From assembly GCF_003600645.1 (NCBI RefSeq), contig NZ_CP032482.1, forward strand, positions 1,984,001-2,048,000: a stretch of 64,000 nt of DNA, read 5' to 3'. Shown here in pieces: positions 1 to 64,000 of the stretch (positions are counted from its first letter, which is position 1; each line of letters opens with the position of its first letter). The notes beneath the pieces are model-generated. The model did no database searches. It was not told the DNA's origin and saw nothing but the letters and a program-made list of their open reading frames with translations. This stretch comes from Yersinia rochesterensis. Its GTDB lineage: Bacteria > Pseudomonadota > Gammaproteobacteria > Enterobacterales > Enterobacteriaceae. A program made the position numbers and the translations under genes.

Positions 1-435
1 ATGAATCGCGCGCTCGCAAGTTTCCAGATCGGAAAGAGCCAACTCAGTATTGATGGTGTCAATGTCATCCACTGGATCAACTTTGCCAGCAACATGGATG
101 ATATTGTCATTTTCAAAACAACGTACCACATGACCAATCGCTTCGGTTTCACGAATATTAGTCAAGAATTGGTTACCCAGACCTTCGCCTTTGGACGCGC
201 CTTTGACCAGGCCCGCAATATCAACGAACTCCATGGTCGTTGGCAATATGCGCTGAGGTTTAACGATCTCAGCCAGTTGATCCAGACGCGGGTCCGGCAT
301 TGGCACCACGCCCGTATTGGGTTCAATGGTGCAGAACGGGAAGTTAGCTGCTTCGATGCCCGCTTGTGTCAACGCGTTGAACAGGGTGGATTTACCAACG
401 TTAGGCAAGCCCACAATACCGCATTTGAATCCCAT
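1..435 (-). CDS. ychF: Redox-regulated ATPase YchF, N-terminal part (gene runs off the window)
   Basis: This is the first 145 codons of YchF (the OLA1 family), an Obg-related P-loop NTPase that hydrolyses ATP, binds ribosomes and is linked to oxidative-stress responses. The Walker A loop GLPNVGKST lies at about residues 9-17 and is followed by the family-typical stretch ending in FPFCTIEPN and the [10 protein letters not shown] switch region. The ATG at 435-433 begins [15 protein letters not shown], as in enterobacterial YchF. The rest of the protein, including the TGS domain, lies beyond the left edge. pth follows on the same strand in the order seen in E. coli (pth then ychF). Confidence 0.95.
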
Positions 436-702
436 GTTTTATATCACCTTAAATAACTTAAAAATCAACCAGTTAGATTTAACAGGCCGATGTAATCAAA
501 ATTTATGCCGCCATTATACACATAATGGCGATTTATCTCGATCATGCTCTTTCGTTGTGGATATTGCTTTTATCGTAATGGCACATAGGTAATTGATTTA
601 TCTAACTCTGTGCCCGAGATCACGTTTCTGTTATCTGAAGTTTTCTGATTAATGTCCGATAACATGTCATTAGGGTCTACAGACTGAATTTGGATTATCC
701 CC

Positions 703-1161
703 ATGGAAATGAATATCTATAAATGGTTAATAGTGATTTTATTTGGGGGCGCGGTGGGCATTTTGGGTATGTGGTTTCTGACGGCAGAAACTGAACCTTC
801 GGGGCCAACTTTTGCCCAGTTAGTCGATCAATATGGCGTGCAGATAGAAAATCAATCAGGTAAAAGCGTGAGATATGTGGGTTACAAAAAAAAGACGTTG
901 TATGAGGATTTTGACAGTGTTCAATTGACGTTCACTGCCATAAATGACAAGTTCGAGCGTAGCCACGATTTATCTGATAATAAGAAAAAAGCTGCTGATT
1001 GGGAGAAACTTTTTTGCAGCGAGGCGCTACAAGATATTGCGGATGAATATGACGGTAAAAGTAATCATTTTCTCGGGCGTGTTAGAGTGATTATTGCCGG
1101 TGTTGTCCTGACCGGTGAAGGTCAGCAGGGAATCAATGCGTTGTGCAATAAAAACGAATAA
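703..1161 (+). CDS. Hypothetical membrane-anchored protein
   Basis: I do not recognise this 152-residue protein. It has one clear hydrophobic segment near the N-terminus (about residues 6-26, KWLIVILFGGAVGILGMWFL) followed by a hydrophilic domain, so it looks like a single-pass protein with its soluble part probably outside the cytoplasm. Two cysteines (one in LFCSEAL and one near the C-terminus in ALCNKN) could form a disulfide. ATG at 703 and ATG at 709 are both possible starts, and neither has a strong ribosome-binding site. It sits in opposite orientation between ychF and pth, where E. coli has no gene. Base use is more AT-rich than in its neighbours. Confidence 0.6.
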   Translation: MEMNIYKWLIVILFGGAVGILGMWFLTAETEPSGPTFAQLVDQYGVQIENQSGKSVRYVGYKKKTLYEDFDSVQLTFTAINDKFERSHDLSDNKKKAADWEKLFCSEALQDIADEYDGKSNHFLGRVRVIIAGVVLTGEGQQGINALCNKNE

Positions 1162-1174
1162 AGTGGAAGATAAC

Positions 1175-1204
1175 TTCCCCGGCGCACCGTCGCTTTCCGG
1201 GGAA
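1175..1204 (-). terminator. Hairpin at the end of pth
   Basis: Eight-base arms TTCCCCGG and CCGGGGAA are separated by 14 nt, just past the pth stop codon. Read on the minus strand they are followed by a moderately T-rich stretch, so this may terminate pth. It also lies just after the convergent hypothetical gene and could serve both. Confidence 0.45.
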
Positions 1205-1215
1205 CGGACGAACCG

Positions 1216-1806
1216 CTATGCCGTGGCTTTAAATGAATGCAGGCGATTCATTGCCTTGGTAATATCTTCTTTCAGCAGTATTTCAGTACAGCGAATAGAC
1301 TCATCAATCGCGTCGTCAATTAAGGTTTGTTCGCTAGCCGGCGGTTTACCGAGAACAAAACCGGTGACTTTACTTTTATCGCCAGGATGGCCGATACCTA
1401 TGCGTAAACGATAGAAATTTGGATTATTGCCGAGCCTGCTCTGAATGTCTTTCAGGCCATTATGGCCACCATTGCCTCCTCCCAATTTCAATTTCGCCAC
1501 ACCGGGTGGGATATCCAGCTCATCATGTGCGACTAAAATTTCTTCCGGTAGGATGCGGTAAAACCCAGCCATTGCCGCAACAGCTTTGCCACTTAAATTC
1601 ATAAATGTAGACGGCACCAGCAAGCGCACATCTTGGCCCGCCAGGTTTAACCGTGCGGTATAACCGAAGAATTTACTTTCTTCTTTCAGTTGCTGGTTGT
1701 GGCGTTGCGCTAATAAGTCCACATACCAAGCCCCCGCATTATGGCGAGTTTGGGCGTATTCAGCACCCGGATTTGCCAGCCCAACGATTAATTTAATGCT
1801 GCTCAC
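1216..1806 (-). CDS. pth: Peptidyl-tRNA hydrolase
   Basis: Pth frees tRNA from peptidyl-tRNAs that drop off the ribosome, an essential recycling step in the cytoplasm. The 196-residue protein has the usual family length. The N-terminus [21 protein letters not shown] carries the Pth signature, with the catalytic histidine at about residue 22. The conserved [11 protein letters not shown] and HDELDIPPG blocks follow, then the [12 protein letters not shown] region that lines the substrate channel. It lies upstream of ychF on the same strand, as in other enterobacteria, and is separated from it by the extra hypothetical gene on the opposite strand. Confidence 0.97.
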
Positions 1807-1998
1807 GTCGTCATTCGCTATTACTAAAGGAATTAAAGTGTGACAGTTTACCCGTCATGGCGCGTAATGACAAAACTGGCAGTATGAATTTATTTGGAAT
1901 TAATAGTTCAATATGTGAATAGTTAATATGTGTAATAATTCAATTTCAATGCCAAATGTCTGGAAAGTGTAAAGATTTGTCGAAATATATTCCTTAGA

Positions 1999-2042
1999 TG
2001 TGATCGCCAGCGCAACACCTTCATCAGCAGCCTGACTATACT
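1999..2042 (+). promoter_or_regulatory. Possible CRP-dependent promoter of ychH
   Basis: The 331-nt gap between pth and ychH contains TGTGATCGCCAGCGCA (1999-2014), a half-good CRP site, and a -10-like TATACT at 2037-2042. If transcription starts near 2048, the site is centred close to -41.5, the class II CRP position. ychH of E. coli is a known CRP target. The right half of the site is weak, so this is an inference from spacing and context. Confidence 0.4.
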
Positions 2043-2137
2043 AAGTTATTAAGTGGACATGAATAATCGCATTAAGCAAGCATTTTTGTATGCGCAGCTA
2101 AGTGATTATTTATTGGCAACTCAAGTGGAGGTGGCTT

Positions 2138-2413
2138 ATGAAACGTAGAACCGCATCAAGGCTTGGTAATGTGCTGATGGGGCTGGGATTGGTGACCATG
2201 GTCGTTGGGGTAGGTTACTCAATTTTGGCTGAAGTGACTCAGTTTGGCCTACCACAATTCTTTGCCCATGGTGCAGTAATGAGCATTTTTGTTGGTGCAT
2301 TGTTATGGTTGGTTGGCGCTCGTATTGGCGGGCGTGAAGAAGTTGCAGACCGCTATTGGTGGGTTAAGCACTTTGATAAACGTTGCACTCGTAATAACCA
2401 ACGCCACTCATAA
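2138..2413 (+). CDS. ychH: YchH family inner-membrane protein
   Basis: This is a 91-residue stress-related membrane protein of the YchH family, whose molecular role is unknown. The start MKRRTASRLGNVLMGLGL is chosen because GGAGG lies just upstream of the ATG at 2138; a longer frame opens at 2102 without such a site. There are two membrane segments (about residues 9-30 and 46-66), and the family-typical C-terminal block YWWVKHFDKR follows. It is divergent from pth. A very small ORF with a strong ribosome-binding site follows 82 nt downstream on the same strand, possibly on the same transcript. Confidence 0.88.
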   Translation: MKRRTASRLGNVLMGLGLVTMVVGVGYSILAEVTQFGLPQFFAHGAVMSIFVGALLWLVGARIGGREEVADRYWWVKHFDKRCTRNNQRHS

Positions 2414-2495
2414 AATCTGAGTGTTGACCGTGGTGTATGACAAATCATAGCCTGTTACTACAGCTTTAAATTGAGCTGATGTTCAGGAGGAGTGA

Positions 2496-2573
2496 ATGAC
2501 GACCCAAGAATCTGTTAATCAAGAATCTATAGACCAAGAACTTATAGACCAGGAACTTATAGACCTAAAGTAG
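2496..2573 (+). CDS. Possible 25-residue pentapeptide-repeat microprotein
   Basis: This short frame has an excellent ribosome-binding site (AGGAGG at 2485-2490, 5 nt before the ATG) and ends at TAG immediately before an intrinsic terminator. After MTT the protein consists of four tandem five-residue repeats, QESVN, QESID, QELID and QELID, encoded by four imperfect 15-nt repeats at 2505-2564, then LK. It is strongly acidic and probably helical or disordered, with no membrane segment. I recognise no family. It may be translated from the ychH transcript or from its own. The good initiation site plus the terminator favour a real product, but the repeat could also be a chance slippage product. Confidence 0.45.
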   Translation: MTTQESVNQESIDQELIDQELIDLK

Positions 2574-2575
2574 AA

Positions 2576-2610
2576 AACCCGTTGTTGCATCTGCATCAAC
2601 GGGTTTTTCT
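2576..2610 (+). terminator. Intrinsic terminator after the microprotein ORF
   Basis: The arms AACCCGTTG (2576-2584) and CAACGGGTT (2597-2605) run straight into a T-rich tract, with a further TGCA/TGCA pairing possible in the loop. It begins 3 nt after the 25-codon ORF and would end the ychH-side transcript. Confidence 0.85.
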
Positions 2611-2620
2611 TTATCTGCTT

Positions 2621-2689
2621 TATACCCGTCATCGTTCAAGCTGTATGTGCGTTGGTCGGCTTCCTGCAACTCGAATGATTTAGGGTATA
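2621..2689. repeat. Short (69-bp) ERIC element
   Basis: The element runs from TATACCCGTCATCG to TTTAGGGTATA and carries the two terminal inverted repeats of ERIC, with the central part deleted. The same 69-bp form recurs at 10237, 20437 and 62500 in this window. Confidence 0.85.
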
Positions 2690-2799
2690 GTTCTTCATCA
2701 TCTATCCGTCATGCATACCCCAACATAATGCCCAAAGAGGCTCATCATGGCTAACTGCGGCCAAATAGCACCGCAGGGATATCCACTCCCGATTATTGA

Positions 2800-3789
<990 letters not shown>

Positions 3790-3945
3790 TCAGTAATCAC
3801 GGGCGGTTATTCATACTGATTGCAATATACATACGGGTATTTAAAGTCAAAAACAACATTATGGACCGGCTTTCAAACCAGTGGGACAGGTATTTTCACA
3901 AACTCAGGTCAGTGGTGCCATGATCTAGACCCTTGCTGTGCATTC

Positions 3946-4827
3946 TTATCTGTACTCACCGTTTTCAAATTTCCCAGAGCGTGCGCGATGCAATGGCGAA
4001 ACGTTCACGCCACGGGCGACAAAACCGTGCAACCACTCTGGGGCAATACTTAACACCTGCCGGGCCGATGACTCAGTGTCAAATTCTGCAAAGACACAAG
4101 CGCCGGTTCCGGTGAGGCGTGACGGAGCGTATTCTAACAGCCATGAAAGAACCTGTTCAACCTCGCGAAAACGTTTTCTTGCGATCGGTTCGCAATCATT
4201 TGCGTAAGGAGCACTTAAAAGCGCCGCCAGTGGGCGTACTGGCGTATTTCTTTTTAATTCAGGATCGGAAAAAATAATGGGCGTTGGGATGCTTACACCG
4301 GGGTGAACCACCAAATACCACTTCTCTACAGGCTCGGCGGGGTGCAACTTTTCACCAATTCCCTCGGCAAAGGCCGCATGTCCGTGCACAAAAACGGGCA
4401 CGTCGGCCCCTAACTGAAGGCCGAGAGCGGCTAATTCTTCATCAGATAAGCCACATTCCCACAAAGTATTGAGTGCCACTAACACTGTCGCTGCATTGGA
4501 AGAACCGCCACCCAGCCCACCGCCCATGGGCAAACGTTTATCGATGCTAATATCCGCCCCTCGAGATACTGCCGCCGCACTGGGGTATTTTTGCAGTAAC
4601 CGCGCCGCGCGGATTATCAGATTTTGCTCGTTTTCCACACCGGGAATTGGAGTCAATAACCGAATTTGTTCATCGTCCCGCGGCACAATCGTCAGTTCGT
4701 CGCCATAATCGAGAAATTGGAACAAAGTCTGTAATTGATGGTAACCATCAGCACGTCGCCCGGTGATATAAAGAAATAAATTCAATTTTGCGGGCGAGGG
4801 CCAAATATGTTGATTGGTATGAGTCAT
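3946..4827 (-). CDS. ispE: 4-diphosphocytidyl-2-C-methyl-D-erythritol kinase
   Basis: IspE phosphorylates CDP-methylerythritol in the MEP pathway, the route to isoprenoids in this organism. The 293-residue protein shows the GHMP-kinase ATP loop [15 protein letters not shown] at about residues 100-114. The N-terminal motif [19 protein letters not shown] holds the catalytic-site lysine and substrate-binding residues. Its ATG is separated from the lolB stop codon by a single base, so the two are almost certainly co-transcribed and perhaps translationally coupled. Confidence 0.97.
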
Positions 4828-4828
4828 A

Positions 4829-5452
4829 CTATTGGGCCGCCCAGTTATCCATCTTCAGTTTGATGCGCTGCTCGCCCTGACTCAATTCCATACGACTAGG
4901 TAACGCTGGTGTGACTTGAGTATTGTATTCTTGATAATTAACCACCCAGGTTACGCCATTTTGTTGATAAGTCAGCTGTTTCAGGCGATATTTATCGTCG
5001 AGGGTGAAATCGGTCGTATCGCCAGGTAGCCCTAGAATCCATTGGCGTAAACTTGCTAACGGAATAGACATTCCGGTTAATTTTTGAATCATTTCTTGTG
5101 GGTCATTACTGACATAGCGCTTGCCCTGATTGTCAGTCAATTGGGTCACACCCGGTTGTACGACCAATTCTAGCTCGGTGCTACCCAGTGGGTTGGTCAG
5201 CAACAGGCGATAGCGCTCTGGGGCGGTTTGTTGCCAGAAGAAACGGGCATAAACTTTTTGTTTTTCTGACAGATAAGCAAAAGCACCCCGAGTTTGAAAT
5301 TGGCTCAATTGCTGTAATTGTTGTTCATGCTGACGCCATTGTGGCGATGTAGGGCTGGTCGCCGGGCCAGACGGCGGCGTGGTGCTACAGGCTGCTAACA
5401 GCAGAGTAGCTAATGGAAGCAGGCGATAAAAACTGATTTTGCGCTGAGGCAT
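4829..5452 (-). CDS. lolB: Outer-membrane lipoprotein LolB
   Basis: LolB receives lipoproteins from the periplasmic carrier LolA and inserts them into the outer membrane, and is itself a lipoprotein. The 207-residue form starting [18 protein letters not shown] matches the usual length and has a signal peptide with lipobox LLAAC at about residues 17-21. A longer frame adds 15 residues (beginning MPPVKKP) that the family does not have. The [22 protein letters not shown] block and the C-terminal [13 protein letters not shown] are family-typical. It is first in an operon-like run with ispE and prs, and divergent from hemA. Confidence 0.95.
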
Positions 5453-5781
5453 ATGGGTATAAATCCTATCGGTCGCAGGTTTTTTCACTGGCGGCACGTT
5501 TGATCAAGCAACTTAATGATAAAGCAAATCCGGGTGATACGTCCGAATAAAGGGCATCATTTTTGTTCACGCTAGCGGCCTGAAGGCGGAGCGTCAATAT
5601 TTTGTTCTCTTTTGTATTGGGTATAAGCAATATTGTTGTACAACGGATAACCAATTTTTAAGCATAATTTATGATAATAGTTAGGATATTGCACTGTGAC
5701 TTTTATTGATCTCGCGCATCAAGTAGAATGCGGTTCAGACGAGAATCCATACTAACATCAGTATTACTCGAAGCCGTTCTC
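5453..5781. other. Divergent promoter region between lolB and hemA
   Basis: These 329 nt must carry the promoters for both transcription units. A TAGAAT (5724-5729) could be a -10 for hemA, but no good -35 stands at the right spacing, which fits the weak promoters known for hemA in enteric bacteria. I see no repeat or RNA element. Confidence 0.4.
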
Positions 5782-7044
5782 ATGACTCTGCTTGCATTAG
5801 GCATTAACCACAAAACCGCACCTGTATCGTTACGTGAACGAGTGACATTTTCACCGGAATCGATCGATCAGGCACTCGCTAGCTTGCTCCAACAGCCGTT
5901 GGTGCAGGGCGGTGTCGTGTTGTCTACGTGTAACCGAACTGAGTTATATCTCAGCGTAGAACAGCAAGAAAACCTGCATGAACAACTGATCACCTGGTTG
6001 TGTAACTACCATAAACTCAGCCCGGATGAAGTGAAAAAGAGCCTGTATTGGCATCATGGCAATGACGCAGTGAGCCATCTGATGCGCGTCGCCAGTGGGC
6101 TGGACTCCTTAGTATTGGGCGAGCCACAAATTCTGGGGCAGGTAAAAAAAGCCTTTGCGGAATCTCAGCGCGAGCAATCACTTTCCGGTGAATTGGAGCG
6201 GTTATTCCAAAAGTCTTTCTCTGTGGCGAAAAGGGTGCGCACAGAAACTGAAATTGGTGCCAGTGCCGTTTCGGTAGCGTTTGCGGCCTGTACATTGGCG
6301 CGGCAAATCTTTGAGTCACTCTCTGAACTGAATGTGTTGCTGGTTGGTGCCGGTGAAACCATTGAGCTGGTTGCCCGTCATCTGCGAGAGCACCAAGTCA
6401 AGCATATGATTATCGCCAACCGTACTCGTGAGCGTGCTCAAGCGCTGGCGACCGAGGTTGGGGCTGAGGTGATCACTTTGCCAGAAATTGATGCCCGTCT
6501 GGCCGATGCTGACATTATTATCAGTTCCACCGCCAGCCCATTGCCAATTATTGGTAAAGGGATGGTGGAACGCGCACTGAAAAGCCGCCGCAATCAGCCG
6601 ATGCTGTTTGTTGATATCGCGGTGCCGCGTGATATTGAGCCAGAAGTGGGTAAACTGTCGAATGCCTATTTATACAGTGTTGATGATTTACAGGCGATTA
6701 TTCAACACAATATGGCGCAACGTCAGGCTGCTGCAGTTCAGGCCGAATCAATAGTGCAGCAAGAAAGCATGAATTTTATGACCTGGTTACGCGCTCAGGG
6801 AGCGGTTGAAACCATTCGTGATTACCGCTCACAAGCTGAACAGGTTCGCAGTGAGATGACGGCAAGAGCATTAGCCGCCATTGAACAGGGTGCTAATGTT
6901 GAACAGGTGGTCAATGAACTGGCCCACAAGCTAACTAACCGCCTGATTCATGCCCCCACCAAATCCCTCCAGCAAGCTGCCAGCGATGGCGATATGGAGC
7001 GGTTGCAATTATTACGCGACAGCCTTGGGCTGGATCAGCACTAG
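5782..7044 (+). CDS. hemA: Glutamyl-tRNA reductase
   Basis: HemA reduces glutamyl-tRNA(Glu) with NADPH to glutamate-1-semialdehyde, the committed step of haem synthesis by the C5 route. The 420-residue protein starts [20 protein letters not shown]; the longer frame from 5728 is unlikely because the family begins here. The catalytic cysteine lies in [10 protein letters not shown] at about residue 50. The central [18 protein letters not shown] block follows, then a Rossmann NADPH domain with [17 protein letters not shown], and a helical dimerisation domain. In Salmonella this N-terminus is a signal for haem-dependent proteolysis. It heads the hemA-prfA-prmC-sirB2-sirB1-kdsA run. Confidence 0.97.
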
Positions 7045-7075
7045 TTTCCTCTAATTACAGGGTTTAAAACCACGG

Positions 7076-8158
7076 ATGAAGTCTTCTATTGTTGCTAAAT
7101 TGGAAGCGTTACAAGAGCGCCACGAAGAAGTGTTAGCGCACCTTGGCGATGCCAATGTTATTGCCGACCAAGACCGTTTCCGCGCGTTATCACGTGAATA
7201 TGCGCAATTGACGGATGTCACTCGCTGTTTTAAAGAATGGCGCAGTGTGCAAGATGATATCGAAGCGGCAGAAATGATGCTCGAAGATCCCGAAATGCGC
7301 GAAATGGCACAGGACGAACTGAAAGAAGCTAAAGCTCGTAGTGAAGAGCTGGAACAGCAATTGCAAGTTCTGTTATTGCCCAAAGACCCTGATGATGAAC
7401 GCGATTGCTTCCTGGAAATCCGTGCCGGAACCGGGGGCGATGAAGCGGCTATTTTTGCCGGTGACATGTTCCGTATGTATAGCCGCTATGCTGAGTCTCG
7501 CCGCTGGAAAGTGGAAATCATGAGCGCCAGTGAAGGTGAACATGGCGGTTATAAAGAAGTGATTGCCAAGGTGTCCGGTGACGGTGTCTTCGGCCAATTA
7601 AAGTTTGAATCGGGCGGTCACCGTGTTCAGCGCGTGCCAGAAACCGAATCACAGGGTCGTATCCATACCTCCGCTTGTACTGTGGCGGTGATGCCAGCGA
7701 TTCCAGAAGCCGAAATGCCAGAAATTAACGCCGGTGACTTGCGTATTGATACTTTCCGCTCTTCAGGAGCGGGTGGTCAGCACGTTAACACCACCGACTC
7801 TGCCATTAGGATCACCCATATTCCAACTGGAATTGTGGTGGAATGCCAGGACGAGCGCTCACAGCATAAGAACAAAGCCAAGGCGATGTCGGTGTTGGGT
7901 GCACGTATCCGTGCCGCAGAAATGCAAAAACGCCAACTGGCTGAGGCCTCTGAGCGCCGTAACTTGTTAGGGTCCGGCGATCGTTCTGACCGTAATCGCA
8001 CTTATAACTTCCCGCAAGGGCGCGTGACTGACCATCGCATCAACTTGACACTTTATCGTCTGGATGAAGTCATGGAAGGTAAACTGGATATGCTGATCCA
8101 GCCGATTGTGCAAGAGTATCAAGCTGATCAACTCTCCGCGTTGTCCGAGCAAGACTAA
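7076..8158 (+). CDS. prfA: Peptide chain release factor 1
   Basis: RF1 reads the stop codons UAA and UAG and triggers release of the finished chain. The 360-residue length is normal. The peptidyl-transferase-centre motif GGQ is at residues 233-235 in [15 protein letters not shown]; its glutamine is the substrate of PrmC, encoded next. The stop-codon-reading tripeptide is P188-E-T190 within [10 protein letters not shown], whereas E. coli has PAT; the fixed proline and threonine are kept. The gene follows hemA by 31 nt, and its stop codon overlaps the prmC start by one base (TAATG). Confidence 0.97.
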
Positions 8159-8988
8159 TGGATTATCAGCACTGGCTGTCATTAACGGCAGCCCGTTTTA
8201 GCCAAAGTGACAGCCCGAAGCGCGATGCCGAGATTCTGCTGAGTTTTGTCACTGGGCGGGCGCGAACTTATTTACTGGCTTTTGGTGAAACCCCCATTAC
8301 CGCTGAGCAGTTGGCGGTATTGGAATCCTTAGCGGCGCGCCGTGAACAGGGGGAGCCGATTGCCTATTTGGTCGGGGAGCGCGAGTTTTGGTCCCTGCCA
8401 TTGAGTGTTTCCTCCGCTACATTAATTCCTCGCCCCGACACCGAATGCTTGGTCGAGCAAGCTTTGGCGCATTTACCCACCACGCCTTGCCACATTCTGG
8501 ATTTAGGGACGGGCACTGGCGCTATTGCTTTGGCATTAGCCAGTGAACGCCCGGATTGCGCAGTGGTGGGCGTTGATATTAAAGCGGAAGCCGTTGCTCT
8601 GGCGCGCCATAATGCCGAGAAACTCGCGATAAATAATGTGCATTTCTTGCAAAGTTGTTGGTTTGAGTCAGTGAGTGGGCGATTTACTCTTATTGTTAGC
8701 AACCCTCCTTATATTGATGCCAATGACCCTCATCTTAATGAGGGCGATGTGCGCTATGAACCACACAGTGCGCTGGTGGCCTCAGCAAAAGGTATGGCTG
8801 ATTTGGTGGAGATTATCCGCCAGTCACCGGCTTATTTAGAAGCGGGAGGCTGGTTAATGCTGGAACACGGCTGGCAGCAAGCCAATACAGTACAGAAACA
8901 CCTTAAAGAAGTGGGATTTAGTGCTGTAATGACACATAAAGATTATGGTAATAATGATCGTGTGACGCTGGGCCAGTGGGGCACTTAA
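8158..8988 (+). CDS. prmC: Release factor glutamine methyltransferase
   Basis: PrmC methylates the glutamine of the GGQ motif in RF1 and RF2 using S-adenosylmethionine, which speeds termination. The 276-residue protein has an N-terminal helical domain, the SAM-binding ILDLGTGTGAIALALA, and the substrate-binding NPPY motif at residues 182-185 (IVSNPPYIDANDPHL). Its start codon overlaps the prfA stop (TAATG), so enzyme and substrate are translationally coupled. Confidence 0.96.
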   Translation: MDYQHWLSLTAARFSQSDSPKRDAEILLSFVTGRARTYLLAFGETPITAEQLAVLESLAARREQGEPIAYLVGEREFWSLPLSVSSATLIPRPDTECLVEQALAHLPTTPCHILDLGTGTGAIALALASERPDCAVVGVDIKAEAVALARHNAEKLAINNVHFLQSCWFESVSGRFTLIVSNPPYIDANDPHLNEGDVRYEPHSALVASAKGMADLVEIIRQSPAYLEAGGWLMLEHGWQQANTVQKHLKEVGFSAVMTHKDYGNNDRVTLGQWGT

Positions 8989-9030
8989 TCAAGAAAATTC
9001 CCGTTCAGCATAAATTAAGGACTGAAAGAC

Positions 9031-9432
9031 ATGTGGGTTGATTACATCGCCATGAAGTATTTGCATTTACTGACAGTGGTTATCAGTATTATGCTGTTTG
9101 TGTTACGTTTCTTCTGGAAATGTCGCGGTTCAGCTATGATGGAGAAACGCTGGGTAAAAATAACGCCGCATATCAATGATACGCTACTGTTTGTCAGCGG
9201 TATTGTATTGATATTTATCACTGGATTTTACCCTTTCAGTCCGCAAGGAACATGGCTGACTGAAAAGCTATTTGGCGTTATTATCTATATCCTGCTTGGC
9301 TATGTCGCATTAGGTAAGCGAACCCGCAGCCAGAATCGCCGCTGGCTTGCCTTTATACTCGCATTGGGTTGCCTGTATTTGATTATAAAACTGGCAACAA
9401 CTAAGTTACCACTGCTGATGGGATATCTATGA
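9031..9432 (+). CDS. sirB2: SirB2 family membrane protein
   Basis: This is a 133-residue integral membrane protein of the SirB family with four predicted membrane segments. The family name comes from Salmonella invasion-gene regulation, but the molecular activity is not known. A conserved opening (YIAMKYLHLLTVVISIMLFVLRFFW) and the PHINDTLLFVSGIVL block are visible. It overlaps sirB1 by 4 nt (ATGA) and lies in the hemA-kdsA run. Confidence 0.9.
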   Translation: MWVDYIAMKYLHLLTVVISIMLFVLRFFWKCRGSAMMEKRWVKITPHINDTLLFVSGIVLIFITGFYPFSPQGTWLTEKLFGVIIYILLGYVALGKRTRSQNRRWLAFILALGCLYLIIKLATTKLPLLMGYL

Positions 9433-10238
9433 GTAGCATTGCTGATTTCGAATTTAACAACGCGTCCCTGTGTGATGGGGTGTTACTGGTTACCCAGGAG
9501 ATTCGACAGAATTTTCCACTGGCTGATGTGCGTAAGCAACTGCAACAGCTCGTTGATGATGCCAAGGCCGCGATGCCCGCCGGTCTCAATCAGGATCAGC
9601 AATTAGAAGTGCTTATCGATCTGTTCTATCGTAAATGGAAATTTGGTGGGGCAGGCGGGGTTTACCGTCTGTCAGATGCCATCTGGCTCGATAACGTGTT
9701 GGACAAACGCCAGGGGACCCCGGTGTCGCTGGGCGTTATTTTCCTGCACATTGCGCATCAATTGGAGCTGCCATTGATGCCAGTTATTTTCCCAACTCAA
9801 TTGATTCTGCGTGCGGATTGGCTAGATGAAGAAATGTGGCTGATTAACCCACTGAATGGTGAAACACTGAACGAGCATATGCTGGAAGTGTGGATCAAAG
9901 GCAATCTGGGGTTGAGTGCCGAGTTGGAAGATGAGGATTTGGAAGAGGCGGAAAATACCCTAATTGTACGCAAAATGCTCGATACGCTGAAAGCAGCATT
10001 AATGGAAGAGAAGCAGATGGAGCTGGCCTTGCGTGCCAGTGAAGCGGTGTTGGCTTTTGATCCCGATGACCCGTATGAAATTCGCGATCGTGGCCTGATT
10101 TATGCCCAATTGGATTGCAATCATATTGCTATCTCTGATTTAAGCTATTTTGTCGAACAGTGCCCGGAAGACCCCATTGCTGAAATGATAAAAATGCAGA
10201 TCCACTCCATTGAGCAACAGCGAGTGACGTTGCACTGA
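9429..10238 (+). CDS. sirB1: SirB1 family protein
   Basis: This is a 269-residue soluble protein with an N-terminal transglutaminase-like domain (about residues 40-160, with GTPVSLGVIFLHIAHQLELP) and a C-terminal tetratricopeptide-like helical part (LALRASEAVLAFDPDDPYEIRDRG). No biochemical function is established. Translation starts inside the sirB2 stop (ATGA overlap). The stop codon abuts a short ERIC element, which therefore sits in the transcript between sirB1 and kdsA. Confidence 0.9.
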   Translation: MSSIADFEFNNASLCDGVLLVTQEIRQNFPLADVRKQLQQLVDDAKAAMPAGLNQDQQLEVLIDLFYRKWKFGGAGGVYRLSDAIWLDNVLDKRQGTPVSLGVIFLHIAHQLELPLMPVIFPTQLILRADWLDEEMWLINPLNGETLNEHMLEVWIKGNLGLSAELEDEDLEEAENTLIVRKMLDTLKAALMEEKQMELALRASEAVLAFDPDDPYEIRDRGLIYAQLDCNHIAISDLSYFVEQCPEDPIAEMIKMQIHSIEQQRVTLH

Positions 10239-10305
10239 TACCCGTCATACTTCAAGCTGCATGTGTGTTGGCCGCCTTCCTGCAACTCGAATTATTTTGG
10301 GTATA
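10237..10305. repeat. Short (69-bp) ERIC element between sirB1 and kdsA
   Basis: The terminal repeats GATACCCGTCATACTTCAAG and TTTTGGGTATA enclose a deleted core. The first bases overlap the sirB1 stop codon. As RNA the arms can fold into a hairpin between two genes of one operon. Confidence 0.85.
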
Positions 10306-10366
10306 TTTATGGCAATCACCTTGTTGAGTAATAACTCACTATAATTAATCTCGATTTATCCTTTAG

Positions 10367-11233
<867 letters not shown>

Positions 11234-11275
11234 TCCACTCTCCTGCATCCTTGACGTTTGTAGCGGTGAATAAAT

Positions 11276-11306
11276 AAAAAGGCAGCTATCTATGCTGCCT
11301 TTTTTG
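11276..11306 (+). terminator. Intrinsic terminator after kdsA
   Basis: AAAAAGGCAGC pairs with GCTGCCTTTTT across a 7-nt loop. The symmetric A/T tracts let it work in both directions, between the convergent kdsA and dauA. Confidence 0.92.
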
Positions 11307-11343
11307 ATCGCGAAAAAGAAAAAGATGTTGATCATGAAGAAAA

Positions 11344-13041
11344 TTATTTCGGCTGTAATGCCGCCAATGCTTCCGGTAGTGAGCTATAGAAACTCAACTT
11401 ACCTTCAATAGCTTGCACCCGTGCTCTTGCCAGCGTCTTTAATGGTTGGAAAGGGATATCCGTGATAATGAGCTGCTGATGCTCGTCTAAGGCCTCTGTG
11501 AAGCGCAGAAACGCATTCAGTCCCCCCGCATCGAGAACTGGGACGGCATCCCATTGCAAAATGATAGTGTGGTAATTTTCACAGCGGCTCAATAACTCAC
11601 TAAATATCCGCTCAGCGGCAGCGAAAAACAGCGGCCCATTTACCCGCAATACTAGCGTCTTCTCATCAACAGCTGTAGGTATTTCACTCAGCTGCGTCAT
11701 GCGCGCAATGCGGCGCATAAACAGCAGTGAGGCCAACACGATACCCACCGTGATTGCTATCACCATATCGAATAACACCGTCAGGCTCATACACAGCAGC
11801 ATCACGATAATATCGTCTTTAGGCCCACGGCGTAGTAGGTTGACTACTTTATGAGCCTCACTCATGTTCCAGGCCACGATTAATAGCAAGGAAGCCATTG
11901 CTGCCAGTGGCAGATAAGACAACATCGGCGCCAGAATCAATAAAGCCAATAACACTAATAGAGCATGGATAATAGCCGATACCGGCGAGGTAGCCCCAGC
12001 GCGGACGTTAGCCGCCGACCGCGCAATGGCGGCTGTTGCGGTGATGCCACCAAAGAATGGCGCTACCATATTACCCAGCCCCTGACCGATTAACTCACTG
12101 TTTGAGTGATGTTTTTTTCCGGTCATACCGTCAAGAACTACCGCGCATAGTAGCGACTCAATCGCCCCTAGCATGGCCATCGAAAAGGCGGCCGGTAGTA
12201 GCGCCGAAAATATCGCCCAGTTCAAAACAAACTCTTCCCCGTTCGCGGCCGGTAAATGCCAGGGTAAGACAAATTGCGGCAGAATAGGGGGAATACCCTG
12301 GCCTTGAGTCCCATCAGCCAGTAAATAACCAAAACGTGAGCCAATAGTGGCGACCTGATGGTCAAAAAGTGATAAGACCCCCATAACGGCTGTACCCGCG
12401 ATGAGGGCCGGTAAGTGACCCGGTAACTTTAGTTTTAAACGTGGCCAGAGGATCAATACCATCAGAGTAACGGTAGCAATTAAGGTATCACTGAAGTTGA
12501 TGGTTGGCATGGCTTGCGCCAAGGCGGTCACTTTACCTACATAAGTCTCGGGCACTTCCGCTAGATGTAAACCAAAGAAATCTTTCACTTGCATCGTGGC
12601 AATGGTGATACCGATTCCCGAGGTAAAACCGAGAGTGACTGACAGCGGAATATATTCAATTAAACGGCCTAGCCTCCCCAACCCCATGCACAGTAAAAAT
12701 ACACCGGAGAATAATGTTGCCAGTAATAAACCGGCTAGACCAAATTGTTGTGATACAGGATAAAGAATAACCACAAAGGCCGCAGTAGGGCCGGATACGC
12801 TATAACGGGAGCCACCGCTGACTGCAATAACAATCCCGGCGATAGCTGAAGTATATAAACCGTACTGTGGGGGAACACCACTGGCAATTGCCAGTGCCAT
12901 AGCCAGTGGAATGGCAATAATACCGACAGTAACACCGGCAATTATATCTTTTGTAAGGCGTTGAAAGGTATAGGTTTCTCGCCAGCAAGCGTCAATAATC
13001 GCGCTGAACAGCCTAATGCCGTTAATTCCGTGCGTTTTCAT
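11344..13041 (-). CDS. dauA: SulP-family C4-dicarboxylate transporter DauA
   Basis: DauA (formerly YchM) takes up C4-dicarboxylic acids such as succinate in E. coli, mainly at acid pH. The 565-residue protein has the SulP membrane domain (about residues 20-430, with [25 protein letters not shown]) and a C-terminal cytoplasmic STAS domain (about 445-560, with [18 protein letters not shown]). In E. coli the gene lies between ychH and prs; here it is convergent with kdsA, a local rearrangement. The upstream side is a gene-poor stretch holding a GGDEF remnant. Confidence 0.93.
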
Positions 13042-13289
13042 CTAAGGTGCAAACCAAATAAAGAAAAGACAAAATAAATGGCGGGCCAATAAGGGTCCGT
13101 CTCGAGTAGCAGACAACAACGATACGCCAAATAGCAGTATGAAATCTAGATGTATATCAATCTCTGACAGAAATGTAGATAACTAGCCGTTTTATAAAGT
13201 GGTTTAAATTAAGCGATTCATACCAGGCAAGGCAATTTTGCGTACGATTTAATAAAAAGTCACCATTATCAGCGGTAGCGTCTTTTTTT

Positions 13290-13638
13290 AGCATCAGATG
13301 TGAGAAACTGAGCAATAAGCTTTAAGTTCAGAGGCACTGACCACCTTGGGGGGAGATATCCTGTTAACTGAGGTCGGCAACTAGAGATGAGGACTTTATA
13401 GAGCGTTCGGCGGTGCGTTGAAAGCTTAGAGATAAAATTAGTCGATGGACGAAAAATCAAAGCGACAACTTCAATAGGGGCATCTCTGCACTTACCTGGA
13501 ATGTCGATGTTAAAAGCATTAAAAATGACCGATGAAGCTTTGTATCAGGCCAAGTGGCAAGGACGGAATCAGGAGGTTTATAGCCAATTAATGCCATTTT
13601 CTCCATTGGACGATCGTATAGCGAAAGACCGGTGTTGA
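13290..13638 (+). pseudogene. Decayed GGDEF (diguanylate cyclase) domain remnant
   Basis: Fragments of a GGDEF domain survive in different frames. A stretch near 13326-13370 reads RGTD, HLGGD, then ILLTEVGN, resembling the region around the signature motif but with EF lost. It is followed by several stop codons. From 13462 to 13638 another frame is open and reads ATTSIGAS, then TDEALYQAKWQGRN and EVYSQL, which matches the C-terminal end of GGDEF domains (SIGVA and ADxALYxAKxxGRN). No start, no intact signature and no full domain remain, so no active enzyme can be made. It lies between dauA and tRNA-Ser. Confidence 0.75.
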
Positions 13639-13678
13639 CGGCCTTTTTAATCAACAAAATCCGGAGTACGCACCAAAG

Positions 13679-13708
13679 AAAAAGGCCCTGACTTTCGTCA
13701 GGGCCTTT
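13679..13708 (-). terminator. Terminator of the first tRNA-Ser gene
   Basis: AAAGGCCCTGA and TCAGGGCCTTT form an 11-bp stem with a 6-nt loop. On the minus strand this ends in a T-run 10 nt past the tRNA 3' end. Confidence 0.9.
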
Positions 13709-13718
13709 CGCTCAAATA

Positions 13719-13808
13719 TGGCGGTGAGAGAGGGGTTCGAACCCTCGATACACTTACGCGTATACACACTTTCCAGGCGTGCTCCTTCAGCCACTCAGAC
13801 ACCTCACC
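13719..13808 (-). tRNA. tRNA-Ser (anticodon GGA), copy 1
   Basis: The gene is 90 nt with an encoded CCA end. It shows the acceptor GGTGAGG, a long serine-type variable arm, the T-loop GGTTCGAAC, and the anticodon GGA at 13774-13772, which reads UCC and UCU. Compared with copy 2 at 15587, two C-to-T changes turn base pairs into G-U: acceptor pair 7-66 and one pair in the variable arm. Both remain pairable, so it should be functional. Confidence 0.97.
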
Positions 13809-13844
13809 GTATTGTTACCGCGCTATGCACTGCAACGGGGCGGT

Positions 13845-13873
13845 ACTATAGTGAGCAGCAGGTAGATGGTCAA
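13845..13873 (-). promoter_or_regulatory. Promoter of tRNA-Ser copy 1
   Basis: On the minus strand TTGACC and TATAGT are separated by exactly 17 nt, and a G/C-rich discriminator (ACCGCCCCG) follows the -10. That discriminator is typical of growth-rate and stringently controlled stable-RNA promoters. The predicted start is about 30 nt before the tRNA. Confidence 0.8.
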
Positions 13874-13948
13874 GCAGTTTTTATCTGTTGCTTGTCATCT
13901 GGTTATTCCGCACGCACATAGGATGAATCACAAACAAATTATGTTTAT

Positions 13949-14839
13949 TTAGTGCCAATATTTTGCCGCAACAGGGGAGTCGACCATCACATAATCTGCT
14001 CCGAGGCTTTTAGCCAATTCATAATCCTCGACTGAATTTATGCCAATAAGCAAGACTTTTGCTTCTTCGTTTTCCTTTTCCTTGAAGCACTCCATTGCGC
14101 GTTGGTTCCAAACTAATTGGGTGCGGGTCGTCCCTTTGCCTAGGGTAAAGCTCTCGACTACTTTTACATCACGTCTTAATTCAAAAGCATAATATTTTTT
14201 TGGGTTACTAATGAATGACCCCTTATTTTTTTTGGTTATCACACATTTATCTGCCATAACGGCATTAGCCAGAATCTTACGGGTTTTATGACGTGATTCG
14301 AATTTATTAAAATATTTAGGGAGTGCATCGAGATATTTTCTTTCAGTAGAATAGAAAGTGAGCCTTTCAGGTGATATGATATTTTTGCGTAGTTCTATTA
14401 TTGCATTTGCTATTATTTTCGGGTCAGCGTCGGGGGATTTTATATCAATAATAAATCTCACGTCAGGATAGCTTAAAAGTACCTGATGTAATGAAGGAAT
14501 CTTGACTCCTCGCCCACGATAAACATATTGACCATCCTGATTAAAATAATAGGCTGCATCTAATAATCGCAACTCTTCTAACGTGTGCTCGGAAACAAGA
14601 CCATTACCGTCAGTTAACTCGCTTAAATCTTTGGGACGATAGAGGACTGGAATACCGTCCTTGCTGAGTTGAACCGTGATCCAGATGATATTGGCCTCAT
14701 TTGATAGTGACAAATCGATAGCATGTCGGGTATTTTCCGGGAAGTCGGCAGTGCCAGCACGATGAGCGACTATCAAGGGAGAAGCCAATGCATTTTGCAG
14801 ATAAAATAGGAGTAATAATAAAATAAAAGAGATTTTCAT
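13949..14839 (-). CDS. Secreted glycerophosphodiester phosphodiesterase-like protein, probably catalytically degenerate
   Basis: The 296-residue protein starts MKISFILLLLLFYLQNALA, a signal peptide probably cut after ALA (residue 19). The mature part opens with VAHRAGTADFPENTR, the hallmark of the GDPD family, whose members hydrolyse glycerophosphodiesters. However, the usual metal-binding E-x-D is replaced by W53-I-T55 and the second catalytic histidine (normally HD) by Y67-R68, so ordinary activity looks lost. Later GDPD-like features (FIIDIKSPD, and GADYVMVDSP near the end) keep the TIM-barrel fold. A longer frame adds 28 residues but lacks sense as a signal. The gene is AT-rich compared with its neighbours and lies between two tRNA-Ser genes. 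Confidence 0.8.
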   Translation of the reverse strand: MKISFILLLLLFYLQNALASPLIVAHRAGTADFPENTRHAIDLSLSNEANIIWITVQLSKDGIPVLYRPKDLSELTDGNGLVSEHTLEELRLLDAAYYFNQDGQYVYRGRGVKIPSLHQVLLSYPDVRFIIDIKSPDADPKIIANAIIELRKNIISPERLTFYSTERKYLDALPKYFNKFESRHKTRKILANAVMADKCVITKKNKGSFISNPKKYYAFELRRDVKVVESFTLGKGTTRTQLVWNQRAMECFKEKENEEAKVLLIGINSVEDYELAKSLGADYVMVDSPVAAKYWH

Positions 14840-15150
14840 ATTGTCATGCCCCTGTGGTTTATATTTCAGAGTTGGAATACTCTTTACGTTGTAACATGTG
14901 ATTTTCAAGGGCAGCATAACCAATTAATAACAATTGGCTCTTATGATTTAATAGGGATACTTGTTATTTCATCTTAATGGATATCTGACGCTACGTTTGA
15001 AGTTAATCTGGAACGCCGCGGAAAATTCGAATAACTGTAAATCATTAACTATTAATGGAATATTTAATTTCATGCCTAAGAGAAGGTGGAACATGATCTA
15101 AACCAAAGTTTCAGAAAACGCCATCATAATATTTTAGGAAAATCCTCAGT
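14840..15150. other. AT-rich gap upstream of the phosphodiesterase-like gene
   Basis: In these 311 nt I see no ORF of note, no repeat and no convincing promoter motif. It presumably carries the promoter of the gene ending at 13949. Confidence 0.4.
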
Positions 15151-15522
15151 TTAAATGTTGAACACACTCAATATTGAGTGAGCCATAAATGGCAGGTCGT
15201 CATAATTTCCATCAGGCGTGTGTATTCTTAAAGAAAGGTTTTTGTTATTTTGCTGTTCCTTTAAATAAGAGACTCCAATGATGGGGAGAGTTTTATGGCA
15301 ACAGGCTAATTTTTGTAGATATTCCTGATGAAACTTCACACCCATCATATTTTTTTGTAGGCACTGACTGTCACCGAATACTTTCTTAAACAGAGTCCCA
15401 AGGTCGATAAATAGCGGAGTCGCGGCTATTTTTATCTGTTGTTTGAAAACGAAGGGATTTGGCAGGGAGGATAGCGCTGTTATTACGGCTTTCAGCAGAT
15501 AACGAATCAGGGCGAGTGACAT
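15151..15522 (-). CDS. Hypothetical protein next to tRNA-Ser
   Basis: This frame encodes 123 residues that I do not recognise. The N-terminal part (SLALIRYLLKAVITALSSLPNPFVF) is hydrophobic and the rest is mixed, with four cysteines (SQC, ACC and no obvious metal motif). The start has only a weak AGAGA before ATG 15522. It sits just downstream of the second tRNA-Ser gene on the same strand, past that gene's terminator. It may be an orphan of the AT-rich segment between the two tRNAs, or not expressed at all. Confidence 0.35.
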   Translation of the reverse strand: MSLALIRYLLKAVITALSSLPNPFVFKQQIKIAATPLFIDLGTLFKKVFGDSQCLQKNMMGVKFHQEYLQKLACCHKTLPIIGVSYLKEQQNNKNLSLRIHTPDGNYDDLPFMAHSILSVFNI

Positions 15523-15549
15523 TGGCCATTCTCTGTCGCGTCAAATGAA

Positions 15550-15576
15550 AAAAGCCCATGAATCTCATGGGCTTTT
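15550..15576 (-). terminator. Terminator of the second tRNA-Ser gene
   Basis: AAAAGCCCATGA and TCATGGGCTTTT form a 12-bp stem with a 3-nt loop, followed on the minus strand by further Ts. It lies 10 nt past the tRNA. Confidence 0.9.
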
Positions 15577-15586
15577 CACTTTAATA

Positions 15587-15676
15587 TGGCGGTGAGGGAG
15601 GGGTTCGAACCCTCGATACGCTTACGCGTATACACACTTTCCAGGCGTGCTCCTTCAGCCACTCAGACACCTCACC
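15587..15676 (-). tRNA. tRNA-Ser (anticodon GGA), copy 2
   Basis: This 90-nt gene with encoded CCA is identical to copy 1 at 13719 except for two positions, where this copy has full G-C pairs (acceptor 7-66 and variable arm). The anticodon GGA is at 15642-15640. Both copies have their own promoter and terminator, and together they bracket about 1.8 kb of AT-rich DNA. Confidence 0.97.
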
Positions 15677-15725
15677 GTGTTACTTCTCTACTCTCATCAA
15701 CCGCATTCACGTGGTCGACCGGCGT

Positions 15726-15754
15726 AATGTAGGCAAAAGTGTGCCCAGCGTCAA
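15726..15754 (-). promoter_or_regulatory. Promoter of tRNA-Ser copy 2
   Basis: On the minus strand TTGACG and TACATT are 17 nt apart, with a C/G-rich stretch (ACGCCGG) after the -10, as expected for a stable-RNA promoter. The predicted start is about 43 nt before the tRNA. Confidence 0.75.
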
Positions 15755-15895
15755 CCTTCTTATGCATGCTTTGTTACTGTTTCGCGAAAGTTACCGCAGT
15801 TTGCTGATTTCATCGGCATTTCGTGCGAGTAGCACTTGCATCTGCGGGTTAATCGCGGAAGTCTATTCAGTACTTTCGTAAGGAGCTGGCAAGTA

Positions 15896-16837
15896 ATGAA
15901 TATTATTTTTTATCATCCATTCTTTGATGCAAAACAGTGGTTGTCAGGGCTACAGTCGCGCTTACCTACCGCGAATATTCGGCAATGGCAGCGTGGTGAC
16001 ACGCAACCTGCGGATTATGCGCTGGTTTGGCAGCCGCCTCAGGAAATGCTTGCCAGCTGTGTTGAACTGAAAGGGGTGTTTGCGTTGGGGGCAGGGGTAG
16101 ACGCGATTTTGGATCAAGAGCGGCGTTATCCAGGGACATTACCTGCAGGAGTACCACTGATTCGGCTGGAAGATGCTGGAATGTCGTTACAGATGCAGGA
16201 ATATGTTGTTGCTACGGTATTACGCTATTTTCGCCGCATGGACGAATATCAACTGCAACAACAACAGAAGCTGTGGCAACCCCTGGAGCCACATCAGCAC
16301 GATAAATTCACGGTAGGTATCCTTGGCGCTGGTGTGTTAGGAAAAAGTGTTGCCCAAAAACTGATTGAGTTTGGTTTTACCGTTCGTTGTTGGAGCCGCA
16401 CACCAAAGTGCATTGAGGGCGTCACCAGCTTTGCGGGTAAAGAAAAATTGCCTGCATTCATCCAAGGAACACAATTGCTGATTAACCTGTTGCCTAATAC
16501 CCCAGAGACTGCCGGTATCCTTAATCAGTCACTCTTTTCACAATTGAATGCCAATGCTTATATCATCAATATTGCTCGGGGAGCGCATTTGTTAGAGCGG
16601 GATTTATTAGCGGCAATGAGTGTGGGTCAAATAGCCGCAGCTACGTTAGATGTGTTTGCTGAAGAGCCTTTGTCTTCGATGCATCCTTTCTGGAGCCATC
16701 CTCGGATTACTATCACCCCACATATTGCTGCTATCACTTTACCTGAAGTGGCAATGGACCAGGTGGTTGCCAATATCCAAGCCATCGAAGCGGGAAGGGA
16801 ACCGGTTGGATTAGTTGATGTAGGACGGGGTTATTGA
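15896..16837 (+). CDS. ghrA: Glyoxylate/hydroxypyruvate reductase A
   Basis: GhrA reduces glyoxylate to glycolate and hydroxypyruvate to glycerate with NADPH. The 313-residue protein starts MNIIFYHPFFDAKQWLSGLQ, with AAGGAG upstream; an in-frame extension to 15836 is not part of the family. It is a D-2-hydroxyacid dehydrogenase with the NAD(P) loop VGILGAGVLGKSVAQKL (about residues 140-156), the conserved arginine in NIARGAHLLERDLL, and the catalytic glutamate and histidine in DVFAEEPL and TPHIAA. ycdX and ycdY follow in the same direction, as in E. coli. Confidence 0.95.
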   Translation: MNIIFYHPFFDAKQWLSGLQSRLPTANIRQWQRGDTQPADYALVWQPPQEMLASCVELKGVFALGAGVDAILDQERRYPGTLPAGVPLIRLEDAGMSLQMQEYVVATVLRYFRRMDEYQLQQQQKLWQPLEPHQHDKFTVGILGAGVLGKSVAQKLIEFGFTVRCWSRTPKCIEGVTSFAGKEKLPAFIQGTQLLINLLPNTPETAGILNQSLFSQLNANAYIINIARGAHLLERDLLAAMSVGQIAAATLDVFAEEPLSSMHPFWSHPRITITPHIAAITLPEVAMDQVVANIQAIEAGREPVGLVDVGRGY

Positions 16838-16982
16838 TTTAAGCATTTCCACAGCTTGATGGGGTTAACAATTGCCGGCTAGGTTTTAGCGCTGCTGATG
16901 AGAAGAATTCCTGCTATCATTAGCGCACTATGCTTTGCCTGCAAAAAAGCTATCCCGCCTTAAAAGACTTTGTGGAGTAGTC

Positions 16983-17720
16983 ATGTATCCTGTTGATTTA
17001 CATATGCATACCATTGCCAGCACCCATGCTTACAGTACCCTGCACGATTATATCGCCGAAGCTAAGCTAAAAAATATCAAACTGTTCGCTATTACAGACC
17101 ATGGCCCCGATATGGCTGATGCCCCCCATTATTGGCATTTTATGAACATGCAGGTATGGCCGAGGTTAGTTGATGGCGTAGGAATTTTGCGCGGTATCGA
17201 AGCAAATATTAAAAATTTGGAAGGTGACATCGACTGTACCGGCCCGATGCTTGATGCCATCGATTTGCTGATCGCCGGTTTCCATGAGCCGGTGTTCCCG
17301 CCGCAAGATAAAGCGGCCAATACCCAAGCGATGATAGCCACCATGGCGCAGGGAAATGTGCATATCATTAGCCATCCGGGGAATCCTAAGTATCCAATTG
17401 ATATTAAAGCCATTGCCGAAGCTGCAGCACACTACAATGTTGCGTTGGAACTGAATAACTCATCATTTTCACACTCACGTAAAGGGAGCGAAGCGAATTG
17501 CCGGGCAATAGCTGAAGCCGTGCGGGATGCTGGCGGATGGCTAGCCTTGGGTTCGGATTCCCATATTGCTTATTCATTGGGGATTTTTGAGCATTGTGAG
17601 CGCATTATTGCTGAAGTGAATTTCCCGCAAGAGCGTATTTTGAATGTCAGCCCACGGCGCTTACTGAATTACCTCGAACAGCGTGGTCGCCCGCCAATAC
17701 CTGAGTTAGCCGAGCTATAA
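16983..17720 (+). CDS. ycdX: PHP-domain phosphatase YcdX
   Basis: YcdX is a trinuclear-zinc PHP-fold phosphatase of 245 residues that in E. coli has been linked to swarming. The N-terminus [23 protein letters not shown] contains the metal-binding HxH, and further metal ligands lie in [17 protein letters not shown] and [12 protein letters not shown]. The ATG at 16983 is chosen on family length; the frame from 16935 adds 16 residues. ycdY, encoding its partner chaperone, begins 72 nt downstream. Confidence 0.93.
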
Positions 17721-17792
17721 TTTTTTGTGACGTTGTCACAACTTTAATTTTAAAAAATAAGTTAAAAACACATAATAAACAGGATGTTATAA

Positions 17793-18353
17793 ATGAATGA
17801 CTTTTCTCTGATGTGCCGCATCTTGGGTTCGCTTTTTTATCGGCCACCTCAAGACCCACTGTTGGAGCCTCTTTTCACCCTGATAAACCAGGGGAAATTG
17901 GAGCAGCATTGGCCGCTAGAACAAAGTGAGTTACTGGCGCGTTTGCAACAGGATTATCAGCCCGAAGTTCTGGCTGCTGACTATCATGCCCTGTTTGTGG
18001 GTGACGAACGCAGCGTATCACCTTACGGTTCCGATTATGAAGATGCTCGTCCAGAAACAGAGGTTAGAGCCTTTCTTCAGCAACGCGGTATGCCGCTAGG
18101 CGAGGGGCCAACTGACCACTTTGGCGGTTTATTACTTGCGGCTTCCTGGCTTGAAGATCAAGCTGCTGAAGATGAAATGGCGGCGCAAATTGAACTGTTT
18201 AACGACTATTTATTACCTTGGTGTGGACGTTTCCTTGGCAAAGTAGAAGCTCATGCCACCAGTGGTTTTTATCGTACTTTGGCACAGCTGAGCCGCGAGG
18301 CATTGCAAGCTATGTGGGATGAGTTGTCAGAAAGCAGTAATATGGAGGAGTAA
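17793..18353 (+). CDS. ycdY: TorD-family chaperone YcdY
   Basis: YcdY is a 186-residue helical protein of the TorD/DmsD chaperone family. In E. coli it binds YcdX and increases its phosphatase activity. The family motif appears as ERSVSPYGSDYEDARPETEV, and PTDHFGGLLLAASWLEDQ follows. It is the last gene of the ghrA-ycdX-ycdY run. The stop codon lies inside a small GGAGGA/TCCTCC inverted repeat. Confidence 0.9.
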   Translation: MNDFSLMCRILGSLFYRPPQDPLLEPLFTLINQGKLEQHWPLEQSELLARLQQDYQPEVLAADYHALFVGDERSVSPYGSDYEDARPETEVRAFLQQRGMPLGEGPTDHFGGLLLAASWLEDQAAEDEMAAQIELFNDYLLPWCGRFLGKVEAHATSGFYRTLAQLSREALQAMWDELSESSNMEE

Positions 18354-18394
18354 TCTCCTCCGTTAATCAATCTGAATTAAATACGCCGTGTCGG

Positions 18395-18958
18395 CTAGTC
18401 TGTCAGTGGGATGACTAATTGGCCCGGCTTCACTTCTAAACCTTTTGCCAGTTTTTTCGCCATGGCTTCTGCTTTACTCTTTTCGCCATCCAGTACATAC
18501 GCGGGTTGCTGATCAAAATAAGATTTCAGTGACTGATTCAAATATGGCGTCAGTGCTTTCATCACTGAGTCCATTTTCTCTGGTTTAACCCTGTAGTCAG
18601 TCAATTCCATATCTTTTAGAAAGATAGCGCCTTTTTCGCGATCAAATGTTGGCTGAGCCTTTAAGGTTAATGTCATATCAGCAGTTTGTGGGCCAAGAAT
18701 AGACGAAATATCCACTTTGGCATTGCCTGTTAATGTGACTTTGCCGGGTTCAGCACGACCAATCTGACTTTGCAATTGTGTCAAGGTGATATGTGCATCA
18801 ACCAGCCCTGGAATACCAATCTGTTTTTCATAGTTATTATGTTTTTGCAGATAATCATTAACTTCTTGTTCGCTCAGCGTGTACTGAGTCAGTTGGTTGC
18901 AGCCGACCAGAGTCGCAGTCACCACCAGCGCCGCCGCGCCCCACATCAATTTATTCAT
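18395..18958 (-). CDS. yceB: Lipoprotein YceB (DUF1439)
   Basis: This 187-residue lipoprotein has the signal MNKLMWGAAALVVTATLVGC, whose lipobox LVGC places the lipidated cysteine at residue 20. The mature part is a DUF1439 domain, related to lipid-binding-like folds, and the E. coli protein is an outer-membrane lipoprotein of unknown role. The pyrC and grxB genes that flank yceB in E. coli are not present here; mdtH is the next gene upstream. Confidence 0.92.
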   Translation of the reverse strand: MNKLMWGAAALVVTATLVGCNQLTQYTLSEQEVNDYLQKHNNYEKQIGIPGLVDAHITLTQLQSQIGRAEPGKVTLTGNAKVDISSILGPQTADMTLTLKAQPTFDREKGAIFLKDMELTDYRVKPEKMDSVMKALTPYLNQSLKSYFDQQPAYVLDGEKSKAEAMAKKLAKGLEVKPGQLVIPLTD

Positions 18959-19151
18959 TAAAGCCTCGTAACAATATGTGCAACAATATTAAACAAAATG
19001 AATTTGCCTAATAGTAACCGGTTAATTTGCTGTTTTGTATTATTTACCGCATTTGTTCAACGGCGGTTTGGATTAGGGAATAGTGCGGCAGAGTTTACTT
19101 ATTGCCAATCAGATAACCCTGAATCCAATATCGGGTGGGGTAATAGGAAGG

Positions 19152-19178
19152 CTCGCCGGAGAAGGCCGCTCCGACGAG
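19152..19178 (-). terminator. Hairpin after mdtH
   Basis: CTCGCCGGAG and CTCCGACGAG form a 10-bp stem with one G-U pair and a 7-nt loop, 8 nt past the mdtH stop. The following minus-strand sequence is pyrimidine-rich rather than a pure T-run. Confidence 0.55.
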
Positions 19179-19185
19179 TGACTGG

Positions 19186-20391
19186 CTAGCTACCACTCAA
19201 CATGGCTGATTCAATACGGCGCTGATTGAATTGCCAATACAGCCCAATAAGTGTCATTAAACCAATGACGCCGAGCAAGAACCAGGGTAATTCCGGCATT
19301 TCCAATGTTCGGCCAGTATCATACATCCAACCTCCTCCGGTATAGCCTAATGCACCACCCAGCGCCAGCCCAAGGCGGCTAAAGCCCATATAGCTGCCAC
19401 GTGCTCGTGAGTCGGCTAATGAAGCCCCCAGCGTTTCCCGTGCCGGCTCGGCAATAATGGAGCCTATATAGAAGAAGCAAATAAACATAAACAAAGTTTG
19501 CAGATGGGTAATCAGGCCAACAGGGAACAAACTTAACGTCATTATCAGCAAGCCGAACATTAAACGCTGTTCAAGGCGAAAACGTTTCTCACTCCAACGT
19601 GCAATCGGGTACAGCAATGTCAGTGAGATCGCCGCTTCAATGGCATACATCCATTTGACGGCGGCAGGTGAACCGGCAATTTCATTGACCACGATCGGCA
19701 GCATTAGCATGACCTGCACCGACAGCATGTAATAACCGGTCAATGTTAGTACATAGGTGACAAAACGGCGGTCACGCAGCACCCGCATTAAGCCTTCTTT
19801 CATTGGCGCGCGCACCGTCGATATTCGATAAGCCGGTAGCAGCCACAGGTTCCAGCCGGCGGCCAATATAAAGATAAACGCACCTGTCCAGCAGACAAAA
19901 TGGAAATCATATTGCAGTAACCAGCTGCCTATCAGTGCGCCGATAACCGCGCCAGCGCTGTCTTGCATCATCAACAGGGAGTAGAAACGACCACGTTCAT
20001 GAGGGCGGGTTAACTTGATAACCAAAGCGGTACGCGGAGGATCAAATAGGGTTCCCCCCAAGCCAGAGAGTGCGCAGGCCAACAATAATATCCAGGGTTC
20101 ATCTGCCATCGCCATAAACGCGAAGCCCGCAGCGCGCATCAGCATGCCGGTGACTATCATGGGCTTAGCACCAAAACGGTCAGCGATAGCACCGCCGAAG
20201 ATCCCTAGCCCTTGCTGAACCAACTGCCTTAATCCCAAAGCCAGGCCAACCAGCACCGCAGCCCAACCCAATTGATCAACAAATCGGATAGAAATAAGTG
20301 GGAAAACGACGAAAAAGCCCAATACAACTAATAAGTTATCAAGCAATAAAAAGTACTTGCCCAAGCTACGAGCTTGCGATACCAAGGCCAT
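19186..20391 (-). CDS. mdtH: Multidrug efflux transporter MdtH
   Basis: MdtH is a 12-segment major-facilitator proton antiporter of 401 residues that gives quinolone resistance when overproduced in E. coli. The first-loop MFS signature appears as [17 protein letters not shown], and the family opening [31 protein letters not shown] is intact in register. It is divergent from rimJ, as in E. coli, with a short ERIC element in the gap. Confidence 0.93.
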
Positions 20392-20436
20392 GCTTCACCG
20401 TCAGAAATCAAAAAAGAGGAAATAGAAAATACGTTC

Positions 20437-20505
20437 ATACCCTAAATAATTCGAGTTGCAGGAAAGCGGCTAATGCGCATGCAGCTTGAAGTATGACGGG
20501 GATAT
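20437..20505. repeat. Short (69-bp) ERIC element between mdtH and rimJ
   Basis: The terminal parts ATACCCTAAATAATTCGAG and TGAAGTATGACGGGGATAT enclose a deleted core. It occupies the promoter side of mdtH in the 356-nt divergent gap. The rest of the gap (20506-20747) shows no other recognisable element. Confidence 0.85.
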
Positions 20506-20747
20506 AGTTTGTACCCAAATTGTCAGAAACGATAGGGGCTAGATTGATAATATTTTTTATCGTCAATACGTTACCCCATAGACAATTTCATAATAAAATG
20601 CTTTTTTGGCTCTTTAGTTGCGTAATTTTGCTGTATTTATGGGAATAAAGAGTGCAGTTGCAGTTTTACCTGGCATCCAGACAACAGGTATATTGAATAA
20701 AAGAATTGCTGCTAAATTAAGTACAGCGCATAGCCCAAGGGGAGCAG

Positions 20748-21332
20748 ATGTTCGGCTATCATTCAGCAACACCTAAAATACGCCTTACAACAGACCGTAT
20801 GTCATTACGGCTGGTTAATGAGCGTGATGCTTATCGCATGGCGGAGTATTACGCCGAAAATCAGGCGTTTCTCAAACCATGGGAGCCGGTGCGCGATCAA
20901 AGTCACTGCATGCCATCAGGGTGGCAGGCGAGGCTAGGAATGATTATGGAGCTGCAAAAACAGGGCAGCGCTTACTATTTTATTTTGTTAGATCCAGAAG
21001 AAAAAGAAGTCCGTGGGGTGGCGAATTTTAGCAATGTGCTGCGGGGTTCTTTTCATGCCTGTTTTCTCGGTTATTCATTAGGTGAACGCTGGCAGGGCCA
21101 GGGTCTGATGTTTGAAGCTCTGCAACCCTTGATTCGTTATATGCAGCGGCAAGAACGAATGCACCGCATCATGGCTAACTATATGCCGCATAATCATCGC
21201 AGTGGCAATTTGCTTGAACGCCTTGGATTTGAACGCGAAGGCTACGCCAAAGATTACTTACTGATTGACGGTCAATGGCGCGATCATGTGCTGACGGCTT
21301 TGACTAACCAAGAATGGACGCCAACTCGTTGA
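20748..21332 (+). CDS. rimJ: Ribosomal protein S5 alanine N-acetyltransferase
   Basis: RimJ acetylates the N-terminal alanine of ribosomal protein S5 from acetyl-CoA and also helps small-subunit assembly. The 194-residue GNAT-fold protein has the acetyl-CoA loop region [15 protein letters not shown] at about residues 113-127 and the conserved [29 protein letters not shown] precedes the ATG. yceH follows after 7 nt, and mviM and murJ continue on the same strand. Confidence 0.95.
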
Positions 21333-21339
21333 GGTCAGG

Positions 21340-21981
21340 ATGAAACACAGTTTAAATGCACAAGAAGCCAGAGTCATTGGCTGTTTGCTGGAGAAACAAG
21401 TGACAACGCCGGAGCAATATCCGATGTCACTCAATGGCGTGACAATTGCCTGTAATCAGAAAACCAACCGTGAACCGGTGATGGAGTTATCTGAGTCAGA
21501 AGTGCAACAAACGCTCGATTTCTTGTTAAAAAAACACCTTATCCGCACCCAAAGTGGCAATCGGGTGATGAAGTATGAGCACCGTTTTTGCAATTCTGAA
21601 TTTGGCAATCTTAAGTTTTCTCCTGCCGAGTTTGCTGTCGTTACCATATTATTATTGCGCGGCGCACAGACCCCAGGGGAATTGCGCACTCGCACCAGCC
21701 GCCTGTATGAGTTTGCAGATGTTGCTGAAACCGAACAGGTTCTGACTCAGTTGTCCTTACGCGAAGACGGGCCATTTGTGGTGCGATTAGCGCGAGAACC
21801 GGGGAAACGAGAGAGCCGCTTTATGCATCTATTCAGTGGCGATATTGCGTCAACCACTTCGGCAGAAGAAAGTGTGCCAGAGGGGAACAGTGCCCTTGAA
21901 GCCCGAGTCACTCAGCTTGAGCAGCAGGTTATTGCACTGACTCGCCGCTTAGACGAAGTGTTGATACAGCTGGACGATTAA
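21340..21981 (+). CDS. yceH: YceH family (UPF0502) protein
   Basis: This is a 213-residue protein with two winged-helix-like domains ([24 protein letters not shown] at the start, then [23 protein letters not shown]) and a C-terminal coiled coil (about residues 185-213). The family is widespread in proteobacteria and its function is not known. It is packed between rimJ and mviM (gaps of 7 and 15 nt), suggesting one transcript. Confidence 0.93.
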
Positions 21982-21996
21982 TTGAATAAGGATGCT

Positions 21997-22938
21997 ATGA
22001 AACAGCTTAGTGTTGATAAAAAACTGCGTGTTGGCATTGTGGGTCTTGGTGGTATTGCGCAAAAAGCCTATTTGCCCATTTTGACTCAAGCGCAAGACTG
22101 GCAATTGGTGGGGGCATTTTCCCCCAATCAAGTCAAAGCGCAGCCGGTATGTGACAGCTACCGCATGCGTTATTTCTCTCGGTTGGATACATTAGCCGCC
22201 GAATGTGATGCCATATTTGTTCACAGTAGTACCGCCAGCCATTTTCAGGTGGTGAGTGAGTTATTACAGGCCGGTATTCATGTTTATGTTGATAAGCCCT
22301 TGGCCGAAACGTTGGAGCAATCTGAGCAATTGATAGCTCTGGCGGCAAAGCAAAAATTAGCGTTAATGGTGGGCTTTAATCGCCGTTTCGCACCATTGTA
22401 TCAGCAACTTAAGCAGCAAATGATTCACCCGGCGTCCCTGCGTATGGAGAAGCACCGGCAGAACAGTATTGGGCCAAAGGATGCCCGTTTTACTTTGCTT
22501 GATGATTATCTGCATGTCGTAGATACCGTGCTGTGGCTTGGCGGCGATGCAGCAAAACTCATCACTGGCAGGGTGCAAACAAATACACTTGGGCAGATGT
22601 TGTATGCTGAACACCATTTTCAAGCCGGTCAGTGTCTAATGACCACCAGTATGCACCGCCATGCAGGAACTCAGCGCGAAAGTGTGCAAGCCGTTAGTCC
22701 GGGCACCTGCTATCAGATTACTGACATGCGCCAGTGGCAGCAGGAGTCCGAGGGGCAAGTGATTAACTTACCCGCATCAGGTTGGCAAACGACGTTGGAA
22801 CAAAGAGGATTTAGCGGTGCTGTTCATCACTTTATTAGCGCGGTCAGTAACCAAACAGCGCCACAAGTCTCAGGCGAAGAGGCCATCCTCGCGCAACGAA
22901 TGATAGAAATTCTGTTACAACAGCAAGTAGCGGAATAA
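21997..22938 (+). CDS. mviM: Gfo/Idh/MocA-family oxidoreductase MviM
   Basis: MviM is a 313-residue NAD(P)-dependent dehydrogenase-like protein with a Rossmann N-terminus (LRVGIVGLGGIAQKAYLPIL) and the family EKP-type motif as VDKPLAET at about residues 89-96. Its substrate is unknown. Despite the name (mouse virulence), the phenotype belongs to the next gene, mviN/murJ. I chose the ATG at 21997, which has AAGGA upstream; a TTG at 21982 is in frame. An ERIC variant separates it from murJ. Confidence 0.92.
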   Translation: MKQLSVDKKLRVGIVGLGGIAQKAYLPILTQAQDWQLVGAFSPNQVKAQPVCDSYRMRYFSRLDTLAAECDAIFVHSSTASHFQVVSELLQAGIHVYVDKPLAETLEQSEQLIALAAKQKLALMVGFNRRFAPLYQQLKQQMIHPASLRMEKHRQNSIGPKDARFTLLDDYLHVVDTVLWLGGDAAKLITGRVQTNTLGQMLYAEHHFQAGQCLMTTSMHRHAGTQRESVQAVSPGTCYQITDMRQWQQESEGQVINLPASGWQTTLEQRGFSGAVHHFISAVSNQTAPQVSGEEAILAQRMIEILLQQQVAE

Positions 22939-22987
22939 CCTGCCAGTGCTGGTACACTCCCAAGTTCATCTCAATTGTGATGAGCCG

Positions 22988-23095
22988 ATACTCTAAATAA
23001 TTCGAGTTGCAGCGGCCTCGCAGAAGCGAGGCCGTGGGGCGGGCCGAGTAATGACCGCAGCCAACACATATGCAACTTGAAGTATGACGAGTATA
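22988..23095. repeat. ERIC variant (108 bp) with an alternative core, between mviM and murJ
   Basis: The ends (ATACTCTAAATAATTCGAG and TGAAGTATGACGAGTATA) are ERIC. The middle, however, contains a hairpin GGCCTCG-CAGAAG-CGAGGCC instead of the usual core, followed by a recognisable right half (CGCAGCCAACACATATGCA). The length, 108 bp, is between the 69- and 127-bp forms seen elsewhere in the window. Confidence 0.8.
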
Positions 23096-23185
23096 CATTG
23101 GGTAGAGGCCGCGCCTGCTGACAGCAGGAATTGATATTTATGGCATATTTTAAAAAACAGATCGGAAAACAGATCAGAAAAACCT

Positions 23186-24724
23186 ATGAATCTATTGAAA
23201 TCACTGGCAGCCGTCAGTTCTATGACCATGTTTTCCCGTGTATTGGGTTTTGCTCGTGATGCGATTGTCGCGCGGGTTTTTGGCGCAGGAATGGCAACGG
23301 ACGCCTTTTTTGTGGCCTTTAAATTGCCAAATTTATTACGGCGCATCTTCGCTGAAGGGGCATTCTCACAGGCTTTCGTGCCGATTTTGGCTGAATATAA
23401 GAGTCAGCAAGGTGAGGAAGCAACACGGACATTCGTGGCGTATGTCTCCGGCTTATTAACGCTGATTTTGGCGGTGGTCACGGTATTAGGGATGCTGGCT
23501 GCACCTTGGGTCATTTTTATTACTGCGCCTGGGTTCACCGACACACCAGACAAATTCGCATTAACTTCAGCATTACTGCGGGTGACTTTCCCTTATATCT
23601 TACTGATTTCATTAGCTTCACTGGTAGGGGCAATTCTTAATACCTGGAACCGTTTTTCTATTCCGGCTTTTGCTCCGACCTTTCTGAATATCAGCATGAT
23701 AGGCTTTGCACTCTTCGCCGCACCTTATTTTAACCCGCCGATTATGGCGCTGGCTTGGGCGGTGGTGGTCGGTGGGGTATTGCAGTTGGGCTATCAGCTC
23801 CCTCATTTGAAAAAAATAGGGATGCTAGTGTTACCTCGGTTGTCATTGCGTGATGCCGGTGTTTGGCGGGTGATGCGCCAAATGGGGCCTGCGATCCTCG
23901 GGGTGTCAGTGAGTCAAATCTCCTTGATTATCAATACTATTTTTGCATCATTCCTGGTCTCAGGTTCAGTGTCATGGATGTATTATGCTGACCGCTTAAT
24001 GGAATTCCCCTCTGGGGTGCTGGGCGTGGCCTTGGGCACTATTTTATTGCCTTCGCTAGCAAAATGTTTCTCCAGTGGTAACCATGATGAATACTCTAAA
24101 TTGATGGATTGGGGCCTGCGCCTCTGTTTCTTACTGGCATTGCCCAGCGCAGTGGCCTTGGGAATTCTAGCCAAGCCACTGGTGGTTTCATTATTCCAAT
24201 ACGGGAAATTCAGCGCTTTTGATGCACTGATGACACAACGTGCGCTGGTGGCTTATTCCGTTGGATTAATGGGCCTCATTGTGGTGAAAGTGCTGGCTCC
24301 CGGTTTTTACTCACGTCAGAACATTAAAACCCCAGTCAAAATTGCTATTATTACACTGATAATAACCCAAGTTATGAACCTGATTTTCATCGGGCCGCTT
24401 AAGCATGCTGGTTTATCACTGTCGATTGGTTTGGGAGCTTGTCTGAACGCCAGCTTGTTATATTGGCAATTACGCAAGCAGCAAATTTTCCACCCGCAAC
24501 CGGGTTGGGCGGTGTTCCTGACTAAGTTAGTGATTGGTGTGGTGGTGATGTCCGTGGTGTTGCTGGGATTATTGTGGGTGATGCCTGCCTGGGATGTCGG
24601 CGGCATGGCTTATCGTCTGCTACGGCTTTCTGCTGTTGTTATTGCGGGGGTTATTGCCTACTTTGCAGCACTCGCCTTACTGGGCTTTAAATTGCGCGAT
24701 TTTGCCCGTAGAACCAATGGATGA
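23186..24724 (+). CDS. murJ: Lipid II flippase MurJ
   Basis: MurJ (formerly MviN) flips the peptidoglycan precursor lipid II across the inner membrane and is essential in E. coli. The 512-residue protein has 14 predicted membrane segments. The N-terminus [22 protein letters not shown] and the [32 protein letters not shown] block hold the conserved arginines that line the central cavity. A bidirectional terminator follows before the convergent argS. Confidence 0.97.
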
Positions 24725-24769
24725 TTCAGTCATCTTTTTTATCGCTCAGTGACTGACGGGGCGACTACG

Positions 24770-24800
24770 ACGAAAGGCCCGATGGGGCCTTTCGTATTTT
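24770..24800. terminator. Bidirectional terminator between murJ and argS
   Basis: ACGAAAGGCCC and GGGCCTTTCGT form an 11-bp stem with a 4-nt loop and T-rich flanks on both strands. It lies between the two convergent genes. Confidence 0.92.
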
Positions 24801-24814
24801 ATCGCGATAAAAAG

Positions 24815-26545
24815 CTACATGCGTTCAACAGTTTGAATACCTAAGGTATCCAGACCTTGCTTCAGGGTTTTGGCTGTCAACATCGCCAATTTTAGGCGGC
24901 TCTGACGGCTCTCTTCGCTTTCAGCATTCAGGATCTGGCAATGTTCATAGAAGCTGGAGAACAAACCAGCCAGATCATACAGATAAGAGCACATCACATG
25001 CGGCGTCCCTTCACGGGCGACAGTGGTGATGACCTCTTCAAACTGTAGCAAACGGGTCGCCAGCGCGGCTTCACGGTCTTCTGTAATCACTAACGGCAAG
25101 GTCAGACTGCTTTCATCAATACCGGCACGTTTAAAGACTGAAACCACTCGGGTATAAGCATATTGCATGTAAGGCGCGGTATTGCCATCCAATGCCAGCA
25201 TGTTATCCCAGTCGAAAATATAGTCAGTGGTGCGGCTTTTGGACAAATCTGCATATTTCACGGCACCAATACCGACGGCGTTAACCACTTGCTTGAGTTC
25301 GTCCGCGGGCATATCTGGGTTTTTCTCGGCAATCAGTTTACCTGCTCGCTCGATAGCTTCATCCAGTAAATCAGAGAGTTTCACCGTGCCGCCGGAGCGG
25401 GTTTTAAATGGCTTACCATCTTTGCCCAGCATCATGCCAAACATATGGTGCTCTAGTGGCACAGACTCTGGCACATAACCGGCTTTGCGCACGATAGTCC
25501 AGGCCTGCATCAGATGTTGGTGCTGACGGCTATCGATGTAATACAACACGCGGTCTGCGCCCAATGTTTCGTAACGGTATTTGGCACAGGCGATGTCAGT
25601 GGTGGTGTAGAGGTAGCCGCCATCTTTTTTCTGGATAATGACGCCCATAGGTTCGCCATCTTTATTTTTGTATTCATCCAGATACACAACGGTTGCACCC
25701 TCACTTTCTACTGCCAGCCCTTTGGCTTTCAGATCAGCCACGATACCCGGCAACATCGAGTTATACAGGCTTTCACCCATCACATCGTTTTTGGTCAGTG
25801 TGACATTCAGGCGGTCATAAGCAATCTGGTTTTGCGCCATGGTGATATCCACCAATTTACGCCACATCTGACGGCAATATTCGTCACCGCTTTGCAGTTT
25901 CACCACATAAGCGCGGGCGCGTTGGGCAAACTCTTCGTCTTCATCATAGGTTTTTTTGGCTTGCTGGTAGAAAAGCTCCAAATCCGATAAGCCCATGTCA
26001 CTGGCATTCTCGTTTTGCATTTTTTCCAAGTAAGCAATCAGCATACCGAACTGGGTGCCCCAGTCGCCGACGTGGTTGGCGCGAATAACACGATGGCCTA
26101 AGAACTCTAAAGTCCGCGCCGCGGCATCACCGATGATGGTCGAACGCAGGTGGCCGACGTGCATCTGCTTGGCCACATTAGGAGCCGAGTAGTCAATCAC
26201 GATAGTTTGGGGTTCAACCGGCTGCACGCCCAATTTCGGGGCTTTCAGTGCCTCTTCAACTTTGCTGGCGACCCATTGCCTGTCAAGAAAAATATTGATA
26301 AAACCGGGGCCAGCAATTTCAACTTTGCTGGCAATGCCGTCAAGGCTGAGCTGCTCAATGACTTTTTCTGCCAGTTGTCGGGGCTGCATGCCAATTTTTT
26401 TGGCAACGGCCATGACGCCATTAGCTTGATAATCGCCAAATTGCGCTTTAGCAGATTGGCGAACCTGAGGTTCGCTCCCTGCTGGAGCACCTGCTGCAAT
26501 CAGCGCCTGGCTGACTTTATCTGAGAGAAGAGCCTGAATATTCAC
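24815..26545 (-). CDS. argS: Arginyl-tRNA synthetase
   Basis: ArgS attaches arginine to tRNA(Arg) in a tRNA-dependent class I reaction. The 576-residue protein has the N-terminal Add-1 domain, the HIGH-type motif as H129-V-G-H132 in [16 protein letters not shown], and the degenerate second motif typical of the enzyme ([19 protein letters not shown]) instead of KMSKS. The C-terminal helical anticodon-binding domain ends LGIQTVERM. It is divergent from yecM, as in E. coli. Confidence 0.98.
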
Positions 26546-26862
26546 CGGGTTACCTTAATTACGCACAAAAGAATCTCTGTATCAGTTCATTCAAACACAG
26601 CCAGGATCTTTGACGACAAAATGGCTGGTGACGGGAAAACTGACAGAGTGAAGTCACAATATGGCAAGATTTATATCATATTTGGCTATCGACGTCAGGT
26701 GGTTGCGACCAATCTCGCTGGCAAATAAATCAACTGGCGATTTTATTAGCAATGACGGTGGCGGTGCCACAAACCTGCTAGATTAATTATGGCTGATTAG
26801 CTGTAATAACTGTAGATTATGTCCGCTTTAATACGCGGAATAACCGTTTAACCGGAGAATAA
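26546..26862. other. Divergent promoter region between argS and yecM
   Basis: These 317 nt separate the two divergent genes and must hold both promoters. I see no repeat, small ORF or operator that I can name. Confidence 0.4.
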
Positions 26863-27423
26863 ATGAGCAGCCTGAGAAGCATCGTTGAATTATCGGACTT
26901 ATTAACAGACTTGCCGCGCTTTGAACAAAAATTGGCTATTTTCGCGGCTAAATTAAATCTGGATTTGACACAATTCAGCGCTGACCATATTTCATTGCGT
27001 TGTCATCAAACAGAAACGGCACAACGCTGGCGTCGTGGTTTACAACAATGTGGCCATTTGATGTCCGAGACACAAATTAATGGTCGGCCAATTTGCCTGT
27101 TCGATTTAACCCAACCATTGACTGTTGGGCCATGGAAAATAGATTGTGTCGAATTGCCCTATCCGGGGAAAAAACATTATCCACATGAAGGATGGGAGCA
27201 TGTGGAGCTGGTTCTGTCCGGCGACTCACAAAGCTTGATGCAGCGCGCCCGTGCGCTATTACCGGCCACCTTGCCCGATGGAGTGACTATCAAGTTCAGC
27301 TCTCCACAAGGGGAGCATGAGCGGTTAGCCAATCCGACATTGGCGGTGAGTGATGGCGAGGTAACCATTAAGTTTCACCCCTATACTCTGCGGCAAATTA
27401 TAGATAGCGAGCGCAATGGCTAA
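26863..27423 (+). CDS. yecM: VOC-fold protein YecM
   Basis: YecM is a 186-residue protein of the vicinal-oxygen-chelate fold. The E. coli structure resembles isomerases and oxidoreductases with a metal site, but no reaction is known. Conserved stretches include FSADHISLRCHQTETAQRWR, with a candidate metal histidine, and YPHEGWEHVELVL. It lies between argS and cutC, as in E. coli, and CGGAG precedes the ATG. Confidence 0.92.
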   Translation: MSSLRSIVELSDLLTDLPRFEQKLAIFAAKLNLDLTQFSADHISLRCHQTETAQRWRRGLQQCGHLMSETQINGRPICLFDLTQPLTVGPWKIDCVELPYPGKKHYPHEGWEHVELVLSGDSQSLMQRARALLPATLPDGVTIKFSSPQGEHERLANPTLAVSDGEVTIKFHPYTLRQIIDSERNG

Positions 27424-27672
27424 CGTATATGGGTTATTTATTTCAATACCGACTATCACTTATGGTTATCACTGTGACTGACATCTACTTGTAGATTCAA
27501 AATGAGTGCCATAGTGAATGCTTTAGCCTGCTTGATTAAATTTTGTTTTAGCTTGAGATCATTATTTGGCATTTTATTTATTCAATAGCAGAATTATTAA
27601 ATTACCACTTATATTCCTAGAAATAATTAGGGTATGACTGCCGCAGTGGCATCCGTCAAACGGGGGAAGAGA

Positions 27673-28440
27673 ATGACTACATTGGAAATATGTTGCTATA
27701 GCGTCGATTGCGCACAAATAGCAGAAAAGGCAGGAGCCGACCGGATTGAATTATGCTGCGGTCAGTCCGAGGGAGGGCTAACGCCGAGTATCGGTGCATT
27801 AATGCAGGTCAGAGAGACGGTCACCATCCCGGTGCATCCGATTGTCCGGCCACGTGGCGGCGATTTTTGCTACAGTCATAATGATTTTGCCACCATTAAG
27901 AATGATATTGCGCGCATTCGTGATATGGGTTTTGCCGGTGTGGTGGTGGGCATTCTGGATGTTGACGGCCACATAGATTTGCCGCGAATGAGAGAAATTA
28001 TGTCCATCAGTGGCTCACTGGCCGTCACTTTCCATCGTGCATTTGATATGTGTCAGAACCCAATGATTGCCTTGCAGCAATTATCGGATCTGAATGTGGC
28101 GCGGATTTTAACCTCAGGCCAGCAGCAGAATGCTGAGTTAGGGTTGGCGTTATTGTCAAATTTGGTTCTGGCCACTCAGAATCAAGGGCCGATTATCATG
28201 GCTGGAGCCGGTGTTCGCACCGCCAACATACAAAAATTTATTGATATTGGCATCCGCGAACTGCACAGTTCTGCCGGCAGAACGGTGCCTTCAACCATGA
28301 AATACCGCAAAGCGGGCGTCACCATGTGTGCAGACAGTGATGTTGATGAATTTGCTCATTATTGTGTAGATGGTGAAGTGGTCAAAGACATGAAGAATTT
28401 GTTGGAGATGATGCGCGTGCCGTTGTCTCAACCCGCTTAG
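27673..28440 (+). CDS. cutC: CutC family protein
   Basis: CutC is a 255-residue TIM-barrel protein once proposed to handle copper; later work questions a direct role, so the function is open. The start [21 protein letters not shown] is family-typical and has GGGGGAAGAG before the ATG; the frame from 27634 adds 13 residues. The blocks [19 protein letters not shown] and [12 protein letters not shown] are diagnostic. The torYZ genes found between cmoB and cutC in E. coli are absent here, and an intrinsic terminator directly follows. Confidence 0.93.
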
Positions 28441-28458
28441 TATTTAGGTACCTAAATA
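28441..28458. repeat. Perfect 18-bp palindrome at the cutC stop
   Basis: TATTTAGGTACCTAAATA begins at the base after the cutC stop codon. It may be a protein-binding site or an RNA hairpin; its role is unknown. Confidence 0.5.
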
Positions 28459-28493
28459 GTTTTTATGTACCTACAGTGATGAAGCTGTCAGAG

Positions 28494-28519
28494 CCCCGGC
28501 CAATCAGGCCGGGGTTTTT

Positions 28520-28521
<2 letters not shown>
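28494..28521 (+). terminator. Intrinsic terminator of cutC
   Basis: CCCCGGCC and GGCCGGGG enclose a 5-nt loop and are followed by seven Ts that reach the cmoB stop codon. Confidence 0.93.
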
Positions 28522-30889
<2,368 letters not shown>

Positions 30890-31081
30890 TTTCAACTCCA
30901 TTGCCCAACCATAGACTGGCTCAATGATGATAACCGCCTACCGGGCTACTGTCGCTAGAAAAATGGCGGGAATCACATTTCTTGATACTCGGTTTAGTGT
31001 TGGGAAAGATGCACTTGCGAAAAATTGATAGACATTACTTGCTGATGGTAATGCATTCGGCTGAAAAATGTACAAACAGAC

Positions 31082-31897
31082 CTAAAACAGAGTATTTTGC
31101 TCTGGCCAGTCAGGAGCAGGGGGTAAAGTGGTAATGACGGTGGCTAATTGTTGCCAAATCTTTTGCGCCTGCTGGGGGGAGTCACTGTTATCTGGCGTAT
31201 GAATGAAAACATAGGGTTGATATTGCTGTTCCCACAGCGGCAGTTTTTGTAGCCAAGGCGCAAATAGCGCTAAATTATCATCTAATTGATCGCCACCAAT
31301 AAAGCGCACTAATGGTTGATGGCCGGTGACGATAGCATGTACCGGCAGGCGCGGTTTCTTGCTTTGTGCATCCCGAATGGCTTCTGTGTGGGGTTTGGCT
31401 GCATGAATAGGGCGGCTATCGAGCATCACTCGGTTAACGGCTCTCTGGTGTAAACCCTGATTGAGTGCGCGTTCTGCATCCCCTTTGGCAAAAAATTCTG
31501 GGTGGCGAACTTCCACGCCATAATGGAAACCTGCGGGTAATTTATCGAGAAATTGCCATAAACGGCTTAGCTCATTTGGTCCGAAAGCTGCGGGCAACTG
31601 TAACCATAATTGGCCAATACGGCCATGCAGGGGAGAAAGGCATTGGTAAAAAGCTTGTAGCTCTTTATCGCAATCGCGCAGGGCCGCCTGATGGCTGATT
31701 GTCGCGGGGAATTTAAAACAAAAACGGAAGCTTTCGGGCGTCATATCGCGCCAGCGTTGCACAATCTCCAGCCGTGGCAATGCATAAAAAGTGGTGTTCC
31801 CTTCAACACAGTTAAAGTAGCGGCTATAATCCGCCAAGTCCTTGATACCCAGCCGGTTCCAGGTTGGGTGGTGCCATTGCGGCAGTCCAATATACAT
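31082..31897 (-). CDS. yecE: DUF72 family protein YecE
   Basis: YecE is a 271-residue TIM-barrel protein of the DUF72 family, of unknown activity. Diagnostic blocks are MYIGLPQWHHPTWNRLG, the FNCVEGNTTFYALP motif, and FCFKFPATISHQAAL. A divergent ERIC-like repeat lies directly upstream of the start codon, so its leader may contain a hairpin. The ATG has only GGGT as a possible ribosome-binding site. Confidence 0.92.
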   Translation of the reverse strand: MYIGLPQWHHPTWNRLGIKDLADYSRYFNCVEGNTTFYALPRLEIVQRWRDMTPESFRFCFKFPATISHQAALRDCDKELQAFYQCLSPLHGRIGQLWLQLPAAFGPNELSRLWQFLDKLPAGFHYGVEVRHPEFFAKGDAERALNQGLHQRAVNRVMLDSRPIHAAKPHTEAIRDAQSKKPRLPVHAIVTGHQPLVRFIGGDQLDDNLALFAPWLQKLPLWEQQYQPYVFIHTPDNSDSPQQAQKIWQQLATVITTLPPAPDWPEQNTLF

Positions 31898-31910
31898 CTT
31901 TTACCCTTCT

Positions 31911-32043
31911 TACTTGGCGCTACAGCGTTGTTAGCTGCATTCACGCACCCGAATCACTGACTGCCCGTTGACCTTAAAATAAATAGACTCATTGGGATTT
32001 ATTCATTTGCTGCCTAGCTGTAACCCCAATTAATTTGGGTAAA
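31911..32043. repeat. Diverged ERIC-like element upstream of yecE
   Basis: Blocks such as CACCCGAATCACT and CTCATTGGGATT, and the ends TTACCCTTCTTACTT and TTAATTTGGGTAAA, line up in order with the 127-bp ERIC copies elsewhere in the window. Many substitutions and about 6 extra bases set it apart. It appears to be an old or separate subfamily member. Confidence 0.55.
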
Positions 32044-32088
32044 CTTTCTTGACGTTGCCGCGTTGTTAGCGGCGGTGAGTTTATAACG

Positions 32089-32664
32089 TTATGCACCCAG
32101 CGCCGCAATAATTTCCGTGCTGCTGCGTACGCGGGAGATGCGCGGGAAGATTTTTTCAACCGCAAACTGCTGCATCTCACTGTTGGCGGTGCTGCAACCA
32201 TCTTCGGCGATGACTAGTTCATAACCGTGTTCCCAGGCGGCGCGGGCGGTGGATTCGACACCAATATTGGTGGCAATTCCCGCTAACACGATAGTTTTGA
32301 TCCCACGGCGACGCAGTTGTAAATCCAAATCGGTGCCGTAAAACGCGCCCCATTGATGTTTCACCACTTTAATGTCGCTCTCTGTGACCGCGAGTTCCTC
32401 AGGGAAAGTCCACCACGACTCAGGTAAACCACCGGCTGGGCTTGGACTTGGCTGGTCGACCGGTTGTTTCAGTGCTTCAGCAAATGAATCTGACCAACCT
32501 ACGCGCACGAAAACCACTGGGGCACCGAGCTGACGAAATCGTTCTGCCAGGCGAGCATTGGTCGCGATAACTTGTTCGGCACTGTAAGGGCCTTTGGCGT
32601 AGGGTAAGATCCCCTGCTGCAAATCAATCAATACCAGCGCGGTGTTTTTTGCATCAAGTTTCAT
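32089..32664 (-). CDS. yecD: Isochorismatase-fold protein YecD lacking the usual cysteine
   Basis: YecD is a 191-residue member of the isochorismatase-like hydrolase superfamily. The catalytic aspartate is visible in [11 protein letters not shown] and the lysine in [17 protein letters not shown]. The position of the nucleophilic cysteine reads [11 protein letters not shown], with glycine where cysteine is usual, as in E. coli YecD, so classic hydrolase chemistry is doubtful. I chose the start [16 protein letters not shown] (32664) over one seven codons upstream. It is divergent from aspS. Confidence 0.9.
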
Positions 32665-32967
32665 GGTGTTATGCCTCGATATCATTGGGGGAAATTCCGA
32701 GTGACAGACTTAATCTGCTGACCAGTTTATGCCAACATATGTTATCGGGTAGCCCCGGTGAGGGGATAATTTTGTTAAATGATGTGTGAAAACAGCGTTG
32801 AAAGAGATTTTGTCGTGCCTGAGCGGTACGTTCGCTCTTATCTATGCCATGAATTTCCTTTATAATGACTCACTTTTTTCAACACTTTTTAATCCAGAAT
32901 ACCTAAGAAAACAGCCGCACGGACAGTGCATAACGCGTGCGGCATCGGCTGAGTAAAAGGATATCGT
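32665..32967. other. Divergent promoter region between yecD and aspS
   Basis: This 303-nt gap holds a perfect -10 hexamer TATAAT at 32861-32866, likely for aspS and giving a leader of about 95 nt. No good -35 stands 16-18 nt upstream. I see no repeat in it. Confidence 0.45.
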
Positions 32968-34764
32968 ATGCGTACTGAGTATTGCGGGCAGTTGAATCTG
33001 TCCCATGTAGGCCAAGAAGTGACACTTTGTGGTTGGGTTAACCGTCGTCGTGATCTCGGTGGCCTGATTTTTATTGATATGCGCGACCGTGAAGGCATTG
33101 TTCAGGTATTCTTCGATCCCGATCATAAAGCCGCTTACGAACAAGCTTCTGAACTGCGTAATGAGTTCTGTATCCAGATTACTGGTACCGTGCGTGCGCG
33201 TCCTGACAGCCAAATCAATAAAGATATGTCTACCGGCGAAGTGGAAATTTTCGCCAATACATTGAATATTATTAACCGCTCAGAGCCGTTGCCACTGGAC
33301 TCTAATCAGACCAACAGTGAAGAGCAGCGCCTGAAATATCGCTATCTGGATCTGCGTCGCCCTGAGATGGCCGACCGCCTGAAAACTCGCGCAAAAATCA
33401 CCAGCTTTGTCCGTCGCTTTATGGACAGCCATGGTTTCCTTGATATTGAAACCCCGATGCTGACCAAAGCAACGCCAGAAGGCGCTCGTGATTATTTAGT
33501 GCCAAGCCGCGTACATAAAGGCAAATTCTATGCATTGCCACAGTCACCGCAGCTGTTCAAACAACTGCTGATGATGTCTGGTTTTGACCGCTATTATCAG
33601 ATTGTAAAATGTTTCCGCGATGAAGATTTACGTGCTGACCGTCAGCCAGAATTTACCCAGATAGATGTTGAAACCTCTTTCATGACCGCCGATCAAGTGC
33701 GCGAAGTGATGGAGAAACTGGTGCGCGAATTGTGGCAGGAAACCAAAGGTGTGGATCTGGGTGATTTCCCAGTAATGACCTTTGCTGAAGCTATGCGCCG
33801 TTACGGCTCTGATAAACCAGACTTGCGTAATCCAATGGAATTAGTGGATGTTGCGGATCTGGTGAAAGAGGTTGAATTTAAAGTCTTCTCTGGCCCGGCC
33901 AATGATGCCAAAGGCCGCGTTGCTGCCTTGCGTGTACCGGGTGGCGCACAGGTAACGCGTAAGCAAATTGATGAATACGGTCAGTTTGTCGGCATCTATG
34001 GCGCGAAAGGTTTGGCATGGTTAAAAGTCAATGACCGCGCGGCGGGCGTTGAGGGTGTACAAAGCCCAATCGCAAAATTCCTTAGTGCAGAAGTGTTGGA
34101 AGCTATTTTGGCTCGCACTCAAGCTGAAAGCGGCGATATTCTATTCTTCGGGGCTGATAGCTATAAAATTGTGACTGATGCCATGGGGGCATTGCGCCTG
34201 AAAGTGGGTCGCGATTTGGCGTTGACCAAGCTGGGTACATGGGCACCGCTGTGGGTTGTGGACTTCCCCATGTTTGAAGATGACAGCGAAGGTGGTCTGA
34301 CTGCAATGCACCATCCGTTCACTGCGCCGAAAGACATGAGTCCTGAACAGCTAGCCGCGGCACCGACTAACGCCATCGCCAATGCTTACGATATGGTCAT
34401 CAATGGTTACGAGGTTGGTGGTGGTTCCGTGCGTATCCACCGCACTGAAATGCAGCAGCAAGTGTTTGGTATTCTGGGTATTAATGAACACGAACAGCGC
34501 GAGAAGTTTGGCTTCCTGCTGGATGCATTGAAATACGGCACACCGCCACATGCGGGCCTGGCTTTTGGTCTGGATCGCTTGGTTATGCTGTTGACCGGTA
34601 CTGATAATATCCGCGATGTTATTGCTTTCCCGAAAACCACGGCGGCCGCTTGTCTGATGACTGACGCGCCAAGCTTTGCTAATCCTGCTTCACTGCAAGA
34701 GCTGTCTATCAGCGTTGTGGCGAAGAAAGGAGCAACGGATAGCGCGGAAGACGAGAGTCAGTAA
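32968..34764 (+). CDS. aspS: Aspartyl-tRNA synthetase
   Basis: AspS charges tRNA(Asp). The 598-residue class II enzyme has an N-terminal OB-fold anticodon domain ([23 protein letters not shown]), motif 2 ([22 protein letters not shown]), the bacterial GAD insertion, and motif 3 ([15 protein letters not shown]) near the C-terminus. AAGGAT precedes the ATG. nudB follows, separated by a full-length ERIC element. Confidence 0.98.
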
Positions 34765-34773
34765 TGAATTATA

Positions 34774-34900
34774 TATACCCAATAGATTTCAAGATGCAGG
34801 AAGGCGGCAAGCAAGAGAATCCCGATGAGCTTATACCGATAAGTGATTCGGATGATTGAGCGCAGCCAACACACCTGCAGTTTGAAAGATGACGGGTATA
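34774..34900. repeat. Full-length (127-bp) ERIC element overlapping the nudB start
   Basis: The element runs from TATACCCAATAGATTTCAAG to GATGACGGGTATA with the complete palindromic core (CCCGATGAGCTTATACCGAT). Its right end overlaps the nudB reading frame, so it supplies the apparent start codon and first codons of nudB. Confidence 0.92.
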
Positions 34901-35334
34901 AACGCCCCGAATCAATACTGGCGGTCATCTACGTCAGAAAAAGTGGTCGGGTGTTGATGCTGCAACGGCGTGATGATCCTGATTTTTGGCAGTCGGTCAC
35001 CGGCAGCCTGGAAGGTGATGAAACTCCGTTGCAAACTGCACAGCGTGAAGTAAAGGAAGAAGTCGGCATTGATATACTGGGTGAAAATCTGGAGCTGTTC
35101 GACTGCCAGCGCTGTGTGGAATTTGAACTCTTTGTGCATTTGCGCCGTCGCTATGCGCCGGGTGTTACACATAATAAAGAACATTGGTTCTGTGTGGCGT
35201 TACCCGAAGAGCGAGATGTGGTGATTACCGAACATCTTGCTTACCAGTGGTTAGATGCTGCGGATGCCGCGGCATTGACTAAGTCCTGGAGCAATCAGCA
35301 AGCGATTGAAGAGTACGTTCTTTATTCAGTCTAA
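34882..35334 (+). CDS. nudB: Dihydroneopterin triphosphate diphosphatase
   Basis: NudB removes pyrophosphate from dihydroneopterin triphosphate in folate synthesis. The Nudix box is complete: GSLEGDETPLQTAQREVKEE then VGI. From the TTG at 34882 the protein is 150 residues, the E. coli length, and its opening KDDGYKRPESIL aligns with E. coli KDKVYKRPVSIL. The first codons are made of the right end of an ERIC element. No good ribosome-binding site precedes the TTG, and in-frame GTG (34843) and ATG (34852) starts inside the ERIC are alternatives. yebC follows after 22 nt. Confidence 0.93.
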   Translation: MKDDGYKRPESILAVIYVRKSGRVLMLQRRDDPDFWQSVTGSLEGDETPLQTAQREVKEEVGIDILGENLELFDCQRCVEFELFVHLRRRYAPGVTHNKEHWFCVALPEERDVVITEHLAYQWLDAADAAALTKSWSNQQAIEEYVLYSV

Positions 35335-35356
35335 TTAGGCTATTTTGGAGAGACTT

Positions 35357-36100
35357 ATGGCAGGTCATAGTAAATGGGCCAACACAAAACACCGCAAAGC
35401 GGCACAGGATGCCAAGCGCGGTAAAATTTTCACTAAAATTATCCGTGAGCTGGTAACAGCAGCCCGTCTGGGCGGTGGTGACCCCGGTGCTAACCCGCGT
35501 TTGCGTGCGGCTATCGATAAAGCGTTGTCGAATAACATGACGCGCGACACCCTGAACCGCGCCATTGCCCGCGGTGTGGGCGGTGATGACGATAACAACA
35601 TGGAAACCATCATTTACGAAGGCTATGGCCCAGGCGGCACTGCCGTGATGGTTGAATGCTTGAGTGATAATCGTAACCGTACCGTATCTGAAGTTCGCCA
35701 TGCATTCACCAAAACAGGTGGTAATTTGGGGACGGATGGTTCTGTTTCTTATCTATTCACCAAAAAAGGTGTTATTTCATACGCACCGGGTTTAGAAGAA
35801 GATGCGGTGATGGATGCGGCACTGGAAGCTGGTGCTGATGATATCGTGGTCTATGATGACGGTGCTATTGATGTCTTTACCGCTTGGGAATCTCTCGGGG
35901 CGGTGAAAGATGCACTGGATGCCACGGGTTTAGTCGCCGAAGGCGCTGAAGTTTCTCTTATCCCATCAACTAAAGCTGATTTAGATGCAGAAACTGCACC
36001 AAAACTGCTGCGCTTGATTGATATGCTGGAAGATTCGGATGATGTGCAAGAGGTTTACCATAACGGTGAAATCTCTGATGAAGTGGCAGCAACCCTGTAA
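35357..36100 (+). CDS. yebC: YebC/TACO1-family translation regulator
   Basis: This 247-residue protein belongs to the YebC/PmpR/TACO1 family, reported as transcription regulators in some species and as factors that relieve ribosome stalling on proline-rich stretches in others. The start [20 protein letters not shown] is diagnostic and has GGAG upstream; the frame four codons earlier is not needed. The [18 protein letters not shown] block ([18 protein letters not shown]) is intact. It lies between nudB and ruvC, as in E. coli. Confidence 0.95.
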
Positions 36101-36123
36101 TTCAGTGTGATTTTAGGTCTATT

Positions 36124-36147
36124 GCCGCTTGAAATATGACGGCTATA
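36124..36147. repeat. ERIC end fragment between yebC and ruvC
   Basis: GCCGCTTGAAATATGACGGCTATA corresponds to the right terminal part of ERIC in two pieces: CGCTTGAAATATGACGG and the TATA end. No left half remains. Confidence 0.5.
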
Positions 36148-36174
36148 ACACTGGCCGCGTTTTGTGGCCAGTGT
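36148..36174. terminator. Hairpin after yebC
   Basis: ACACTGGCC and GGCCAGTGT form a 9-bp stem with a 9-nt loop, but no T-run follows. It could be an attenuating hairpin or a processing site between yebC and ruvC. Confidence 0.35.
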
Positions 36175-36208
36175 CATTAGAAGCACTAAACAAGGTGAAT
36201 AAACTGGT

Positions 36209-36730
36209 ATGGCGATCGTATTAGGCATCGATCCCGGTTCTCGTGTCACCGGTTATGGCGTAATCCGCCAACAAGGTCGCCAGCTTACTTATCTGGGTAG
36301 CGGCTGTATTCGCACTGTCGTTGACGATATGCCGACTCGCCTGAAGTTAATTTATGCAGGTGTCACTGAAATTATCACCCAATTTCAACCCGACTTTTTT
36401 GCTATCGAACAAGTGTTTATGGCGAAGAACCCGGATTCAGCATTAAAGCTGGGTCAGGCGCGTGGGGCGGCGATTGTCGCGGCGGTAAACCTGAATTTGC
36501 CGGTTTCCGAATATGCGGCTCGGCAAGTTAAACAGACTGTGGTCGGCACCGGAGCGGCAGAAAAAAGCCAGGTTCAGCACATGGTGCGCTCACTGTTGAA
36601 ACTCCCTGCGAACCCTCAGGCTGATGCCGCCGATGCATTGGCCATTGCTATAACCCATTGTCATCTTAGCCAAAATACCCTGCGATTGGGTAATGACCAA
36701 ATGGTGTTGGCTCGTGGCAGGCTCCGTTGA
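36209..36730 (+). CDS. ruvC: Holliday junction resolvase RuvC
   Basis: RuvC is the dimeric endonuclease that cuts Holliday junctions guided by RuvAB. The 173-residue protein shows the catalytic acidic residues in [14 protein letters not shown] (Asp 8), in [12 protein letters not shown] (Glu), and in [15 protein letters not shown] (two Asp). ruvA and ruvB follow on the same strand. The small yebB gene that lies between ruvC and ruvA in E. coli is absent. Confidence 0.97.
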
Positions 36731-36852
36731 CTGGTATTTTAATGCGAGCAGGTTAACTGTTACTGTAAGCTGGATATCCATCCAGCATTTTTTATGCTAT
36801 AAACAGGCATTATGTTTATACCCGAATGTGGGTAAACGAGGAGAAAGTCAAC

Positions 36853-37470
36853 GTGATAGGGCGCCTCAGAGGTATCATTCTGGAAAAACAGCCCCCCTTG
36901 GTGCTGCTGGAAACAAACGGCGTTGGCTATGAAGTCCAACTGCCAATGACCTGTTTTTATGAGCTGCCAGAATTGGGGCAGGAAGCCATTATCTTTACCC
37001 AGTTTGTGGTGCGCGAAGATGCCCAACTGCTGTACGGCTTCAATGATAAGCAAGAACGGGCGCTGTTTCGTGAGTTGATAAAAGTGAATGGTGTGGGGCC
37101 AAAACTGGCACTGGCCATTCTCTCCGGCATGTCAGCACAACAGTTTGTGGCGGCGGTTGAACGGGAAGATATCACCACTCTGGTGAAATTACCGGGTGTC
37201 GGCAAGAAGACAGCTGAGCGCTTGGTTGTTGAAATGAAAGACCGCTTTAAAGGTCTCAATGGTGACTTGTTCAATAATACCGGTGATATTCAATTACCTG
37301 CCAGTAGTTCGTCACAAATCTCTGATGCCGATATCGAAGCAGAAGCCGCTTCTGCGCTGGTGGCTTTAGGTTATAAACCCCAAGAAGCTAGCCGTTTAGT
37401 GAGCAAAATTGCTAAACCGGGCGCTGATTGTGAAACCCTGATCCGTGATGCTTTGCGTGCCGCGTTATAG
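36853..37470 (+). CDS. ruvA: Holliday junction DNA helicase subunit RuvA
   Basis: RuvA binds the four-way junction and loads the RuvB motors. The 205-residue protein starts at GTG 36853 ([19 protein letters not shown]), with GAGGAG 10 nt upstream; an ATG nine codons earlier is unlikely. The acidic pin region, the helix-hairpin-helix motifs ([14 protein letters not shown] and [16 protein letters not shown]) and the C-terminal domain that contacts RuvB ([19 protein letters not shown]) are all present. Confidence 0.96.
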
Positions 37471-37488
37471 AATGAATAGGGTTTTAAG

Positions 37489-37509
37489 ATGATTGAAGTA
37501 GGGGTCTAA
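37489..37509 (+). other. Six-codon decoy ORF directly before ruvB
   Basis: ATGATTGAAG, the first ten bases of ruvB, occurs 22 nt upstream as well, opening a frame of six codons (MIEVGV) whose stop lies 1 nt before the true ATG at 37511. The purine-rich GTAGGGG inside it is the ribosome-binding site of ruvB. It looks like a 22-nt tandem duplication of the start region. Confidence 0.5.
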
Positions 37510-37510
37510 A

Positions 37511-38515
37511 ATGATTGAAGCAGACCGCCTGATCTCTGCGGGTGTTATCAGTGATGAAGAGAGTATTGATAGGGCTATCCGCCCGAAGCTGTTGGCAGAA
37601 TATGTCGGGCAGCCCCATGTCCGCGAGCAAATGGAAATCTTCATTCAGGCGGCGAAACAGCGCGGTGATGCGCTGGATCATGTGCTGATATTTGGCCCTC
37701 CGGGACTGGGAAAAACCACATTGGCAAATATTGTTGCTAATGAAATGGGGGTGAATCTGCGTACCACCTCTGGCCCGGTATTGGAAAAAGCGGGCGACTT
37801 GGCTGCTATGCTGACCAATCTTGAGCCGCACGACGTATTATTCATTGATGAAATCCATCGTTTATCACCCGTGGTTGAAGAAATCCTCTATCCGGCCATG
37901 GAAGATTATCAACTGGATATCATGATTGGAGAAGGCCCGGCGGCGCGCTCAATCAAACTCGATTTACCCCCATTTACCTTGATTGGCGCGACGACCCGTG
38001 CGGGGTCATTAACTGCACCGTTGCGTGATCGATTTGGTATTGTGCAGCGCCTTGAGTTTTATCAAGTTGCTGATTTAGAACATATCGTCACCCGCAGTGC
38101 CAAATATTTGGGGCTGGAACTCACTCCTGACGGGGCACATCAATTAGCCCGTCGCTCCCGAGGGACACCGCGCATCACCAACCGCTTGTTACGGCGCGTG
38201 CGTGATTTCGCTGAGGTCAGGGCCGATGGCGCTATCAACGGCGATGTGGCGATGAAAGCGCTGGATATGCTGAATGTCGACGCCGAAGGTTTTGATTTTA
38301 TGGACCGCAAACTCTTGCTGGCTGTTATCGATAAATTTATGGGCGGCCCAGTGGGGTTGGATAACTTGGCGGCGGCAATTGGTGAGGAGCGGGAAACCAT
38401 TGAAGACGTGCTGGAGCCGTATTTAATCCAACAAGGCTTTATCCAGCGGACCCCCCGTGGGCGCATTGCCACCAATCATGCTTATAAACATTTTGGTATC
38501 ATCCGCGCAGAGTAA
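37511..38515 (+). CDS. ruvB: Holliday junction branch-migration ATPase RuvB
   Basis: RuvB forms hexameric rings that pump DNA through the RuvA-bound junction. The 334-residue AAA+ protein has Walker A GPPGLGKT at residues 62-69, Walker B FIDEIH with D113-E114, sensor residues in [20 protein letters not shown], and a C-terminal winged helix. It closes the ruvC-ruvA-ruvB run. The gene beyond it is the convergent dtpB, not znuB as in E. coli. Confidence 0.97.
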
Positions 38516-38564
38516 GCCTCTTTGATGCAGGGCTGCGCTGGTGCCAGCCCTGATCGCGCTATTC

Positions 38565-40046
38565 TTAGGCGACTGTTTTCTCCGTGGTCGATGTATTAAT
38601 CATTTGGTTAAGCCATGGGATAAGTAGTGCCATAACCAGCGCAATTACCAGTGTGACCATGCCAATTTTACCAAACACATCCGTGTAGATAGGTAAGGTT
38701 TCAAGTGGATCAGTCATGCCCTCAGGTGTCGCGGTAAAGGTTGCAACGTAGCCGCCAATCAGGAATGAGGCAGCCTGAGTCAAGAACCACATCCCAAGAA
38801 TAAACCCCATTAAGTATTGTGGCACTAAAGCCGCCACCATCGCTAAGCCAAGGGCGCTTATCATCAACTCCCCCAAGCTCTGGAATAAATAAACCAGAAC
38901 AATAAACCAAGGTGATGTTAGACCTTGTGCATCAGCGAACCACATTCCGGCCGCAGCCGCAGTCAGGAAACCCAGCGAACATAAAAACATCCCTAATGTA
39001 AATTTTGCGGGCATGGATAAGTCACGATTTTGGCTGCCCAACCGAGTATAAATTGAGGCCAAAATGGGGCTGGCGACCACCACCCAGAATGGGTTAAGCG
39101 CTTGGAAACTAACTGGATTAATGCTGAAGCCGAGGATCTCATGATGGACATTATTGATAGCAAAGAAGTTAAGCGAAGTCGGCATTTGTGCATATAAAAC
39201 GTAAAATACGATAGCTTCAATCATCAGAATGAAAGCAACAAACATTTTATTACGGCCCAGTTGGTCCTGCTTCGATGCTTCTCTGAAAAAGATAAAGACG
39301 ACGACCAGTGACAACGCGATTAGCACCAAATTGGCAATGAACACATGATTCATCAACCAGGCGCAGACACATATCATCACTGCGCTGCCCAGCAGCACCA
39401 ATAGCAGATTGCGCCAATTTAAGGGTTTTGTATCGGGTTCAGAACCAATATGGCGCACCATATGACGACAGCAGAAGTAGACCAGCAGGGCAAAAATCAA
39501 ACCAATGCCGCATAAGTAATAGGTCACGGTATAACCAAAACGTTCGGCTATAACCGGTGCCAGTGAAAGTGACACTAAGGAGCCGATATTGATCGACATA
39601 TAGAATAGAGTAAAGGCCCCGTCCAACCGAGGATCTTTCGGCGGATAACATTTAGATAATAAGCTGGCTGGGTTGGCTTTGAATAAACCATTGCCCACAG
39701 CAATAGTTCCTAAAGCAAAGAAAATCAGGTTCGGTTGGTACAATGATAAACCGGTGGCGAAATATCCCAACGCCAGCACTACCGCCCCCAAGACCATGGT
39801 GCGTTTAGTCCCGAGTAGATGGTCACCGACATATCCACCGATGGAAATTAGGCCATAAACCAAAGCAGCAAAAGCACCAAAAGTGACAAATGCTTGTTCT
39901 TGCGAGAACCCAAGCTGTTTAACGAAGAAAACAGCCAGAATACCTTGTACACCGTAATAACCGAATCTCTCCCATAACTCGACAAAAAAGATCATAAAGA
40001 ACGGTTTAGGTTGCTGAAGTAAACCTGTGGGGGTGGATCTTTCCAT
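38565..40046 (-). CDS. dtpB: Di-/tripeptide permease of the POT family (DtpB type)
   Basis: This 493-residue proton-coupled oligopeptide transporter has 14 predicted membrane segments. The POT signature is visible as [19 protein letters not shown], and the ExxER-type motif as [13 protein letters not shown] near residue 25. Blocks such as [28 protein letters not shown] are closest to E. coli DtpB (YhiP). In E. coli dtpB lies elsewhere; here it sits between ruvB and znuB, a rearrangement. AGAGG precedes the ATG on the minus strand. Confidence 0.9.
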
Positions 40047-40315
40047 GATAAGTCGCCTCTGTGCGAATGGTCATTCGGCGTAAATTGAGAGCGTACAAAG
40101 CCCATGCAGAGACGAGTTAAGAATCGGCATAATCAATATATTGCTCAATGTTTGAAGTATTATGCAGGGTATTACACTGCATATATATTGTATTTGTGGT
40201 TGATCACACTAATTAAAATATAAAAAACAGAATTGATGGTTATGGGAAGTGATGGGCAAAATAGGGGAAGGGGTTAAGAATGGGGTTTATTAATATAAAC
40301 CCCACTTAACAATTA

Positions 40316-41101
40316 TTACCCGCGCGCTTTTTGTGACAGACTCAGGATGAACATCACAGCGGCACAAAGAACGACGGAAGGGCCTGCCGGGGTGTCATAG
40401 AAAGCAGAGAAAGTTAAACCGCCTGTCACCGCGACAATGCCAATACCAATTGCAATTCCGGCCATTTGTTCTGGTGTCCGAGCAAAGCGGCGAGCAGCAG
40501 CGGCTGGGATTATCAGCAAGGAAGTGATAATCAATGCACCGACGAATTTCATCGACAACCCTATGGTCAGTGCGGTCACTAGCATCAGCAACATCCGAAC
40601 GCGCTCTAAATTTACACCGTCCACATGGGCCAGCTCCGGGCTGATGGTCATTGATAGCAATGATCGCCATTGCCAGCACAATATCCCCAACACCACGACC
40701 ACTCCAGCGGCAATGAGCCAGATATCACTCAGAGTCACGGAAAGCAGGTCGCCAAATAGATAGGCCATTAAATCGACCCGCACATTATGCATCAGGCTAA
40801 CCACCACCAGACCCAAAGATAATGCGCTATGAGCCATAATCCCGAGCAGTGTATCGACAGCTAATTGTGGGCGGCGTTCTAACCACACCAGAATGAGTGC
40901 TAGCGCCATGGTCATTGCTATCACGGCATAGAATGGGTTCACATCGAGCAATAAACCGAAGGCAACACCCAGTAATGATGCATGCGCTAGGGTATCGCCA
41001 AAATAAGACATCCGCCGCCAGACGACAAAAGACCCCAGAGGGCCGGCTGCAGTAGCCAGCAACACACCGGCTAACCAACCAGGCAACAATAATTCAATCA
41101 T
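40316..41101 (-). CDS. znuB: Zinc ABC transporter permease ZnuB
   Basis: ZnuB is the membrane subunit of the high-affinity zinc importer. The 261-residue protein has 7-8 membrane segments and the ABC-3 family opening [41 protein letters not shown]. Its ATG overlaps the znuC stop by 4 nt, so the permease is translationally coupled to the ATPase. Confidence 0.96.
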
Positions 41102-41856
41102 GCGTCCCGGCTCCCACTGTTTTTCAAAATAATCTTTCCGTGCAAATCGTGGCGATGATTATGGTGATGGCGGTAAACCGCTAATTGCTCTGCTCCGCGA
41201 TTACCAAACATGGCGATAAACTCAGGATGAGTTGAAACCACTTCTGGTGCACCGGAGCAACAAATATGTTGGTTAAGACATAATACTTCGTCAGTTTTGG
41301 CCATTACTAAATGCAGGTCATGGGAAACCATCAAGACGGCACAGCCGAGTTCTCGGCGTAACTGTTCAATTAAGTCATACAGTGCTAATTGACCATTAAC
41401 ATCAACACCTTGCGTTGGCTCATCTAACACTAATAACTGCGGCCGATTTAATAATGCACGGGCCAAGAGAACACGTTGATTTTCACCACCGGACAGTTTT
41501 TGCATCGGCTGGTCTAATAGATGCGCCGCGTGAACTCGTTTAAGAGCGGGTAAAATATCCGCTTTTTTAACACCCGGTTTCAAGCGCATAAAGCGGCTGA
41601 CTGTTAGCGGCAAGGTGGCATCCAGATGAAGCTTTTGTGGAACATAGCCAATGCGCAAACCTGACTCACGAACAAGAGTGCCACTGGTGGGGGCAATTAA
41701 CCCCAACACCACGCGAACCAGTGTTGATTTGCCCGCGCCATTTGGCCCAAGCAGAGTGAGAATTCTCCCCGGACGCAGTGAAAGGGAAATATCATTTAAT
41801 ACCCGCCGACTACCAAAAGTGACGGATATTTTATTTAGTGTGACCAATGTGGGCAT
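41098..41856 (-). CDS. znuC: Zinc ABC transporter ATPase ZnuC
   Basis: ZnuC powers zinc import. The 252-residue protein has Walker [15 protein letters not shown] (about residues 36-48), the signature [15 protein letters not shown], and Walker [14 protein letters not shown]. The C-terminus is histidine-rich ([13 protein letters not shown]), as often in ZnuC, and may sense or bind zinc. It is divergent from znuA across a 75-nt region that holds the Zur operator. Confidence 0.96.
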
Positions 41857-41880
41857 TATGATTACGTTTGCAGAACCGAC

Positions 41881-41903
41881 TGAATGTTATAATATTACGC
41901 CTT
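41881..41903. promoter_or_regulatory. Zur operator in the znuC-znuA divergent promoter
   Basis: The core ATGTTATAATAT (41884-41895) matches the left half and centre of the enterobacterial Zur box (AAATGTTATANTATAACATTT). The right half is degenerate (TACGCC). The core also contains a -10 hexamer TATAAT, so zinc-loaded Zur would block RNA polymerase for both transcription units. Confidence 0.75.
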
Positions 41904-41931
41904 AGCGATCAAAACGTCGAGAGTTCATATT

Positions 41932-42888
41932 ATGTTACATAAAAACAAGTGGTTGAAGCGGGCAATTTTGGGCAGTGCAATTTTAGCGGCCAGCCCATTT
42001 AATATTGCCTCCGCTGCGGTCGTTACATCAGTGCGTCCGTTAGGTTTTATCGCCGCAGCCATTGCTGATGGTGTATTACCCACCGAAGTCTTACTGCCCG
42101 ATGGCGCATCGCCACATGATTATGCTTTGCGTCCATCAGATGTCCAGCGGTTACGCAGCGCTGACCTGGTTATTTGGGTTGGGCCGGAAATGGAAGCATT
42201 TTTAGCAAAACCGTTAACGCAAGTTACTGATAATAAAAAGATAGCCTTGGCACAGCTACCGTCAGTTACACCTTTGTTAATGAAAGGTGATGAAGAGGGG
42301 GGTAATGAAGGGGCAGATGAAAGGCATGATCATGATCATGCGAAAGATAATCATAGTGACGAGCACCACCATGGTGGATATAACATGCATATTTGGTTGT
42401 CCCCAACCATTGCCAAACAATCGGCAATTGCTATTCACGACAGATTATTGGAACTTATGCCACAAAATAAGGACAAACTAGATGCAAACCTGCGCCGATT
42501 CGAGGATCAACTAGCGCAAAATGAAAAAAATATTGCTACTATGTTAAAGCCTGCCCAAGGTAAGGGATACTTCGTTTTTCATGATGCTTATGGCTACTTT
42601 GAAAAACATTTTGGCTTGAGCCCATTAGGGCATTTTACAGTCAATCCCGAAATTCAACCTGGTGCGCAGCGTTTACATCAAATTCGAACACAGTTGGTTG
42701 AGCATAACGCGGTATGCGTTTTTGCTGAGCCACAATTCAGGCCAGCCGTCATTAATGCTGTCGCCAAAGGAACAGACGTGCGTTCAGGCACCTTAGATCC
42801 TTTGGGGAGTGGCATAGTATTAGGCAAGGACAGCTATGTGGACTTTATGTCTCAGTTGTCGAACCAATACGTGAGCTGCCTGAAGTAA
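41932..42888 (+). CDS. znuA: Zinc ABC transporter substrate-binding protein ZnuA
   Basis: ZnuA captures zinc in the periplasm. The 318-residue protein has a signal peptide ending near NIASA (about residue 28). The mature part has metal-binding histidines ([17 protein letters not shown] and HDAYGYF) and the cluster A-I histidine- and acid-rich loop at about residues 124-146 (HDHDHAKDN and HHHGG). The mepM gene follows 20 nt downstream, probably with read-through. Confidence 0.96.
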
Positions 42889-42908
42889 GATTAAAAGGAT
42901 ACTCATAA

Positions 42909-44225
42909 GTGCAGCAGATAGTCCGAACTATCACTTTGGCGTATAACAATCTCCCTCGACCCCACCGCATTATGCTGGGGTCGTTGACTGTAATGACACT
43001 GGCCGTAGCTGTTTGGCGGCCTTTTGTTTATCATTCGGAGCACGAACCTGTTGCTAAAAGTGTTGTATTAGATACCAGCCAAAGCCGTGTTTTACTCCCC
43101 GAAGCCAGTGAGCCTATTGATCAGCCAACCCCTGATGATGAAATCCCACAAGACGAATTAGATGCTAAAGATGTCAGTGAAAGTGGTGTTCATGAGTACG
43201 TGGTCTCGACCGGCGATACCCTTAGTACCATTCTGACCCAATATGGCATTGATATCTCCGATGTTTCGCTGTTGGCAACTCAAAATCGTGATTTGCGAAA
43301 TCTGAAAATCGGGCAACAAATCTCTTGGACAGTCAACGACACCGGTGATTTGCAGCGCCTGACATGGGAGGTTTCTCGTCGTGAAACCCGCACCTATGAC
43401 CGTGTAGGTAATAATTTCAAAGAAACAAAAGAGTTACAGAAAGGCGAGTGGACCAATGCGGTTCTCACCGGTCGGCTCGACGGTAGTTTTGTTACCAGTG
43501 CCAAAAAAGCCGGTTTGACGGGCGCAGAGATTCGCGCTGTGACAAAAGCATTACAATGGCAGTTGGATTTTGCCAAACTGCGTAAAGGTGATCAGTTCTC
43601 GGTGTTGATGTCCCGTGAAATACTTGATGGCCGCAGTGAGCAAAGCCAACTGGTTGGGGTGCGTATGCGTTCTGGCGGTAAAGATTATTACGCCATCCGT
43701 GCCGATGACGGTAAGTTCTATGACCGGCTTGGTTCTGGTTTGGCGCGTGGTTTTATGCGTTTTCCTACCATGAAGCAATTCCGGGTCTCGTCTAACTTTA
43801 ATCCTCGCCGCATTAACCCGGTAACCGGGCGCATTGCACCGCATAAAGGGGTGGATTTTGCGATGCCAGTGGGTACCCCAGTGCTTGCTGTCGGTGATGG
43901 CGAAGTGGTTATTGCTAAACGTAGCGGGGCTGCGGGTAACTATGTGGCTATTCGTCATGGCCGCCAATACACCACCCGTTACATGCATTTGAAAAAATTA
44001 CTGGTGAAACCAGGCCAAAAAGTGAAACGTGGTGATCGTATTGCCTTGTCGGGTAACACCGGCCGCTCCACAGGCCCGCATCTGCATTATGAATTCTGGA
44101 TGAACCAGCAAGCCGTTAACCCATTGACCGCTAAGTTACCGCGTTCAGAAGGGCTGAGCGGCAAAGACCGCAGTGACTATCTGGCTATTGCGAAGCAGGT
44201 CATTCCGCAGCTGCAACTGGATTAA
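42909..44225 (+). CDS. mepM: Murein DD-endopeptidase MepM
   Basis: MepM (YebA) cuts the D-Ala-mDAP cross-links of peptidoglycan and so lets new strands be inserted. The 438-residue protein starts at GTG 42909, with AAGGAT upstream. It has an N-terminal membrane anchor (RIMLGSLTVMTLAVAVW), a LysM-like domain (YVVSTGDTLSTILTQYGID) and a C-terminal M23 peptidase domain with zinc ligands in HKGVDFAMPVGTP and HLHYE. It lies between znuA and lpxM, as in E. coli. Confidence 0.96.
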   Translation: MQQIVRTITLAYNNLPRPHRIMLGSLTVMTLAVAVWRPFVYHSEHEPVAKSVVLDTSQSRVLLPEASEPIDQPTPDDEIPQDELDAKDVSESGVHEYVVSTGDTLSTILTQYGIDISDVSLLATQNRDLRNLKIGQQISWTVNDTGDLQRLTWEVSRRETRTYDRVGNNFKETKELQKGEWTNAVLTGRLDGSFVTSAKKAGLTGAEIRAVTKALQWQLDFAKLRKGDQFSVLMSREILDGRSEQSQLVGVRMRSGGKDYYAIRADDGKFYDRLGSGLARGFMRFPTMKQFRVSSNFNPRRINPVTGRIAPHKGVDFAMPVGTPVLAVGDGEVVIAKRSGAAGNYVAIRHGRQYTTRYMHLKKLLVKPGQKVKRGDRIALSGNTGRSTGPHLHYEFWMNQQAVNPLTAKLPRSEGLSGKDRSDYLAIAKQVIPQLQLD

Positions 44226-44314
44226 TAGCTCGCCGGTAGTCATGAATTTATGCTACCGGCGTGTTTATACCCAGCGGTATATTATTATCCCACCGCCCAT
44301 TCCAAGAGTTTCCC

Positions 44315-45277
44315 ATGCATAAAGAGAAAAACGACGCAGCTGGTTTTATTCCGGTATTTAAGAAATCTTTCCTACATCCCCGGTTTTGGGGGGTATGGTT
44401 AGGTGCTGGGGCAATGGCGGCTATGGCTTATGTCCCACCGAAATTCCGTGATCCATTATTGGCCGGGGTGGGGCGTCTTGCGGGTAAATTTGCCAAAAGT
44501 GCCCGTCGTCGTGCCCGCATTAACCTCCTTTATTGTATGCCAGAGCTGCCAGAGGCAGAGCGCGAACATATTATTGATCAAATGTTTGCGACCGCAGCGC
44601 AGCCTTTAATGATGATGGCCGAGCTGTGTTTTCGTGACCCAAAGAAAGTGTTATCGCGTGTTCACTGGCACGGGTTGGATATTCTTGATGGCCTACAGCA
44701 GCAGGAGCGCAATGTTATTTTGTTAGTGCCCCATGCATGGTCGATTGATATTCCCGCCATGCTGTTAGCTGAACAAGGTAAGCCGGTTGCTGGTATGTTC
44801 CATCACCAACGAAATCCATTAGTCGATTACTTATGGAATAGCGCGCGCTTGCGGTTTGGCGGGCGCATTCATGCACGTGAAAGTGGCATTAAGCCGTTTA
44901 TTAGCTCAGTGCGTCAGGGTTTTTGGGGATATTATTTACCCGATGAGGACTATGGCCCTGAGCAAAGTGAGTTTGTTGATTTCTTTGCGACCTATAAGGC
45001 GACATTACCGGCAGTCGGGCGGTTGATGAAAGTTTGTCGTGCGGCCATTGTTCCCATGTTTCCGGTTTACAATTATCGTGAGCACCGCCTTGATATCTAT
45101 ATTCGTCCGCCAATGGATGATTTGGCCGATGCCGACGATGCTTATATTGCGCGCCGAATGAATGAAGAAGTTGAGTTGTTGGTTAAACCGAATCCAGAAC
45201 AATATACCTGGATTCTAAAACTGCTGAAAACCCGGCGAGAAGGCGAGATAGAGCCGTATGTTCGTAAGGATCTCTAA
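44315..45277 (+). CDS. lpxM: Lipid A myristoyltransferase LpxM
   Basis: LpxM (MsbB) adds the last secondary acyl chain to lipid A, making it hexa-acylated. The 320-residue protein starts MHKEKNDAAGFIPVFKKSF; a frame from 44261 adds 18 unlikely residues. The acyltransferase H-x4-D motif is in LLVPHAWSIDIPAML, and a hydrophobic N-terminal segment (GVWLGAGAMAAMAYV) anchors it to the inner membrane. A bidirectional terminator separates it from the convergent pykA. Confidence 0.96.
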   Translation: MHKEKNDAAGFIPVFKKSFLHPRFWGVWLGAGAMAAMAYVPPKFRDPLLAGVGRLAGKFAKSARRRARINLLYCMPELPEAEREHIIDQMFATAAQPLMMMAELCFRDPKKVLSRVHWHGLDILDGLQQQERNVILLVPHAWSIDIPAMLLAEQGKPVAGMFHHQRNPLVDYLWNSARLRFGGRIHARESGIKPFISSVRQGFWGYYLPDEDYGPEQSEFVDFFATYKATLPAVGRLMKVCRAAIVPMFPVYNYREHRLDIYIRPPMDDLADADDAYIARRMNEEVELLVKPNPEQYTWILKLLKTRREGEIEPYVRKDL

Positions 45278-45329
45278 GGTCGGTCATTGAGTAAAGGCCG
45301 ACAGTTGAATGTAGTTGAATAGAGACAAC

Positions 45330-45360
45330 AAAAAGCCCGCTATTAATGAGTGGGCTTTTT
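45330..45360. terminator. Bidirectional terminator between lpxM and pykA
   Basis: AAAAAGCCC and GGGCTTTTT, with inner pairing over a loop around ATTAAT, lie between the two convergent genes, with T-runs on both sides. Confidence 0.88.
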
Positions 45361-45375
45361 GTTTCTAATTAAAGA

Positions 45376-46818
45376 TTACTCAACGCGGATGATGCGGCTG
45401 GTATTGGTGGTACCAATCGTCCCCATAACATCGCCTTGTGTGACGATAACTAAATCGCCAGACACCAGGAAACCTTTATCTTTCAGTCGATTAACTGCTT
45501 CGGTTGCGGCAAGAATGCCATCAGTATGGGTATCGCAATACACTGGCGTGACACCGCGATAAATAGCCGTCAGGTTCAAAGTATGCTCATGACGTGACAT
45601 CGCAAAGATTGGCAAGCCAGAACTGATACGCGACATCATCAGCGCCGTGCGGCCAGATTCAGTCATCGCAATAATTGCTGTAATGCCTTTCAAGTGGTTT
45701 GCCGCATACATGGTCGACATCGCAATGGCTTCTTCGACATTGTCGAATTGCACATCAAGGCGGTGTTTGGACACATTGATACTTGGGATTTTTTCTGCAC
45801 CGAGACAAACACGCGCCATGGCGGCAACCGTTTCAGCCGGATACTGGCCCGCTGCTGTTTCGGCTGACAACATGACCGCATCGGTACCATCCAATACGGC
45901 GTTAGCCACGTCCATTACTTCCGCACGTGTTGGCATTGGGTTGGTTATCATTGACTCCATCATCTGGGTCGCAGTGATAACTGCACGGTTTAGCTGGCGA
46001 GCCCGGCGAATCAGTTTTTTCTGAATGCCGACTAACTCAGGGTCGCCGATTTCGACACCCAAGTCACCACGGGCAACCATCACTACATCTGAGGCCAGAA
46101 TGATATCGTCCATGGCTTCATCTGTCGCCACGGCTTCAGCACGCTCAACTTTTGCTACGATTTGCGCATTGCAGCCAGCATCACGCGCCAAACGGCGAGC
46201 ATAATTCAAATCTTCGCCAGTACGTGGGAAAGAGACCGCCAGGAAATCCACACCAATTTTGGCGGCAGTAATAATGTCGGCTTTATCTTTTTCTGTCAGC
46301 GCTTCAGCAGACAGGCCACCACCTAACTTGTTGATACCTTTGTTGTTGGAGAGCGGGCCGCCGACAGTCACTTCGGTGAACACTTTCATGCCCTGAACTT
46401 CAATGACTTTTAATTGTACGCGACCATCGTCCAGCAACAGGATGTCACCGGGAACAACATCTGCCGGTAATCCTTTATAATCGATACCAACTTTGTCTTT
46501 ATCGCCTTCGCCTTTTGCCATATTGGCATCGAGCAAGAATTTATCGTGTACGTTAAGGAAGACTTTTCCTTCCTTAAAAGTAGATACCCGGATCTTAGGA
46601 CCCTGTAAATCGCCAAGAATCGCTACATGGCGCCCCAATCGGGCGGCAATCTCACGGACTTTATTGGCCCGCGATATATGATCTTCAGCACTACCATGGG
46701 AAAAATTCAGGCGGACTACGTTAGCACCCGCGACAATAATCTTTTCCAGATTATTGTCGCGGTCAGTAGCCGGCCCCAGTGTAGTAACAATCTTGGTCCT
46801 TCTGAGCCGTCTGGACAT
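45376..46818 (-). CDS. pykA: Pyruvate kinase II
   Basis: PykA converts phosphoenolpyruvate and ADP to pyruvate and ATP. The 480-residue length and the opening [27 protein letters not shown] fit the AMP-activated type II enzyme. Active-site blocks are [10 protein letters not shown], the KVERAEAV region with the essential lysine, and [12 protein letters not shown]. The ATQMMESM motif binds the nucleotide. The gene lies downstream of hexR on the same strand. Confidence 0.97.
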
Positions 46819-47235
46819 CTCTTACTCCGTTGACTGATGAAGCATGGTGTTGTTAAAACAGCGGATAATAAATCCGATAGTAAAATCTAATGTAAGTGAC
46901 AAATTTTACGACGATGTATCTGTGACAGTTATGTTTGCGCTAACAACGTTTTACAACAAAACGTTTTACAACAACATAGTGTCATTTATGTTATCCGCTT
47001 GCGACTGTAAAACAATTGATGCGTAAAATGGCCCATGCAGATTCCATTTTTACATCAATGACCACATTACAAAAGCGAGCTATTGACTCCTTATTGACTC
47101 GGATATTGATCGAGTCAAACACGTATCATATTTCAATGATACGTCAAACTTTCACGGCAGAAGATGCGCTAACACAAAACAAAGCGACTTCGGCCTGCGT
47201 GTCATTTACTTTTTGACACATTTAGTTTTCTAACC
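46819..47235. other. Gap upstream of pykA with repeats and palindromes
   Basis: This 417-nt region lies between hexR (ending at 47236) and pykA. It contains a 15-bp tandem repeat (46945-46974) and two inverted repeats: TTGACTCG/CGAGTCAA (47094-47118) and ACGTATCAT/ATGATACGT (47121-47144). No clear HexR box is visible here. A 66-codon plus-strand frame at 47016 has no ribosome-binding site and is not called. Confidence 0.5.
46945..46974. repeat. Exact 15-bp tandem repeat upstream of pykA
   Basis: AACGTTTTACAACAA occurs twice in direct succession, about 130-155 bp before the pykA start codon. It could be a duplicated regulator site or a slippage product. Confidence 0.8.
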
Positions 47236-48105
47236 TTACTCACCACTATTGATTTGTTGAGAGTTTTTGTCGAAGCGAGATTCTTTCAATGCATCTTTAA
47301 CCCGCTTTAGGTTATCCCTGAATTTAGCCCCTCGGCGCAGAGTAAAACCGGTCGCTAAGACATCAATTAAGGTCAATTGAGCAATACGCGATACCATCGG
47401 CATATACATATCAGTATCTTCCGGCACGTCCAGCAACAGAGGTAATGTTGCTTCATTAGCCAGCGGAGTATCACGCGAGGTAATGGCAATCACTGTGGCA
47501 TCGTTTTCACGCGCGAGCTGTGCCAGCTCAACGAGGCTTTTTGTCCGCCCAGTGTGTGATATTAATACCACCACATCACCTTCATTGGAATTCATGCAAC
47601 TCATGCGTTGCATCACGATATCATCGAAATAAATTATCGGGATATTAAACCGGAAGAATTTATTCATTGCGTCATGGGCTACAGCGGCCGACGCACCAAG
47701 GCCAAAGAACGAAATTTTCTTCGCTTGTGTCAATAAATCCACTGCTCGGTTGATCGCGGCAATATCTAAATTATTTTTCGCCATATCCAAACTGGCCATG
47801 GTCGATTCAAATATTTTCCCAGTGTAAGCGGCTACACTATCATCCTCTTCGACGTTCCGATTCACATAAGGTGTGCCATTTGCCAGACTTTGTGCCAAAT
47901 GAAGTTTAAAATCAGGGAAACCTTTGGTGTCTAGTCGACGGCAAAAGCGGTTTACCGTGGGTTCGCTGACGTTCGCCAATTTGGCTAATGTGGCAATACT
48001 TGAGTGGATGGCAGTTTGTGGGGAAGCGAGGATCACCTCGGCGACTTTCCTTTCCGACTTGCTCAGGAGGTCCAGATTATTTTGGATATTTTCCAGCGTA
48101 TTCAT
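47236..48105 (-). CDS. hexR: Transcription regulator HexR
   Basis: HexR is an RpiR-family regulator that senses 2-keto-3-deoxy-6-phosphogluconate and controls central carbon genes such as zwf, eda and pyk. The 289-residue protein has an N-terminal helix-turn-helix domain (ATLAKLANVSEPTVNRFCRRL) and a C-terminal SIS sugar-phosphate domain (ISFFGLGASAAVAHDA and VLISHTGRTKSLVELA). The start MNTLENIQNNLDLLSKSERK is chosen on family length; the frame 12 codons upstream is less likely. It is divergent from zwf. Confidence 0.95.
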   Translation of the reverse strand: MNTLENIQNNLDLLSKSERKVAEVILASPQTAIHSSIATLAKLANVSEPTVNRFCRRLDTKGFPDFKLHLAQSLANGTPYVNRNVEEDDSVAAYTGKIFESTMASLDMAKNNLDIAAINRAVDLLTQAKKISFFGLGASAAVAHDAMNKFFRFNIPIIYFDDIVMQRMSCMNSNEGDVVVLISHTGRTKSLVELAQLARENDATVIAITSRDTPLANEATLPLLLDVPEDTDMYMPMVSRIAQLTLIDVLATGFTLRRGAKFRDNLKRVKDALKESRFDKNSQQINSGE

Positions 48106-48417
48106 ATAACGAGAGTCACCCATGGGTTTTACCGATTTCATTTAAAGGAGAAATCTATGTCGGTTTAATGAAAATATACTACGAGCTGGAACCCGTTGGC
48201 AGAGACATCTGGTTGGAAACAACTCTTTTTCACCAGAATATGACCTGTGTCTAATTTTCATAATGGTAAATAGTTGTCAAAAACGTCATAAAATTACATT
48301 TTAAAGTTGCACCGCCTGATTTGACGCGGCCTGCCACTCCATTGAGTGTTTTTTAACCTTTTTTGGTCCACTTTTATCTGGGTTTACTGGCTATAGTCAA
48401 AGAGAGTACATTAGTAA

Positions 48418-48432
48418 TGTAAGAAAATTACA
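48418..48432 (+). promoter_or_regulatory. HexR operator upstream of zwf
   Basis: TGTAAGAAAATTACA is a TGTAA-N5-TTACA palindrome that fits the published HexR consensus (TGTAATTAAATTACA type). It lies 26 nt before the zwf ATG in the 352-nt hexR-zwf divergent gap, where bound HexR would block zwf transcription and could also act on hexR itself. I see no other element in the gap. Confidence 0.8.
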
Positions 48433-48457
48433 AATATCCTGCAACGAGGAGTATAAC

Positions 48458-49942
48458 ATGGCGGTAACTAATACAGCCCAGGCAGCCCAGGCGTGTGATC
48501 TGGTGATTTTCGGCGCTAAGGGCGACTTAGCGCGTCGGAAACTGTTGCCTTCCCTTTACCAATTAGAGAAAGCGGGTCACATCCACCCTGATACTCGGAT
48601 TATCGGCGTAGGCCGTGCCGACTGGGACAAAGACGCGTACACAGCCGTGGTAAGGGAAGCCCTCGATACCTTTATGAAAGAGACGCTGGATGATGAATTG
48701 TGGCAAAAACTCAGTTCTCGCCTCGATTTCTGTAATTTAGACGTCAATGACAGCAAACACTTTGCCAAATTGGGCAAAATGCTGGATCAAAAAAATCGCA
48801 CAACCATCAACTACTTCGCGATGCCGCCGAATACCTTTGGCGCAATTTGTAAAGGATTGGGTGAAGCGGGGCTGAATAAAGAGCCAGCACGCGTGGTAAT
48901 GGAAAAACCTTTGGGGAAAGATTTAGCTTCCTCACGGGTGATTAATGATCAGGTCGCTGAGTATTTCAACGAATGCCAGGTTTACCGTATCGACCATTAT
49001 TTAGGTAAAGAGACAGTATTGAATCTGTTGGCTTTGCGTTTTGCTAACTCACTGTTTGCGTCTAACTGGGATAACCGCACCATTGATCATGTGCAGATTA
49101 CTGTCGCAGAGGAAGTGGGGATTGAAGGGCGCTGGGGCTATTTTGATCAGGCCGGTCAGATGCGCGACATGATCCAGAACCACTTGCTGCAAATCCTAAC
49201 CATGATTGCCATGTCACCACCGGCAGATTTGAGTACCGACCGTATCCGTGATGAAAAAGTGAAAGTGCTGCGCTCGCTGCGCCGTATTGACCACACCAAT
49301 GTCCGCGAAACCACGGTTCGAGGTCAGTATACGGCCGGCTTTGTACAGGGCAATAAAGTCCCCGGCTATCTGGAAGAAGAAGGGGCGAATAAGAGCAGCA
49401 ATACCGAAACATTCGTTTCTATCCGGGTCGATATTGATGACTGGCGTTGGGCCGGTGTGCCGTTCTATCTGAGAACCGGTAAACGTCTGCCAAGCAAATG
49501 TTCTGAAGTGGTGGTGTACTTTAAAAACCCTGCGCTGAATCTGTTCCGTGAGTCTTATCAACAATTACCACAGAACAAACTGACCATCCGTTTGCAGCCA
49601 GATGAAGGCATCGAAATTGAAGTGCTGAATAAAGTGCCCGGTCTTGAGCATAAACACCGTCTGCAAACCACCAAGCTTGATCTCAGCTTCTCCAAAACCT
49701 TTAACGAACAGCATATTGCGGATGCTTATGAACGTCTGCTGTTGGAGACGATGCGCGGTATTCAAGCCCTGTTTGTGCGCCGTGATGAGGTGGAGGAAGC
49801 TTGGAAGTGGGTCGATTCCATCATGGATGCGTGGGCTGCTGATAATGAGGCTCCAAAGCCTTATCAATCTGGGACATGGGGGCCAGTAGCCTCTGTTGCT
49901 ATGATTACTCGTGATGGCCGTTCATGGAATGAGTTCGAATAA
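48458..49942 (+). CDS. zwf: Glucose-6-phosphate 1-dehydrogenase
   Basis: Zwf oxidises glucose 6-phosphate with NADP to 6-phosphogluconolactone, the entry to the oxidative pentose phosphate pathway. The 494-residue protein has the coenzyme-binding LVIFGAKGDLARRKLLPSL at its start and the substrate motif RIDHYLGKE at residues 177-185, with the KP motif in VVMEKPLGKDL. GAGGAG-like purines precede the ATG. A HexR box lies just upstream, and a full ERIC follows before eda; no edd gene is present. Confidence 0.97.
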   Translation: MAVTNTAQAAQACDLVIFGAKGDLARRKLLPSLYQLEKAGHIHPDTRIIGVGRADWDKDAYTAVVREALDTFMKETLDDELWQKLSSRLDFCNLDVNDSKHFAKLGKMLDQKNRTTINYFAMPPNTFGAICKGLGEAGLNKEPARVVMEKPLGKDLASSRVINDQVAEYFNECQVYRIDHYLGKETVLNLLALRFANSLFASNWDNRTIDHVQITVAEEVGIEGRWGYFDQAGQMRDMIQNHLLQILTMIAMSPPADLSTDRIRDEKVKVLRSLRRIDHTNVRETTVRGQYTAGFVQGNKVPGYLEEEGANKSSNTETFVSIRVDIDDWRWAGVPFYLRTGKRLPSKCSEVVVYFKNPALNLFRESYQQLPQNKLTIRLQPDEGIEIEVLNKVPGLEHKHRLQTTKLDLSFSKTFNEQHIADAYERLLLETMRGIQALFVRRDEVEEAWKWVDSIMDAWAADNEAPKPYQSGTWGPVASVAMITRDGRSWNEFE

Positions 49943-49958
49943 CTATTTAGGTTATGAC

Positions 49959-50086
<128 letters not shown>

Positions 50087-50255
50087 TGCCCGATAACAGC
50101 GCCCACTCAGGTGCAATAATAAAGAGCCGTTAGCTGGCTCGCATTGTGATTCTTTATGGCTGGCGAAACCTCATCGTCAATGTTCTGCCAGCCATCTTTC
50201 AACTGACACCTTCGGGTGAGTCCATGCCAATCGGCATAAGTGGAGATAACAACGA

Positions 50256-50897
50256 ATGAAAAGCTGGAAAATGAGCGCAGAGCAGGTAATGACCGCAGGC
50301 CCTGTCGTCCCGGTGATCGTGATAAATAAGATCGAGCAGGCGGTACCGCTAGCAAAAGCTTTGGTGGCTGGTGGTGTTCGGGTGCTGGAAGTGACGTTGC
50401 GCACCCCTTGTGCTGTTGAGGCTATTCGCGCTATTGCCAAAGAAGTTCCTGAGGCCATTGTGGGGGCGGGTACGGTTCTTAATCCGCAGCAACTGGCTGA
50501 CGTAGTTGAAGCAGGTGCTCAATTTGCCATTAGCCCAGGGCTGACTGATGAACTTCTCAAAGCGGCAACCGAAGGTGATATTCCATTGATCCCAGGAATA
50601 AGCACAGTTTCTGAACTGATGCTTGGCATGAGTTATGGCCTGCGTGAGTTTAAATTCTTCCCGGCAGAAGCTAATGGTGGTGTTAAAGCCTTGCAAGCTA
50701 TCGGCGGCCCATTCTCTCAAGTGCGTTTCTGCCCAACTGGCGGTATCACACCGAACAACTATCGCGATTACCTGGCGCTGAAAAGCGTATTGTGTATCGG
50801 CGGTTCATGGTTGGTTCCGGCTGATGCGTTGGAAAAAGGTGATTACGCTCGCATTACTGAATTAGCCAAACAAGCTGTCGCGGGCGCTACGGCATAA
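50256..50897 (+). CDS. eda: KDPG/KHG aldolase
   Basis: Eda splits 2-keto-3-deoxy-6-phosphogluconate to pyruvate and glyceraldehyde 3-phosphate. The 213-residue protein keeps the Schiff-base lysine K133 in [12 protein letters not shown] and the general-base glutamate E45 in [12 protein letters not shown] precedes the ATG. The partner dehydratase gene edd, which lies between zwf and eda in E. coli, is absent from this window. Here Eda may therefore mainly serve uronate catabolism (KDPG from hexuronates) unless edd lies elsewhere. Confidence 0.97.
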
Positions 50898-50947
50898 GTT
50901 GCTCTAACTCCATGAACTGCTGGGAGAACCCGGCAGTTATGCTGAAT

Positions 50948-50976
50948 ACAAAACCTCTGCAATGCAGGGGTTTTGT
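50948..50976 (+). terminator. Intrinsic terminator of eda
   Basis: ACAAAACCTCTG and CAGGGGTTTTGT form a 12-bp stem with one G-U pair and a 5-nt loop, followed by TGTTTTT. Confidence 0.88.
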
Positions 50977-51180
50977 TGTTTTTAGAAAGGCTAACTTATT
51001 ATTTTTTAATCTCTTTTTATAAACTATTTATATAATTGATGGTTTGCTTTATAAAATTGACTGTGGTAAAAATACAGCAGTTAATTATTCCAATTTGATG
51101 AGGGTTTTAGGCGTATCGCACTGGATTTGGCATACAAGAATGTAACCAAAACGTGTGTAGCTAAAAAAAAGAGATATATT

Positions 51181-51279
51181 ATGATGAAAACTAATGGAAT
51201 TACTTTCAAGCCTTCTACATCCCAACTCTTCCTGTCAGCCATTCTGGCCAGTGAGCATCACTGGTGCAGCGAGCTGTAG
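51181..51279 (+). CDS. Upstream ORF in the mdtJI leader (MdtU-like)
   Basis: This 32-codon frame starts ATGATG, with AGAGA upstream, and ends 168 nt before mdtJ. The peptide opens MMKTNGITFKPSTSQLF and ends ASEHHWCSEL. In E. coli the mdtJI transcript carries a translated upstream ORF, mdtU, reported to tie mdtJI expression to spermidine through premature Rho-dependent termination. The position and size here suggest the same role. The sequence after the stop is pyrimidine-rich (CGCCTTTCTTCTTCC), as expected for a Rho-loading region. The identity with MdtU is inferred from position, not from an alignment. Confidence 0.6.
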   Translation: MMKTNGITFKPSTSQLFLSAILASEHHWCSEL

Positions 51280-51447
51280 CGCCTTTCTTCTTCCGTAGTT
51301 AATAAATTTAACAAAAAGTTTATACGCCAAGTGAGTTTCTATTTCTTACGGCCTGCGCACGTCTATTCCCGGTGAATGGGGTGCCGAGTGAGGATAACCG
51401 TAACAAATAGACCTTAGCGTGCGTTTATGCGTGTTAGGAGAAGAATG

Positions 51448-51825
51448 ATGATTTATTGGATATTTTTAGGTCTAGCGATTGTTGCTGAGATTATCGGCAC
51501 ATTATCAATGAAATACGCCAGTGTCAGTGGTGAGATGACCGGGCATATCGTGATGTATTTTATGATAACCGGCTCATATATCTTGCTGGCGCTGGCGGTA
51601 AAGAAAGTCGCGTTAGGGGTGGCTTATGCTCTGTGGGAAGGGATTGGTATCCTGATTATTACTGTTTTCAGTGTGTTGTGGTTTGATGAAAGCTTATCGC
51701 CACTGAAAATTGCCGGTTTAGTGACTTTGATCGGCGGCATAATGTTAGTGAAATCAGGGACGCGTAAGCCAAAGAAACCAAGCAGTCCGAGCCGAAATTC
51801 GGGTGAGCATCATGCAACAGCTTGA
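51448..51825 (+). CDS. mdtJ: Spermidine exporter subunit MdtJ
   Basis: MdtJ is a small multidrug resistance (SMR) family protein that works with MdtI to export spermidine. The 125-residue protein has four membrane segments and the SMR-conserved glutamate in [15 protein letters not shown], with [12 protein letters not shown] later. I take the second of two adjacent ATGs (51448), 8 nt after AGGAG; the first (51445) adds one methionine. A hydrophilic tail ([16 protein letters not shown]) follows the last segment. It overlaps mdtI by 14 nt. Confidence 0.95.
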
Positions 51826-52141
51826 GTTTTATCATATTGCCTTTCTGATATTGGCGGTGATTCTGGAGATAATTGCCAATATTTTGCTGAAAATGTCAGA
51901 TGGTTTTCGCCGGGTATGGTTGGGAATTTTATCATTGTTGTCAGTGCTAGGGGCATTCAGTGCTTTGGCGCAAGCGGTAAAAGGCATTGAATTATCAGTG
52001 GCTTATGCCTTGTGGGGCGGTTTCGGTATCGCCGCCACTGTGGCCGCGGGTTGGATTTTGTTCAATCAGCGGCTGAATTATAAAGGTTGGATTGGTCTGA
52101 TCTTGCTCTTGGCCGGCATGGTAATGATTAAGCTATCCTGA
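51812..52141 (+). CDS. mdtI: Spermidine exporter subunit MdtI
   Basis: MdtI is the second SMR subunit of the MdtJI spermidine exporter. The 109-residue protein has four membrane segments, the conserved glutamate in [20 protein letters not shown], and [15 protein letters not shown]. The start [13 protein letters not shown] is chosen because it matches the family; three extra residues are possible. It overlaps mdtJ by 14 nt in another frame, implying coupled translation. Its stop codon directly abuts an ERIC element. Confidence 0.95.
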
Positions 52142-52268
52142 TATCCCCTTTGTACTTGAAGTTGCAGGGGTGTTGGCTGCGCGCGCAAACCCGAATCACT
52201 TACCAGTGTAAGCTCATCGGGATTTGTTTGCTGGCCGCCTACCTGCAACTCCAATTACTTTGGGTATA
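52142..52268. repeat. Full-length (127-bp) ERIC element after mdtI, diverged
   Basis: The element runs from TATCCCCTTTGTACTTGAAG to CAATTACTTTGGGTATA with a full palindromic core (AAACCCGAATCACTTACCAG). It begins at the base after the mdtI stop and lies between the convergent mdtI and yoaB, where its hairpin may act as a transcript end. Confidence 0.88.
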
Positions 52269-52304
52269 TCGAGTGACATTTTTTAGTTGAAGCAGATCGC
52301 AAAA

Positions 52305-52649
52305 TCAAATAGCCGCAATGATTTTGATTTCAACTTTATACTTCGGATTCATTAACTTAGCTTCGACCGTGCAGCGTACCGGTGCATTGCCATCCACCAC
52401 CCAAGCATCCCACGCTGCATTCATTGCCGCGAAATCTGCTTTGTCGGCCAAAAAGATAGTCGCATCCAAAATACGGCCTTTATCTGAGCCAAGTTGATTC
52501 AGCATCATATCAATGGCTGCCAGTGTGTTTGCTGTCTGCGCAGTGGCGTCTGCATCCAGATTTTCCGGAACGCTGGTGTAATAGATTGTATTGTTGAATA
52601 CAACTGCGTCTGACCACCGTTTTTCTGGATTAATACGCTCAATACTCAT
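52305..52649 (-). CDS. yoaB: RidA-family protein YoaB
   Basis: YoaB is a 114-residue member of the RidA/YjgF family, whose best-known members hydrolyse reactive enamine and imine intermediates. Family blocks are NNTIYYTSVPENLDADATAQ, ATIFLADKADFAAMNAAWD, and the C-terminal VRCTVEAKLMNPKYKVEI, where the conserved arginine contacts the substrate. It is divergent from yoaA, as in E. coli. Confidence 0.94.
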   Translation of the reverse strand: MSIERINPEKRWSDAVVFNNTIYYTSVPENLDADATAQTANTLAAIDMMLNQLGSDKGRILDATIFLADKADFAAMNAAWDAWVVDGNAPVRCTVEAKLMNPKYKVEIKIIAAI

Positions 52650-52769
52650 TTTCGCCCCTTTGTGTAAATGTCAATGACTATCAGGGTAGCATAGCTTGTC
52701 GCGAGAATGTGTGGTCGCGGGCTCTTAGGCTTGGCATAATCACCGCTGATTTCGCCCGGAAGAGAAAGT

Positions 52770-54674
52770 GTGACAGACGATTTTGCAACAGACGGCGCAT
52801 TAGCGCAGGCCATTACAGGTTTTAATCCCCGAGAGTCTCAGCGCCAAATGGCTGCGGCCATCAGTGAATCTATTGATGCCAAACAACAACTTGTGGTTGA
52901 GGCAGGTACTGGTACCGGTAAAACATTTGCTTATTTGGCACCCGCATTACGGGCTGATTGCAAAGTCATTATCTCCACTGGCTCCAAAGCATTGCAGGAT
53001 CAACTGTATTCCCGCGATTTGCCTACTGTCGCTACCGCCTTAAAATATAAAGGAAAGTTGGCGTTACTCAAAGGCCGATCAAACTACCTGTGTCTGGAGC
53101 GGCTTGAGCAGCAATCACTGGCGGGCGGCGAGTTGGCCAGTGAAACATTAGTGGATTTAGTGCGCTTACGCGGCTGGTCGGCAGAAACCGTTGACGGGGA
53201 TATCAGCACTTGTGGTGAAGTTGCAGAAGACAGTTTTGTCTGGCCGTTAGTGACTAGCACCAATGATAACTGTCTGGGGAGTGATTGCCCGCTGTATAAA
53301 GAGTGCTTTGTGGTGAAAGCTCGCCGCCGGGCGATGGATGCCGATGTGGTGGTAGTTAACCACCATTTATTCCTGGCGGATATGGTGGTGAAAGAGAGCG
53401 GCTTTGCCGAGCTAATCCCCACCGCCGATGTGATGATTTTCGATGAGGCCCATCAAATACCTGATATTGCCAGCCAATATTTCGGCCAGCAATTGACCAG
53501 CAGGCAACTGATGGATCTGGCGAAAGACATCATTATTGCTTATCGCACAGAAGTGCGTGACTCGGCGCAATTGCAAAAAAGTGCTGACCGGTTGACACAA
53601 AGTACCCAAGATTTTCGTTTGGTGCTGGGGGATCCCGGCTATCGCGGCAATCTGCGCGATGTGATGGAGCAACCCGCTATTCAACGGGCGCTGTTGTTGC
53701 TCGATGATGCGCTGGAACTGTGCTACGACGTGATGAAGCTTTCACTGGGGCGCAGCGCCATGTTGGATGCGGCCTTTGAGCGGGCGACGGTGTATCGCAA
53801 CCGTCTGAAACGATTAAAAGATGTCACCACCCCCGGTTACAGTTATTGGTATGAATGTAATTCACGGCATTTTGTGCTGGCACTCACGCCACTGTCCGTT
53901 TCTGACCGCTTTCGCGAGTTAATCGAAGAAAAACCTGGAACCTGGATTTTCACCTCGGCCACTCTGTCGGTGAATGACCAATTATCACATTTCACTTCAC
54001 GGCTGGGGCTGACCAACGCCAAGACGCTGTTGCTGCCCAGCCCATTTGACTACGCCAATCAAGCATTATTGTGTGTGCCGCGGAATTTGCCCTCCGCCAA
54101 TGAGCCGGGGGCAGCACGCAAACTGGCTGTGATGCTAAAGCCCTTGATTGATGCTAACAAAGGGCGATGTTTCTTCCTGTGTACCTCGCACCAGATGATG
54201 CGTGGGTTGGCCGAAGAGTTCCGTGCCAGCATGACATTGCCGGTATTGGTGCAAGGGGAAACCAGCAAAGGGCAACTGCTGGCGCAGTTTGTGGCGGCAG
54301 GTAATGCGCTATTGGTGGCGACTAGCAGCTTTTGGGAAGGGGTCGATGTGCGCGGTGATGCCCTGTCTTGCGTTATTATCGACAAACTGCCATTTACCTC
54401 GCCGGATGACCCCTTATTGAAAGCGCGCATTGAAGATTGCCGTCTGCGCGGCGGCGATCCGTTCAATGACGTGCAATTACCCGATGCAGTGATAACTCTG
54501 AAGCAAGGTGTCGGGCGTTTGATTCGTGATATTGATGATCGCGGTGTGCTGGTTATCTGCGATAACCGGCTGGTAATGCGCCCTTATGGCGCGATGTTCC
54601 TCAATAGTTTACCACCGGCACCCCGAACCCGTGATTTGGCGAAAGCTATCGCTTTTCTCAAGCAGCGCGATTGA
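52770..54674 (+). CDS. yoaA: ATP-dependent helicase YoaA
   Basis: YoaA is an XPD/DinG-like superfamily 2 helicase of 634 residues; in E. coli it binds the HolC subunit of DNA polymerase III and aids tolerance of replication-blocking damage. Walker A is [14 protein letters not shown] and the DEAH box is [10 protein letters not shown]. Four cysteines that suit an iron-sulfur cluster lie in [22 protein letters not shown]. The C-terminal helicase motif is [19 protein letters not shown]. The start may be the GTG at 52770. tsaB lies downstream, as in E. coli. Confidence 0.95.
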
Positions 54675-54748
54675 GGGAAAAGCGAGGAGGGGTGTGCTAT
54701 CATGCGCGCCCTGTGTTGAATTCATCTTCTTTTCCTGCCGAGGTTGGC

Positions 54749-55447
54749 ATGTCCACGCGAATTTTAGCGATCGATACCGCAACAGAAGCTTGTTCTGTCG
54801 CACTCTGGAACAACGGCGAAGTTCAGGCCATATTTGAGCTTTGTCCACGAGAACATACCCAACGAATTTTACCGATGGTGCAGCAGGTGCTGGCGGAGTC
54901 GGGTTTATCACTGCAACAACTCGATGCACTGGCTTTTGGCCGCGGTCCTGGCAGTTTTACCGGTGTAAGAATTGGTATTGGGATTGGTCAGGGGCTGGCA
55001 TTGGGCGCTGACTTACCGATGATTGGCGTTTCCACCTTGCAAACCATGGCTCAAGGGGCGTTTCGCTTGACGGGTAGCACCCGCGTCTTAGCGGCGATAG
55101 ATGCGCGCATGGGCGAGGTTTATTGGGGCGAGTTTGAGCGCAATGACCAAGGGCAGTGGCTCGGTGACGCGAGTGAAACGGTGATGACACCGCCACAAGC
55201 GCTGGAGCATGCTCAAGCCTTGAGTGGCACTTGGGCCACTGTGGGCACTGGCTGGCAGACGTATCCTGACCTGATTAGCGGCAGCGGTGTGGTGCTGACT
55301 GACGGCGAAATAACCTTGCCGCATGCTGAAGATATGTTGCCGCTGGCGTTATCATCATGGGCGAATGGGCAGGTTGTTCGTGTAGAAAATGCTGAGCCAG
55401 TCTACTTGCGCAATGAAGTGACCTGGAAAAAACTACCGGGCCGCTAG
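54749..55447 (+). CDS. tsaB: tRNA threonylcarbamoyladenosine protein TsaB
   Basis: TsaB (YeaZ) is the non-catalytic partner of TsaD in making t6A at position 37 of ANN-decoding tRNAs, and is essential in E. coli. The 232-residue protein starts [19 protein letters not shown]; a longer frame from 54671 overlaps yoaA and is not needed. The actin/Hsp70-like fold is marked by [22 protein letters not shown]. The gene starts 75 nt after yoaA ends. Confidence 0.95.
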
Positions 55448-55546
55448 AACTAGCCAACATCGCGATAGCTTGAAATATTTAATAACTTATTATCCTGATT
55501 AGAGTCTAAAATATTAAGATAGCGATAGGATAAGGAGTGGCATGCT

Positions 55547-56152
55547 ATGGTGATAAACACATCAATGACTCAATCTACCCAGAACAGAAGTCGTAAATGG
55601 AGCTGTGGTTGGCTAGGATTGGGCGCTTTGCTACTTTCCGGCTGTGTCACGATCCCACCGGCGATTCAGGGCACCACCGCGACACCGCAGCAAAATCTTA
55701 ACTTGGTTCGGACGGATCCCAAGGCCTTTATTGGTCAGGAAGCACGTTTTGGCGGAACAGTGATCAATGTGACCAACGAAGCGCATCGCACCCGGCTTGA
55801 GATTGTCAGTGTACCACTAGATTCGGGAGCCAGACCTATTTTGGGCGACCCTTCACAGGGCCGAGTCATTGCTTATGTGAATGGTTTCCTTGAGCCCGCC
55901 GATTTCCGTGGGCATCTTGTCACTGTTGTTGGGCCGATTACCGGTGTTGAAGCGGGTAAAATTGGCCAGACACCTTATAATTTCGTGGTAATGAATGCCA
56001 CGGGTTATAAGCGTTGGCATATTGAACAGCAAGTGTTAATGCCACCTATGATGGACCCTTGGGGTTATCGTTACCCTGGAATGTGGGGGCCAGGATGGGG
56101 GGGGTGGTACAATCCGGGGCCAGCACCGATACAAACCATTGTGACGGAGTAG
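55547..56152 (+). CDS. yeaY: Slp-family outer-membrane lipoprotein YeaY
   Basis: This is a Slp-family lipoprotein of at most 201 residues, related to the starvation lipoprotein Slp. The signal has the lipobox LLSGC (about residues 30-34) in [20 protein letters not shown]. An in-frame ATG at codon 7 (MTQSTQN) could equally be the start. The C-terminus is rich in glycine, proline, tryptophan and tyrosine ([19 protein letters not shown]). The E. coli homologue is controlled by sigma E. It lies between tsaB and fadD, as in E. coli. Confidence 0.92.
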
Positions 56153-56204
56153 GGAGAATTCTCCATCACTGTTGGGCGATATATAGACCATAGGGTTAAT
56201 CAAG

Positions 56205-56231
56205 AAGGGCGCTGAATTCAGCGCCCTTTTA
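56205..56231 (+). terminator. Intrinsic terminator of yeaY
   Basis: A perfect 20-bp palindrome from GGGCGCTGAA to TTCAGCGCCC (56207-56226) runs into TTTT. Confidence 0.85.
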
Positions 56232-56424
56232 CATTTGCGCTAAGCTGCGGGTATGTAAAAGTTATTTATGATCAATTAGTTAGATTGGAGAATGTCATTA
56301 AATTAGTTTAACTAATTGATTTTAATGTTATTTTTTGTCAGTCATTAACTGACTTGATTATTTTTATGATCTCAACGCCAGAAAATAGTGATGTATATCC
56401 CAACCTCAAAATTGTTTAAAAGCA

Positions 56425-56441
56425 AACTGGTAAGCTGAGTT
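56425..56441 (+). promoter_or_regulatory. Candidate FadR operator upstream of fadD
   Basis: AACTGGTAAGCTGAGTT shares the AACTGGT half and GTT end of the FadR palindrome (AACTGGTCNGACCNGTT type), with mismatches in the right half. It lies about 80 nt before the fadD start, where FadR represses in E. coli. The rest of the 366-nt yeaY-fadD gap is AT-rich with no other element I can name. Confidence 0.4.
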
Positions 56442-56518
56442 AAAATATTGTTAAAGTTCTGGTGTAAATAAGTTTGCCAGCCTATCTGGTGACTAATAAT
56501 AATTTCAGGAGCGCTACC

Positions 56519-58213
56519 TTGGAAAAAGTATGGCTAAAGCGATACCCGGCAGATGTCCCCGCAGAAATTGACCCGGATCGCTATTCTTCTTTGGTGGAAA
56601 TGTTTGAGAATGCCGCGTTGCGTTATGCGGACCAACCTGCGTTCATCAATATGGGGGAGGTGATGACCTTCCGTAAGCTGGAAGAGCGTAGCCGTGCTTT
56701 CGCCGCCTATCTACAGCAAGGTCTGGGATTGCAAAAAGGCGATCGCGTTGCATTGATGATGCCTAACCTGCTGCAATATCCTATTGCTTTGTTTGGTATT
56801 CTGCGTGCTGGCATGGTTGTGGTGAATGTTAATCCACTGTATACCCCACGAGAGCTAGAGCATCAGCTCAATGATAGTGGCGCTGTGGCTATTGTTATTG
56901 TTTCCAATTTTGCCCATACACTGGAAAAAATCGTGTTTAAGACCCAAGTTAAGCACGTTATTTTAACGCGTATGGGCGATCAGCTGTCGACGGCAAAAGG
57001 GACACTGGTCAATTTCGTGGTGAAATATATCAAGCGGCTGGTGCCGAAATACTATTTGCCTGATGCCATTTCATTCCGCACGGCATTACAGAAAGGCCGC
57101 CGGATGCAATATGTGAAGCCGGATGTCATCAATACAGATATGGCATTCTTGCAATATACCGGCGGTACAACTGGCGTGGCGAAAGGGGCGATGTTGACCC
57201 ACCGTAACATGCAATCGAACCTGGAACAGGCCAAAGCGGCCTATGCCCCATTGTTACAACCGGGCCATGAGCTGGTGGTGACGGCGCTACCGCTCTATCA
57301 CATTTTTGCGTTGACCATGAATTGCCTACTATTCATAGAACTGGGCGGCCGCAGTTTATTGATAACTAACCCGCGTGATATACCGGGCATGGTGAAAGAG
57401 CTTAGTCGCTACCCATTCACGGCGATGACCGGGGTGAACACATTATTTAATGCGCTGTTAAATAATGAGGAATTCACCCAATTAGACTTCTCCACTTTGC
57501 GCCTTTCTGTCGGCGGCGGGATGCCAGTACAGAAAGCCGTGGCTGAAAAGTGGGAAAATCTAACCGGGAAACATTTACTGGAAGGCTATGGTTTAACCGA
57601 GTGTTCGCCGTTAGTCACTGGCAACCCTTATGATTTGAAGCATTACAGCGGCAGTATCGGCCTGCCTGTGCCCTCTACCGATGTTCGGCTGGTTGATGAT
57701 GAGGGTAACGATGTTGCTTTGGGGGAACCGGGCGAACTGTGGGTGCGTGGGCCTCAAGTTATGTTAGGCTATTGGCAGCGGCCCGAAGCGACCGATGAAG
57801 TCCTAAAACAGGGATGGCTGGCAACAGGTGATATCGCGACGATAGATGAACAAGGTTTCTTGCGAATTGTTGACCGCAAAAAGGATATGATTCTGGTTTC
57901 CGGTTTTAACGTCTACCCCAACGAGATTGAAGATGTGGTGGCGTTACATGCGAAAGTGTTGGAGTCTGCGGTTGTAGGGGTGCCTAATGAGGTCTCCGGT
58001 GAGACAGTAAAATTGTTTGTCGTGAAAAAAGATGTCTCATTGACGCAGGAAGAGTTGTTAACCCATTGCCGCCGCTACCTAACAGGGTATAAAGTACCGA
58101 AAATAGTAGAGTTCCGCGACGAGTTGCCGAAATCGAATGTCGGTAAAATTTTGCGTCGAGAACTGCGTGACGAACAGATTAAGGCCAAAGTCAGCGAACA
58201 AAACGCGGCTTAA
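56519..58213 (+). CDS. fadD: Long-chain fatty acid CoA ligase
   Basis: FadD activates long-chain fatty acids to acyl-CoA as they enter the cell, feeding beta-oxidation. I choose the TTG at 56519: it has AGGAGC upstream and the protein then begins [16 protein letters not shown], like E. coli FadD, which also uses TTG. This gives 564 residues, close to E. coli. The AMP-binding motif is [16 protein letters not shown], and the fatty-acyl signature region is [19 protein letters not shown] with [20 protein letters not shown]. rnd follows. Confidence 0.96.
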
Positions 58214-58241
58214 CTTAATGTGGGAGTTACTCAATCATCAT

Positions 58242-58275
58242 CAACAACGCCGGTTATCACCGGCGTTGTTGTGTT
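58242..58275 (+). terminator. Hairpin terminator after fadD
   Basis: CAACAACGCCGGT and ACCGGCGTTGTTG form a 13-bp stem with a 4-nt loop, followed by the T-rich TGTTT. Confidence 0.8.
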
Positions 58276-58310
58276 TGCCATAGCACTAACGACTTATAGA
58301 GAATCATGTT

Positions 58311-59432
58311 TTGAATTATCAGTTGATCACGACCGACAGTGCCTTGCAGCAGGTCTGCGAACAAGCCCGAACACATGCCCATGTTGCGCTGGATACAGAG
58401 TTTGTCAGAACCCGCACCTACTACCCTCAGTTGGGCCTGATTCAACTGTATGACGGTGAACAACTTTCACTTATTGATCCTTTGCCCATTACGCAGTGGC
58501 AACCTTTCCGTGAGTTGCTCCAAGATTTGAATGTGGTGAAATATCTGCATGCGGGTAGTGAAGATCTCGAAGTATTCTTAAATGCCTTTGAAATAATGCC
58601 CACGCCGATGATTGATACTCAGATATTGGCTGCATTTTCTGGCCGCACGTTATCTTGCGGTTTTGCCATGCTGGTGAATGAGTTTGAAGGTGTCGAATTA
58701 GATAAAAGTGAATCTCGGACAGATTGGATTGCTCGGCCGTTAAGTGAAAAACAGTGTGACTATGCCGCTGCGGACGTATTTTATTTGTTGCCGTTGGCCG
58801 CTAAATTGGTTGAGGCGACTGAAGCTGCCGGGCGTATGGACGCAGCTATCGACGAATGTGAGCTGCTGTGCCGCCGTCGCAGTGAAACACTTGACCCCGA
58901 ATTAGCTTATCGCGAAATCACCAATGCCTGGCAGTTGCGTGGCAGTCAGTTGGCTTGTCTGCAAAAGCTGGCGTCATGGCGCTTACGTCAAGCTCGTGAG
59001 CGCGATCTGGCGGTGAACTTTGTCGTTCGCGAAGAAAACCTATGGCAAGTCGCCCGTTATCAGCCAACCTCGCTGGGTGAGCTGGACTCACTAGGCTTAA
59101 GTGGGCAGGAGATTCGCTATCATGGCCGCACCTTACTGGCGCTGGTGGCTGAAGGTAATGCAGTCCCTGAGGATCAACTGCCGCCACCGGTTATTAATCT
59201 GATTGACCAGCCGGGTTACAAGAAAGTATTTAAAGATATTAAAGCACTTATTGCATCTGTTAGTGAGCGCAGTGGGCTAAGTAGTGAGTTACTGGCATCA
59301 CGCCGCCAAATAAACCAATTACTCAGTTGGCATTGGAAATTGAAATTAACAGAGACTCAGCCTGAATTATTAAGTGGTTGGCGCGGTGAATTATTGTCGC
59401 CGGAATTGACTGAGATTTTACAGCAATATTAA
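58311..59432 (+). CDS. rnd: Ribonuclease D
   Basis: RNase D is a 3'-5' exonuclease that trims tRNA and other small RNA precursors. The 373-residue protein has the DEDD exonuclease domain (HVALDTEFVRTRTYYPQLGLIQLYDG at the first motif, VKYLHAGSEDLEVFL at the second, CDYAAADVFYLLPL at the third) and a C-terminal HRDC domain. It starts at TTG 58311; E. coli rnd is also known to use UUG, which keeps expression low. AGAGAA lies upstream. Confidence 0.95.
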   Translation: MNYQLITTDSALQQVCEQARTHAHVALDTEFVRTRTYYPQLGLIQLYDGEQLSLIDPLPITQWQPFRELLQDLNVVKYLHAGSEDLEVFLNAFEIMPTPMIDTQILAAFSGRTLSCGFAMLVNEFEGVELDKSESRTDWIARPLSEKQCDYAAADVFYLLPLAAKLVEATEAAGRMDAAIDECELLCRRRSETLDPELAYREITNAWQLRGSQLACLQKLASWRLRQARERDLAVNFVVREENLWQVARYQPTSLGELDSLGLSGQEIRYHGRTLLALVAEGNAVPEDQLPPPVINLIDQPGYKKVFKDIKALIASVSERSGLSSELLASRRQINQLLSWHWKLKLTETQPELLSGWRGELLSPELTEILQQY

Positions 59433-59602
59433 TGGATATTCAGGGTGGGGGAGACTTCACTCTGGGTGTTTGAGTTTTAATTTATCACTCGTTTATAAAT
59501 AGCCCAAATAGAGAAGAAGAATGATCTTGTCTTGGTGGGTATATTTATAGTGGATGAATATAACGAGAGTGTGACTGGATATATATACAGTCAAATAAAA
59601 GA

Positions 59603-59635
59603 AACTACCCCTGTAAATAAATACAGGGGATAGTT
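59603..59635 (-). terminator. Intrinsic terminator of minCDE
   Basis: AACTACCCCTGTA and TACAGGGGATAGTT form a long, slightly imperfect stem. On the minus strand it is followed by TTTCTTTTATTT, shortly after the minE stop codon. Confidence 0.88.
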
Positions 59636-59647
59636 ATTGCGAAGACA

Positions 59648-59917
59648 TCATTTAGGTGTTTCTTCCGTTTCCGGCAATGTCACGTTAAGTTCAAGCACCG
59701 AAATATCATCTCCTTTCTGCTCAAATTGCACATGCAGCATTTCAGGATCGATCTGAATATATTTACAAATAACCGCCAAAATATCGCGTTTCAAGTCAGG
59801 CAAATAATGGGGCTCACTGTCCCCACGACGACGCTCAGCGACGATAATTTGCAGCCGTTCCTTGGCTATATTGGCTGTCGGTTTTTTGCGGGACAGAAAA
59901 AAGTCTAACAAAGCCAT
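59648..59917 (-). CDS. minE: Cell division topological specificity factor MinE
   Basis: MinE drives MinD off the membrane and so produces the pole-to-pole oscillation that confines septation to mid-cell. The 89-residue protein has the anti-MinCD region ([30 protein letters not shown]) with the membrane-targeting N-terminus, and the dimerising topological domain. minD ends 3 nt upstream, so the two are coupled. Confidence 0.97.
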
Positions 59918-59920
59918 GGT

Positions 59921-60733
59921 TTATCCCCCAAAAAGGCGTTTCAGGAAGCCCTTCTTCTCTTCTTCAATGAAGCGGAAGGGGCGTTCTTCTCCTAGCAAAC
60001 GGTCAACGGTATCGTCATAAGCTTTACCGGCATCTGACTCTTTGTCCAGAATCACTGGCTCACCTTGGTTCGAGGCGCGCAGTACTGACTGATCTTCTGG
60101 AATAACGCCAACCAGTGGGATCCTCAGAATATCGAGGACATCTTCCATGCTAAGCATATCGCCGCGATTAACACGCCCTGGATTGTAGCGGGTCAACAGC
60201 AGATGTTCTTTAATTGGCTCCTGGCCTCTTTCAGCCCGGCGTGACTTGGATGACAATATCCCAAGGATACGGTCTGAGTCACGAACTGAGGAAACTTCAG
60301 GGTTAGTAGTGATGACGGCTTCGTCAGCAAAGTACAGCGCCATCAACGCGCCGCTTTCAATACCCGCTGGCGAGTCACACACTACGAACTCGAAATTCAT
60401 TTCGCCAAGATCGTTTAAAATCTTTTCAACACCCTCTTTGGTCAGAGCGTCTTTGTCTCGGGTCTGAGAGGCGGGCAGAATATACAAATTATCTGTACGC
60501 TTATCTTTTATTAATGCTTGGTTCAAGGTGGCGTCACCTTGAATCACATTAACAAAATCGTAAACTACCCGGCGTTCACAGCCCATAATCAAATCCAGGT
60601 TCCGTAGACCGATATCGAAATCGATAACCACGGTTTTTTTACCTTTTTGGGCCAAGCCGGTTGCGATAGCCGCGCTTGATGTGGTCTTGCCAACGCCCCC
60701 TTTACCCGATGTAACAACAATAATGCGTGCCAT
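59921..60733 (-). CDS. minD: Septum site-determining ATPase MinD
   Basis: MinD is the ParA-like ATPase that binds the membrane in its ATP form and recruits MinC. The 270-residue protein has the deviant Walker A GKGGVGKTT at residues 10-18, the switch region in VVCDSPAGIESGA, and the C-terminal amphipathic membrane helix EEEKKGFLKRLFGG. It lies between minC and minE in one operon. Confidence 0.98.
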   Translation of the reverse strand: MARIIVVTSGKGGVGKTTSSAAIATGLAQKGKKTVVIDFDIGLRNLDLIMGCERRVVYDFVNVIQGDATLNQALIKDKRTDNLYILPASQTRDKDALTKEGVEKILNDLGEMNFEFVVCDSPAGIESGALMALYFADEAVITTNPEVSSVRDSDRILGILSSKSRRAERGQEPIKEHLLLTRYNPGRVNRGDMLSMEDVLDILRIPLVGVIPEDQSVLRASNQGEPVILDKESDAGKAYDDTVDRLLGEERPFRFIEEEKKGFLKRLFGG

Positions 60734-60758
60734 GAAATGGATTCCTTGTCAAAAGGGC

Positions 60759-61445
60759 TTAATTTAAAGGTTGTATAGTTAATGCGTTATCCAGCAGATG
60801 CAAACGCGCAGCTTGACCAAAATAACCACTGGGGATCTGGTCACTCAACCAGTACTGCCCTGCGATAGAGACTAGTTCAGCACCCAGATGCGTGCAAAAA
60901 ATCTGGCACTGCGCATCACCGGATGCACCTGCTAGCGCACGACCTCGCATCATTCCATAGATGTGAATATTGCCGTCGGCAATTAATTCAGCTCCGGCGC
61001 TGACACTGCTGATAACAATCAAATCGCAATTACGGGCATAAATCTGTTGGCCGGAACGGACAGGCGTGTTGATAATTCGTGTCTTGGTAGGAACATTTTC
61101 CGGCGGGCTGATAACTGGCTCTGGTGCCACTTTCTGGCCTTTACCTTCGCTCAGTAACGGCAAACCTGCCCGTGCTATTGCACGTTTTTGACGTTCATCC
61201 TGACAACCACTGATGCCAACAATACGCAGACCCGCTGAAGTGACAGCCTGTTGGAGATCTTTCCAGTTAGCACCGTTAGGTAACGTTGCAACGTTAATCA
61301 CAACAGGGGCGTTTTTCAGGAAAGCGGGCGCTTGATCTACCTTTTCCTGTAATGCCTGACGGATTACCTCCGGTCGTGAATCATGTAAATGAATGACCGA
61401 TAGGGTAAAACTACTGCCTTTTAACTCAATTGGCGATTGTGACAT
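60759..61445 (-). CDS. minC: Septum site-determining inhibitor MinC
   Basis: MinC blocks FtsZ polymerisation away from mid-cell when brought to the membrane by MinD. The 228-residue protein has an N-terminal FtsZ-inhibiting domain ([17 protein letters not shown]) and a C-terminal beta-helix that binds MinD ([20 protein letters not shown] and [14 protein letters not shown]). It is first in the minCDE operon; minD begins 25 nt downstream. Confidence 0.96.
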
Positions 61446-62025
61446 CTATCCTGACTCAGTTTCAGCTGCGTTAATCCCCGAAATATCATCCGGGGTACAA
61501 TATTCTGATGTTCCCAAGCATGTTATAGGTAATATAAAGAGAAATCTATCCGTATCAATATATTGAAACTATAACGCCATAATGACGCCGAACTTGCCAG
61601 AAATTACAGCATAACTTCTGCTTATTCGCTAGCCCCGACCAGCCTATATTTGGTGTATATCACTGCGGTGATTGAGTTGTGTATTTTTTCAGCAATAAAG
61701 TTGGCGTTATGTCAGTACGGTTGCGCCCATAAAAACCATTAATTTCTATCAAATATGGTCATTTTTTTATCAAGTGAAGTTGTTTTTTATAAAATGAGGT
61801 AATGGTAGACCATTATTATGGCTTTTAAGATGGCGATAAAATGGGAAATGGAATGCGGCTATTATTGGTTCAGTGAAATACCGCGCAATATTATTTCGGA
61901 GCAATCTCACTCAATACTTTGTCAATCTGCGCACTATGCCGAGTAAATGGATGAGCCATAAAACGTAGGAGTTTTTTCTTTTACTATAAACGACATGAAT
62001 CAATGTTATATTTAATGATTGTTTA
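61446..62025. other. Long gap upstream of minC
   Basis: This region must hold the minC promoter. It is AT-rich and contains only weak short frames: a 42-codon plus-strand frame at 61818-61946 without a ribosome-binding site, and a minus-strand frame at 61911-62120 that overlaps a Fur-type promoter. I see no repeat or RNA gene. Confidence 0.4.
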
Positions 62026-62055
62026 TTGAGAATGATAATTATTTTGTGATATTTT
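62026..62055 (+). promoter_or_regulatory. Fur-type box overlapping a putative promoter
   Basis: GAGAATGATAATTATTTTG (62028-62046) matches 15 of 19 positions of the Fur consensus GATAATGATAATCATTATC. It overlaps a possible promoter, TTGAGA (62026-62031) and TATTTT (62050-62055), spaced 18 nt apart. Iron-loaded Fur bound here would block RNA polymerase, so the gene at 62090 is predicted to be induced by iron limitation. Confidence 0.65.
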
Positions 62056-62089
62056 GTGCTTTCTGCATCAGCTAGTCTAAAGGAAGTCA

Positions 62090-62455
62090 ATGATGAAAAG
62101 GAATTTCGTCCCACTATCATTTATCTGTGTTATTGCCCTATCAACCCCTTTTCATGCTGGGGCTGATTTTAGCTATCACGCTGAATTACCAAAAGATAGT
62201 CAGGTTTCTACCGATTACTTGGAAAAACGCAAAGCACTGAGGGGGGCGGCTCATGATGCTGAATCATGGCAACAGAAATTAGATGAGGAAAAAGCACGAA
62301 TAGATGCTGATGTCGCCAGGGATGAAAAAGAAAAACAGATGAAATGCCAACGGCAAGAACATCAACCCCGCCCGCGAGTGGATAATGCCAGAAATTCCTA
62401 TTTAACCCCCGATCCTTGTGCTGCCAGGATAGAGGTCAAGATCCCCGTCTATTGA
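62090..62455 (+). CDS. Small secreted protein of unknown function, probably iron-regulated
   Basis: This 121-residue protein has a signal peptide (MMKRNFVPLSFICVIALSTP, probably cut after the HAGA at about residue 25). The mature part is short, hydrophilic and strongly charged, with a helical middle (EKRKALRGAAHDAESWQQ and DEEKARIDADVARDEKEKQ), two cysteines (KCQ and DPCA) and a basic, proline-containing region between them. I recognise no family. AAGGAAG stands before the first of two adjacent ATGs. The Fur-type promoter upstream suggests a role under iron limitation. It is not in an operon with minC or ycgL. Confidence 0.7.
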   Translation: MMKRNFVPLSFICVIALSTPFHAGADFSYHAELPKDSQVSTDYLEKRKALRGAAHDAESWQQKLDEEKARIDADVARDEKEKQMKCQRQEHQPRPRVDNARNSYLTPDPCAARIEVKIPVY

Positions 62456-62499
62456 TATCTCAGATATGTGATATAGCCTGGCGTGTTATAATCATCAGC

Positions 62500-62568
<69 letters not shown>

Positions 62569-62601
62569 TTACCCTTGAATTTATCGACTAGAGTCCAAAA
62601 C

Positions 62602-62874
62602 ATGCTTTGTGCTATCTACAGAAGCCCTAAACGGGATCAAACTTACCTTTATATTGAAAAGAAAGATGATTTTTCGAGAGTGCCTGCTGAGTTACTCGCC
62701 AGTTTTGGTCAACCGCAATTTGCGATGCTGCTTTCACTCAATGAGCGAAAAAGCTTGGCAACGGCGGATATCGAAAAAGTGAAGAACGCGCTCGTTGATC
62801 AGGGCTTTTATCTGCAAGTCCCGCCACCACCAGAAAGTTTGTTGAAAATGCATTTGGGTGAAACGAAAGCCTAG
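62602..62874 (+). CDS. ycgL: YcgL family protein
   Basis: YcgL is a small conserved gammaproteobacterial protein of unknown function. The start [20 protein letters not shown] (62602) gives 90 residues; a TTG nine codons upstream is in frame. Conserved stretches are [20 protein letters not shown] and [18 protein letters not shown]. In many relatives it is a neighbour of minCDE, as here. A lytic transglycosylase gene follows after 38 nt. Confidence 0.92.
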
Positions 62875-62912
62875 TTTTCTCGCTGGCGATGGCTTTATAA
62901 AGGAACGCGTCG

Positions 62913-63980
62913 ATGAAATTGTCAATGATTACAGTCGCCATTGCGGCTGTAATATCTATGGGGTGTGCCAAAAAGAACACAACTGCTCCAATGCAACCAC
63001 AAGCTGCTGCATTGCAATCTGCACCGAGTCCAGCCCCTGCCGCCAACAGCAAAAAAATGTTATCCGAACAGGGGCGGGATCCGGCGCAATTTCCCGCTTA
63101 TGTTGAAAAATTAAAATCTCAGGCCCGCGCGAAGGGGATCAGTGACGCCACGTTGGATATCGCTTTCGCCAATATTCATTTTGTTGACAGGGTTATTCAA
63201 TCGGATCGTAACCAGTTAGAAAAAAAGATCACATTGGATGACTACCTCGCCAAAGTTCTGACTCCGAGTAAAATAGCGCAGGGCAAAGAAATTTATCAGC
63301 GCTATCAGCCCCAGTTATCGCCCGTGGCTGCGCGCTATGGCGTGCCGGAACGTTACATTGTGGCACTGTGGGGAATGGAAAGTGGCTTTGGTAAAATTCA
63401 AGGTAAAGAAGATGTGATTTCGGCTTTGTCGACATTGGCATTTGAAGGGCGGCGCGAGGCATTTTTCACCAAAGAGCTGATGGCCGCACTGGAAATAATT
63501 CAACAAGGTCGCGTGGAAGATCCGCAATTGAAAGGGTCTTGGGCCGGAGCCATGGGGCAAAGCCAGTTTATGCCCAGTTCTTTCCTGACCTATGGGGCTG
63601 ATGGTGATGGTGACGGGAAAGTCGATATTTGGAATAATATTGATGATGTGTTTGCTTCAACCGCTAACTATCTGTCTACTGAGGGATGGAAACCGGGCAT
63701 GGAGTGGGGTCAGGAAGTTCAGTTACCTGAGGACTTCAATGTTGCACTTGCCGGTTTGAAAGATAGCCAAGCCAAGACAGTCGCACAATGGCAGCAGCTT
63801 GGCGTTATCCCAAAAGGCAGTGTGGCTAACCCTGATTTGCGTGCTTGGGTGATTGTGCCCGATGATGTACAAGGGCGAGCGTTTCTGGTTTATGATAATT
63901 TCCGAACCATAATGCACTGGAACCGTTCTTACTATTTTGCTATCAGCATTGGTATGATGGCGGATAGCATTAGTCAATAA
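62913..63980 (+). CDS. Lytic murein transglycosylase, MltB family lipoprotein
   Basis: This 355-residue enzyme cuts the MurNAc-GlcNAc bond of peptidoglycan and leaves 1,6-anhydro ends. The signal has a lipobox-like VISMGC (cysteine at about residue 18), so it is probably membrane-anchored. The catalytic glutamate is E156 in ALWGMESGFGKIQG, and the family block GSWAGAMGQSQFMPSSFLTYG is followed by an EF-hand-like DGDGDGKVDIWN metal loop. The linker after the cysteine is rich in alanine and proline. The symbol is left blank because MltB and its paralogues cannot be separated by eye. Confidence 0.92.
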   Translation: MKLSMITVAIAAVISMGCAKKNTTAPMQPQAAALQSAPSPAPAANSKKMLSEQGRDPAQFPAYVEKLKSQARAKGISDATLDIAFANIHFVDRVIQSDRNQLEKKITLDDYLAKVLTPSKIAQGKEIYQRYQPQLSPVAARYGVPERYIVALWGMESGFGKIQGKEDVISALSTLAFEGRREAFFTKELMAALEIIQQGRVEDPQLKGSWAGAMGQSQFMPSSFLTYGADGDGDGKVDIWNNIDDVFASTANYLSTEGWKPGMEWGQEVQLPEDFNVALAGLKDSQAKTVAQWQQLGVIPKGSVANPDLRAWVIVPDDVQGRAFLVYDNFRTIMHWNRSYYFAISIGMMADSISQ

Positions 63981-64000
63981 TGCCTGCGGTGTAGTGTCTA

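Follow-up and report, generated by a model that had tools for sequence, protein, structure and literature searches.

A mini-ORF abutting the terminator behind ychH in Yersinia, Serratia and near relatives

At most of the Yersinia, Serratia and closely related loci examined, ychH is followed by a mini-ORF, and the 25-codon open reading frame behind this gene in Yersinia rochesterensis is its Yersinia version. The mini-ORF retains its start and stop while its peptide changes, which suggests, on the strength of sequence comparison, that the act of translating the mini-ORF weighs more than the peptide produced. Our preferred reading, which we hold tentatively, is that this mini-ORF of the 3′ UTR is translated and has been selected because ribosomes load and terminate on it, not for the peptide; most likely it would modulate how long the 3′ end of the ychH mRNA survives. 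Translation in the cell is likely on the same comparative grounds; the effect on mRNA stability, the most likely outcome as we see it, is argued by analogy from precedents that all lie in 5′ leaders. The original prediction, of a compact unit expressing a repeat peptide, is partly supported, in that a translated unit is likely and a peptide gene unlikely.

The micro-ORF and its surroundings

The features of the locus are collected in Table 1, with positions given in the window, the whole stretch of 64,000 nucleotides that was analysed. The spacing of 5 nt between AGGAGG and the ATG, the length of 25 codons and the 15-nt repeats were all confirmed in the sequence, TRF placing the repeat at 2520-2565 with 3.1 copies and a score of 64. 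The terminator does lie right behind the stop, and the frame, which had not been recognised as a known leader peptide, is not one, since the next gene is convergent. The repeats had also been described as in register with the frame and as differing by conservative substitutions. They are indeed in register; however, this does not speak for coding, because a 15-nt unit keeps the frame automatically, the better register is one of five 5-codon units (MTTQE SVNQE SIDQE LIDQE LIDLK), and the change from S to L is not conservative. The micro-ORF occurs as one copy in the genome, a second match being the other strand of the hairpin. It has no Pfam match, and Rfam at gathering scores reports only two tRNAs in the window and nothing at the micro-ORF locus.

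Table 1. Features of the ychH locus, with positions in the window
Feature	Position	Strand	Basis or remark
ychH (DUF2583, 91 aa)	2138..2413	+	Pfam PF10762, E 2.7e-41; best E. coli matches annotated ychH, stress-induced protein
Hairpin CAGCU-UUAAAUUG-AGCUG in the ychH 3′ UTR, just before the Shine-Dalgarno sequence	2461..2478	+	modest covariation support
Shine-Dalgarno (SD) sequence AGGAGG	2485..2490	+	sequence; anti-SD energy −10.3 kcal/mol
Micro-ORF, 25 codons MTTQESVNQESIDQELIDQELIDLK plus TAG (2571-2573)	2496..2573	+	most relatives share the start, the frame and the stop at the terminator
Four 15-nt repeats, QESVN QESID QELID QELID	2505..2564	+	probable lengthening of a five-codon ORF
Intrinsic terminator hairpin AAAACCCGTTG/CAACGGGTTTTT and U-tract, abutting the micro-ORF stop	2574..2608	+	fold −21.2 kcal/mol; folds on both strands, z −6.3 (+) and −5.0 (−)
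Convergent ORF, presumably prs	2800..3765	−	ORF list; its transcript would meet this hairpin from the other side

The notion of a compact expression unit with a terminator of its own fared less well. A scan of the plus strand from the end of ychH to the micro-ORF (2413 to 2496) gave no promoter-like site; it also returned no terminator match, the hairpin loop being longer than the scan permits. The micro-ORF is therefore most likely placed in the ychH 3′ UTR and co-transcribed with ychH. The terminator belongs to the transcript that begins with ychH and may also serve, on the other strand, that of the convergent gene which we take to be prs (ribose-phosphate pyrophosphokinase). The names ychF-like and pth, used here for genes in the window, are likewise assumed from the E. 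coli gene order, annotated as ychF-pth-ychH-dauA in the one record used; no such ORF was found behind ychH in that record. The divergent pth-ychH region of the window holds a 16-17 nt tandem repeat (1901-1944, 2.7 copies), and a 152-codon ORF without a Pfam match (703-1161) lies between the end of the ychF-like gene and pth.

The anti-SD duplex of the micro-ORF start region is matched by none of the 52 mechanical ORFs of at least 150 aa in the window. A purpose-made finder called 18 terminator-like sites on the two strands of the window; an ATG ORF abuts three of them, and an SD is present at one, the micro-ORF.

Start, stop and place among relatives

The set of relatives comprised one genome per species. 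ychH is present in 25/25 genomes of the genus Yersinia, in 30/30 Serratia genomes and in 7/7 and 2/2 genomes of two allied genera, and a further genus supplied a single ychH locus (L111). Three Serratia genomes in which ychH is broken (L156-L158) were left out before counting, giving 62 loci (25 from Yersinia, 27 from Serratia, then 7, 2 and 1). At 56 of these 62 an ATG ORF ends directly at the terminator: 22/25 in Yersinia, 25/27 in Serratia, and 6/7, 2/2 and 1/1 in the others, the last being a 12-codon ORF in another frame (L111) that is present only in a loose sense. One Yersinia record (L012) stops 96 nt past ychH, so that 61 loci are testable. Among them, two have one extra base before the stop, which shifts the frame (L005, Y. 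thracica; L148, Serratia), and three lack the ORF, namely Y. similis (L025), where the element is lost, and L155 and L173. Since it is frameshifted, missing or in another frame at these loci, the mini-ORF is dispensable. In 55 of the 56 ORFs the stop ends 3 nt before the A/G that precedes the CCCG stem core. The exact terminator pattern preceded by TAG was found in 14 of 392 genomes, belonging to 4 of 154 genera, and all 14 genomic sites lie directly behind ychH.

With rows aligned on the ATG and five loci left out, which biases the result in favour of the ATG, parsimony on the ychH tree for 57 loci (62 less L012, L025, L155, L173 and L111) gives one change over the three sites of the ATG, one over the three of the stop and 56 over the 12 sites of the inner codons. 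Expressed per site, the changes are 9.9 and 6.6 in the upstream stretches −20..−13 and −12..−5, 0.33 in the ATG, 4.7 in the inner codons, 0.33 in the stop and 0.83 in the terminator. The Poisson P for the ATG vs the inner rate is 1.2e-5 for all 57 loci, 2.6e-4 for the 34 non-Yersinia loci and 0.09 for the 23 of Yersinia, and permutation over the 18 ORF sites gives P 0.027 for the ATG alone and 1.25e-4 for ATG plus stop. Conservation of the stop could come in part from the tail of the other-strand terminator. The inner changes are spread almost evenly over the three codon positions (21/17/18 for positions 1, 2 and 3), and so give no sign of peptide constraint. For Yersinia alone, where the count takes the final unit at 19 loci and the first four codons, the start codon among them, at 22, the corresponding figures are 12/12/20, a weak trend.

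Outside Yersinia, every abutting ORF but that of L111 has exactly five codons, the peptides being MFDYP, MFDYE, MLDYE, MSDYK, MSDYE, MSHIP, MLHNK, MFHDK, MNALT and MTALK. Five-codon forms, MTAQE or MTTQE, also occur in three Yersinia genomes, two of which correspond to Y. nurmii and Y. ruckeri. Across the 22 Yersinia loci the ORF consists of one to six units of five codons (5-30 codons), with length differing between species; the longer ORFs have two to six units, the first one MTAQE-like, and 40 of the 71 Yersinia units end in QE. The window ORF, with five units, has as its two nearest loci on the ychH tree one with three units (L004) and the frameshifted L005. In 54 of the 56 ORFs the length is a multiple of five codons (15 nt), the exceptions having 24 and 12 codons. 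The former, at L023, is the site of the single ATG change on the tree: the old ATG has become ATA and the next codon, in the same frame, is ATG where relatives have ACG. Measured from the old start, this ORF was tallied with five units. The distance from ychH to the ATG is spread 8/8/6 over residues modulo 3 in the 22 Yersinia loci. It appears that a five-codon frame was lengthened in Yersinia by in-register 15-nt repeats, with start and stop unchanged.

Breakage of the frame, or loss of the ribosome-binding site, elsewhere in Yersinia would speak against the coding gene first proposed. For the most part both are kept: ATG, frame and abutting stop in the 22 of 25 loci noted above, and, among 23 aligned loci, anti-SD energies at or below −8 in 22, the exception being L024 at −5.1. 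The loss in Y. similis and the frameshift in Y. thracica go the other way. Outside Yersinia one of 34 loci reaches −8 and the median is −3.9; over all 57 loci the median of −4.0 is no better than that of shuffled letters (−4.3). Because the SD is weak outside Yersinia, the case there stands on start, stop and place and not on the SD.

Two sets of control terminators were considered. At 41 ychH loci with a terminator in other genera, among which some genomes are present twice, an ORF abuts in three and the best anti-SD energy is −2.4. At 204 other terminators, drawn from 74 loci with Yersinia and Serratia included, an ATG ORF abuts in 20; none of these 20 has an energy of −8 or lower and five have −5 or lower, four of which are one Lonsdalea site. 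In Lonsdalea (L095-L097 at ∼4390 and L100 at ∼3982), MHTGMGKER with its stop abuts a terminator and has a fair SD, at −7.4 to −7.5. Upstream of ychH, several genera have a different terminator (AAAAATCCACGC hairpin) that directly follows a two-codon ATG AAA stop with a weak SD (L033 ∼123, L035 ∼71, L051 ∼811, L083 ∼823 and L093 ∼743).

A possible role at the mRNA end, and other readings

In the mechanism that we tentatively favour, ribosomes would bind the SD behind ychH, read a short frame, of five codons at its simplest, and come off at the stop codon adjoining the terminator hairpin. The selected trait would be that ribosomes start and stop at this site, the peptide being a by-product. The ribosome would most likely set the lifetime of the mRNA end by shielding AU-rich, nuclease-sensitive RNA next to the SD, a mode of action proposed for the mini-ORFs of axe-txe and EHEC LEE4, and/or every ribosome that terminates would open the hairpin's 5′ arm; as the stop abuts the hairpin, a terminating ribosome would presumably cover this arm too. 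As background on the host gene, the ychH mRNA of E. coli is reported to be among five that lose stability in stationary phase when RNase R is absent (PMC6264599), and ribosome density on ychH is reported to drop in E. coli without LepA (PMC4245954). A Y. enterocolitica transcriptome paper (PMC6478967) mentions neither ychH nor prs in the portion of its main text that was covered.

The most serious competitor, possible although we doubt it, is a regulatory RNA derived from the 3′ UTR, in which AGGAGG and AUG form a pairing or CsrA-binding region and the ORF is incidental. Such an RNA would be served by the strong terminator with its U-tail, and the hairpin before the SD shows some covariation in Yersinia: over 23 loci 93% of cells are paired and two-sided changes occur in three of five pairs, with 17/500 and 19/500 shuffles equalling these values, which amounts to modest support. 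GGA motifs, noted by eye in Serratia hairpin loops, are also consistent with it. It is harder to see why the ATG and the stop should then stay while the surroundings of the ATG diverge between genera, why the lost ATG at L023 should be accompanied by a new in-frame ATG, or why indels in the ORF nearly always keep the frame whereas those in the spacer do not; in addition, the locus is without an Rfam match.

As to other structure near the start, RNAalifold predicts a closing helix that takes in part of the SD, although this is register-dependent and not robust, and sequestering of the SD by the upstream CCUG is only a possibility. The local fold at the SD is no better than shuffles (z −0.95). 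In Serratia, for example at L136:1414-1487 on the minus strand, a GGCA/UGCC hairpin precedes the mini-ORF with AAAGGAGA in its loop, a possible CsrA-type site.

A short functional peptide, with the QE-x-I-D repeats of the Yersinia product acting and repeat number tuning the effect, is unlikely. Amino-acid sequence is not conserved across genera: the peptides of Serratia and its allies are unrelated and five codons long, and the even spread of inner changes over codon positions agrees with this. Yersinia itself has five-codon forms (MTAQE, MTTQE) and spans 5-30 codons between species, with no Pfam match. What the peptide has in its favour is the weak trend within Yersinia, where third-position changes are somewhat commoner and many units end in QE. 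Slightly less probable again is chance, an ancestral ATG and a terminator-linked TAG persisting by drift. Neither ATG conservation relative to the inner rate, in all loci and in those outside Yersinia, nor the control terminators, where no abutting ORF has a strong SD (204 others and 41 ychH loci), would be expected from drift, even though the element is lost or broken at several loci, its SD is weak outside Yersinia, and abutting ORFs with any SD, at 20 of 204 other terminators, are not rare.

It is very unlikely that ribosomes translating the mini-ORF disrupt the terminator, in the manner of an attenuator, and let RNA polymerase continue into the prs antisense strand. prs is convergent, and a ribosome at the stop would, judging from footprint size, cover the 5′ hairpin arm, but the five-codon forms would need translation to start within the brief exit of RNA polymerase from the U-tract, and there is no sensing codon, as the inner codons vary. 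Least credible of all is a minigene-type peptidyl-tRNA drop-off linking ychH expression to demand for the product of the neighbouring pth, for, although the ORF has five codons outside Yersinia and pth is divergent from ychH in the same order as in E. coli, most Yersinia ORFs have 15-30 codons, a length at which drop-off is not expected, and no cis route leads from the mini-ORF site to pth. According to PMC8708949, minigenes become less toxic as the ORF lengthens, and those ending in UAG are less toxic than those ending in UAA.

Beyond ychH, there might be a class of conserved, peptide-independent terminal mini-ORFs, of about five codons and placed exactly at the mRNA terminator, whose terminating ribosomes open or guard the 3′ hairpin; we regard so general a claim as improbable at present. 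If it were true, RNA 3′-end stability would be tied to ribosome supply. Small-ORF surveys keyed on conserved peptides would miss the ychH mini-ORF, in which selection seems to preserve start, stop and place while the peptide drifts. The natural series of one to six five-codon units offers a probe of the ribosome's role at the bacterial mRNA 3′ end, a region commonly regarded as untranslated.

Comparison with known short ORFs

No such ORF behind ychH was found in print in the open-licence literature, covered mainly through search listings. SgrS/SgrT and Spot 42 are dual-function sRNAs with a small ORF, their own terminator and a conserved peptide. The likeness lies in a small ORF on a short RNA with a terminator; they differ in that their peptide is conserved, unlike that of the ychH mini-ORF, for which the scan gave no promoter of its own. 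Leader peptides and uORFs, such as mdtU as described in excerpts of PMC7815308, share with it a short ORF near a transcription stop, but here there is no same-strand gene downstream and no conserved inner codon.

Closer parallels are the protective mini-ORFs described in excerpts of PMC8708949. These are very short ORFs with an SD, as is the ychH mini-ORF (5-30 codons, with an SD that is strong mainly in Yersinia), and their peptide sequence is unimportant, which for the ychH mini-ORF is what conservation indicates. They stand upstream of a regulated gene, whereas this one is behind ychH and faces a convergent gene. In the EHEC LEE4 (esp) mRNA, SD binding at a six-codon mini-ORF guards against RNase E and translation is not needed (Lodato et al. 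2012, as recounted in PMC8708949). LEE4 resembles the present case in that its ORF is only a few codons long, follows a strong SD and lies in a part of the mRNA that is otherwise non-coding, and in that the peptide is dispensable. From what is described there, however, SD binding is enough in LEE4, while the ychH mini-ORF keeps its start and stop, sits right at the terminator and is shared by several genera. The two-codon minigene mg2 of axe-txe acts in cis, needs both start and stop, and has been proposed to protect its mRNA (same excerpts). It too is a cis-acting mini-ORF in which start and stop matter, although, as described, it has two codons, lies in a 5′ leader and is tied to a downstream gene. 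Because start and stop are the conserved parts behind ychH, the mini-ORF is closer to the axe-txe minigene than to LEE4. What is new relative to the known mini-ORFs is its position, at the 3′ end of the mRNA instead of in a 5′ leader.
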